Assembly: GCA_944392735.1 (NCBI GenBank)
Contig: CALXXR010000073.1
Span: forward strand, 1-37,258
Reading direction: 5' to 3'
DNA: 37,258 nt
From: an uncultured Spirochaetaceae bacterium
Lineage (GTDB): Bacteria > Spirochaetota > Spirochaetia > Sphaerochaetales > Sphaerochaetaceae
Positions within the stretch are counted from its first letter, which is position 1, and every line of letters starts with the position of its first letter. Made by a program: the position numbers and the translations under genes. Under the pieces are notes generated by a model. That model was given only the letters and a program-made list of their open reading frames with translations. It was not told the DNA's origin and did not search any database. Positions 1-37,258 of this stretch are shown here, in pieces.

Positions 1-1
1 C

Positions 2-676
2 GATGACTCCATCGAGAAGCAGATCGATATGCTCGGAAGGATATCGGAGACAGGAGTCGACGCAGTCGTCATCGTCAGCAACCGCCTTGCCGGCAAGGAT
101 GAGGGGGATGACGAGATGAGAAGGAATGCGGAGAGGATATTCTCTGCCCTTCCCGATGTCGTCTTCGGCCTCTACGAATGCCCCTATCCCTATCTGAAGC
201 TGCTCTCGGATGGCTTCCTCTGCGATTATGCCCATACTGGGAAGCTGCGGTTCATCAAGGATGTGTCCTGCTCTGAGCATATCCAGAAGCGGAGGGTGGC
301 GCTGACAGAGGGAACCGCCTGCTCGCTCTTCAATGCTAATACATCTACGCTCCTCAGCTCACTGCAGGCAGGATACGATGGATACAATGGCGTCATGGCA
401 AACTACCATATCGATCTGTACAGCTGGCTGTACAGGAACTGGATGGAGGATGGAAGGACCGCCGAGGAGCTCTCGGATTTCCTCACGCTCGCAGCGGTCC
501 TCGAGGCAAGGGCTTACCCGGTAAGCGCGAAATGGTACCAGAATGCCTATGGGGTTCCGATGTCCATCGCCACAAGGAGCAAGGATCCAGCACTGCTGAA
601 CGAGAATGCCATCCATGAGATCGAGAGCCTCAAGCGCATGGAGGATGCGTGGCGAAGAAGGCTGTTCGCTGAATGA
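2..676 (+). CDS. DapA/NanA-family aldolase (dihydrodipicolinate synthase-like), 5' end cut off by window
   Basis: The reading frame is already open at the first bases, so this is the C-terminal 224 residues of a longer protein. The family forms a TIM barrel that uses a Schiff-base lysine to make or cleave 2-keto acids; members include dihydrodipicolinate synthase, N-acetylneuraminate lyase and sugar-acid lyases. Visible family marks are a Y-x-C-P-Y-P stretch where the YN-x-P motif normally lies, the segment RFIKDVS containing the likely Schiff-base Lys, and a later G-Y-D-G-x-x-x-x-x-A-N segment typical of the barrel's substrate pocket. It converges on the TRAP/aldolase unit, which suggests sugar-acid or keto-acid catabolism rather than lysine synthesis, but the specificity cannot be read from this fragment. 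Confidence 0.8.
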   Translation, partial: DDSIEKQIDMLGRISETGVDAVVIVSNRLAGKDEGDDEMRRNAERIFSALPDVVFGLYECPYPYLKLLSDGFLCDYAHTGKLRFIKDVSCSEHIQKRRVALTEGTACSLFNANTSTLLSSLQAGYDGYNGVMANYHIDLYSWLYRNWMEDGRTAEELSDFLTLAAVLEARAYPVSAKWYQNAYGVPMSIATRSKDPALLNENAIHEIESLKRMEDAWRRRLFAE

Positions 677-681
677 TGGAA

Positions 682-704
682 GGAGGGGCCGCGAAGGCCC
701 CTCC
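682..704. terminator. Hairpin between convergent genes, probable bidirectional terminator
   Basis: A perfect 9-bp stem (GGAGGGGCC / GGCCCCTCC) with a 5-base loop lies 6 bases after the DapA-like stop and 19 bases from the dctM stop. It is symmetric, so it can serve both genes. No long T tract follows on either side, so intrinsic termination strength is uncertain. Confidence 0.6.
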
Positions 705-722
705 GAAATGATCCTGCCGCTC

Positions 723-2000
723 CTATGCAGCTCCGAAGAGCAGATTCGGCAGCCAGAGCGACACGGCCGGAACGAATGTCACGAGGATCAGCACCACTCC
801 CAGAGGGATCAGGAATGGCACCGTCGCCTTCATGACGCGTTCGAACGAGACTCCGGATACATTGGATACGACGTAGAGCACGACCCCGACAGGCGGTGTG
901 ACGACGCCGATCATCAGATTGAGGATCATGATCATGCATGCCTGCGTCTGATCCACGCCCGCGCTCATCATTGCAGGGATGAGTATAGGCGTAAGGATGA
1001 GTATGGCGGCCGTTCCTTCCATGAACATTCCAACGAAGAGGAGGAAGAGGTTCACTATGATCAGCAGAAGGACCTTGTTATGCGCGAATGCAAGCAGGAC
1101 GTTGGTCATCTGCTGCGGGATCTGGGCGACGGAGAGCGCGTAGCCGAAGATTCCAGCGGTCATGACGAGGGAGAGGACGACGCCTGTCGTCTCGCACGTC
1201 TGCAGAACGACCTTCGGGACATCGCGCCATGTCAGATCCCTGTATGCGAGAAGACCGATGACGAGCGAGTAGAACGCTGCTATTATGGCTGCCTCCGTAG
1301 GAGTGACTACGCCACGATAGATTCCGAAGAAGAGGATAACCGGTGCAAGAAGCGCTAGGAATGCCTCCTTGAAGGCGACCCAGAGCGAATGGAGCGTTGG
1401 ACGCGGATTGCGTGGATAATGCCTCCTGTTCGCATAGACCGCAACAAGAACGCACATCGCGATCGTCATGAGGAGGCCAGGGACGATGCCCGCCACGAAG
1501 AGGCGACCGATCGAAGCCTCCGCCGTCACCGCGAGGATGACCATGGGAAGCGATGGCGGGATGATGGGACCAAGGACGGATGAGGCGGCGGTCGCAGCGC
1601 ATGCGAAGTCCGCATCGTATCCGATGTCCTTCATGGCCTGTATCTCGATGTTGCCCAACCCGCCAGCATCAGCGACAGCGGTTCCGCTCATTCCAGCGAA
1701 GAGGGCGCTGCCGATGATGTTCGCATGGCCCATTCCACCGGGAACGGTTCCGACGATCGTATTGGCGAAGTTGAACATCTTCCTTGTGACGCCCGATGTA
1801 TTCATCAGGTTTCCCATAAGGATGAAGAACGGGGCCGCGATCATGGTGAATGAATTGGCGGACTGCGTTATGCGCTGAACCACGACCTCCATCGGGAGAT
1901 TCTCGATGAAGACATAGAGGAATGAGCAGAGGCCGAGGTTGACATACAGCGGCAGCCCCGTGAAAAGCATGACGACGAAAAGTATGAGCGCGGCTGTCAT
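723..2000 (-). CDS. dctM: TRAP transporter large permease DctM
   Basis: This 425-residue, very hydrophobic protein is the large (about 12-helix) membrane subunit of a tripartite ATP-independent periplasmic transporter, which imports organic or sugar acids with sodium. The N-terminus is a helix followed by a GLPLYVNLG segment, then the conserved APFFILMGNLMNTSGV loop and a long run of helices including IIPPSLPMVI and a VTPPVG motif near the C-terminus, all typical of the DctM/UIT6 family. Length is normal. Its ATG overlaps the dctQ stop as ATGA, and it has an exceptionally strong ribosome site inside the end of dctQ. It is the last gene of the unit. Confidence 0.95.
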   Translation of the reverse strand: MTAALILFVVMLFTGLPLYVNLGLCSFLYVFIENLPMEVVVQRITQSANSFTMIAAPFFILMGNLMNTSGVTRKMFNFANTIVGTVPGGMGHANIIGSALFAGMSGTAVADAGGLGNIEIQAMKDIGYDADFACAATAASSVLGPIIPPSLPMVILAVTAEASIGRLFVAGIVPGLLMTIAMCVLVAVYANRRHYPRNPRPTLHSLWVAFKEAFLALLAPVILFFGIYRGVVTPTEAAIIAAFYSLVIGLLAYRDLTWRDVPKVVLQTCETTGVVLSLVMTAGIFGYALSVAQIPQQMTNVLLAFAHNKVLLLIIVNLFLLFVGMFMEGTAAILILTPILIPAMMSAGVDQTQACMIMILNLMIGVVTPPVGVVLYVVSNVSGVSFERVMKATVPFLIPLGVVLILVTFVPAVSLWLPNLLFGAA

Positions 2001-2509
2001 TCGATCACCTCCTCCTCGACCGAATAGTCCTTCGGCCCATTCTTGATGACATAAGCGATCTCGGCGATCTCATAGAAGACGATCAGCAGATTGCAGACCG
2101 GAGCCATGAGATAGACCCATGCATAGTTCAGGTTGAACGAAACGGCGCTGCCGATCGATGAGATCTGCATCATCTTGATGCCATAGGCGACCATCAGCAC
2201 CGAGAAGATGATGGTGAGCGCATGGTTCACGATCTGCATGATCTTCCTGAAGCCTTCCGGAGCCTTGGCGATCAGGACGGTTATCTTGATGTGTCCACCG
2301 GAACGCTCCGCGATGACCCAGCCAAGATAGCAGATCCATACATAGATGAGCCTTATCGCCTCCTCCGACCAGGCAAGAGGACTGTTGAGGACCCATCGGA
2401 ATAATATCTGAGCGAGGCCAAGGACGAAGATCACCATGAAAAGCACAACGGACAGGGTGTCTACGATCTTCTCAGCCGTATTCTTGATTGTTGCTAAACC
2501 CTTTGTCAT
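1997..2509 (-). CDS. dctQ: TRAP transporter small permease DctQ
   Basis: This 170-residue protein has four predicted helices and the small-subunit pattern: a first helix with LGLAQILFRWV, then the family signature LAWSEEAIRLIYVWICYLG, and two more helices before a charged C-terminus. It associates with DctM and docks the DctP-substrate complex. The reading frame is open further upstream (an ATG at 2623), but the start MTKGLATIKN at 2509 gives the normal family length and follows an AGAGAG stretch. The gene is 74 bases downstream of dctP and overlaps dctM by 4 bases. Confidence 0.92.
   Translation of the reverse strand: MTKGLATIKNTAEKIVDTLSVVLFMVIFVLGLAQILFRWVLNSPLAWSEEAIRLIYVWICYLGWVIAERSGGHIKITVLIAKAPEGFRKIMQIVNHALTIIFSVLMVAYGIKMMQISSIGSAVSFNLNYAWVYLMAPVCNLLIVFYEIAEIAYVIKNGPKDYSVEEEVIE
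2003..2013 (-). promoter_or_regulatory. Extended Shine-Dalgarno of dctM
   Basis: On the minus strand this reads AGGAGGTGATC, an 11-base complement to the usual 3' end of bacterial 16S rRNA (GATCACCTCCT). The AGGAGG core is 7 bases before the dctM ATG, while the sequence also codes for the last residues of dctQ. It should give strong re-initiation on the large permease gene. Confidence 0.75.
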
Positions 2510-2534
2510 AACTATGTCTCTCTGAAGCGATGCC

Positions 2535-2558
2535 TTCCCCGAGGCTGTGCCCGGGGAA
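2535..2558 (-). other. Intercistronic hairpin between dctP and dctQ
   Basis: A 7-bp perfect stem (TTCCCCG / CGGGGAA) with a 10-base loop lies in the 74-base gap between dctP and dctQ. Binding-protein genes often need more product than their permeases, and such hairpins protect the upstream mRNA or partially stop transcription. That role is inferred here. Confidence 0.5.
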
Positions 2559-2583
2559 AGCGGAATCAAATCGAAATGGGTCC

Positions 2584-3570
2584 TTACATCTCCTGGATGC
2601 GGTCCCAGGTGCCGACTCCCCACTTCTCCTCGAATCTTGCTTCGATGAACGGGGCTGTCACGGAACGGAACGACTCGACATCGGGAGCGATGATCGTCAC
2701 GCCCTTCTCCTCAAGCTCCTGCTGAAGCTCGATCTCTGCCTTCTCGATCTCCTGGTCATGCCATACGATGGCTTCAGCGATGGCATCCTCGATGACCTTC
2801 TGGTCTTCGGGGCTTATCTTCTGCCAGACGTTCTCATTGATGAAGATGCAGTTCGGGCAGATGATGTGCTGGGTGAGGATCACGTAATCCTGGACTTCGT
2901 AGAACTTCTGCGAATCGAATGTCGTAAGAGGATTCTCCTGGGCATCGACGACCTTGGTCTGCAGCGAGAGGTAGAGCTCGCCGAGGTTCATCGGAGTCGC
3001 CCTAGCGCCCCAGGCCTCGATCATGGCCATGTAGAGAGGCGATTCGGGAACGCGGATCATCATACCTTTGACATCATCGATGGAATAGACGGGCGTATCT
3101 GTGGTCGTGAGCTGGCGCGTTCCATAGTAGATGGTTCCGAGCAGGCGGACATTGTTGTCGAGGAACGTCTGATTGAGCCATTCGCCGAACTCGCCGTTCA
3201 TAGCCCTGCTGAGATGCTCTCGGTCGCGCCAGATGTATGGAGCCTCAGCGATATCCGCAACGGGGATTCCAACCGATGAGAACTGTGCAGGACCTTCGGT
3301 GCACATATCGACGAGTCCTGTCTGGACGCCTTCCACCAGGTCCCTCGATCCACCGAGAGCGCTGCTTGGGAAGCCCTGGATCTCGACCCTTCCTTCGGTT
3401 CCCTCGTTAACGGCCTTGATGACCCTGTTCATCATCTGCGTCTCGATGCTTTCCGGAGTATGGACAGATCCCCATCTGATCACGATCTTATCCTGCTCGC
3501 CTGAGCCCTGTGCGAATGCCGACGTGCAGAGAATCAATCCGATGAGAACGAAGATGAATGCTTTCTTCAT
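2584..3570 (-). CDS. dctP: TRAP transporter substrate-binding protein DctP
   Basis: This 328-residue exported protein binds the substrate in the periplasm and hands it to DctQM. Residues 1-20 form a classic signal peptide (KK, hydrophobic core, AFA cleavage site). The mature part shows the DctP fold marks: the GMMIRVPESP segment with the conserved carboxylate-binding Arg173, and the VVDAQENP motif at about residues 208-214. Length is typical. An AAAGGAG ribosome site precedes the ATG. It has its own promoter and operator in the gap after the GntR gene, so it can be expressed separately from aldolase-gntR. The ligand is likely a sugar acid or other carboxylate, judged from the aldolase and regulator upstream. 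Confidence 0.95.
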   Translation of the reverse strand: MKKAFIFVLIGLILCTSAFAQGSGEQDKIVIRWGSVHTPESIETQMMNRVIKAVNEGTEGRVEIQGFPSSALGGSRDLVEGVQTGLVDMCTEGPAQFSSVGIPVADIAEAPYIWRDREHLSRAMNGEFGEWLNQTFLDNNVRLLGTIYYGTRQLTTTDTPVYSIDDVKGMMIRVPESPLYMAMIEAWGARATPMNLGELYLSLQTKVVDAQENPLTTFDSQKFYEVQDYVILTQHIICPNCIFINENVWQKISPEDQKVIEDAIAEAIVWHDQEIEKAEIELQQELEEKGVTIIAPDVESFRSVTAPFIEARFEEKWGVGTWDRIQEM

Positions 3571-3617
3571 ATAGATCTCCTTTTGTTGATTTGGGGAATC
3601 CTACGTTCCTCGCATAA

Positions 3618-3646
3618 ATTTCACCATGCGTTCCCCTAGTTGTCAA
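3618..3646 (-). promoter_or_regulatory. dctPQM promoter
   Basis: On the minus strand a perfect -35 box TTGACA (3641-3646) is followed by a 17-base spacer and TGAAAT (3618-3623, 4 of 6 matches). It predicts a leader of about 41 bases for dctP. The 19-bp operator ends 6 bases upstream of the -35 box. Confidence 0.65.
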
Positions 3647-3652
3647 CAAAAT

Positions 3653-3671
3653 CTGTACGACAGCCATACAG
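3653..3671 (-). promoter_or_regulatory. Operator O2 upstream of dctP (GntR candidate site)
   Basis: The plus strand reads CTGTACGACAGCCATACAG, an imperfect palindrome with CTGTAC/ATACAG half-sites. It matches the site at 5254-5272 in 17 of 19 positions. It sits between the gntR stop and the dctP promoter. The obvious binder is the GntR/FCD protein encoded next to it, by inference from the local context and the half-site type known for the FCD subfamily. Confidence 0.7.
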
Positions 3672-3672
3672 T

Positions 3673-4401
3673 TTAGTTTGACTGGTTGAAAAGCGACATC
3701 TGGCTCCTTACGTTGTTCCAGGATCGATCGAGGTGGGCGGTCATCGCCTGCACCGCCGCCTCTGGATCCCTGGTCCTGAGAGCGGCTATTATCGCGCGAT
3801 GCTTCTCGATGCCGTCCTCATTGCCGCCGGGGCTCTTGATTCCGGCTATGATGAACTTGCGGAGCACGCCGGTCATCGACTCGACAAGAAGCGACAGCAT
3901 GCTGTTGCCGCTGTACTTCGCGATGAGGCAATGGAATTCGCAGTCCATCTCGACGCGCTTGGCGAGATCGCCCTTGGCGGCTTCCATGCCATCGACTTGG
4001 CTGTCCAGCAGCTCGAGCTCCTTATCCGATATCCTGGCCGCCGCTTCCCTGATCGCCGCGACCTCGAGGATGATTCTTATCTCATAGACATCCTTATCCT
4101 CGATGCGATCCATCTGCACGATCCTCAGCAGAAGCTCCGAGACATCCTCCGACTCCGGCTTGGTGATGAATGCACCTCCGCCTACCCGGATCTCGACAAG
4201 GCCCCGCGCCTGAAGCAGCTTCAGCGCCTCCCTGATGATCGTGCGGCTCACTCCGAACTGCGCGGAGAGGGCCATTTCGGAGGGAAGCTTGCTAGCCGCC
4301 TCCCCTTTGTAGATTATCGCCTCCTCGATAGAATCGGCTATCTGTTCGTACAGAGGCTTCTTGTTGAGTGTCTCGCTTAGATCAAGTACTTTTCCTGCCA
4401 T
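3673..4401 (-). CDS. GntR-family (FadR/FCD subfamily) transcriptional regulator
   Basis: This 242-residue regulator has a winged helix at residues 15-80 (PLYEQIADSI..., then LPSEMALSAQFGVSRTIIRE and a G-rich wing) and an all-helical FCD ligand domain at about 95-230. The metal/ligand set of FCD proteins is complete: Asp153, His157, His201 and His223. These proteins usually sense small carboxylates or sugar acids, in line with the neighbouring TRAP transporter and aldolase. It starts 3 bases after the aldolase stop, with no clear ribosome site, so translation is probably coupled. It is flanked on both sides by the two candidate operators, which suggests it controls itself and dctPQM. Confidence 0.92.
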   Translation of the reverse strand: MAGKVLDLSETLNKKPLYEQIADSIEEAIIYKGEAASKLPSEMALSAQFGVSRTIIREALKLLQARGLVEIRVGGGAFITKPESEDVSELLLRIVQMDRIEDKDVYEIRIILEVAAIREAAARISDKELELLDSQVDGMEAAKGDLAKRVEMDCEFHCLIAKYSGNSMLSLLVESMTGVLRKFIIAGIKSPGGNEDGIEKHRAIIAALRTRDPEAAVQAMTAHLDRSWNNVRSQMSLFNQSN

Positions 4402-4404
4402 CAG

Positions 4405-5175
4405 TTACCCAAAGGCTTTCCGCAGATTTCCATATACGGCAGCCGCTCCATTCAGAATATAGTCAGTATCCGCCGCAATCGAAATCATATCAACACCCCG
4501 ATCCTTCCATTCCTTCATTCTGTCCAGATCGCAGTAGCCATAGGAGACTCCGATCCTCGCGCCCTTCTCGTGCGCTCTTCTGCAGACTTCATCGATGACC
4601 TCGACCACTTCCTTGTTGTCCCAGTCGCCGATATGCCCCATCGAGGCCGCAAGATCGCACGGCCCGATGATCAGCGCATCCATCTCCTTTATCGCAAGTA
4701 TGCGATCCAGATCGTCATAGGCCGCGATGTTCTCGAACTGAAGGAACCTCAGGATGTCGTCGTTGGCGTGGCTGAAGTACTCCGCTGCCGGAATCAGGCC
4801 ATACCTGCTCTGCCGCCTGGGACCATACCCTCGCACGCCCTGCGGCGGATACATGCATGCCTCGATCGCCTCCATCGCAAGCTCATACGAATTCACCTGG
4901 GGGAAGACGACCCCATCAGGCCCCATCTCAAGGATGGGCTTGGCCTTGATCCGATCGACAGATGGAATCCTCACTACAGACGATACGCCGGAGGCTCTGG
5001 CAGCGATGAGATGCGACTGCAGGCATTCGAGGGAGATCGATGTATGCTCAGTATCGATCCAGATATAGTCATAGGGGAAATAGCCCATGATCTCCGTGAT
5101 CGCAGGATCATTGAGCGATACATGCGTCCCTAGTGCGGCAACTCCGCTTTCGAGCTTGTTCCTGAGCTTATCCAT
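4405..5175 (-). CDS. HpcH/HpaI-family class II aldolase (2-keto-3-deoxy sugar-acid type)
   Basis: This 256-residue TIM-barrel enzyme cleaves 2-keto-3-deoxy acids to pyruvate and an aldehyde using a divalent metal. The catalytic set is visible: Asp41 and the base His44 in WIDTEH, Arg69 in VVRIP that binds the keto acid, metal ligands Glu148 (LQFEN) and Asp174 (IGPCDLAAS). The FPQVN segment matches the family's M/F-V-x-x-V-N strand. An ATG at 5250 is in frame, but the start at 5175 has a strong AAGGAGGG site and the normal family length, and the longer version would run through the promoter. It is the first gene of the aldolase-gntR unit. The exact substrate (4-hydroxy-2-oxoheptanedioate, 2-keto-3-deoxyglucarate or similar) is not decided by sequence. 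Confidence 0.9.
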   Translation of the reverse strand: MDKLRNKLESGVAALGTHVSLNDPAITEIMGYFPYDYIWIDTEHTSISLECLQSHLIAARASGVSSVVRIPSVDRIKAKPILEMGPDGVVFPQVNSYELAMEAIEACMYPPQGVRGYGPRRQSRYGLIPAAEYFSHANDDILRFLQFENIAAYDDLDRILAIKEMDALIIGPCDLAASMGHIGDWDNKEVVEVIDEVCRRAHEKGARIGVSYGYCDLDRMKEWKDRGVDMISIAADTDYILNGAAAVYGNLRKAFG

Positions 5176-5218
5176 CGCAACCCTCCTTTTCCTGGCACGC
5201 TTCTCCAGGCTCATCGGA

Positions 5219-5247
5219 ATTGTAGCATGAATGAGCAGAACTGCAAA
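5219..5247 (-). promoter_or_regulatory. Promoter of aldolase-gntR unit
   Basis: On the minus strand the -35 TTTGCA (5242-5247, 4 of 6) is followed by 17 bases and the -10 TACAAT (5219-5224, 5 of 6), which also has an upstream TG (TGCTACAAT). The operator ends exactly 6 bases before the -35, as at the dctP promoter. Confidence 0.6.
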
Positions 5248-5253
5248 CACAAT

Positions 5254-5272
5254 CTGTACGACAGGTATACAG
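5254..5272 (-). promoter_or_regulatory. Operator O1 upstream of the aldolase gene (GntR candidate site)
   Basis: The plus strand reads CTGTACGACAGGTATACAG, 17 of 19 identical to the site before dctP (3653-3671), with the same ATCTG left edge. It lies in the gap between the divergent aldolase and MATE genes, but its spacing points to the aldolase promoter. Confidence 0.7.
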
Positions 5273-5416
5273 ATATCCGAATAGCTTCAGCAAAGCAGGA
5301 AAGCCTATCGCCAGGTATGATGGCATAAAGAAGAGCCAATATGCATGAATCACCCTCCGGATATCTGGAAATCCTTCCCCGATCGTAGTAGAACACACTC
5401 GGTTTCGGAGGCGCCG

Positions 5417-6755
5417 ATGGCTATCGATCTCACCAAGGGGAGGCCCTTCCCCGTATTGCTTCGCTTCTCGCTTCCCGTCATCGGCGGAAATCTCTTCCAG
5501 CTCTTCTACACTCTTGCGGACACCATCATCGTCGGGCAGACGATCGGAGAGGATGCCCTCGCCGCCGTAGGTGCGACTACCGTATTCGTCTACTTCATCC
5601 TCTGCTTCATCCAGGGGCTGACGAATGGATTCTCCATCATACTGGCAAGGAAGCGTAGGCGCCCGGGACAGCGATGCTGCCAGGAAGGACATCGCCGCAT
5701 CCATCATCATATCAGCCGCGCTGACGGTCATCATCACGGTGCCGACGTGCCTTCTGACGCCATGGATCGTCGAGGCGATGGATGTTCCTGCGGAGATTGC
5801 AGCGGATGCCGCCGACTATCTTCTCGTCGTACTCGCAGGCACGGGAGCAACGGTGCTCTACAACCTCGCCTCCAACATCCTGCGGGCGCTTGGCGACAGC
5901 AGGCTTCCCCTTATATTCCTTGTCTTCTCATCGATCCTGAACATATTCCTCGATATCCTCTTCATCGTCCCCTTCAAAATGGGAGTCGGCGGAGCGGCGC
6001 TGGCGACTGTGCTCTCGCAGCTTATCGCAGGCATCCTCTCGCTCATTGCAGGCATATGGCGAAACGACCTCCTGAGGCTCTGCAGGAACGACTGGAGCAT
6101 TGGGCGGAGGATCCTATCCGAGAACCTCAGGCTTGGCATGCTGATGGGATTCCAGATGTCCGTCATGTGCATAGGGCAGCTGGTGATGCAGTCATCGGTC
6201 AACGGACTGGGGACTACGGCCATCGCAGGCTACACTGCCGCGACGAAGGTCGACCAGCTCTCGGTGCTGGTCAACAATGCGTTCATCACGGCGATCGCGG
6301 CATATGTCGCCCAGAACCATGGAGCCGGGGATATCGGGAGGATAAGGAAGGGCGTATGGGCGTCGCTGCTGCTGACGGAGGCGACGGACGTGCTGATGAT
6401 GCTCATCATAATCATCATCCAGCCATTCATCGTGCCGATGTTCGTCTCATCGCCATCGCCTGAGGTCTTCATCTTTGCCCGTGATTTCTTCCTTGTCACC
6501 CTGCCCTTCTATCCAGTGCTTGGGCTCCTGTGCGTCTACAGGACGAGCGTGCAGTCGCTGGGGAACTCATGGGCGCCATTCACGGCATGCATCGTCGAGC
6601 TCATCGCCAGATGCTCGGCCTCCCTTCTCCTTGGAGCATTCTTCGGATACATCGGCATCGTCTTCTACTCGCCGCTTGCCTGGATCGGCGCCGACGCCAT
6701 CGTCATCCCTGAATACGCCATGACGATCCGCAAGCTGGCAACTGGCAAACCATAG
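5417..6755 (+). pseudogene. MATE-family multidrug/sodium efflux protein, interrupted by a +1 frameshift
   Basis: The N-terminal 79 residues (from MAIDLTKGRPFPVLLRFSLP) and the rest of a standard MATE antiporter lie in two frames that join at about 5654. The first frame reads NGFSIILARK and then turns into nonsense; the second resumes as VGARDSDAARKD. Removing one C at 5654 restores the familiar ILA-x-x-x-GA-x-D loop and a protein of about 445 residues, normal for the NorM/DinF family with 12 helices. The start at 5417 has a GGAGG site 5 bases before it and fits the family N-terminus. If the base is real, the gene is inactive; a sequencing or assembly error is equally possible, since all the rest is intact. 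When functional, it would export cationic compounds with sodium or proton exchange. Confidence 0.85.
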
Positions 6756-6837
6756 AATAGGCCATGCTCGATACGGGGCTTATCATACGCGGCTCAGTGC
6801 GAAGAGGAACCGGTGGCTGAATCGCTGCCGACGGGTA

Positions 6838-6855
6838 TATAATCCAGCAAGGAGG
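6838..6855 (+). promoter_or_regulatory. -10 box and adjacent ribosome site of the 6861 gene
   Basis: A perfect TATAAT (6838-6843) lies 17 bases before the ATG, with GGAGG at 6851-6855. Transcription would start at about 6850, so the leader would be only about 11 bases and begin at the ribosome site. No good -35 box is seen at 16-18 bases. Confidence 0.5.
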
Positions 6856-6860
6856 CGGAT

Positions 6861-7439
6861 ATGAAGAGGATCATGCTCATAGCAGCCATCATCGCGGCAT
6901 TGTCATCGGCGCTCTACGCAGACGGCGACTTCGGATCGCTTGGCATGACAGCTGGATACACAGCGAAGGAGAATTCCGCCCTCATGGGCATAAACGGCGA
7001 ATACCAGCTCCTCGCTTCCGTATCGGAGCGAACATCATTCGGCTTCTCATCACATGTCGACGTCGCATTCGGACTCGGCAGGCACCGTCTCTCTCCGCTT
7101 TTCATCGGAACGATCACTGGAATAGGCTCGGAGATGCGCTTCTCGGATATGCTTGCGCTGAATCTGACGTTCGGCGCGGCGGTCGTTGCGGAGATGGGAG
7201 GATCCGGCGCTTCGGTGGGGATCGGCCCAGGTCTGGATGCCGCATTCTCCTTCTTCCTAGGCATGCAGCATGCCGTGGGAATCACCTTGGGAGCCACGGT
7301 CTATCCTCAGTTCCTCATCGCCGATGATGCGCAGGATAGGCTGTTCAGCGTAGCTGCGCTGGGCTACGTTGCGATGTCGTTCCGCTACCCCGCACCAGTC
7401 TCGGCGCTCGCCATACCGATCGCCTACATGATCTACTGA
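6861..7439 (+). CDS. Exported small protein, possible outer-membrane beta-barrel
   Basis: This 192-residue protein is not one I can assign to a named family. It has a signal peptide (MKRI, hydrophobic stretch, LYA cleavage at about residue 20) and then alternating polar/hydrophobic strands rich in Gly, Ala and aromatic residues (for example GYTAKENSALMGINGEY and ALNLTFGAAVVAEMG), the pattern of a small barrel or surface protein. Its last residues are hydrophobic and end in IYMIY-like aromatics, common in barrel proteins. It has a strong GGAGG site. Its stop overlaps the end of the convergent mutarotase-like gene by 7 bases. Confidence 0.7.
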   Translation: MKRIMLIAAIIAALSSALYADGDFGSLGMTAGYTAKENSALMGINGEYQLLASVSERTSFGFSSHVDVAFGLGRHRLSPLFIGTITGIGSEMRFSDMLALNLTFGAAVVAEMGGSGASVGIGPGLDAAFSFFLGMQHAVGITLGATVYPQFLIADDAQDRLFSVAALGYVAMSFRYPAPVSALAIPIAYMIY

Positions 7440-8602
7440 TCCGGATCCAGGATCTTCCCGCAGAGCGCCGAGAGCGCATTGAAGCGATGGTCTGCATTCA
7501 TCATCGCCCAGCTCTTGGTGCGCTTGAAGACGATGCCCTCCTCCGTGAGCTCAACCGAGTAGAATCCGAGTCCTATCCTCGGATTGTCGTAGCTCATGAA
7601 TCCGTTCCCGACCATGAAGAGCTTCGACTCTCCTGGGGCTATGGAGAGATTGCTCGTCCCCTTCGGGCCTGTATTGAAGCCAAGGGTGACCGCCCTCACC
7701 TCCGGCGTCGCGCCATCGAAGAGAGCCCAAGGCGCATCCATCCTGCCCAGATAGTTCTCCGCGATATCCACATTGGGGAATGGGAATGCATTTCCATCCC
7801 TATGGGGAGTGAACATGAAGTACAGCAGCTGGCACTTGGGATTGTTCACCGCGGCCCATCCAAGGGAGATGCCGTCGGGTATCTTGCCTATGAGGTAATC
7901 ATAGGTGCCGGTCGGAGGCGGAACATAGCCGGCATCGGCGCTGCCTCCGCGAACGAGGGGAGCATGCCTGAGATCGTCGAAGAGCTTGCCGGGAAGGAAT
8001 CTGTTCACGCCTGATTCCCGCCTCGAGAGCGCGTATGCAGTCCAGTAGCGCGCGTTCGATGAGATGAGCGAGCCCGTCTCGAGAAGCGGCGACGACACCA
8101 TGCTGTGCCAGGAGGCAGACCCCTGCAGCGTCTCCGGGCCTGTGTTGGTGATGCGAACAGCGGTATACAGCACGGGCTGCCCGGGAAGGAGCAGATCGAC
8201 CTTCTCGGCACGGAATCGGTTCCCCTCCTCCCTGCTCTTCATCTCGGAGAGCCTCCACACGCCTCCATGCTCCTCCTCGGTGCCATAGCGGCGCAGCGTC
8301 CAGTACGTGTTGACTGAATTGATGTGGTCGCCCGATGACGAAGGGAACGTGAAATACCCGCCACCGGCCTGATACAGCGCTTCGCTCGACTGCCACCATT
8401 CGCTGTTCTCATCGGATATGACCCCAGCCCCGGTGCCGCGGAAGTAAGGGAGGGCCATTGCATTGATCCTGGCTCCCGAAAGCGTGCGCGACGTGAGCTC
8501 AAGGAGAACCTCGCCCTGATCCTCGATCAGCGCGGAGAAGATGTCGTTCGACATGTATGTCGCATAGCGCCCTTCCCAGAGGGAAAGCCTCCTGATATCC
8601 AT
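7433..8602 (-). CDS. Putative galactose-mutarotase-like (aldose-epimerase fold) protein
   Basis: This 389-residue cytoplasmic protein lacks a signal peptide. It appears all-beta, with a middle part (LYTAVRITNTG, then ASWHSMVSSPLLETGSLI) that resembles the supersandwich of aldose epimerases and related carbohydrate-binding enzymes: a strand with 'R-x-x-x-x-N-T-G' followed by a 'WHSM' segment. I see no certain catalytic His/Glu pair, so epimerase activity is not claimed. The reading frame stays open to an ATG at 8722, but the start at 8602 (MDIRRLSLWEG) follows GGGAGG and leaves a 73-base divergent promoter gap before the GH36 gene. Shared control with that gene suggests a role in handling the same sugar or its product. 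Confidence 0.55.
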   Translation of the reverse strand: MDIRRLSLWEGRYATYMSNDIFSALIEDQGEVLLELTSRTLSGARINAMALPYFRGTGAGVISDENSEWWQSSEALYQAGGGYFTFPSSSGDHINSVNTYWTLRRYGTEEEHGGVWRLSEMKSREEGNRFRAEKVDLLLPGQPVLYTAVRITNTGPETLQGSASWHSMVSSPLLETGSLISSNARYWTAYALSRRESGVNRFLPGKLFDDLRHAPLVRGGSADAGYVPPPTGTYDYLIGKIPDGISLGWAAVNNPKCQLLYFMFTPHRDGNAFPFPNVDIAENYLGRMDAPWALFDGATPEVRAVTLGFNTGPKGTSNLSIAPGESKLFMVGNGFMSYDNPRIGLGFYSVELTEEGIVFKRTKSWAMMNADHRFNALSALCGKILDPDQ

Positions 8603-8617
8603 CGAACCTCCCGAATG

Positions 8618-8646
8618 ACGACAAAGCGTGCATTCTGCGGTAGAAT
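8618..8646 (+). promoter_or_regulatory. Promoter of the GH36-gpsA-like unit
   Basis: ACGACA (8618-8623, 4 of 6) is followed by 17 bases and TAGAAT (8641-8646, 5 of 6). It predicts a leader of about 23 bases and an AGAGG ribosome site 6 bases before the ATG at 8676. Confidence 0.5.
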
Positions 8647-8675
8647 GATTGTAAAGCATTATCCAGAGGTATTCC

Positions 8676-10937
8676 ATGATAGAAGCATTGGCGAACGGCA
8701 TATTCCATCTCTCCACGGACAATACCAGCTACCTTCTGCGCATCCTCGAGACGGGGCATGCGGAGCACATCTACTATGGAAGGAAGCTGCGCGACGCGGC
8801 ATCTTCGGCTGCGGCCCTCGGGGAGAAGCGCTATGCCAGGCCGGGCATGGGGACATATACGGACAGGAACTTCACCACGCTGGTGCTGGATGACACCCTC
8901 CTGGAATTCTCCGAGGAGGGAAGAGGAGACTACCGCACGCCATTCGTCGCCGCCTCATGCGGATCATCTGGAGAGAGGACTCTCGACCTCAGATTCACAG
9001 GCTATCGCACGGGAAAGGGGATCCTTCCGATCAAGGGAAGGCCACTGCCCCAGGCCAAGGATCCATACGGGGAGGCCGAGACGCTGGAGCTGGACTTCAG
9101 GGACAGCCTGCGCATGGTCGAGCTCACGCTCGCATACACCGTATTCCCCTCTTCCGACGCAATCATCCGCAGAAGCACGATACGCAACGCATCCGATGTC
9201 AGGATCGTCGTACGGGCCCTCGCCTCCTCCCAGCTGGACATCAGGGAGACGGGGATGAAGGTGCTCACCCTTGGAGGCGCATGGGGCAGGGAGATGGAGA
9301 AGCGCGTGACAAAGCTCGAGACGGGGACATTCGTCTCCGAAAGCCGCAGGCTCTGCTCCTCAGCCGAAGCCAATCCGGGATTCATGCTCATCGGACGCAA
9401 TGGCTGCTATGCGATGAACCTGATCTATTCGGGACCGCACCGCATGTCCGCCTCCGTCACAGAGCATGGCATGACACACATCGTCTGGGGCATCAACCCA
9501 GATATGTTCTCATGGGTCCTCGGAAAGGGAGAGAGCTTCGAATCGCCGGAGGCCGTGATGACATACAGCGAGGGCGGAACAGCAGAGGCCGGGGACAGGA
9601 TGAAGAACTTCATCACCACCTCGATCCTCCGCTCCTCCTGGAAGGAGAGGATGCGGCCGATCATGCTCGATACCTGGGAATCCCTCCGCTATGCGACGAC
9701 GGAGAACCGCATCGAGGAGCTCGCGAAGGGCGCACTCGCCATGGGCTGCGAGGGCGTACTCGTCAACGATGGATGGTTCGGCGCGCGCAGCAACGATCGC
9801 ACGAGCCTGGGCGACTGGCACGTGAATACCCAGAAGATCCCATCGGGGATAACGGAGCTGGCCGCGTCGGTGCATAGACTTGGCCTCCTCTTCGGCCTCT
9901 GGTTCGAACCCGAGGCTGTGAGCACGCGCTCGATGCTGTACAAGGCGCACCCCGAATGGATCATAGGACATGGCGACGAGAGCGATGCAGAGGGCAGGCA
10001 TGAGGCGCTCCTGGACATCACGCGATACGACGTGCAGGACTGGATCGTGACGACGATCACGAGGCTGGCGGAATTGATCAAGCTCGACTACCTGCGATGG
10101 GATATGAACCGCCACTACTCCGATATCTTCACCGTGGCTGGAACCCGTGACTACGGAATGTATGCGCATGAGTATGCCTCGGCGCTGTACAGGATACTCT
10201 CCGAGATCGGATCGAGATGCCCGGACATGTACATAGAGACATCCGCAGGCGGCGGCGCCAGATTCGACCTGGGCATGATGAGCACCTCCGCCTCGATAGC
10301 CCCGAGCGTCGTATCCGACCCGATAGAGCGCGCAAGGATCATCGCCAACGCCTCCATCATGTATCCGCAGTGCGTCATCGGCACCGTGGTATCGCCATCG
10401 CCGAATTCGACGACGAGGCGCATCGTGGACAGGGAGACGAGATTCAACATCGCCGCATTCGGAGTCCTGTCATACTCGATGGATCCATCGTCGTTCTCGC
10501 GCAGCGAGATGAAGGCATTCAGGGAGCAGACGGAATTCTACAAGACATTCAGGCTGCTTCTCCAGACAGGAAGGTTCAGGCTGGTGGAGGATGGCAGCAG
10601 GGTCATCTGGTCGGTCGCCGATGAGGACCGCTCGACGATCCTCCTGCTCTATCTGCAGAAGACGATCAGGCCCAATACGACGGCGGAGAAGCTCTTCGTC
10701 CCCGACGCGAACGAGAGCTACGATTACCGCGTATTCTCTCGCAGCCACTCCGTGTCGGAGAAGGAGGCGTATGCCTATCCCGAGGAATCGGAATGCTATA
10801 CGATCTCCGGAGACGCGCTGAAATGGGGCGGGATCTCCATGGTCGAGCAGCTTTCGGGCATAGGACACCATGAAGGGATGAGGATGCTGGGGGACTACTC
10901 ATCGAGGCTCTACATCATAAAGAGGATCGGAAAATGA
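8676..10937 (+). CDS. GH36-family alpha-galactosidase homologue with altered active site
   Basis: This 753-residue protein has the full GH36 layout: N-terminal beta-supersandwich with the LSTDNTSYLLRI and HIYYGRKL motifs, a TIM barrel with VNDGWFGAR, LGDWHVN, GLWFEPEAVS and the nucleophile Asp476 in YLRWDMNR, then a C-terminal beta domain. The family hydrolyses alpha-galactosides such as raffinose and melibiose. Three sites differ from the usual pattern: the DDGWFG motif is N364-D365, the C-S-G-G-G cysteine is Ser523, and the general acid/base Asp of the W-T-S-D segment is Val545 (APSVVSDPIER aligns without gaps). The nucleophile is kept. It has no signal peptide. It overlaps the next gene by ATGA, so the two are co-translated. 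It may act on a different substrate, by another mechanism, or be non-catalytic. Confidence 0.88.
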   Translation: MIEALANGIFHLSTDNTSYLLRILETGHAEHIYYGRKLRDAASSAAALGEKRYARPGMGTYTDRNFTTLVLDDTLLEFSEEGRGDYRTPFVAASCGSSGERTLDLRFTGYRTGKGILPIKGRPLPQAKDPYGEAETLELDFRDSLRMVELTLAYTVFPSSDAIIRRSTIRNASDVRIVVRALASSQLDIRETGMKVLTLGGAWGREMEKRVTKLETGTFVSESRRLCSSAEANPGFMLIGRNGCYAMNLIYSGPHRMSASVTEHGMTHIVWGINPDMFSWVLGKGESFESPEAVMTYSEGGTAEAGDRMKNFITTSILRSSWKERMRPIMLDTWESLRYATTENRIEELAKGALAMGCEGVLVNDGWFGARSNDRTSLGDWHVNTQKIPSGITELAASVHRLGLLFGLWFEPEAVSTRSMLYKAHPEWIIGHGDESDAEGRHEALLDITRYDVQDWIVTTITRLAELIKLDYLRWDMNRHYSDIFTVAGTRDYGMYAHEYASALYRILSEIGSRCPDMYIETSAGGGARFDLGMMSTSASIAPSVVSDPIERARIIANASIMYPQCVIGTVVSPSPNSTTRRIVDRETRFNIAAFGVLSYSMDPSSFSRSEMKAFREQTEFYKTFRLLLQTGRFRLVEDGSRVIWSVADEDRSTILLLYLQKTIRPNTTAEKLFVPDANESYDYRVFSRSHSVSEKEAYAYPEESECYTISGDALKWGGISMVEQLSGIGHHEGMRMLGDYSSRLYIIKRIGK

Positions 10938-11893
10938 ACAATATCGTGATAGCCGGAGCGGGAACCTTCGGCACAGCAGTGGCTGAAAGGCTTGCATGGA
11001 ACATCAACAACAGGGTCACGCTCCATACCATCGAGAAGGATGTGGAGAGGGAGATCAACGAGAAGCACACGAACAGGAAGTACTTCCCTACCCGCTTCCT
11101 CAGCAGATACCTCTCCGCCACATCATCCTTCTCGGTATTCAAGGAAGCCGATGTCATCATGCTCGTCATCCCCTCCAAGGCGATAGTCCCCTTCTCGGAG
11201 GAGATCAGGAAGAACACGAGCGGAGAGCCGCTCATCATCAACCTTGCCAAGGGCATGAGCGACGACGGGGCTTTCATCACCGAGAACATACCATTCATGC
11301 GCACAGCCAGCATGAAGGGACCATCGTTCGCAATCGAGACGATCAACGGATTCCCGACATCGTTCACATTCGGCGGAAAGCGAGAGGACTACGACTACTT
11401 CAGGAAGGAGGTGCTGCCAGACACGCAGTTCTCCCTCGACTACTCCAGCGACGTGAGGGCCGTCGAGCTGATGAGCATCCTCAAGAATATGTATGCGATA
11501 GCGATCGGCATCGTTTCCGGCAAGTTCAACAGCCCGAACGTGGACTTCCTCGTCTACACGAAGGCCGTCAACGAGATGCGGGGGCTGCTGAGGATCTTCG
11601 ACTGCAGCGAGGAGACGATCTTCCGCTACTGCGGCATCGGAGACTTGGGGCTCACGGCCCTCAACGACCTCTCGCGCAACCGCACGCTGGGAATGCTCAT
11701 AGGCAAGGGCTTCGGATACGACCCGGACTCCAAGTCCTCCACCGTCGTGGAAGGCCTCAGGACGGTCAAGCTGATCGGCGAGATCACCAGGCAGAAGGGA
11801 GTGGCGGAGGAATTCCCGCTCGTGCAGGCGCTCTATCGCCTGCTCTACGAGAACGACAGCCTCAACAGCTACACGCTCTCGGTGCTCGGCTAG
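10934..11893 (+). CDS. NAD(P)-dependent glycerol-3-phosphate dehydrogenase homologue
   Basis: This 319-residue protein has a Rossmann start (IVIAGAGTFGTAVAERLA) and a GpsA-type C-terminal helical domain with the catalytic-lysine segment LKNMYAIAIG and the motif GIGDLGLTALNDLSRNRTLG, close to the GLGDL-x-x-T-x-x-x-x-x-SRNR pattern of the family. The reaction in the family is reduction of dihydroxyacetone phosphate to sn-glycerol 3-phosphate for lipid synthesis. Coupling to a GH36 gene by ATGA is unusual for the housekeeping gpsA, so it may be a second, specialised copy working on a sugar-derived metabolite. Its stop shares CTAG with the convergent AraC-fusion gene. Confidence 0.85.
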   Translation: MNNIVIAGAGTFGTAVAERLAWNINNRVTLHTIEKDVEREINEKHTNRKYFPTRFLSRYLSATSSFSVFKEADVIMLVIPSKAIVPFSEEIRKNTSGEPLIINLAKGMSDDGAFITENIPFMRTASMKGPSFAIETINGFPTSFTFGGKREDYDYFRKEVLPDTQFSLDYSSDVRAVELMSILKNMYAIAIGIVSGKFNSPNVDFLVYTKAVNEMRGLLRIFDCSEETIFRYCGIGDLGLTALNDLSRNRTLGMLIGKGFGYDPDSKSSTVVEGLRTVKLIGEITRQKGVAEEFPLVQALYRLLYENDSLNSYTLSVLG

Positions 11894-13641
11894 AGGAACG
11901 TGCGCCTGATGTAGTCCATGTCCTCGATGGCGGATGTCGCCTCGGTCCCGACGCGGATGAGGGGCATGCTGCATCCGATCAGCGAAGCTATCCTCGGATA
12001 CGTCTTCGCCATGATGCCGCGGCCAAGCCCTACGGCATGGCCATCAAGCCTGTCATTCAGAAGCAGCGCAGCGATCGATGGACCGGAAAGGGAGAACACC
12101 TCCTCGAAGAAGGAGAAGGTGTTGTTGCGCCCATCCTCCTCGACAAGGGCTGCGGGATCGAGAAGCAACCTGACATCGGGGGCATCTCCGATCAGCTCGA
12201 CAGCTCCATCGATCCCATCCACGCAGGTTCCCGGAACCGGCACCGTGGACACGATGATGCCAAGCGCCTCCGCCTCAGCCGACAGCTTGCATAGCGATTC
12301 CATGAAAGGTGCATATCTCCCCTTCGATGGATGGATGCAGATGATCGGGGCGGAGAGGGCGGCAGCTGCATGCAGTGCGGCACGGCATTCCTCCATAGCC
12401 TCCTTCCTCTCCGAGGCATCGGGAGATCCGATATCGACGCCTGACACCCCTATCACCGATATATCAAGCCCGGCAGCGGCGATCTCCGCAAGCCTTTTGT
12501 CGGTCAGCCTGCGATAGCTCCTGCACTGCGGGAAGCAGGATGGGATATCGAGAAGCAGCGTCTCGGCGCCTATGAGGGCAAGATTCTCCTTCAGCGATCC
12601 CAGATCGGATGGAGAGAGGATATCGGCGCGGATGCCGAGGGTGCAGCCGCTGCCTGCCTTCCGCTGGACGACCCTGTATCTGGGAGGGAATGCAGAGGGG
12701 ACCGCCTCGGAGCGCTCAGGATCGAGGGAGCTTATGACGACCTCCCTGTCCTTGCTGTCCAGCTTCCTGAAGGCCGAAGGGCTCATCTGGCACAGCGAAT
12801 AGAATGTCCTGTTGAACTGGGAGGCGGATGAGAATCCGCAGCCTGCGATGATGTCGTGGATCCTGGCACCGGTATATGAAAGCATATGCAGGGCATACCT
12901 GATCCTGATCCTCTGCACATAGCTCACGAACGACAGGCCCATCACGCGCGTGAACTGATGGGAGAGGTAGAACGGGGATATCGCGAACTTCTCGGAGACA
13001 TCCTGGAGCGTTATCGGCTCCATATAATGCGTGTCGATGTATTCAGCGATCGCATACATCTTCATATCCGGCAGGCCCGGATGGTTCCTCTCGGGGGCGT
13101 AGATGCTGCGCTTGGAGCACCGGAGGACCTCCAGCAGGAATAGAAGGAAGAGCGAATACACCTCAAGCTGCCAGCCTGTCGACTTGCTCTTGCCGGCAAC
13201 GAACAGCGCGTTCAGCCGCTTTATCAGCGCAGACATCTGCTCAGGACGGAACCTCAGCACGGGCTCCTCCGCCTCATACAGCGTCCTGATCTTCCCCAGC
13301 TGATAATCGAGTCCGGGGATGGCGGACCGGTTCGCGTAGTTGATGATGATCCTCTTCTGCGGCTCTCCGCTTCGAGGATATATAGACATGTGCAGCCGCT
13401 GCGGCTGGATCAGCACGATATCGCCTTTCTGCAGCGGGACATACCTTCCGTTCATGAGATGGGCGGCCCCATCCTCGAGCGGAATGAAGATCTCGTAGAA
13501 GTCATGGAAATGCTGGTTCGCCATGTTCATCGGATAGATGCGCGAACCATAGTCGATGAGGACGAACATATCATTCGTGTCGTCATTCAGCCTGATGGAG
13601 AATCCATCTTCGAAGTAGAGGGAATCCAGCAAGTCCGTCAT
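11890..13641 (-). CDS. AraC-family regulator fused to a sugar isomerase/epimerase-like TIM barrel
   Basis: This 583-residue protein has three parts. Residues about 35-110 form a cupin-like sensor (NQHFHDFYEIFIPLEDG and KGDIVLIQP). Residues about 195-295 form the double helix-turn-helix of AraC proteins (ITLQDVSEKFAISPFYLSHQF, and IIAGCGFSSASQFNRTF ending in SPSAFRK). Residues about 333-583 look like a xylose-isomerase-type TIM barrel (IICIHPSKG, VRLLLDPAALV, LLLNDRL, GLGRGI). The barrel keeps the His strand and one Asp but seems to lack the Glu ligands seen in active enzymes, so it is more likely a ligand sensor than an enzyme. It is divergent from the toroid-GH105-MFS unit, its probable target. 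There is no ribosome site; a -10 box ends 6 bases before the ATG. Confidence 0.85.
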   Translation of the reverse strand: MTDLLDSLYFEDGFSIRLNDDTNDMFVLIDYGSRIYPMNMANQHFHDFYEIFIPLEDGAAHLMNGRYVPLQKGDIVLIQPQRLHMSIYPRSGEPQKRIIINYANRSAIPGLDYQLGKIRTLYEAEEPVLRFRPEQMSALIKRLNALFVAGKSKSTGWQLEVYSLFLLFLLEVLRCSKRSIYAPERNHPGLPDMKMYAIAEYIDTHYMEPITLQDVSEKFAISPFYLSHQFTRVMGLSFVSYVQRIRIRYALHMLSYTGARIHDIIAGCGFSSASQFNRTFYSLCQMSPSAFRKLDSKDREVVISSLDPERSEAVPSAFPPRYRVVQRKAGSGCTLGIRADILSPSDLGSLKENLALIGAETLLLDIPSCFPQCRSYRRLTDKRLAEIAAAGLDISVIGVSGVDIGSPDASERKEAMEECRAALHAAAALSAPIICIHPSKGRYAPFMESLCKLSAEAEALGIIVSTVPVPGTCVDGIDGAVELIGDAPDVRLLLDPAALVEEDGRNNTFSFFEEVFSLSGPSIAALLLNDRLDGHAVGLGRGIMAKTYPRIASLIGCSMPLIRVGTEATSAIEDMDYIRRTFL

Positions 13642-13647
13642 ATCCGT

Positions 13648-13676
13648 ATTTTAGGCAAATTCCGCGCTGCAGTGAA
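13648..13676 (-). promoter_or_regulatory. Promoter of the AraC-fusion gene, predicted leaderless
   Basis: On the minus strand TTCACT (13671-13676, 4 of 6), a 17-base spacer and TAAAAT (13648-13653, 5 of 6) are followed by just 6 bases (ACGGAT) and the ATG. The expected +1 is the A of the start codon, and no Shine-Dalgarno lies upstream. Confidence 0.55.
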
Positions 13677-13709
13677 GAGAAGACGGCAATTTGCGAGTAG
13701 AATTCATGC

Positions 13710-13722
13710 ATATCTCCGATAT
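13710..13722. promoter_or_regulatory. Small palindrome in the divergent promoter region
   Basis: ATATC-TCC-GATAT is a perfect 5-3-5 palindrome 21 bases before the toroid gene start. It lies in the gap shared with the AraC-fusion gene and could be an operator, but it is short and unsupported by a second copy. Confidence 0.3.
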
Positions 13723-13743
13723 ACTCCTCTTCGGAGGATTGCG

Positions 13744-16263
13744 ATGAACTGGCATACATCAGAGCTCGACCACGGATACATCACGCGCTATCTCATAACG
13801 GAGCCCCGGCTGGAGGACGTCAAGGGAGAGCCCGTAGCCATCACGGAGGAGTCGAACGTATGGATCGGATCGACAGCCGCATCGACGCATGAGAACCCCC
13901 AGAAGAAGGGATTCCTCGAGGACGTGCTCTCGAAGGGAATCAAGGCTCCTGAATTCACAGCACCGGAGCCGGAGGGGGAGGCCGTGCTCATGGGAGATAG
14001 GGTCAGGGTCCGCTACCGCGCTCCATTCGGGGATCCCGTCATCGGAGCTTCGATGTTCTCTCCCCTGCCCAGATGGCTGAGCATCGCCGCATACATCGTG
14101 CTGGAGGCCTCCAAAGCTGGAAGCTACCGCTTCGCGCTCTCCGTCACCGGAGGAATGGCGATATACCGCGACGGCGCTGAGATCTATGCCTTCAGGCCAT
14201 ACAGGAGGAACGAGGCGATCGAGACCGAATGCATCCTGGACCTCGACGAGGGAGCCAACATCCTCATCGTCGAAGCGGATGAGTTCGCCGAGCGCGATAC
14301 GGAGATCGCGGTATCGTTCAAGCTGATCGACGGCCCGGGAAGCCTCCTGCAGAAGGTACCGATGGGCTCGAGGGATACGGAGCTTGTAATGAAGGCGGAG
14401 AAGGCCATGGATACGCTCGCATTCGACAGGAGCACGTTCACATCCGGCCGCATAACGATGACGATGGAGAATCCATTCCCGGACAGGACGATGACCGTCC
14501 ATATGATAGGCGCCACGGAGGAGAATGCAGCTCTCGGGTTCTTCAAGGAGGCGGATGCGGTGTTCCTGCCAGGATGCTCATCGGCGGACATCGGCGCCGT
14601 GGAGGACTTCCCCGTCGGATTCCTGAGGATGGATGTCGATACAGAGATCGAAGGCATCACGATCAGGACCGTCAGGACATTCGAGAACTTCCCCTTCTCA
14701 TTCCTCGGGCCGACCTCGGAGTCGATCGACGAGCGCCGCAGGGAGGCCTGGAGATACCTTGCCCTCCATGGCGAGGGAAACGCCAACAGGGCGATGGCCC
14801 TGCTCTTCACCGATGGCGACAGGGACGAGATAGAGAGGATACTCCGTGCGCAGCTGGACTTCATCAACAACCGCAGCGACTGCTCGGACTTCTACATCTC
14901 ATACTTTCCGTTCATGATCAGGCATTTCGGCTCCAGCGGGATGATAAGGCCCGAGACGCTCCGGGATATGGAGGAATGCCTCCTCTCCTTCCGCTACTGG
15001 CATGACGAGAAGGGCAATGATGCGATGTGGTTCTGGAGCGAGAACCATGCGCTCATGTTCCACATCTCCGAGCTGCTTGCGGGGGAGATGTATCCCGATA
15101 GGATATTCACGAACAGCGGCATGACAGGACGGGAGAAGCAGGAGAAGGCGATCTCGATGCTCAGGCCATGGTTCGAGACGTTCTTCCGCGAGGGATTCAC
15201 TGAGTGGAACAGCCCTCCCTATCTTCCCATCGACATCCTCGGCTTCGCTTCGCTCTATGCGCAGACGGAGAACGAGGAGATGAAGGAGAACGCGAGGAAG
15301 GCGCTCGAATACGTATTCCGCCTGCTCGCGATCACATCATACGAAGGCATCTTCAGCACCACCAGCGGCAGGACATACCTCAAGGAGCTGATGGGCAACT
15401 ACTCGAACTGCCCGTCGTTCATAAACTGGATCGGCTACGGGATCGGCAATGAATCGCATGCCGGAAAGGGATCGGTGCCCGTGCTCATGAGCGGATACGC
15501 ACCCGATCCCGAGAACCTGAAGTACCACAGGATCGGAAAGGGCATGGCGCTGTCGTGGAAGTCGACGCACGGCTACAAGGGTTATGCGGACGTCACGGTC
15601 TACAAGACCTCCGGATACCTTCTTTCCGCTGCCAACGACTTCAATCCTGGACGCAGGGGATTCCAGGAGGATGTCATCCATGCCGTGCTTGGGGCAGAGG
15701 CGCATGTGTGGATCACCCACCCCGGCGAGTTCGCCCTCTATGGCCAGGCAAGGCCATCGTACTGGGCAGGATCGGGAACGCTGCCAAGGGCCGATCAGTA
15801 CAAGGGATTCGCCTCGGCCGTATGGCGCGTCAGCGATGTCCATCCCGTCGACTTCACCCATGCATACTTCCCCTTCTTCGCCTTCATGAAGGCGGAGATC
15901 AGGGATGGATGGGCGTTCGGAGAGACGGAGAGGGGCGGACTGATCGCCATAACCGCAGCAAACGGCATCGAGATGACGACTGCAGGGCCGAACAAGGAGC
16001 GCGAGCTCATAAGCCAGGGCAAGGAGAACATCTGGATCATCCGCTGCTCCGATATCTGGAAGGAAGGAAGCCTCGAGGCATTCGAGAGCCGCATGCTCGG
16101 CGCCAGCCTCAAGGTGGACATGGAGACCCTCTCCTACTCCTTCTCGGATCCGGACTACGGAACGATCGAATCCGGATGGGGCAGGAGCCTCAGCGTGGAT
16201 GGCAGGATGGAGGCCTACAGCGGCTTCACTCCGGCCGGAACGGTGGAGTTCGAAAGGATCTGA
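13744..16263 (+). CDS. Large unclassified protein, probable (alpha/alpha) toroid polysaccharide-degrading enzyme
   Basis: I do not recognise a named family for this 839-residue cytoplasmic protein. The frame is open much further upstream on the antisense of the AraC gene, but the start at 13744 has GGAGG 6 bases before it. Residues about 85-200 look like a PA14- or jelly-roll-type beta domain (GSYRFALSVTGGMAIYRDG). From about 330 to 560 it is helical with aromatic-rich loops, including W431-S-E-N-H435 in a block (FWSENHALMFHISELLAGE) that recalls toroid lyases and hydrolases. The C-terminal third is beta-rich, as in heparinase-like and alginate-lyase-like enzymes. Being first in a unit with GH105 and MFS genes, it probably cuts an acidic oligosaccharide such as a rhamnogalacturonan fragment. 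His435 and Glu433 are the candidate catalytic residues. Confidence 0.6.
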   Translation: MNWHTSELDHGYITRYLITEPRLEDVKGEPVAITEESNVWIGSTAASTHENPQKKGFLEDVLSKGIKAPEFTAPEPEGEAVLMGDRVRVRYRAPFGDPVIGASMFSPLPRWLSIAAYIVLEASKAGSYRFALSVTGGMAIYRDGAEIYAFRPYRRNEAIETECILDLDEGANILIVEADEFAERDTEIAVSFKLIDGPGSLLQKVPMGSRDTELVMKAEKAMDTLAFDRSTFTSGRITMTMENPFPDRTMTVHMIGATEENAALGFFKEADAVFLPGCSSADIGAVEDFPVGFLRMDVDTEIEGITIRTVRTFENFPFSFLGPTSESIDERRREAWRYLALHGEGNANRAMALLFTDGDRDEIERILRAQLDFINNRSDCSDFYISYFPFMIRHFGSSGMIRPETLRDMEECLLSFRYWHDEKGNDAMWFWSENHALMFHISELLAGEMYPDRIFTNSGMTGREKQEKAISMLRPWFETFFREGFTEWNSPPYLPIDILGFASLYAQTENEEMKENARKALEYVFRLLAITSYEGIFSTTSGRTYLKELMGNYSNCPSFINWIGYGIGNESHAGKGSVPVLMSGYAPDPENLKYHRIGKGMALSWKSTHGYKGYADVTVYKTSGYLLSAANDFNPGRRGFQEDVIHAVLGAEAHVWITHPGEFALYGQARPSYWAGSGTLPRADQYKGFASAVWRVSDVHPVDFTHAYFPFFAFMKAEIRDGWAFGETERGGLIAITAANGIEMTTAGPNKERELISQGKENIWIIRCSDIWKEGSLEAFESRMLGASLKVDMETLSYSFSDPDYGTIESGWGRSLSVDGRMEAYSGFTPAGTVEFERI

Positions 16264-16369
16264 TGCAGGGGCTTCCGGAAGGGAGCCATGGAAGACATTC
16301 AGGCCGACGCGAGCGGCGCCGGCTGCAGAAGGAGGAGAGGCAGGACCGCAAGGCGATGCCGGATAGGAC

Positions 16370-17458
16370 ATGAACGAAGCGGTGAAGGAAAAGCTCGAGA
16401 CCCTCATAAAGGGATTCATACCCGTCCTCTATCAGGAGGATGATCCGGATTACGTATCCGGGAAGTTCGCGCCGAACATCGAAGGAAGGGAGCGCTACAG
16501 ATACTGGGAATGGACCCAGGGAGTGGGCCTCTTCGGACTATGGAAGCTCTTCGAGAAGACGAAGGACGAGAGATACCTGAAGATGCTCACATCCTACTAC
16601 GATGAGAGGATCGCATTCGGGCTTCCGGGGAAGAACGTGAATACGATGGCCCCCATCCTTGCCCTCACATACCTCGGGGAATACCTCGGAAGCGAGAAGT
16701 ACCTCTCCGTCGCCAGGGAGTGGACCGGCTGGCTCTTCGACGGCGGCCTTCCAAGGACTCCGGAAGGAGGCTTCCAGCACAGGACCTCCGATGATGTGAA
16801 CGAAGGCGAGCTCTGGGACGACACGCTGATGATGAGCGTCCTGCCGCTCGCCAACATGGGGCGCATCGATGGCCGCGAGGAGTACATCGACGAATCGGAA
16901 TACCAGCTCCTGCTGCATATCGAGCAGCTTGCGGATCCGATCACGGGTCTCTGGTACCATGGCTACACATACAAGGGGAAGAACCACTTCGCCGGTGCCT
17001 TCTGGGGCCGCGGCAACAGCTGGGCGACGATCGCCCTTCCGCTTTTCGAGGAGATCATCCACCTCAGGCCAAGCCTCAGGAGATATGTCTCGACCGTACT
17101 GACGAGGCAGGTCGAGGCGATCGGGAAGCTCCAGGACGAGTCGGGATTCTGGCATACGCTCCTTGACCACGAGGATTCCTACCTCGAGTCCAGCTGCACG
17201 GCAGGCTTCGGATACGGAATACTCCTCGGCATAAGGCTTGGGCTCCTCGATCCATCATACAGGCGCATCGCCGAGAAGGCCCTGCCTGCGGTGCTGGGAG
17301 CGATCGACGAGAACGGAGTGCTTGAGCTCTGCTCCTATGGAACGCCGATGGGAAGGGAGAGCGTCGACTGGTACAAGGAGATACCGATCCATCCGATGCC
17401 TTATGGACAGGCGATGGCGATGCTCTTCCTCATCGAAGCCATGGACGCGGGGCTATGA
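16370..17458 (+). CDS. GH105 unsaturated rhamnogalacturonyl/glucuronyl hydrolase (YteR/YesR-like)
   Basis: This 362-residue (alpha/alpha)6-barrel enzyme removes the 4,5-unsaturated uronic acid left by polysaccharide lyases, by hydrating the double bond. The key block WDDTLMMSV carries the catalytic Asp (Asp150/Asp151), followed by GLWYHGY, FWGRGNSWATIALP and the YLESSCTAGFGYGI block that line the substrate tunnel; HPMPYGQAMAMLFLIEA is near the end. Length is normal and there is no signal peptide, so it acts on imported short oligosaccharides. A stop codon sits two codons upstream of the ATG, and only a weak GGAT precedes it. It is 106 bases after the toroid gene and overlaps the MFS gene by ATGA. 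Confidence 0.9.
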   Translation: MNEAVKEKLETLIKGFIPVLYQEDDPDYVSGKFAPNIEGRERYRYWEWTQGVGLFGLWKLFEKTKDERYLKMLTSYYDERIAFGLPGKNVNTMAPILALTYLGEYLGSEKYLSVAREWTGWLFDGGLPRTPEGGFQHRTSDDVNEGELWDDTLMMSVLPLANMGRIDGREEYIDESEYQLLLHIEQLADPITGLWYHGYTYKGKNHFAGAFWGRGNSWATIALPLFEEIIHLRPSLRRYVSTVLTRQVEAIGKLQDESGFWHTLLDHEDSYLESSCTAGFGYGILLGIRLGLLDPSYRRIAEKALPAVLGAIDENGVLELCSYGTPMGRESVDWYKEIPIHPMPYGQAMAMLFLIEAMDAGL

Positions 17459-18600
17459 GGAACAAGGGGCTTTATGCAGTCTGCGCGCTGCTGATGGTGA
17501 TACTCGGCACAAGCGATGCCCTGCGCGGGATCTTCACCCCGCTCTTCACATCGGTCTACGGATTCTCGATGTCCCAGGTCGGAGTGATCGTCTCCGCCAG
17601 CTATCTCGGGAACCTGATCTGCCTCCTCTTCGGAGGCATGCTGCTCGACAGGATAGGCAGGAAGCGGGCGATGGCCATGTTCATCATAGCGCTGGCTCTA
17701 TCCGAAGTGCTGCTGCTCTTCGGAAGCAGGTATGCGATGCTCGTGCTGGGATTCTTCCTCTCGCTCGGCATCTCGACGCTGCTGAATACGACGATCAACC
17801 TCATCTCCGACTCATTCTCGGCGACGAAGAGCCTGATGCTGCTCAATGCCCTCTTCTTCCTGCAGGGAATCGGCACATCAGGCTCCCAGCTGATCCTCTC
17901 CAGATACGCTTCCAGCGTACCTGTATGGAACGGCGTGCTGATCGGCATGGCAGTGCTTCTTGTTCCGCTTGCCATCGCCGTGATGAGGATGAAGGATACG
18001 GAATCGGGCGGCGCGGCAGAAGAGGCCTCTGCCGCCGGATCCGACAGGCCCGAGTCAGGGATGATAGCACTGATAGCATTCACGCTGGGGCTCTATCTCA
18101 TCGCAGAGCATGGCATCACGAACTACATAATCATGTACGGCACCGAGCATCTGGGGATCAGCGCAGCCTCGGCAGGCTTCGCGCTATCGCTCTATTCGGC
18201 AGGCATCATGATCGGACGGCTTGTGCTCGGCCAGGCAGTGGACAGGATCGGAGCGGAGAGGATGCTCTTCGTCTCGCTTGTCGTGGCCACGGTCGTCTCC
18301 GTGCTCTCGTTCGCCTCGGCGATCCTTCCCCTGCTATTCATCGTCGGCCTTGCGGTATCCATCGTCTATCCGACGACCGTCTCGCTTGTCCGCAAGCACG
18401 CCCCGCACGCTCTCGGAGCGAGGGCGACCACGATAGCCGTGAGCGCGGCAAGCATCCTCGATGTCGTGTTCAATGCGGTATTCGGCAAGGCCATCGATTC
18501 CGTAGGCTATGGACGTGCCATGCCGGTGCTATGCGTAGCGCTTGGCGTATCGGCTGTGCTGATGGTCTTCATCATTCCACGAGGGAGAAGACCACGCTGA
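17455..18600 (+). CDS. MFS transporter, probable oligosaccharide or sugar importer
   Basis: This 381-residue membrane protein shows the major-facilitator pattern of twelve helices in two halves, with the loop motif GGMLLDRIGRKRAMAMF between helices 2 and 3 and its second-half counterpart GRLVLGQAVDRIGAERM. A charged, Ala/Gly-rich central loop (about residues 180-202) separates the halves. It is shorter than many MFS proteins but complete. Its ATG overlaps the GH105 stop, so the likely cargo is the unsaturated uronide-containing saccharide or the sugar released by GH105; this is inferred from position only. Its last 29 bases overlap the convergent SIMPL gene. Confidence 0.88.
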   Translation: MRNKGLYAVCALLMVILGTSDALRGIFTPLFTSVYGFSMSQVGVIVSASYLGNLICLLFGGMLLDRIGRKRAMAMFIIALALSEVLLLFGSRYAMLVLGFFLSLGISTLLNTTINLISDSFSATKSLMLLNALFFLQGIGTSGSQLILSRYASSVPVWNGVLIGMAVLLVPLAIAVMRMKDTESGGAAEEASAAGSDRPESGMIALIAFTLGLYLIAEHGITNYIIMYGTEHLGISAASAGFALSLYSAGIMIGRLVLGQAVDRIGAERMLFVSLVVATVVSVLSFASAILPLLFIVGLAVSIVYPTTVSLVRKHAPHALGARATTIAVSAASILDVVFNAVFGKAIDSVGYGRAMPVLCVALGVSAVLMVFIIPRGRRPR

Positions 18601-19246
18601 CCTCATCAACGACTTCGATCACGCCGGAATGGTATGCTGTTCCGGCTGTCTCATAGAGCGAATAGGCCTTCGGCAGCATGCCCGATGCTCCCTGTGCCGA
18701 TGAGATGGAGATGAGATCCCCGAGGATGTATCCCGCTGCGGATGCATAGACCGAAGCTCTTTCCACGGCATCGTGGACCGCAAGCTCGCGGGCCTTCATC
18801 TCAGCAGCCGAACGATTGCTCAGCCCGGCTTCTATCCCGGATATCCCGATTCCATCGATTTCAGAGAGCTGCGCGATCGCCTCGCCAGCCGATTCCGCAT
18901 CGCGGAGCGTGACCCTGATCGACCGCATCGCCCTCTGTCCATCGACATGGCTTCCATCTGCATCGTAGACGACATTCGGAGAGACGGAGAGCGACTCCGT
19001 GCGGATGTCCTCGATCTGCACGCCGAAGCCCTTGGTGAGGATCGATTCGGCATGTGAGAGCATTCCAGAGGAGACGGACAATGCCTCCTCCGTCGTAGCT
19101 GCGACATAGGATGCGGAGACGGTGAACGATACGATGTCGGGAATGGCCTCCACCGCTGCGCTGCCAGTGACGGCGACGGTCGGTCCGTCGACGCTCTGGC
19201 AGGAGGCGAGCAGCAGAAGCGCTGCGGCAGCGGCAAGAAGCCTCAT
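18572..19246 (-). CDS. SIMPL-domain (DUF541) lipoprotein
   Basis: This 224-residue protein begins with a lipoprotein signal (LLLLASC, lipidated Cys16) and continues with a SIMPL/DUF541 domain: the opening VAVTGSAAVEAIPDIVSFTVS, a middle SVSPNVVYDADG segment and a later MKARELAVHDAVERASVYASAAG helix. The family includes oligomeric periplasmic or outer-membrane proteins such as BP26; biochemical role is unsettled. It is the last gene of mrp-NUDIX-SIMPL, starting inside the NUDIX stop (ATGA). Its 3' end runs 29 bases into the convergent MFS gene. Confidence 0.88.
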   Translation of the reverse strand: MRLLAAAAALLLLASCQSVDGPTVAVTGSAAVEAIPDIVSFTVSASYVAATTEEALSVSSGMLSHAESILTKGFGVQIEDIRTESLSVSPNVVYDADGSHVDGQRAMRSIRVTLRDAESAGEAIAQLSEIDGIGISGIEAGLSNRSAAEMKARELAVHDAVERASVYASAAGYILGDLISISSAQGASGMLPKAYSLYETAGTAYHSGVIEVVDEVSVVFSLVE

Positions 19247-19818
19247 TCGGTGCTCCTGAGCTCCGGATGCGACTCGGCATAGCGGAGGAAGAAGCCGATG
19301 GCCATCATCATGATGCCGTTGTCGTACAGGCCGGTGCCCATATCGCGGATGACATCCTCTACAGGCACCTCGATCACGTCGATCGTCTCATTCGGGTCGA
19401 GAGACTGGCCTGAGACCTTCTCCAGATCCGTCACGAGGAAGAACGACTGGCGGTTCGACATGAACGCATTGTTGGGGCAGACATTCCCAAGCTCCGTAAA
19501 CGTGCCCCTTATTCCCGTCTCCTCCATCAGCTCGCGCTGAGCCGCCGCCAAGGCAGCCTCGCCCTTCTCGACAAGGCCCGCGGGGAATTCTCTCGTGACG
19601 CTCTCCGAGCCATGCCTGAACTGCTCCTCCATGATGAAGTGGGGAACACCGTCCTTGATGAACCAGGGGATCGCGACGATCCAATCAGGTGAGCTGATCT
19701 CGACGAACGTGCCCTTCCTTCCATCCGGAGCGGTGCGCTCGGCGGTGAGGACATCGAAGATATGGCAATCGAGGAGCTTCTCCTTCGAGAGCGTCCTCCA
19801 CATGAGCTCCTGCTTCAT
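19243..19818 (-). CDS. NUDIX hydrolase, ADP-ribose pyrophosphatase-like
   Basis: This 191-residue protein contains a complete NUDIX box at about residues 100-122: a Gly, Glu six residues later, and REL-x-EE-x-GI, which binds magnesium and hydrolyses nucleoside diphosphates linked to another group. The preceding WIVAIPWFIKDGVPHFIMEEQFRHG and FPAGLVEKGE parts are like ADP-ribose or ADP-sugar pyrophosphatases. An ATG at 19995 is in frame, but the start MKQELMWRTL at 19818 overlaps the Mrp stop as ATGA, follows GAGGAAGAAG and gives the usual length. It is the middle gene of the mrp-NUDIX-SIMPL unit. Confidence 0.9.
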   Translation of the reverse strand: MKQELMWRTLSKEKLLDCHIFDVLTAERTAPDGRKGTFVEISSPDWIVAIPWFIKDGVPHFIMEEQFRHGSESVTREFPAGLVEKGEAALAAAQRELMEETGIRGTFTELGNVCPNNAFMSNRQSFFLVTDLEKVSGQSLDPNETIDVIEVPVEDVIRDMGTGLYDNGIMMMAIGFFLRYAESHPELRSTE

Positions 19819-20738
19819 TGCTTCTTCCTCGAAGGGCAGTTGGACGTGCAGGAAGCGCATGCCGACGGCTTGCACGAAGGCGTGCCCAGGTATGATGTAT
19901 CGCGGCTTGTCGAGCATGCCGTGCCGTTGTTTATCTCGTTGGCGATCGCCTTGAGCGCCTCGGCGGATGGATGCACTCCAGGCTCGGCGACCCACTCCTT
20001 TCCCGCGTCCTCAGCATCCGGAAGGCCGGCCTCCATGGGGATGGCTCCGAGGAAGGGAACGTGCATATCCTGGCACATCTTCCTTCCGCCGCCCTTTCCG
20101 AAGATGGGGATCTCGTGTCCGCATGAGGGGCAGATGAGGCCCGACATGTTCTCGATGACGCCGATTATGGCGACGCCGAGCTTGCGGGAGAAGTTGACGC
20201 TGCGCCTCGCATCGAGGACTGCGACCTCCTGTGGCGTGGTCACGATGATCGAGCCGGTGAGCTCGGGGATGGACTGGCAGATCGTGAGCTGCTCATCGCC
20301 CGTTCCTGGGGGCGTATCGATCAGCAGGTAGTCCAGCTCCCCCCAATCCACATCGGAGAGGAACTGCCTGATCGCGCTGTTCTTGAGGCTACCCCTCCAG
20401 ATGACCGGTGCATCCGGATCCTCCAGTGCGAATGCCAAGGACATCACCTTGAGGTTCTCCCTCGGCTGCACCGGTATGAAGGTATGCCCATCCTCGCTGG
20501 TGAGCTCCGCATCGCGGCAGCCGAACATCACGGCGACGTTCGGACCATGGAGGTCCGTATCGAGGACGCCGACGCGGCATCCCATATCGACGAGCGCATT
20601 GGCGAGGTTGACGGTGACCGTGGTCTTGCCTACTCCGCCCTTGCCGCTCATGATCATTATCTTGCGCCCTATCCTATCCATCCTCTCGCGGATGCGGAGG
20701 GACTGGGCCTCATATTCATCCATCTGATCATCAGCCAT
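19815..20738 (-). CDS. mrp: Mrp/ApbC/NBP35-family Fe-S cluster carrier ATPase with cysteine-rich C-terminal tail
   Basis: This 307-residue P-loop protein carries the deviant Walker A motif GKGGVGKTT, the strands LLIDTPPGTGDE and VTTPQEVAVLDA, and the CPSCG motif whose two Cys bridge a [4Fe-4S] cluster between subunits. It delivers iron-sulfur clusters to target proteins. After the ATPase domain it has a tail with Cys275, 289, 294, 297 and 301 (C-x13-C-x4-C-x2-C-x3-C). NBP35 proteins have a somewhat similar cysteine cluster at the N-terminus, so this is a relocated variant. AGGAG precedes the ATG. Fe-S delivery would fit the molybdenum hydroxylase at 28.4 kb. Confidence 0.93.
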   Translation of the reverse strand: MADDQMDEYEAQSLRIRERMDRIGRKIMIMSGKGGVGKTTVTVNLANALVDMGCRVGVLDTDLHGPNVAVMFGCRDAELTSEDGHTFIPVQPRENLKVMSLAFALEDPDAPVIWRGSLKNSAIRQFLSDVDWGELDYLLIDTPPGTGDEQLTICQSIPELTGSIIVTTPQEVAVLDARRSVNFSRKLGVAIIGVIENMSGLICPSCGHEIPIFGKGGGRKMCQDMHVPFLGAIPMEAGLPDAEDAGKEWVAEPGVHPSAEALKAIANEINNGTACSTSRDTSYLGTPSCKPSACASCTSNCPSRKKQ

Positions 20739-20760
20739 AGCAAACTCCTATCGTGCCCTG

Positions 20761-20769
20761 AATATATCA
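20761..20769 (-). promoter_or_regulatory. Extended -10 promoter of mrp-NUDIX-SIMPL
   Basis: On the minus strand TGATATATT (TATATT at 20761-20766 plus an upstream TG) lies 22 bases before the mrp ATG. A clear -35 box is not visible, as is common with extended -10 promoters. Confidence 0.4.
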
Positions 20770-20807
20770 CAGAGAATGGAAAAAGGCTTCACCTTGGCCA
20801 TCCATCA

Positions 20808-20836
20808 TTGACGGAGGCCCCTCGGGATGCTCTACT
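20808..20836 (+). promoter_or_regulatory. Promoter of the 20843 lipoprotein, predicted leaderless
   Basis: TTGACG (20808-20813, 5 of 6), a 17-base spacer and TCTACT (20831-20836, 4 of 6) are followed by 6 bases and the ATG. The nearest purine-rich stretch (GGGAT) is about 14 bases from the ATG, too far to serve as a ribosome site. Confidence 0.5.
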
Positions 20837-20842
20837 TTGCCT

Positions 20843-21235
20843 ATGAAGAAGATTCTCCTCATCGCGGCCGCGGCAATGCTCCTCTCCTCATGCGACATCT
20901 CCATACCGCTTGGCGGAGGCGATGCCGGTACGGACACATTCATCGTCCCCTCCGATTTCCATGGCGTGTGGCGCGGGGAGAGCGGGGATCTCACGATCTC
21001 GGCGGAGAGGATATGCGGCGATGTCGGTGGAGAGATGATCGATACCGAATCCCTCATCGAGGATGGGGCCACCATCTACCATGAGGAGTCGGGAAGGAAT
21101 GCCTACGCGCTTGTCTTCAGCCCCGGCAGCGGGATATACAGCCTACTGCTGAGCATCGAAGATGATGGCAGCCTCAGCATCGCCGTCGACTATGGCGGAG
21201 GCCGCATCGCATACGGCCTCTACCGCAGGATCTAG
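20843..21235 (+). CDS. Small hypothetical lipoprotein
   Basis: This 130-residue protein has a lipoprotein signal (MKKILLIAAAAMLLSSC, Cys17) and no family I can name. The mature part is short, Gly- and Ser-rich, with alternating strands (FHGVWRGESGDLTIS, YALVFSPGSGIYSLLL, SLSIAVDYGGG) like a small lipocalin- or beta-sandwich-type domain; the 'F-x-G-x-W' opening is common in small secreted beta-proteins. A TTG at 20837 is in frame, but ATG-AAG-AAG at 20843 begins the signal peptide. There is no Shine-Dalgarno. Its stop TAG and the convergent GH28 stop are the two strands of one CTAG. Confidence 0.75.
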   Translation: MKKILLIAAAAMLLSSCDISIPLGGGDAGTDTFIVPSDFHGVWRGESGDLTISAERICGDVGGEMIDTESLIEDGATIYHEESGRNAYALVFSPGSGIYSLLLSIEDDGSLSIAVDYGGGRIAYGLYRRI

Positions 21236-22554
21236 AGCCCCTTGGATGAAAATCCCCTGTTCTCGGCGTCGGCAGAGTCCTCGATGCGGATATCGCTGAC
21301 GAACTCTCCGTTGGCATCATCGAGGAAGACGGCGCTGCAGTCCTCCATCAGAAGCCCGTCGACGCCGGAGATGAAGTATGCCGAAGAGCCGTGCTTCACG
21401 ACCTCCGTCCCTTCGCCTGGCCTGTAGTCATAGAGTCCCTTCTCCCACTTCGATGATGTCCTCATCTCGATGCGCACATTCCGCATCCTGATGTTCCGGA
21501 CCTTGTGGCTGCCATGGATGAAGACGCCGTTCTCGCCGCTTGCGAGGATGTTCTCGAATACGACGTTCTCGATCGTTCCGGAAGACTTGCCAGCGACCCT
21601 GTCTATCGAGGTGATGGCGATCGGCTCGGCCGTTCCCCACCAGCAGGGGGCGAAACGCCTCGTCTCGATGGTGATGTCGGAGAAGATGGCGTTCCTGACA
21701 GAGCCTCCATCCCTGATCTGTATCGAGATGCCCCTGTTCGTACCGGAGATGGTGACGCCGCGGACGACGATGTTCCTGAAGTCCCCCGTCCCCTCGGTGC
21801 CGATCTTCAGCGCCGCCGACGTCGACTTGAGCGTGCAGTCGGCGATCACGATGTTCTCCGTCGGACCGTACTCCATGTTGCCCGCGGAGCTCTTGAGGCA
21901 GATGCAGTCATCTGCAGCCTCGACATGGCATCCGATGATCCTCACATTCGAGGAATGGTCGGGATCTATGCCATCGGAATTCGCGACATCGAGCGGATTG
22001 AGTATCCTGATATTGCTGATCAGGACATCGTCGCATCCGGCCGGATGGAGCGTCCAGAACGGCGCATTGCAGAGCGTTATATCGCTGACGGTCACATGGG
22101 AGCAGTGCTCGATGTAGATCATCGTCGGCCTGGGATAGAAGTCTCCTGTGACATAGTACTGCGAGACGCGCTTGACGAACGCATAGCAGTTTCCGTCGAT
22201 CACGCCATCGCCCGTTATCGCGATATCATCGGCATCGACGGCATAGATGAACGCGTAGGAAGGCTTGAGCGTCACAGGCGTTCCTGCGATCGAGACGCCT
22301 TCATCCTTCCTGCCCTCATTGGGATGGACGTAATCCTCGAGCACGGGAGTCGCAAGCAGCTTAGAGCCCCTGACGACATGGAGATCGACGCCCTTCCTGA
22401 GGATGATCGAGGATGAGAGATAGACCCTGTTCCCATCCAGGACGACGCGGCCGCCGCCTGCTGCGCTGGCCTCATCCACCGCCTTCTGTATGAAGCGGGC
22501 ATCATCGCTTCTGCCATCGCCCACGGCACCATATGACAATACATCGTAATCCAT
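21232..22554 (-). CDS. GH28-like (pectin) glycoside hydrolase with non-classical active site
   Basis: This 440-residue right-handed beta-helix protein begins with the pectate-lyase-superfamily motif YGAVGDGRSDD and has the three GH28 carboxylates: NSDGID (Asp194) and ADDC (Asp215, Asp216). The usual catalytic-site G-H-G is TSAA (residues 245-248) before LKIGTEG, and R-I-K is S-I-Q (277-279). Rhamnogalacturonan-type GH28 enzymes are also known to depart from the polygalacturonase pattern at these sites, so the substrate may be rhamnogalacturonan or another uronide. It has no signal peptide. The start at 22554 follows AAGGAGG; an ATG at 22584 is less likely. Together with GH105 it suggests intracellular pectin-fragment breakdown. 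Confidence 0.85.
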   Translation of the reverse strand: MDYDVLSYGAVGDGRSDDARFIQKAVDEASAAGGGRVVLDGNRVYLSSSIILRKGVDLHVVRGSKLLATPVLEDYVHPNEGRKDEGVSIAGTPVTLKPSYAFIYAVDADDIAITGDGVIDGNCYAFVKRVSQYYVTGDFYPRPTMIYIEHCSHVTVSDITLCNAPFWTLHPAGCDDVLISNIRILNPLDVANSDGIDPDHSSNVRIIGCHVEAADDCICLKSSAGNMEYGPTENIVIADCTLKSTSAALKIGTEGTGDFRNIVVRGVTISGTNRGISIQIRDGGSVRNAIFSDITIETRRFAPCWWGTAEPIAITSIDRVAGKSSGTIENVVFENILASGENGVFIHGSHKVRNIRMRNVRIEMRTSSKWEKGLYDYRPGEGTEVVKHGSSAYFISGVDGLLMEDCSAVFLDDANGEFVSDIRIEDSADAENRGFSSKGL

Positions 22555-22653
22555 CTGAAAGCCTCCTTCTCCAGCACCTGCCATGCACGCGCCATACGTT
22601 CATTATGGACCAAAAGGATGGAGGCGGTCATGCGCTTTGCAGCCTCTTCCGTA

Positions 22654-22681
22654 TATATATTGCGCATCTAGCTATATATTG
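22654..22681. repeat. Direct repeat TATATATTG in divergent GH28/oad promoter region
   Basis: TATATATTG occurs at 22654-22662 and 22673-22681, 19 bases apart (nearly two helical turns). The second copy overlaps the oad -35 box. It may be a regulator site or simply A/T-rich promoter DNA. Confidence 0.4.
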
Positions 22682-22708
22682 AACCGACTATCCCATCTCT
22701 GCTATATT
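22679..22708 (+). promoter_or_regulatory. Promoter of oadGAB
   Basis: TTGAAC (22679-22684, 4 of 6), an 18-base spacer and TATATT (22703-22708, 5 of 6) predict a leader of about 30 bases that includes AGGAG (22735-22739). Confidence 0.6.
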
Positions 22709-22745
22709 CTGAAATTGAAACCTTACATAGGTGCAGGAGTGTTTT

Positions 22746-23051
22746 ATGTTGCCATTGTTGACGAATATGCCGAAGGATGTGCTCATTGCACAGCTTAAGG
22801 ATGGTCTTGTGCTCCTGGTGCTCGGAATGGGAACTGTCTTCGTATTCCTCGTCATCCTGATCTTCGCAACCAAGCTTATGAGCAGGATCATCATGAACAT
22901 GGAAGGAAGGCACCACGACCAGGCTCCAGCAGCCGCGCCGGTGCAGGCCGCGGCAGTGCAGGTCCAGCAGAAGGCTGCGCCAGCTCCCCAGGGAGATGAT
23001 GCGGCGGTCGCTGCAGCCATAGCAGCTGCATACGACAGATCCAGGAATTGA
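22746..23051 (+). CDS. oadG: Oxaloacetate decarboxylase gamma subunit (OadG)
   Basis: This 101-residue protein has one membrane helix near its N-terminus (LKDGLVLLVLGMGTVFVFLV), then a basic patch and an Ala/Pro/Gln-rich linker, the layout of OadG, which ties the biotin-bearing alpha subunit to the membrane pump. It starts an oadG-oadA-oadB unit, with gaps of 16 and 13 bases. A GTG at 22731 is in frame, but ATG at 22746 follows AGGAG with 7 bases spacing. The linker composition resembles that between the biotinyl domains of OadA. Confidence 0.9.
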   Translation: MLPLLTNMPKDVLIAQLKDGLVLLVLGMGTVFVFLVILIFATKLMSRIIMNMEGRHHDQAPAAAPVQAAAVQVQQKAAPAPQGDDAAVAAAIAAAYDRSRN

Positions 23052-23067
23052 AAAAGGGGTTCAGAGA

Positions 23068-25542
23068 ATGAGCAAGAAGAAAGTCGATTTCATGTGCACT
23101 GCGTTCCGCGACGGATTCCAGTCGGTCTACGGCGCACGTGTATTCACAAAGGATTTCATGCCGGCTGTGGCTGCGGCCAGGGAAGCGGGCATCACGCATT
23201 TCGAGGCAGGCGGCGGAGCCAGGTTCCAGTCGCTCTATTTCTATACGAACGAGGATGCGTTCGAGATGATGGATGAATTCAGGCGCGTAGCCGGACCCGA
23301 CGCCAATCTCCAGACGCTTGCCCGCGGCGTCAACGTCGTAGGCCTCGATTCCCAGCCCAGGGACATCATCAAGCTCCATGCGCAGCTCTTCAAGAAGCAC
23401 GGCATGACGACGATCAGGAACTTCGACGCGCTCAACGATGTGAACAACCTCATCGACAGCGGCAAGGCAATCCACGATGCAGGCCTCAAGCATGAAGTCA
23501 CCGTCACGATGATGAGCCTCCCCGAGGGCGTCACCGGCGCACATACGCCCGAGTTCTACGAGAGGATCCTCCGCGAGATCCTCGACGCAAGCATCCCATT
23601 CGACTCCGTCTGCTTCAAGGATGCATCAGGCACATCGACTCCGCACAACGTATATGAGACGATCAAGAGGGCAAGGAAGCTCCTCGGACCGAACGTGAAG
23701 ATCGTATTCCACTCCCACGAGACGGCGGGCGTATCGATCGCGCAGTACATGTCGGCACTCGACGCAGGCGCAGACAGCATCGACCTCTCGATGACGCCCT
23801 GCTCCGGCGGAACATGCCAGCCCGACATCCTCACGATGTGGCACGCATTCAGGGGCACCGACTACACGCTCGATGTCGACATCAACAAGGTCCGCGACGC
23901 TGAGAAGGTCTTCGAGGAGTGCATGTCCGACTACTTCCTGCCTCCTGAGGCAACGGCAGTCAACCCCGAGATCCCGTTCTTCCCGCTTCCTGGCGGAGCG
24001 CTCACGGCGAACACGCAGATGCTCAGGGACAACAACCTCATGGACAAGTATCCGCAGATCGTCGAGGCCATGGGCGAGACCGTAGCGAAGGGCGGCTTCG
24101 GAACATCCGTAACGCCTGTTTCGCAGTTCTACTTCCAGCAGGCATTCAACAACGTCATGTTCGGACCGTGGAAGAAGTTCGCTGAAGGCTATGGAAAGAT
24201 GGTCCTCGGCTACTTCGGGAAGACTCCAGTCGCTCCCGATCCGGAGGTCGTGAAGCTCGCTTCCGAGCAGCTCCACCTCGAGCCCACGACGGAGAAGGTC
24301 GTCGACATCAACGACAAGGATCCCAAGAAGGGCGTTGAGGCGGCAAAGAAGATGCTCGAGGATGCAAACCTCCCGATCACCGATGAGAATATCTTCATCG
24401 CAGCAGCCTGCAAGGAGAAGGGAATCCTCTATCTCACGGGCAAGGCGAAGGTGAACGGAGTCAGGCTCAAGAGCGAGATGAAGAAGGAAGAGGAAGCCAA
24501 GAAGGCAGCTGCGGCACCGAAGGCTGCCAATGCCGGAAACGGAGACTACACGGTCACCGTCAACGGACGCGCCTATGGCGTCAGGCTCCAGAACGGCACG
24601 GCAACGGTCAATGGCGTTGCCTATCCATATGCAATCGCTGACGGAATCGCAGCAGCGCAGCAGGCAGCACCTGCACAGCAGGCCGTCGTCATGGGCGCCG
24701 AGGAGGTCAAGGCTCCGATGCCGGGCCTCGTGCTCCGCGTCAACGTCAAGGTCGGCGACGCAGTGAAGAAGGACCAGGTTCTCATGGTCATGGAGGCCAT
24801 GAAGATGGAGAACGAGATCTACGCTCCTTGCGATGGAGTCGTTTCCTCCATCCCTGTCTCCCAGGGCCAGCAGCTCCAGTCGGGCGAGACGCTCATGACG
24901 ATCGGAGGCGTAGCTCAGGCAGCCCCAGCCCCGCAGCCGGCAGCTCAGCCAGCTCCTGCAGCAGCACCTGTGCAGCAGGCTGCTCCGGTTCAGCAGGCAG
25001 TCGTAACAGGCGCTGAGGAAGTCAAGGCTCCGATGCCGGGCCTCGTGCTCCGCATCAACGTCAAGGTCGGCGACGCAGTGAAGAAGGACCAGGTTCTCAT
25101 GGTCATGGAGGCCATGAAGATGGAGAACGAGATCTACGCTCCCTGCGATGGCGTCGTCTCCTCCATCCCTGTCTCCCAGGGCCAGCAGCTCCAGTCGGGC
25201 GAGACGCTCATGACGATCGGAGGCGTGGCTCAGGCAGCCCCTGCTCCGCAGCCGGCGGCTCAGCCAGCTCCCGCGGCAGCACCTGTGCAGCAGGCTGCTC
25301 CCGCTCCGCAGGCAGCACCCGCAGCTGATGGAAGGACGATCGAGGCACCGATGCCCGGCCTCGTGCTCCGCTTCAGCGTCAAGGTCGGCGATGTGGTCAA
25401 GAAGGATCAGGTGCTCATGGTCATGGAGGCCATGAAGATGGAGAATGAGATCTATGCTCCCTGCGATGGCACGGTGCAGCAGATCCTCGTGAACCAGGGA
25501 GACCAGCTCCAGTCTGGCGCTCCACTGATGATCATCGGCTAA
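23068..25542 (+). CDS. oadA: Oxaloacetate decarboxylase alpha subunit (OadA) with three biotinyl domains
   Basis: This 824-residue protein decarboxylates oxaloacetate to pyruvate and passes the carboxyl to biotin; OadB then releases CO2 and pumps sodium out. The carboxyltransferase barrel (about 1-470) has the metal and catalytic residues: Asp15 in FRDGFQS, Lys184 in CFKDASG, His215 and His217 in HSHETAG. After a charged linker come three biotinyl domains, each with EAMKME, with biotin-accepting lysines at 579, 684 and 790. The normal alpha subunit has one. The first two domains are almost identical at the DNA level and the third is more diverged. Ala/Pro/Gln linkers of about 30-35 residues separate them. 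The extra swinging arms could raise turnover or reach between subunits. Confidence 0.93.
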   Translation: MSKKKVDFMCTAFRDGFQSVYGARVFTKDFMPAVAAAREAGITHFEAGGGARFQSLYFYTNEDAFEMMDEFRRVAGPDANLQTLARGVNVVGLDSQPRDIIKLHAQLFKKHGMTTIRNFDALNDVNNLIDSGKAIHDAGLKHEVTVTMMSLPEGVTGAHTPEFYERILREILDASIPFDSVCFKDASGTSTPHNVYETIKRARKLLGPNVKIVFHSHETAGVSIAQYMSALDAGADSIDLSMTPCSGGTCQPDILTMWHAFRGTDYTLDVDINKVRDAEKVFEECMSDYFLPPEATAVNPEIPFFPLPGGALTANTQMLRDNNLMDKYPQIVEAMGETVAKGGFGTSVTPVSQFYFQQAFNNVMFGPWKKFAEGYGKMVLGYFGKTPVAPDPEVVKLASEQLHLEPTTEKVVDINDKDPKKGVEAAKKMLEDANLPITDENIFIAAACKEKGILYLTGKAKVNGVRLKSEMKKEEEAKKAAAAPKAANAGNGDYTVTVNGRAYGVRLQNGTATVNGVAYPYAIADGIAAAQQAAPAQQAVVMGAEEVKAPMPGLVLRVNVKVGDAVKKDQVLMVMEAMKMENEIYAPCDGVVSSIPVSQGQQLQSGETLMTIGGVAQAAPAPQPAAQPAPAAAPVQQAAPVQQAVVTGAEEVKAPMPGLVLRINVKVGDAVKKDQVLMVMEAMKMENEIYAPCDGVVSSIPVSQGQQLQSGETLMTIGGVAQAAPAPQPAAQPAPAAAPVQQAAPAPQAAPAADGRTIEAPMPGLVLRFSVKVGDVVKKDQVLMVMEAMKMENEIYAPCDGTVQQILVNQGDQLQSGAPLMIIG
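24706..25539 (+). repeat. Tandem repeat of biotinyl-domain coding units in oadA
   Basis: Three units begin at 24706, 25021 and 25339, so the periods are 315 and 318 bases (105 and 106 codons). Units 1 and 2 differ by only a few bases over the domain and linker, while unit 3 differs in linker and C-terminal strand (VQQILVNQGDQLQ). This points to recent duplication of unit 1 or 2, and makes the locus prone to recombination and assembly collapse. Confidence 0.9.
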
Positions 25543-25555
25543 GGGGTAATCGGAA

Positions 25556-26800
25556 ATGGAAGCAATACTGAATGGACTTGTAAGGCTCTGGACTTCGACA
25601 GGAATCTACGGATTCCTGTTCCCGGAGGCCCTGCAGGAATCATGGGGAGCTGGTGCTGCTGAGGGCGGTGCTGTCGGTCTCGGCTGCGCCATCATGATCC
25701 TCGTGGGCTTCGTGCTCCTCTATCTGGCGATCAAGAAGGGATTCGAACCGCTTCTGCTGATTCCCATCGCAATGGGATGCATCCTTTCGAACATCCCCTC
25801 CGCATTCATCGCAGCAGTCGATCCGACATCCGGCGACGCAGGATTCATCAGGATCCTCTACGATGCAGGAATCGAGTCGGGGCTCTTCCCCGTCCTGATC
25901 TTCATGGGCGTTGGTGCAATGACCGATTTCGGACCGCTCATCGCGAATCCGAAGACGCTCCTGCTTGGAGCGGCTGCCCAGCTCGGCATCTTCACAGCCC
26001 TCATCGGAGCTCTGCTGCTGTCGTTCCTTCCGGGAATCAACTTCGATCTCAACGTCGCTTCGTCGATTGGAATCATCGGAGGAGCAGATGGTCCTACCGC
26101 CATCTATGTGACGAGCCGTCTGGCCCCTGAGTATCTTGGATCGATCGCCGTAGCTGCCTACTCATACATGGCGCTCGTGCCTATCATCCAGCCGCCTATC
26201 ATGAGGGCCCTCACGACGAAGAAGGAGAGGCTGATCAGGATGCAGCAGCTCAGACCGGTATCCAAGGTCGAGAAGATCATCTTCCCGATCATGGTCATCA
26301 CGATCTGCGCCATCCTCCTGCCATCGGCATGCCCGCTCATCGGAGCGCTCATGTTCGGCAATCTTGCAACGGAATGCGGAGTCATCAAGAGGCTCTCTGA
26401 CACGATGCAGAATGCTCTGATGAACATCGTCACGATCTTCCTCGGACTCTCCGTCGGCTCCAAGATGGCTGCGGACAAGTTCCTCAACCTCGAGACGCTC
26501 GGAATCCTCGTTCTCGGCATGGTCGCATTCGGAGTCGGTACCGCTGGCGGCGTCCTCCTTGCGAAGCTGATGAACAAGATCGACCCGAAGCACCCAGTCA
26601 ATCCTCTCATCGGATCGGCTGGCGTCTCCGCTGTACCTATGGCAGCCCGCGTCTCCAGCAGGGAAGGCCAGAAGGAGGATACGCAGAACTTCCTCCTCAT
26701 GCATGCCATGGGTCCGAACGTATCCGGCGTCATCGGCTCTGCAGTCGCTGCTGGCGTCCTCATCTCCGTCGTACCGATGATGATGAGCGTCTTCGCCTGA
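25556..26800 (+). CDS. oadB: Oxaloacetate decarboxylase beta subunit (OadB), sodium pump
   Basis: This 414-residue, highly hydrophobic protein decarboxylates carboxybiotin and exports sodium ions. Family marks are present: [11 protein letters not shown] containing Asp178 (the sodium-site Asp), [33 protein letters not shown] and [18 protein letters not shown] near the C-terminus. Length is normal. The start at 25556 follows AAGGGG. It ends the oadGAB unit and is followed by a hairpin. The energy of decarboxylating oxaloacetate is thus stored as a sodium gradient that DctPQM and MATE-type transporters can spend. Confidence 0.95.
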
Positions 26801-26819
26801 TCGAACCGCAGGAATATGC

Positions 26820-26847
26820 AATGCCACCTTGGAGACAGGGTGGCATT
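26820..26847 (+). terminator. Hairpin after oadB, probable terminator
   Basis: AATGCCACC / GGTGGCATT form a perfect 9-bp stem with a 10-base loop 20 bases after the oadB stop. A weak T-rich sequence (CTACATTCAT) follows, so termination is likely but perhaps not complete. Confidence 0.65.
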
Positions 26848-26893
26848 CTACATTCATGGCACTTTGCTTATTCAGGCTTTCCCATCTCTGCGC

Positions 26894-26899
26894 TACCAT
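26894..26899 (+). promoter_or_regulatory. -10 box of the alpha/beta hydrolase gene, predicted leaderless
   Basis: TACCAT (4 of 6) is followed by TTCAGC and the ATG at 26906, a 6-base gap. A weak TTCAGG lies 17 bases upstream (26871-26876). No Shine-Dalgarno is visible in the 25 bases before the ATG. Confidence 0.4.
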
Positions 26900-26905
26900 T
26901 TCAGC

Positions 26906-27808
26906 ATGATCTGGATAATCGCTGCTGCCATCATCGCCATCTACCTCTGGTCCTCATGCCTGCTCTTCTACAGGGAGGAGCCGAAGAGGCTGGAGTCGGA
27001 TGAGTCGAAGTGCTTCGATCCCATGTGCCGCTCGATCTCGATCGACGATGGCAATGAGGATGCCGTGCTGCTGATCCATGGCTACCCTACCACGCCAGCC
27101 ATGTACGGATACGCCGCAAAGAGGATCTCGGAGGCTGGATTCGATGCATATGCTCCCCTGATCCCGACATTCGGAGCGGATTGGCATGACTTCCAGAAGA
27201 CGGACTTCTCATCATGGTACGCCTGGATAGAGGAACGTTATCTGGAGCTGAAGGGACGGTACAGGAACGTATTCGTCATCGGAACATCCATGGGCGGGGC
27301 CATGGCCCTCAAGCTTGCCGAGAACCACGACCCGGCAGCAGTCGCCATCATCGGAGCGCCCGTCGTCTACAACTCGTTCTTCCGCGACAGGATCGTGACA
27401 TCGTGGTCATCGTATCCTGCAAGGATCGTCGGAGTGTTCACCCCGTCGATCGGAGCCGGCATCGTCACGCAGAAGCCGGATTCGAACGATGGCAACGAGG
27501 AATGGAAGGGATACAAAGGCCTCTTTCCAAGGCAGGGTGCCTCCCTTGTATGGAACCTGAGGAGCATCCGCAGGGACCTGGGGAAGATAGCCTCTCCCCT
27601 GCTCTCCATCCATGACAGGGGCGACATGACGGTTCCATTCGCGAACCAGGGCATCATCAGACGGGAGATCGAGGCAGATGCCGAATTCATCGAGACGGAG
27701 ATGGGCCCGGAGTGCCATCATACCCACCATGCCCTGCTGATGTACCATTCGGTGCAGAAAGAGCTCACGGACCGCATCATCTCATTCTTCAGAGCGCACT
27801 GCATGTGA
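26906..27808 (+). CDS. Alpha/beta hydrolase, lipase or carboxylesterase-like, N-terminally anchored
   Basis: This 300-residue protein starts with a hydrophobic helix (MIWIIAAAIIAIYLW) that probably anchors it in the membrane. The catalytic domain shows the oxyanion segment LLIHGYPTTP, the nucleophile elbow GTSMGG (Ser128), an Asp in IHDRGDMTVP and a His-rich segment HHTHHALLM for the third triad residue. This pattern is like monoacylglycerol lipases and carboxylesterases. The frame is open further upstream (an ATG at 26816), but that start lies in the terminator hairpin; 26906 begins the anchor. Substrate unknown. Confidence 0.85.
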   Translation: MIWIIAAAIIAIYLWSSCLLFYREEPKRLESDESKCFDPMCRSISIDDGNEDAVLLIHGYPTTPAMYGYAAKRISEAGFDAYAPLIPTFGADWHDFQKTDFSSWYAWIEERYLELKGRYRNVFVIGTSMGGAMALKLAENHDPAAVAIIGAPVVYNSFFRDRIVTSWSSYPARIVGVFTPSIGAGIVTQKPDSNDGNEEWKGYKGLFPRQGASLVWNLRSIRRDLGKIASPLLSIHDRGDMTVPFANQGIIRREIEADAEFIETEMGPECHHTHHALLMYHSVQKELTDRIISFFRAHCM

Positions 27809-27814
27809 TACAAT
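27806..27814 (+). promoter_or_regulatory. Extended -10 promoter of the dCMP deaminase gene
   Basis: TGATACAAT includes TACAAT at 27809-27814. Transcription would begin at about 27821, where AGGAGGG starts, giving a leader of about 13 bases before ATG 27834. Confidence 0.45.
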
Positions 27815-27833
27815 ACCATGAGGAGGGTTCGAT

Positions 27834-28325
27834 ATGCCGGGAAAGAGAGAGAACCATATATCATGGGATGAGTACTTCATGGGGATAGCGGTGCTTTCAT
27901 CGATGAGGTCGAAGGATCCCAACACGCAGGTGGGTGCCTGCATCGTATCGCCGGACAGGAAGATCGTCGGTGTCGGATACAATGGATTCCCGATCGGCTG
28001 CTCGGATGATGATCTCCCCTGGGACCGTGAAGGGGAATGGCTCGAGACGAAGTATCCATATGTCTGCCATGCAGAGCTCAACGCGATCCTCAATTCAACC
28101 ATGGCGAATCTCAAGGGAGCAACGCTCTATGTAGCGCTCTTCCCCTGCAATGAGTGCGCCAAGGCGATCATCCAGTCAGGAATCAGGAAGATCGTCTACC
28201 TTTCGGATAAATACGAGACAAGCGACTCCACGCTCGCCAGCAAGAGGATGCTGAAGGAGGCAGGAGTCGAATTCGAACCGCTCGTTACCGAGCGCAAGGA
28301 GCTCACGATCTCGCTCAGGGCGTGA
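27834..28325 (+). CDS. Deoxycytidylate (dCMP) deaminase family protein
   Basis: This 163-residue zinc enzyme converts dCMP to dUMP for thymidylate synthesis. The active site is complete: His79 and the proton-shuttle Glu81 in CHAELNAI, and Cys105 and Cys108 in FPCNECAK. The N-terminal SWDEYFMGIAVLSSMRSKDPNTQVGACIV block is highly typical of the bacterial dCMP deaminase/ComEB group. Strong AGGAGGG ribosome site. It lies 25 bases after the hydrolase gene, with its own promoter overlapping that stop. Confidence 0.95.
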   Translation: MPGKRENHISWDEYFMGIAVLSSMRSKDPNTQVGACIVSPDRKIVGVGYNGFPIGCSDDDLPWDREGEWLETKYPYVCHAELNAILNSTMANLKGATLYVALFPCNECAKAIIQSGIRKIVYLSDKYETSDSTLASKRMLKEAGVEFEPLVTERKELTISLRA

Positions 28326-28396
28326 CCGAGAGCCGGATTACGGATTGGTATCACAGCCACAGGCTCAGCGGCCAAGCCGATGATGTGGAGACGCAT

Positions 28397-30952
28397 ATGA
28401 GGATTATGGTGAATGGCCATGAATGCACTCCAGCGGAGGACATGACCCTCCTGGAGTACCTTCGGGGCTCACTGGGACTGACGGGGACGAAGAACGGATG
28501 CAGCGAAGGCGCATGCGGGGCGTGTTCCGTGATCATCGACGGGAAGCTGAGGAAGGCATGCACGCAGAAGCTGTCCAAGCTCGATGGTGCAAGCATCACG
28601 ACCATCGAAGGGCTTTCAGAGAGGGAGAGGGATGTCTATGCATACGCCTTCTCCTCCGTCGGCGCCGTGCAGTGCGGATTCTGCACTCCAGGCATGGTGA
28701 TGGCGGCCAAGGCCCTGATAGATGCCAACCCCGCCCCGACGCATGCCGATGTGAAGAAGGCCATCAGGGGCAACATCTGCAGATGCACAGGCTATGTGAA
28801 GATCGAGGAGGCGATATTCCTTGCAGCGCGCATCATACGCGACGGCCTTCCCGTACCGGCGGATGACAGGGATCCCCGCCTCTCCGGCGGCATGGTCCGG
28901 ATCGATGCACGGGAGAAGACGCTTGGCACAGGCATATACACCGATGACATCAGGATCGACGGAATGCTCCACGCTTCTGCCGTCAGATCGCCGAAGCCGC
29001 GCATCAGGCTCAAGGGAATCGACACGAGCGAGGCCGAGAAGGTGCCTGGATTCGTCGCAGTCATCAAGGCGGAGGATGTACCTGTGGACATCCACGGGCA
29101 TATCATCCAGGACTGGCCCGTGCTGATAGAGGAAGGCCATACAAGCGCCTATGTCGGGGATGCAATCTGCATCGTCGTCGCGGAGAGCGAGAAGGCGCTT
29201 GAGGAGGCGAAGAGCCTCATCCATCTGGATTATGATGAGCTTGATGGCGTATACGACCCCAAGGATGCCCTCACCGAGCGCATACAGGTGCATGAGGGAC
29301 GGTCGAACATCATGGACCATGAGCGCATCGTGCGCGGGGATGTCGCGAAGGCGTTTGCCGATAGCGATATCATCATAGATGAGGAGTACGCCACCCCATT
29401 CACCGAGCATGCATTCATGGAACCAGAGTGCGCTGTTGCGATGCCATACGGCGACGGCGGCGTATTCGTGTATGCCTCGGACCAGTCGGTATACGACGAC
29501 AGGCGCGAGATAGCGAGGATGCTGGACATACCGGAGGAGAAGGTACGCGTGCAGGCAACGCTCGTCGGAGGCGGTTTCGGCGGCAAGGAGGACATGTCTG
29601 TGCAGCATCATGCCGCACTCGCAGCATGGCTCCTGAAGAAGCCCGTAAAGATCAGGCTGACGAGGCAGGAGAGCCTGATGGTCCACCCCAAGCGCCATCC
29701 GATGCGCATGCATCTCACCCTTGGCGCGGACAGCAGGGGCCGCATCAAGGGCATGAAGGCCGAGATCATAGCCGACACAGGTGCATACGCCTCCCTTGGA
29801 GGCCCGGTCCTGCAGAGGGCATGCACCCACGCCTCCGGTCCATATGACTTCCAGAACTTCGAGGTCGATGGGAAGGCCATCTACACGAACAATGTACCTG
29901 CAGGAGCATTCAGGGGCTTTGGCGTGACGCAGTCCTGCTTCGCGATCGAATCTGCGCTGGACGAGCTCGCCGCCAAGGTCGGAATCGATCCGTTCCAGAT
30001 CAGGATGCTCAATGCGCTGAGGCCTGGGGCGGTGATGCCGAACGGCCAGATCGCAGGTCCCGACACGGGCATCGTCGAATGCCTGGATGCGGTGAAGGAC
30101 GCATACTATGCCTCTCAGCGCACCGGCATAGCCTTGGCGATGAAGAACAGCGGAATCGGCGTCGGAATGCCCGACGAAGGCCGCTGCACGCTATCGGTGG
30201 AGGATGGAAGGATACATATCAGATCATCAGCAGCATGCATGGGACAGGGAATCGGAACCGTCATGCTGCAGATCGCTTCGAATGTCCTGGAGCTTCCTCC
30301 CTCATCATTCGTAGTCGAACCCCCTGATACCGAACGCACACCGGACAGCGGGACATCCACGGCCTCCCGGCAGACGGCATTCACAGGAGAGGCGGTGAGG
30401 CTGGCAGCGGAGAAGATGAAGGCCGATCTGGCGGATCATGGGCTGACGGAGCTGGAAGGACGCGAATACGATGCGGTCTTCGACTTCCCCACCGATCCTA
30501 TCACAAGCACCAAGCCCCATCCCGTCTCGCACATCGCGTACTCCTATTCGGCGCAGGTCGCAGAGCTCGACGAGGAAGGCAGGGTGAAGAGGATCACGGC
30601 CGCATGCGATGCAGGAACCGTCATCAACCGCAAGGCCATAGAGGGCCAGATCGAAGGCGGCGTGCTGATGGGCATGGGCTATGCGCTCACTGAGGACTTC
30701 ATCACGGAGGATGGCTTCGTGAAATCGAAGTACGCCACGCTGGGGCTTCTGAGGAGCACCGACAGGCCGGAGATCGAAACCAGGCTCGTGCATGCCGAAG
30801 GCAAGCTGCCGACATCGTTCGGCGCGAAGGGGATCGGCGAGCTCTGCACAATACCGACAGCCCCCGCGATAGCCAACGCGTACAGGCGCATCGATGGCAG
30901 GAGAAGGAACGCCCTCCCACTTGCCGACACGCCATACTCGAGGAAGCGGTGA
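28397..30952 (+). CDS. Single-chain molybdenum hydroxylase (xanthine dehydrogenase-like, TIGR03311-type)
   Basis: This 851-residue protein joins two iron-sulfur domains to a molybdopterin domain in one chain. The plant-type [2Fe-2S] cluster uses Cys35, 40, 43 and 55, and the second uses Cys93, 96, 128 and 130 (CGFCTPG, CRCTGY). The molybdenum part has GGGFGGKED, PAGAFRGFG and the catalytic-Glu region FGAKGIGEL. No FAD subunit is encoded nearby. This fused layout is that of the selenium-dependent xanthine dehydrogenases of anaerobes, where selenium is a labile ligand. The frame is open from a GTG at 28322, but ATG 28397 follows GGAG with 6 bases spacing and starts the ferredoxin-like fold. Substrate may be a purine or other N-heterocycle. 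Confidence 0.88.
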   Translation: MRIMVNGHECTPAEDMTLLEYLRGSLGLTGTKNGCSEGACGACSVIIDGKLRKACTQKLSKLDGASITTIEGLSERERDVYAYAFSSVGAVQCGFCTPGMVMAAKALIDANPAPTHADVKKAIRGNICRCTGYVKIEEAIFLAARIIRDGLPVPADDRDPRLSGGMVRIDAREKTLGTGIYTDDIRIDGMLHASAVRSPKPRIRLKGIDTSEAEKVPGFVAVIKAEDVPVDIHGHIIQDWPVLIEEGHTSAYVGDAICIVVAESEKALEEAKSLIHLDYDELDGVYDPKDALTERIQVHEGRSNIMDHERIVRGDVAKAFADSDIIIDEEYATPFTEHAFMEPECAVAMPYGDGGVFVYASDQSVYDDRREIARMLDIPEEKVRVQATLVGGGFGGKEDMSVQHHAALAAWLLKKPVKIRLTRQESLMVHPKRHPMRMHLTLGADSRGRIKGMKAEIIADTGAYASLGGPVLQRACTHASGPYDFQNFEVDGKAIYTNNVPAGAFRGFGVTQSCFAIESALDELAAKVGIDPFQIRMLNALRPGAVMPNGQIAGPDTGIVECLDAVKDAYYASQRTGIALAMKNSGIGVGMPDEGRCTLSVEDGRIHIRSSAACMGQGIGTVMLQIASNVLELPPSSFVVEPPDTERTPDSGTSTASRQTAFTGEAVRLAAEKMKADLADHGLTELEGREYDAVFDFPTDPITSTKPHPVSHIAYSYSAQVAELDEEGRVKRITAACDAGTVINRKAIEGQIEGGVLMGMGYALTEDFITEDGFVKSKYATLGLLRSTDRPEIETRLVHAEGKLPTSFGAKGIGELCTIPTAPAIANAYRRIDGRRRNALPLADTPYSRKR

Positions 30953-30975
30953 TGGAACAAACAGGCCGTAAGGTC

Positions 30976-30981
30976 TAATAT
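30976..30981 (+). promoter_or_regulatory. -10 box of the PepT-like peptidase gene, predicted leaderless
   Basis: TAATAT (4 of 6) ends 7 bases before the ATG at 30989; the nearest AAGG is 16 bases away. A weak TGGAAC lies 17 bases upstream (30953-30958). Confidence 0.35.
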
Positions 30982-30988
30982 CCATCAC

Positions 30989-32035
30989 ATGACGATCTAC
31001 GAGCACTTGCGAAGCCTGCTTGCCATCCCTTCCCCCTCATGGAGGGAGGATGGCGTGAGCGCATACATCATCGACCGCATGACCGAGTGCGGCTACGCAT
31101 TCAGGGATGATGAATGCGGCAATCTCCTCTTCTGGCGCTCCATGGATGGCCCCAAGCCGATGCTATGCTGCCACATGGACACTGTCGAGCGTGCCGTCGA
31201 ACCGCACGTCCTCGAGGATGACGAAGCATTCTTCACAGATGGACTCACGGCGCTTGGAGCCGATGACAAGGCAGCCATAGCCGCCGTGCTCGCAGCTGCA
31301 GAGGAGCGGCCTGACGCGCTCTTTCTGTTCACAAGGGCGGAGGAGCTGGGACTGCAGGGATCGGCAAAGCTGAAGAAGGAGTTCTTCATGCCGTTCGACA
31401 TCTCGGGAGCATATGTGCTGGATGCGGAAGGAGATGTCGGCACCTGCATCATCTCGGCACCGGGCAAGAGCAGGATCGAGCTCACCATCCATGGCAGGAC
31501 AGCCCATGCAGGCTTCTCCCCGGAGGATGGGATCAACGCAGCGAAGGCTGCTGCAGTGGCAGTCGCCGCAGCCCCTACCGGCAGGATCGACGATGAGACC
31601 ACATGCAATATCGGATCGCTGATGGCGCCCGGATCCACGAACATCGTTCCCGATGCGGCCACGGCCATATATGAGGTGAGGTCGCTCTCAGACGAGAAGC
31701 GCAGGAAGGTGTCGGATGAGATCGTAGGCTGCTTCAGGAAGGCGGCAGAAGCATGCGGCGCCACGCTTGAGGAGCATCTGACGGAGCTCTATTCACCCTA
31801 CTCCCTCGACCGATCGGATCCGGCGCTTGGAAAGGCCATGGAAGCCATCAGAGGCATCGGCCGTGAGGCAAGGCTCAAGGCAACTGCAGGCGGAAGCGAT
31901 GCCAACTGCATCAGGCGCCTCGGCATCGATGCCATCACGCTCTCGATCGGATACGAGAATGCGCACAGCGTCTCGGAGAGGATAGCCAAGGAAAGCATGG
32001 AGGAGCTGCTGAGGCTCATCCGCAAGCTCGTCTAG
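30989..32035 (+). CDS. M20-family metallopeptidase (peptidase T-like)
   Basis: This 348-residue zinc peptidase shows the M20 ligands: His62 and Asp64 in CCHMDTV, the bridging Asp in LGADDKAA (Asp92), Glu118/Glu119 in TRAEELGLQG, Asp145 in VLDAEG and a late His in ENAHSVSE. A lid or dimerisation domain with HGRTAHAG interrupts the catalytic domain as usual. It is probably a cytoplasmic tripeptidase or related aminoacylase. It is 36 bases after the molybdenum hydroxylase. Its stop shares CTAG with the convergent RNase D gene. Confidence 0.88.
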   Translation: MTIYEHLRSLLAIPSPSWREDGVSAYIIDRMTECGYAFRDDECGNLLFWRSMDGPKPMLCCHMDTVERAVEPHVLEDDEAFFTDGLTALGADDKAAIAAVLAAAEERPDALFLFTRAEELGLQGSAKLKKEFFMPFDISGAYVLDAEGDVGTCIISAPGKSRIELTIHGRTAHAGFSPEDGINAAKAAAVAVAAAPTGRIDDETTCNIGSLMAPGSTNIVPDAATAIYEVRSLSDEKRRKVSDEIVGCFRKAAEACGATLEEHLTELYSPYSLDRSDPALGKAMEAIRGIGREARLKATAGGSDANCIRRLGIDAITLSIGYENAHSVSERIAKESMEELLRLIRKLV

Positions 32036-32916
32036 AAGGGACGGCAGCCCTTCCTCTCAACCTCTGCACGCGCTTCTGCGATCGCATCCCAGACTGCGGG
32101 GATCAGCATGGACATGAACCTGGGGCTCTCTCCGGAGAGACGGGCTACGAGCCTGTCCCTGGTCGAGGGCCTGTCCTTGGCCAATGCGGGGATCTGATGC
32201 TTGTCCATGACTCTGGCAGCAGGCACATTGAAGCGCCTTGCGATCCTATCGCGGGCAAGGAAGATATGCTTGGCGTATATCCTCTCCTCCTGGCTCATGC
32301 GCTTCCACCCGCCGACCTTCGTCCAGCCCGGCTGCGGCTTGGATACTGTAGTTGCCTTCTTCATGGCAGCCTCTGCCTGCCTCGAAAGCCCCCTTTCCTC
32401 TATGATTGGCTTGAGCGCGTCCTCAAGCTCAAGAAGGTGCGCAACGTCCTCGAGCGCATACTCGATCTGCTCAGGGGGTATAGGCCTCCTCATCCAGTTC
32501 GCCTGCTGGTTGCGCTTCTTGGGTATGGCGCTCTCTATGCCCAGATACTGCGCCTCCACCGACTTGAGGTTGCCATGGCTGCCGAGCGCCTCCGCCAGAA
32601 CCCTCACATCGAATATGCTGGAGATCGAAAGCCCATATGCCTTGCTCACGAGGGATGCATCGGACTGGCAGTCGAACCACACCTTTCGCACAGACGATGA
32701 GAAGAACGCCTCAAGCCCCTTCGGGGTGACGCGTCCGGAACGCGGGTCGATGATGAAGAACGACTGGCCATCGAAGATCTGCACGAGGCAGAGATGCTCT
32801 CCGTAGACATGGAGGTTGAACTCCCCCTCGAAGTCGACGGCGATCCTCTCCCTTCCCGAGAAAGCCGCAACAGCCTCCTCTATCTTCCCGTCCGTATCGA
32901 GATATGCATATTCCAT
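32032..32916 (-). CDS. rnd: Ribonuclease D-like 3'-5' exoribonuclease with HRDC domain
   Basis: This 294-residue protein has a DEDDy exonuclease domain: Asp28 and Glu30 in VDFEGE, Asp86 in WFDCQSD, and Tyr153 with Asp157 in YALEDVAHLLEL. An HRDC helical domain (about 215-285) follows. RNase D trims the 3' ends of tRNA and other stable RNA. It is shorter than the E. coli enzyme (375), which has a second HRDC, so only one copy is present. AGGAG precedes the ATG. It starts 8 bases after the WYL-regulator stop and is probably co-transcribed. Confidence 0.92.
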   Translation of the reverse strand: MEYAYLDTDGKIEEAVAAFSGRERIAVDFEGEFNLHVYGEHLCLVQIFDGQSFFIIDPRSGRVTPKGLEAFFSSSVRKVWFDCQSDASLVSKAYGLSISSIFDVRVLAEALGSHGNLKSVEAQYLGIESAIPKKRNQQANWMRRPIPPEQIEYALEDVAHLLELEDALKPIIEERGLSRQAEAAMKKATTVSKPQPGWTKVGGWKRMSQEERIYAKHIFLARDRIARRFNVPAARVMDKHQIPALAKDRPSTRDRLVARLSGESPRFMSMLIPAVWDAIAEARAEVERKGCRPF

Positions 32917-32924
32917 GGAAACTC

Positions 32925-33860
32925 CTAAAGCGGATGGCGCTCCGCCATCCTGCGTACCGCATCCCAGTAATCCCCGACGAACCGCTCCGGCGCGACGGGC
33001 CAGCCATCCGGACCGAACGAGAGCAGCTTCGAGATGATCTCAACCGAGCTGGATGCGGGAATCGAAAGCTCATAGCATCCATCGACCCATCGCCCCTGCT
33101 GCCCACTATGCCAGAGCTCGCACGCGACGCGCCTTCCGGCATCATGGGAAAATCGCATCACATAGCGTTCCGTGTCGGATGACTCGGATCCAAGGTAGAT
33201 GCCATAGCCGGAATCGATCAGCCTATCCACCTCAGCCTCATCATGGCTCCCAGAGCATTCATCCGTGACGATGACAGCCTCCGCACGCGAGAGCCGGAAC
33301 GTCCTCACGCCCTTCCTTCCAAGATCGTAGCCTATGAGATACCAGAATCCCTGATAGCTCACAAGCTTGAGCGGATCGACATGGCGCTCCTCCGCCACTC
33401 CGTCCGCATCCTTACGGTATCTTATCAGGAGGGAGCGGGATGAGTCGAACGCCTCGAATATCGGGGAGAGGTGCCTCTCGTCATCTTCATGGCTCCTGAC
33501 AGGCATCTTGCATTCGACATGGCTCAGGATCCTCTGCATCGAGGCAGGCAGAGCCTTCCTGATCTCATCGCGCCCCACAGCCTCCCCCGCGAGAGCGCCC
33601 ATGACGGAGAAGGATACGATCATCGTCTCCCTCCATCCGGAGAGCGCCGTCACCTCAGGAGAGAGGCGATAGATGTTGTCGCGGCGGCTGTATTCGATCA
33701 TGCCGGGATCGGGAAGCACGCGGTAGCGCACGTATTCGATATCCCTCTTCACCTGCCTTGGAGAGACCTCATAGCGCTCAGCGATATCGGAGACGGAGAT
33801 CCCGCCTCCATCGCGGGAGAGGTGGTAAAGGATGTCGAAGACGCGCTCGGTCTGGCTCAT
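32925..33860 (-). CDS. WYL-domain transcriptional regulator (YafY-type)
   Basis: This 311-residue protein begins with a DeoR-like helix-turn-helix (ISVSDIAERYEVSPRQVKRDIEYV, about residues 20-50) and has a WYL domain with the YQGFWYLIGYD motif and the RTFRLSRAE strand, thought to bind nucleic acid or nucleotide signals, then a C-terminal helical part. Being 8 bases upstream of the RNase D gene, it might regulate RNA turnover or be autoregulated; no operator is seen. No ribosome site is present; TAGAAT lies 6 bases before the ATG. Confidence 0.92.
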   Translation of the reverse strand: MSQTERVFDILYHLSRDGGGISVSDIAERYEVSPRQVKRDIEYVRYRVLPDPGMIEYSRRDNIYRLSPEVTALSGWRETMIVSFSVMGALAGEAVGRDEIRKALPASMQRILSHVECKMPVRSHEDDERHLSPIFEAFDSSRSLLIRYRKDADGVAEERHVDPLKLVSYQGFWYLIGYDLGRKGVRTFRLSRAEAVIVTDECSGSHDEAEVDRLIDSGYGIYLGSESSDTERYVMRFSHDAGRRVACELWHSGQQGRWVDGCYELSIPASSSVEIISKLLSFGPDGWPVAPERFVGDYWDAVRRMAERHPL

Positions 33861-33866
33861 GGCTAG

Positions 33867-33872
33867 ATTCTA
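33867..33872 (-). promoter_or_regulatory. -10 box of the WYL-regulator gene, predicted leaderless
   Basis: On the minus strand TAGAAT (5 of 6) is followed by CTAGCC and the ATG at 33860. No purine-rich ribosome site lies between. A weak TTCCTC is 17 bases upstream (33890-33895). Confidence 0.5.
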
Positions 33873-33921
33873 TCGAAGGCGCAGGATAAGAGGAAGACGG
33901 GGATGCATACGCAGCCGGTGG

Positions 33922-33940
33922 TATACTCGTAGGAAGGAGG
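33922..33940 (+). promoter_or_regulatory. -10 box and ribosome site of the 33947 lipoprotein
   Basis: TATACT (33922-33927, 5 of 6) is followed 7 bases later by AAGGAGG (33934-33940). Predicted transcription start at about 33934 coincides with the first base of the ribosome site. Confidence 0.5.
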
Positions 33941-33946
33941 ATCTGA

Positions 33947-34336
33947 ATGAAGAAGGCGCTCATCATGCTGGCCATCGCGGCGCTGCTGGCCAGTTCATGC
34001 AATACCCGGTTCCCATATGAGGACGCGGGCCTCAGAGGAGAGGTCGTGCGCAAGGATTATGAGGTGCTCGGCCCCGTTGTCGTGGAAGGGACGGTGCACA
34101 ACATACTCGGGATCATAGGATGGGGTGGCATCGGATACAACGACATACTCAAGGAAGCGCAGCGGCTCTATCCGGATGCCGATGCGGTGCTGAACGTCAC
34201 GAAGGATGTCACGTCGTTCTCCGTCGGATTCATCTACAGCGAGCTGGGGATGGAGTTCTCGGGACTGGCGATAAGCTATCTCGACGGTCCCCAGAACAGC
34301 ATATCGGTGGATCTCAGCGTAGATGGCCAGCGATGA
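33947..34336 (+). CDS. Small lipoprotein of unknown function
   Basis: This 129-residue protein has a lipoprotein signal (MKKALIMLAIAALLASSC, Cys18). The rest has a GWGGIGYNDILKEAQRLYP segment followed by DADAVLNVTKDV, a pattern I associate with small spirochaetal lipoproteins of unknown role; no enzyme motif is visible. Strong AAGGAGG site. It is followed by a strong hairpin and faces PEP carboxykinase. It is divergent from the WYL regulator, with an 86-base gap. Confidence 0.8.
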   Translation: MKKALIMLAIAALLASSCNTRFPYEDAGLRGEVVRKDYEVLGPVVVEGTVHNILGIIGWGGIGYNDILKEAQRLYPDADAVLNVTKDVTSFSVGFIYSELGMEFSGLAISYLDGPQNSISVDLSVDGQR

Positions 34337-34341
34337 AAGAA

Positions 34342-34361
34342 GCCCCGGTCGAAACCGGGGC
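34342..34361. terminator. Hairpin between lipoprotein and PEPCK genes, bidirectional terminator
   Basis: GCCCCGGT-CGAA-ACCGGGGC forms a perfect 8-bp stem with a stable four-base loop, 5 bases after the lipoprotein stop and 22 bases from the PEPCK stop. It is symmetric and can stop both transcripts, though T tracts are weak. Confidence 0.7.
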
Positions 34362-34383
34362 CGAATCAGCTAGCAGGCTGGAA

Positions 34384-36213
34384 TCACTTTGCAGCCTTGA
34401 GATTCTTCTCGAGCGTGTCGAGCATCTCGGAAAGCTCCTTCGGGAGGTGCTTGCCGAACTTCGGATAGTGGTTCGTCCTGATATCCTCGACCTCTCTCAG
34501 CCAACCTTCCGTGTCGACCTTGAGGAGCTCTGCCATATCTGCATCGGAGACGCCTTCCGGCTTATCGATCGCATCGACGGTCGGCATGATTCCGATCGGA
34601 GTATCCACTGTCTTCGCCGTGCCATCGCAGCACTCGAAGATCCACTTGAGGACGCGGCTGTTGTCGCCATAGCCCGGCCAGATGAAGTGGCCATCTGCAT
34701 CCTTGCGGAACCAGTTGACGTAGAAGATCTTCGGGAGGACATCCTGCGAAGGAGCAGCCTTGCCCACATCGATCCAGTGCTGGAAGTAGTCGCCCATGTT
34801 GTATCCGCAGAACGGAAGCATAGCGAACGGATCCCTTCTGATCGTTCCAGCCTTGACGTCGAGCGTAGCTGCCGTGACCTCGGAGCCGACGATGGATCCA
34901 AGGAACACGCCATGGTTCCAGTTGCGTGACATATGCACGAGAGGAATGGTCGAAGGCCTTCTGCCGCCGAAGAGGATCGCGGAGATGGGGACTCCTGCGG
35001 GATCTTCCCACTCAGGTGCGATGCAGGGGCACTGTGCAGCAGGCGCCGTGAATCTCGAATTCGGATGAGCTGCAGGAGCCTGCGACTTGTCCTCCTTGTT
35101 CTGGATCCACTCGTTTCCATGCCAATCGATGAGCTTGCCAGGAGCATCGTATCCGATTCCCTCCCACCATACATCCTTGTCCTCCGTGAGGGCGACGTTG
35201 GTGAAGATCGTGTTCTTCGATGCTGCCATGAGAGCATTGTGGTTGGACTTCGATGATGTTCCGGGAGCGACTCCGAAGAAGCCGGCCTCCGGGTTGATTG
35301 CATAGAGCCTTCCATCCTTGCCGGGCTTCATCCATGCGATATCGTCGCCGATCGTCTCGACCTTCCAGCCAGGGATGGTCGGAATGAGCATGGCGAGGTT
35401 CGTCTTGCCGCAGGCTGATGGGAATGCACCGGTCACATAGCGGACCTTTCCCTCCGGGTTGGTGACCTTGAGGATGAGCATGTGCTCAGCGAGCCAGCCC
35501 TCATCGCGTGCAAGGACCGTAGCGATGCGGAGTGCGAAGCACTTCTTTCCGAGCAGTGCGTTTCCGCCGTATCCGGAGCCATAGGACCAGATCTCCCTCG
35601 TCTCGGGGAACTGCGAGATATACTTGTGCTCCATCGGTGCGCACGGCCACTGGCCATTGTCGGACTCGCCATCCTGGAGCGGCTTGCCTACGGAATGGAG
35701 ACAGGGAACATAGTATCCATCGGTTCCGAGCTCCTCGAGGACCTTAACGCCGACTCTGGTCATGATCATCATGTTGCAGACGACGTATGCGCTATCCGTG
35801 ATCTCGACGCCGAGCTTGGACATCGGCGATCCGAGCGGACCCATGGAGAAAGGAATGACATACATGGTCCTTCCCTTCATGCATCCGCGATAGAGATCAG
35901 TCATCGTCTTCTTGAGCTCCTTCGGATCGATCCAGTTGTTGGTAGGACCAGCGTCCTCCTCCTTCTCGGAAGCGATGAAGGTTCTCTTCTCAACACGTGC
36001 TACGTCGGAAGGATCCGAGTGGAAAAGCACGCAGCCCGGCTTCTTCTCAGGATTGAGACGAACGCAGAGCTTCTGCTCTACCTGGAGCTCAATGAGCTGG
36101 TCATACTGCTCCTTCGAGCCGTCGCATACGACGATGCTGTCAGGCGTGGTGAGAGCAGCGACCTCATTGATCCACTGGACAAGCTTTGAATGCTTGAGAT
36201 CATTAACTGTCAT
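34384..36213 (-). CDS. pckG: Phosphoenolpyruvate carboxykinase (GTP)
   Basis: This 609-residue enzyme interconverts oxaloacetate and PEP with GTP/GDP. It is the GTP type, judged by length and by the P-loop [10 protein letters not shown] with its reactive Cys, the [20 protein letters not shown] segment, [19 protein letters not shown] and the QHWIDVG block. In fermenting anaerobes it usually runs from PEP to oxaloacetate, conserving GTP; the Oad pump in this window can then decarboxylate oxaloacetate to pyruvate and export sodium. AAGGAG site 6 bases before the ATG. Confidence 0.96.
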
Positions 36214-36270
36214 AGGTTTCTCCTTATCCTTATTTCATATCTGCGGTAAGGCAGCTATATGCTATCTGAA

Positions 36271-36299
36271 AGGATAATTACTATCCCCTTGTTTTGCAA
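36271..36299 (-). promoter_or_regulatory. PEPCK promoter
   Basis: On the minus strand TTGCAA (36294-36299, 4 of 6), a 17-base spacer and TATCCT (36271-36276, 4 of 6) lie about 60 bases before the ATG. Confidence 0.45.
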
Positions 36300-36344
36300 G
36301 CTTTCCCGAAGATCGGGGGTCTGGAAGACAACGGCGCATGCAGA

Positions 36345-36350
36345 TACACT
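36345..36350 (+). promoter_or_regulatory. -10 box of the U32 peptidase gene, predicted leaderless
   Basis: TACACT (4 of 6) is followed by CAGAGC and the ATG at 36357, a 6-base gap. No usable Shine-Dalgarno is present. The family N-terminus begins right at this ATG, so the start is well fixed. Confidence 0.4.
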
Positions 36351-36356
36351 CAGAGC

Positions 36357-37258
36357 ATGATCGAGCTTGCATTACCAGCTGGAACGATGAAGGAGGCGAT
36401 CGCGGCTTTCAGGGCCGGCGCCGATGCCGTCTACTTCGGCATGAAGGACTTCTCCGCACGCAAGGGCGCGGGCAACTTCTCCGCGGAGGACCTCTCTGCA
36501 ATCAGGCGCTTCGCGCTTGAGAACGGGAAGCGCATCTACATCACCGTAAACACCTTGATAGACGACCATGACCTCCCACGGCTCTACGAGGTGCTGAAGA
36601 CGATAGACAGGTACGGATGCGATGGCATCATCGTGCAGGACCTCGGCGTTGCGGGAATCGTAAGAAAGGACTTCCCCTCCATTCCCCTCCATGGCTCGAC
36701 GCAGCTTGCGGTGCATACGATCTCTGGCGTCAGGGCCATGAATGAGCTGGGATTCGAACGCGTCGTGCTCTCCAGGGAGCTGAATCTGGACGAGATCGCA
36801 GCCATCAGGAAGGCCTGCCCGGATATCGAGCTGAAGGTGTTCATCCACGGAGCGCTGTGCTACGGCTTCTCCGGACTCTGCATGGCCTCTCATCTGATAA
36901 CGGGGCGATCGGCCAACGAAGGAAGCTGCGCCCAGATCTGCCGCTCATGGTTCAGGGAGGAATCCACGGGCAGGAGGTACTATCCCTTCTCACTCGAGGA
37001 TCTCGATGCAGGAATCCTCGTCAGGAAGCTGATGGAGATCGGCATAGACAGCCTCAAGTTCGAGGGTCGCCTCAAGGGGCCCGAGTACGTGGACGCTGTT
37101 GCAAGATACTACCGCGCAATCATAGACGGAGAGGATGAAAGGCCTTACCGCCATGCAGTCGCAACCTCGTTCCAGCGAAGCTGCGGCACGGGCTTCCTCG
37201 AGCCGCTGAGGCCCGGCAGACGACCCATCACCACAGGAGCCTACCCCGGGCACAGGGG
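36357..37258 (+). CDS. U32-family peptidase/RNA-hydroxylation protein, 3' end cut off by window
   Basis: The visible 300 residues start with the U32 opening IELALPAGTMKEAIAAFRAG and ADAVYFGMKDFSAR, continue with a TIM-barrel-like body (VNTLIDDHDL, IIVQDLGVAG, GSTQLAVHT) and contain the U32 signature VFIHGALCYGFSGLCMAS with conserved Cys residues. Later Cys residues (SCAQICR) and LKFEGRLKGPEYV fit the family. Although named peptidases, E. coli relatives (TrhP/YegQ, RlhA/YdcP) act in tRNA or rRNA hydroxylation, probably with an Fe-S cluster. The frame stays open to the window end, so C-terminal domains are missing. Confidence 0.92.
   Translation, partial: MIELALPAGTMKEAIAAFRAGADAVYFGMKDFSARKGAGNFSAEDLSAIRRFALENGKRIYITVNTLIDDHDLPRLYEVLKTIDRYGCDGIIVQDLGVAGIVRKDFPSIPLHGSTQLAVHTISGVRAMNELGFERVVLSRELNLDEIAAIRKACPDIELKVFIHGALCYGFSGLCMASHLITGRSANEGSCAQICRSWFREESTGRRYYPFSLEDLDAGILVRKLMEIGIDSLKFEGRLKGPEYVDAVARYYRAIIDGEDERPYRHAVATSFQRSCGTGFLEPLRPGRRPITTGAYPGHR

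Follow-up and report, generated by a model that had tools for sequence, protein, structure and literature searches.

The alpha subunits of characterised oxaloacetate decarboxylases (OAD) end in one BCCP domain (PMC7274780). A first departure from this layout is the OadA of Geobacter bemidjiensis, Gbem_1454, which has two biotin attachment domains in a genome with neither a beta nor a gamma subunit; the authors of that genome paper stated that the OadA homologues of sodium pumps have only one biotin domain (PMC2996986). In the glutaconyl-CoA decarboxylase of Clostridium symbiosum, two slightly different carriers, GcdC1 and GcdC2, are borne on Ala/Pro linkers (PMC7145394). Finally, the E2 chains of pyruvate dehydrogenase carry from one to three tandem lipoyl domains on Ala/Pro linkers, their number depending on the species (PMC6270654); a preliminary description of the DNA studied here had named these chains as the analogy, and it was the right one to choose. 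A search of the open literature found no description of an OadA with three domains, or with several domains and linked to a pump, the G. bemidjiensis protein, with two domains and no pump, being the only multi-domain OadA there.

A complete oadG-oadA-oadB cluster

In the window, i.e. the whole stretch of 37 258 nucleotides that was analysed, an oadA-type gene for an alpha subunit of 824 amino acids (23068..25542) is flanked by oadG and oadB, all three on the + strand, so that the cluster is complete. The oadG-type gene (22746..23051) encodes a gamma subunit of 101 amino acids, consisting of a single hydrophobic helix and an Ala/Pro/Gln-rich tail, which scores 68.5 bits with Pfam OAD_gamma against a cut-off of 27. 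The oadB-type gene (25556..26800) encodes a Na+-translocating beta subunit of 414 amino acids, which matches Pfam OAD_beta and reaches 545 bits with TIGR01109 (cut-off 190.6). The oadGAB order is kept in nearly all loci of relatives for which flanking sequence is available, and oadG adjoins oadA in most of them. In the alpha subunit, the carboxyltransferase and PYC_OADA (association) domains occupy 23068..24486 (+) and precede three biotinyl domains; Pfam recognises PYC_OADA, matches the HMGL-like domain weakly and assigns Biotin_lipoyl to three stretches (E 1.3e-60). Residues D15, K184, H215 and H217 are invariant in 41 aligned relatives and align with 5S transcarboxylase, at positions which we take to be those of its metal ligands. 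An HMGL-like carboxyltransferase with metal-ligand residues, a PYC_OADA domain and a C-terminal biotinyl domain are what characterises an alpha subunit of the OadABG type; the classical OadA has exactly one biotinyl domain, and this one has three.

The preliminary description had proposed the alpha subunit of a sodium pump, and the beta subunit bears this out. In an alignment of 313 positions with Salmonella OadB, whose structure is solved, 67% are identical, and the subunit conserves all of D203, S382, N412, E40, R304, N311, N373, G377 and Y229 (Salmonella numbering). Among them, Asp203, Ser382 and Asn412 are Na+-site residues of the Salmonella protein, and the residues found to be functionally essential there are kept here (PMC7274780).

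The source genome, a 93% complete bin, amounts to 1.83 Mb spread over 174 contigs. Two pectin-type glycoside hydrolases, GH88 (16370-17455) and GH28 (21235-22584), lie near the pump genes and suggest growth on plant pectin. On the other side, 28322-30949 (+) encodes a single chain of 876 amino acids which unites 2Fe-2S domains with the two molybdopterin-binding domains known from the xanthine dehydrogenase family; this gene adjoins a deaminase (27834-28322) and an M20 peptidase (30989-32032), with which it may form a purine-type catabolic cluster. As a source of oxaloacetate, PEP carboxykinase of the ATP type was considered and discarded, there being no match for it in the genome; pyruvate kinase is present.

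Three biotinyl domains on disordered linkers

A profile search of the genome located biotinyl domain 1 at 24700..24903, domain 2 at 25015..25218 and domain 3 at 25336..25536, all on the + strand. The first two are of an internal type, hereafter A, domain 2 being a near-copy of domain 1, and the third is of a terminal type, C. The biotin-site lysines, each encoded by AAG within an EAMKM motif, are exactly those that had been claimed, Lys579, Lys684 and Lys790 (codons at 24802, 25117 and 25435). The linkers, 24904..25014 between domains 1 and 2 and 25219..25335 between domains 2 and 3 (+), are predicted to be disordered and are as rich in Ala, Pro and Gln as first described (36-47%, 19-25% and 17-19%, respectively). 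Domain and linker together form a tandem unit of 315 bases, or 105 codons, the second copy of which (24964..25278, +) is 93% identical to the first (24649..24963, +) over 300 bases. Within the 68-residue domain, units 1 and 2 share 98% of their DNA and 99% of their protein sequence, while unit 3 shares 77-78% of its DNA with either, so that the contrast noted initially between two recent near-copies and a different third unit holds. Only one amino-acid change separates the domains of units 1 and 2, and the low pN (0.006) relative to pS (0.12) indicates that the copies are under purifying selection. An AlphaFold2 model built with 41 homologues places separate beta barrels at residues 545-612, 650-717 and 756-823, with a pLDDT mostly between 73 and 96 for the barrels and of about 30 for the linkers, and every biotin lysine in a tight strand-strand turn of its barrel. 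If the model is right, the tail would resemble three beads on flexible strings.

Domain number among relatives

Our survey comprised 112 distinct alpha subunits from Spirochaetia and was not random, closeness to the window being part of the choice. Two biotinyl domains occur in 68 of them, one in 29 and three in 14, including that of the window, and one subunit has none. A single domain had been presented as the normal state; this is correct for the characterised OAD alpha subunits but not for the relatives surveyed, which, as the comparison of related genomes established, are not all one-domain and among which, at least for those of Sphaerochaetaceae type, two domains is the commonest state. 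The survey covers almost only Spirochaetota (the best 80 loci of the contig scan are all from spirochaetes), and nearly all its genomes are metagenome bins, so that some of the two-domain counts could be collapsed repeats. However, two-domain genes are also found in the strain Bullifex porci NM-380-WT-3C1 (L071) and in a single-contig genome (G179, L144), hence multi-domain subunits are no artefact of binning. The named near relatives of the source comprise Candidatus Ornithospirochaeta as well as other uncultured gut Spirochaetaceae/Sphaerochaetaceae; ten of the three-domain genes belong to the window's genus and four to a second, Bullifex-like genus. In one genome (G035) two contigs (C125 and C9; L178 and L177) each hold a part of the gene and end with differing internal-type copies, and here the number of biotinyl domains is at least three and probably four, unless strains were mixed. 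The one-domain relatives mostly keep the same oadA-oadB context. Two of the two-domain genes (L108, L109) have no close oadB directly downstream, which indicates that multi-arm alpha subunits occur in other settings too. A same-family OadA-type ORF of 578 amino acids (L166, in G371) is one in which the domain profile found no biotinyl domain, and a search of plasmids gave distant homologues only, including decarboxylases with a separate biotin protein.

Repeated gain and loss of the internal domain

In a tree of single domains, which are short sequences with weak support, domain 3 of the three-domain genes tends to group with domain 2 of the two-domain genes, and domains 1 and 2 tend to group with domain 1 of the latter. 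The ancestral layout in the group was therefore probably one internal (A) and one terminal (C) domain. Judging from the sequences compared, two- and three-domain genes have orthologous terminal domains, and the extra domain is always a copy of A: 105 codons, internal domain and linker together, were duplicated in tandem and in frame to give the third arm, with the terminal domain kept. Within a gene, the A copies are 90-98% identical in DNA in all 14 cases, against 67-86% for A and C.

The phylogeny of the catalytic core (DNA of 53 relatives) indicates that in Ornithospirochaeta and the Bullifex-like genus copy number has shifted repeatedly from two to three or back: well-supported branches force at least nine such changes, with the 5th to 95th percentiles over bootstrap trees being 9 to 9, and a topology with all three-domain genes in one clade fails the AU test (p 8e-95). 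A single origin of the third domain is thereby ruled out. Thus, the recent expansion that had been proposed is correct insofar as units 1 and 2 are recent, but it was no one-off event, twin copies being alike in 14 of 14 genes. At silent sites the A copies of a gene differ less (0.04-0.45) than its core does from that of the nearest relative (0.24-0.56) in 13 of the 14 genes, e.g. 0.09 versus 0.39 for the gene in the window; the exception is L006 (0.25 versus 0.24). This points to recurrent tandem duplication or gene conversion, accompanied by loss, and the data appear to fit either process. Duplications would arise when repeated domains and linkers slip against each other or recombine unequally.

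What the extra arms may do

Our preferred reading, to which we give a probability of roughly 0.7, is that the gene product is the alpha chain of a Na+-translocating decarboxylase which depends on biotin and most likely acts on oxaloacetate, and that its carrier arm has been multiplied; the extra arms may well be functionally useful. The single biotin protein ligase found in the genome would biotinylate all three lysines, and the carboxyltransferase would load CO2 from oxaloacetate, the substrate which we infer from the family, onto any of the three biotins. The arms would then swing to the beta subunit, where decarboxylation would drive Na+ out. With three arms per chain, a complex could hold up to eighteen biotins. 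At the beta site, carboxybiotin would gain in local concentration and in reach through the extra arms, and a loaded biotin should more often be present there; the arms might also buffer the pump against incomplete biotinylation, as is thought to be the case for the extra lipoyl domains of pyruvate dehydrogenase E2. It is from such considerations that we infer a functional gain.

This gain is the only element denied by the strongest of the alternatives, a neutral turnover of copy number in a recombination-prone repeat, with one, two or three arms working equally well; the architecture and the assignment to a pump are compatible with it. The frequent gain and loss of the third arm suggests that its benefit is small or nil, and the nine or more changes among only 53 close relatives, as well as the 29 relatives which do with one domain, speak for neutrality. 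On the other hand, the domains are under strong purifying selection with their biotin lysines intact, and two domains are widely kept, with distinct internal and terminal types, which counts against neutrality. We consider neutral turnover a serious contender, though one that falls somewhat short of even odds. One may also speculate, in the opposite direction, that gut spirochaetes tune a primary Na+ pump by adding and removing arms, from one up to three of them and in G035 probably four; arm number would then be a fast-evolving and functionally meaningful trait of a core bioenergetic enzyme, the internal arms being interchangeable and the terminal one conserved; as matters stand, this proposal is rather doubtful.

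Another possibility is that the additional arms have a role in regulation or work for other partners, by passing CO2 to another carboxyltransferase or by forming a pool of biotin acceptors that titrates the ligase. The ligase (L168:1234-2196, 320 amino acids) has an extra N-terminus which, by eye, looks like a helix-turn-helix, as in the bifunctional BirA type, and the two-domain OadA of G. bemidjiensis has been suggested to cooperate with another decarboxylase (PMC2996986). But no other carboxyltransferase gene adjoins the cluster, and we regard this explanation as improbable.

An equally poor prospect is that the protein is the CT-BCCP subunit (PycB) of a two-subunit pyruvate carboxylase and no pump subunit at all. 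The best model for the alpha subunit is indeed the NCBIfam PRK09282, 'pyruvate carboxylase subunit B', with a score above the cut-off, whereas the oadA equivalog TIGR01108 gives 417.4 bits only (cut-off 756.5), so that the protein is not a member of the latter. Being below this cut-off and above that of the broader model, it is best viewed as an OadA-type subunit of a diverged subfamily; to this extent the initial identification as OadA stands, and as a member of the equivalog it does not. Against PycB, the gene sits between oadG and oadB, and no dedicated biotin carboxylase partner was found in the genome (93% complete), where the single Biotin_carb_C match lies beside AccB. Since AccB is also the only other biotin carrier found and its neighbour, AccC, the sole biotin carboxylase, a pyruvate carboxylase was rejected for want of a partner. 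Taken together with the conserved OadB residues and the lone ligase, this makes the pump the better supported assignment.

The weakest objection, that assembly of the bin doubled a single domain or merged variants from several strains, can draw on the 174 contigs of the source and on contigs that break inside the array in three genomes (G006, G012 and G035), but it is very hard to sustain: no exact repeat in the array is longer than 88 bases and none of its 89-mers recurs anywhere in the window, so that k-mers of 89 or more tell the copies apart, as reads of 150 bases would, the reading frame is intact, unit 3 is clearly diverged, and the 14 distinct genes with this layout come from many different bins and assemblies, several of them on contigs of more than 100 kb (some of 206 kb and 312 kb). 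The three-domain architecture is real, and chance is excluded.

Comparison with described systems

Whether carrier-domain enzymes profit from more than one swinging arm is a question addressed so far mostly with engineered forms of pyruvate dehydrogenase. In the present group, arm number varies in nature among close relatives, a natural experiment that bears on the number of swinging arms such an enzyme can use, and since these differences occur on catalytic cores that are 95-100% identical, the effect of one, two or three arms on a primary Na+ pump could be measured directly. A single biotin domain in pump-associated OadA, as given by textbooks and by one published statement, is likewise in need of correction.

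Among the described systems, the E2 chains of pyruvate dehydrogenase have carriers of the same domain superfamily, likewise in tandem and on Ala/Pro linkers, but these bear lipoyl instead of biotin, are N-terminal and take part in another chemistry; the Pfam matches of the window's alpha subunit include neither an E2 core nor a PSBD, so that the two may work alike without belonging together. Glutaconyl-CoA decarboxylase is a Na+-pumping biotin decarboxylase, but its carriers GcdC1 and GcdC2 are separate subunits and its carboxyltransferase subunit, GcdA, is of another kind. Gbem_1454 shares with the present OadA the possession of more than one biotin attachment domain, yet it has two instead of three and is without pump subunits, whereas the window's gene lies between oadG and oadB. 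The OadABG pump of Klebsiella, Salmonella and Vibrio has the same three subunits, an alpha chain with carboxyltransferase, association and biotinyl domains, and the same Na+-site residues in beta; between Klebsiella oadA and the alpha subunit of the window identity is no more than about 27%, and where the alpha chain of the known pump has one BCCP domain, this one has three.
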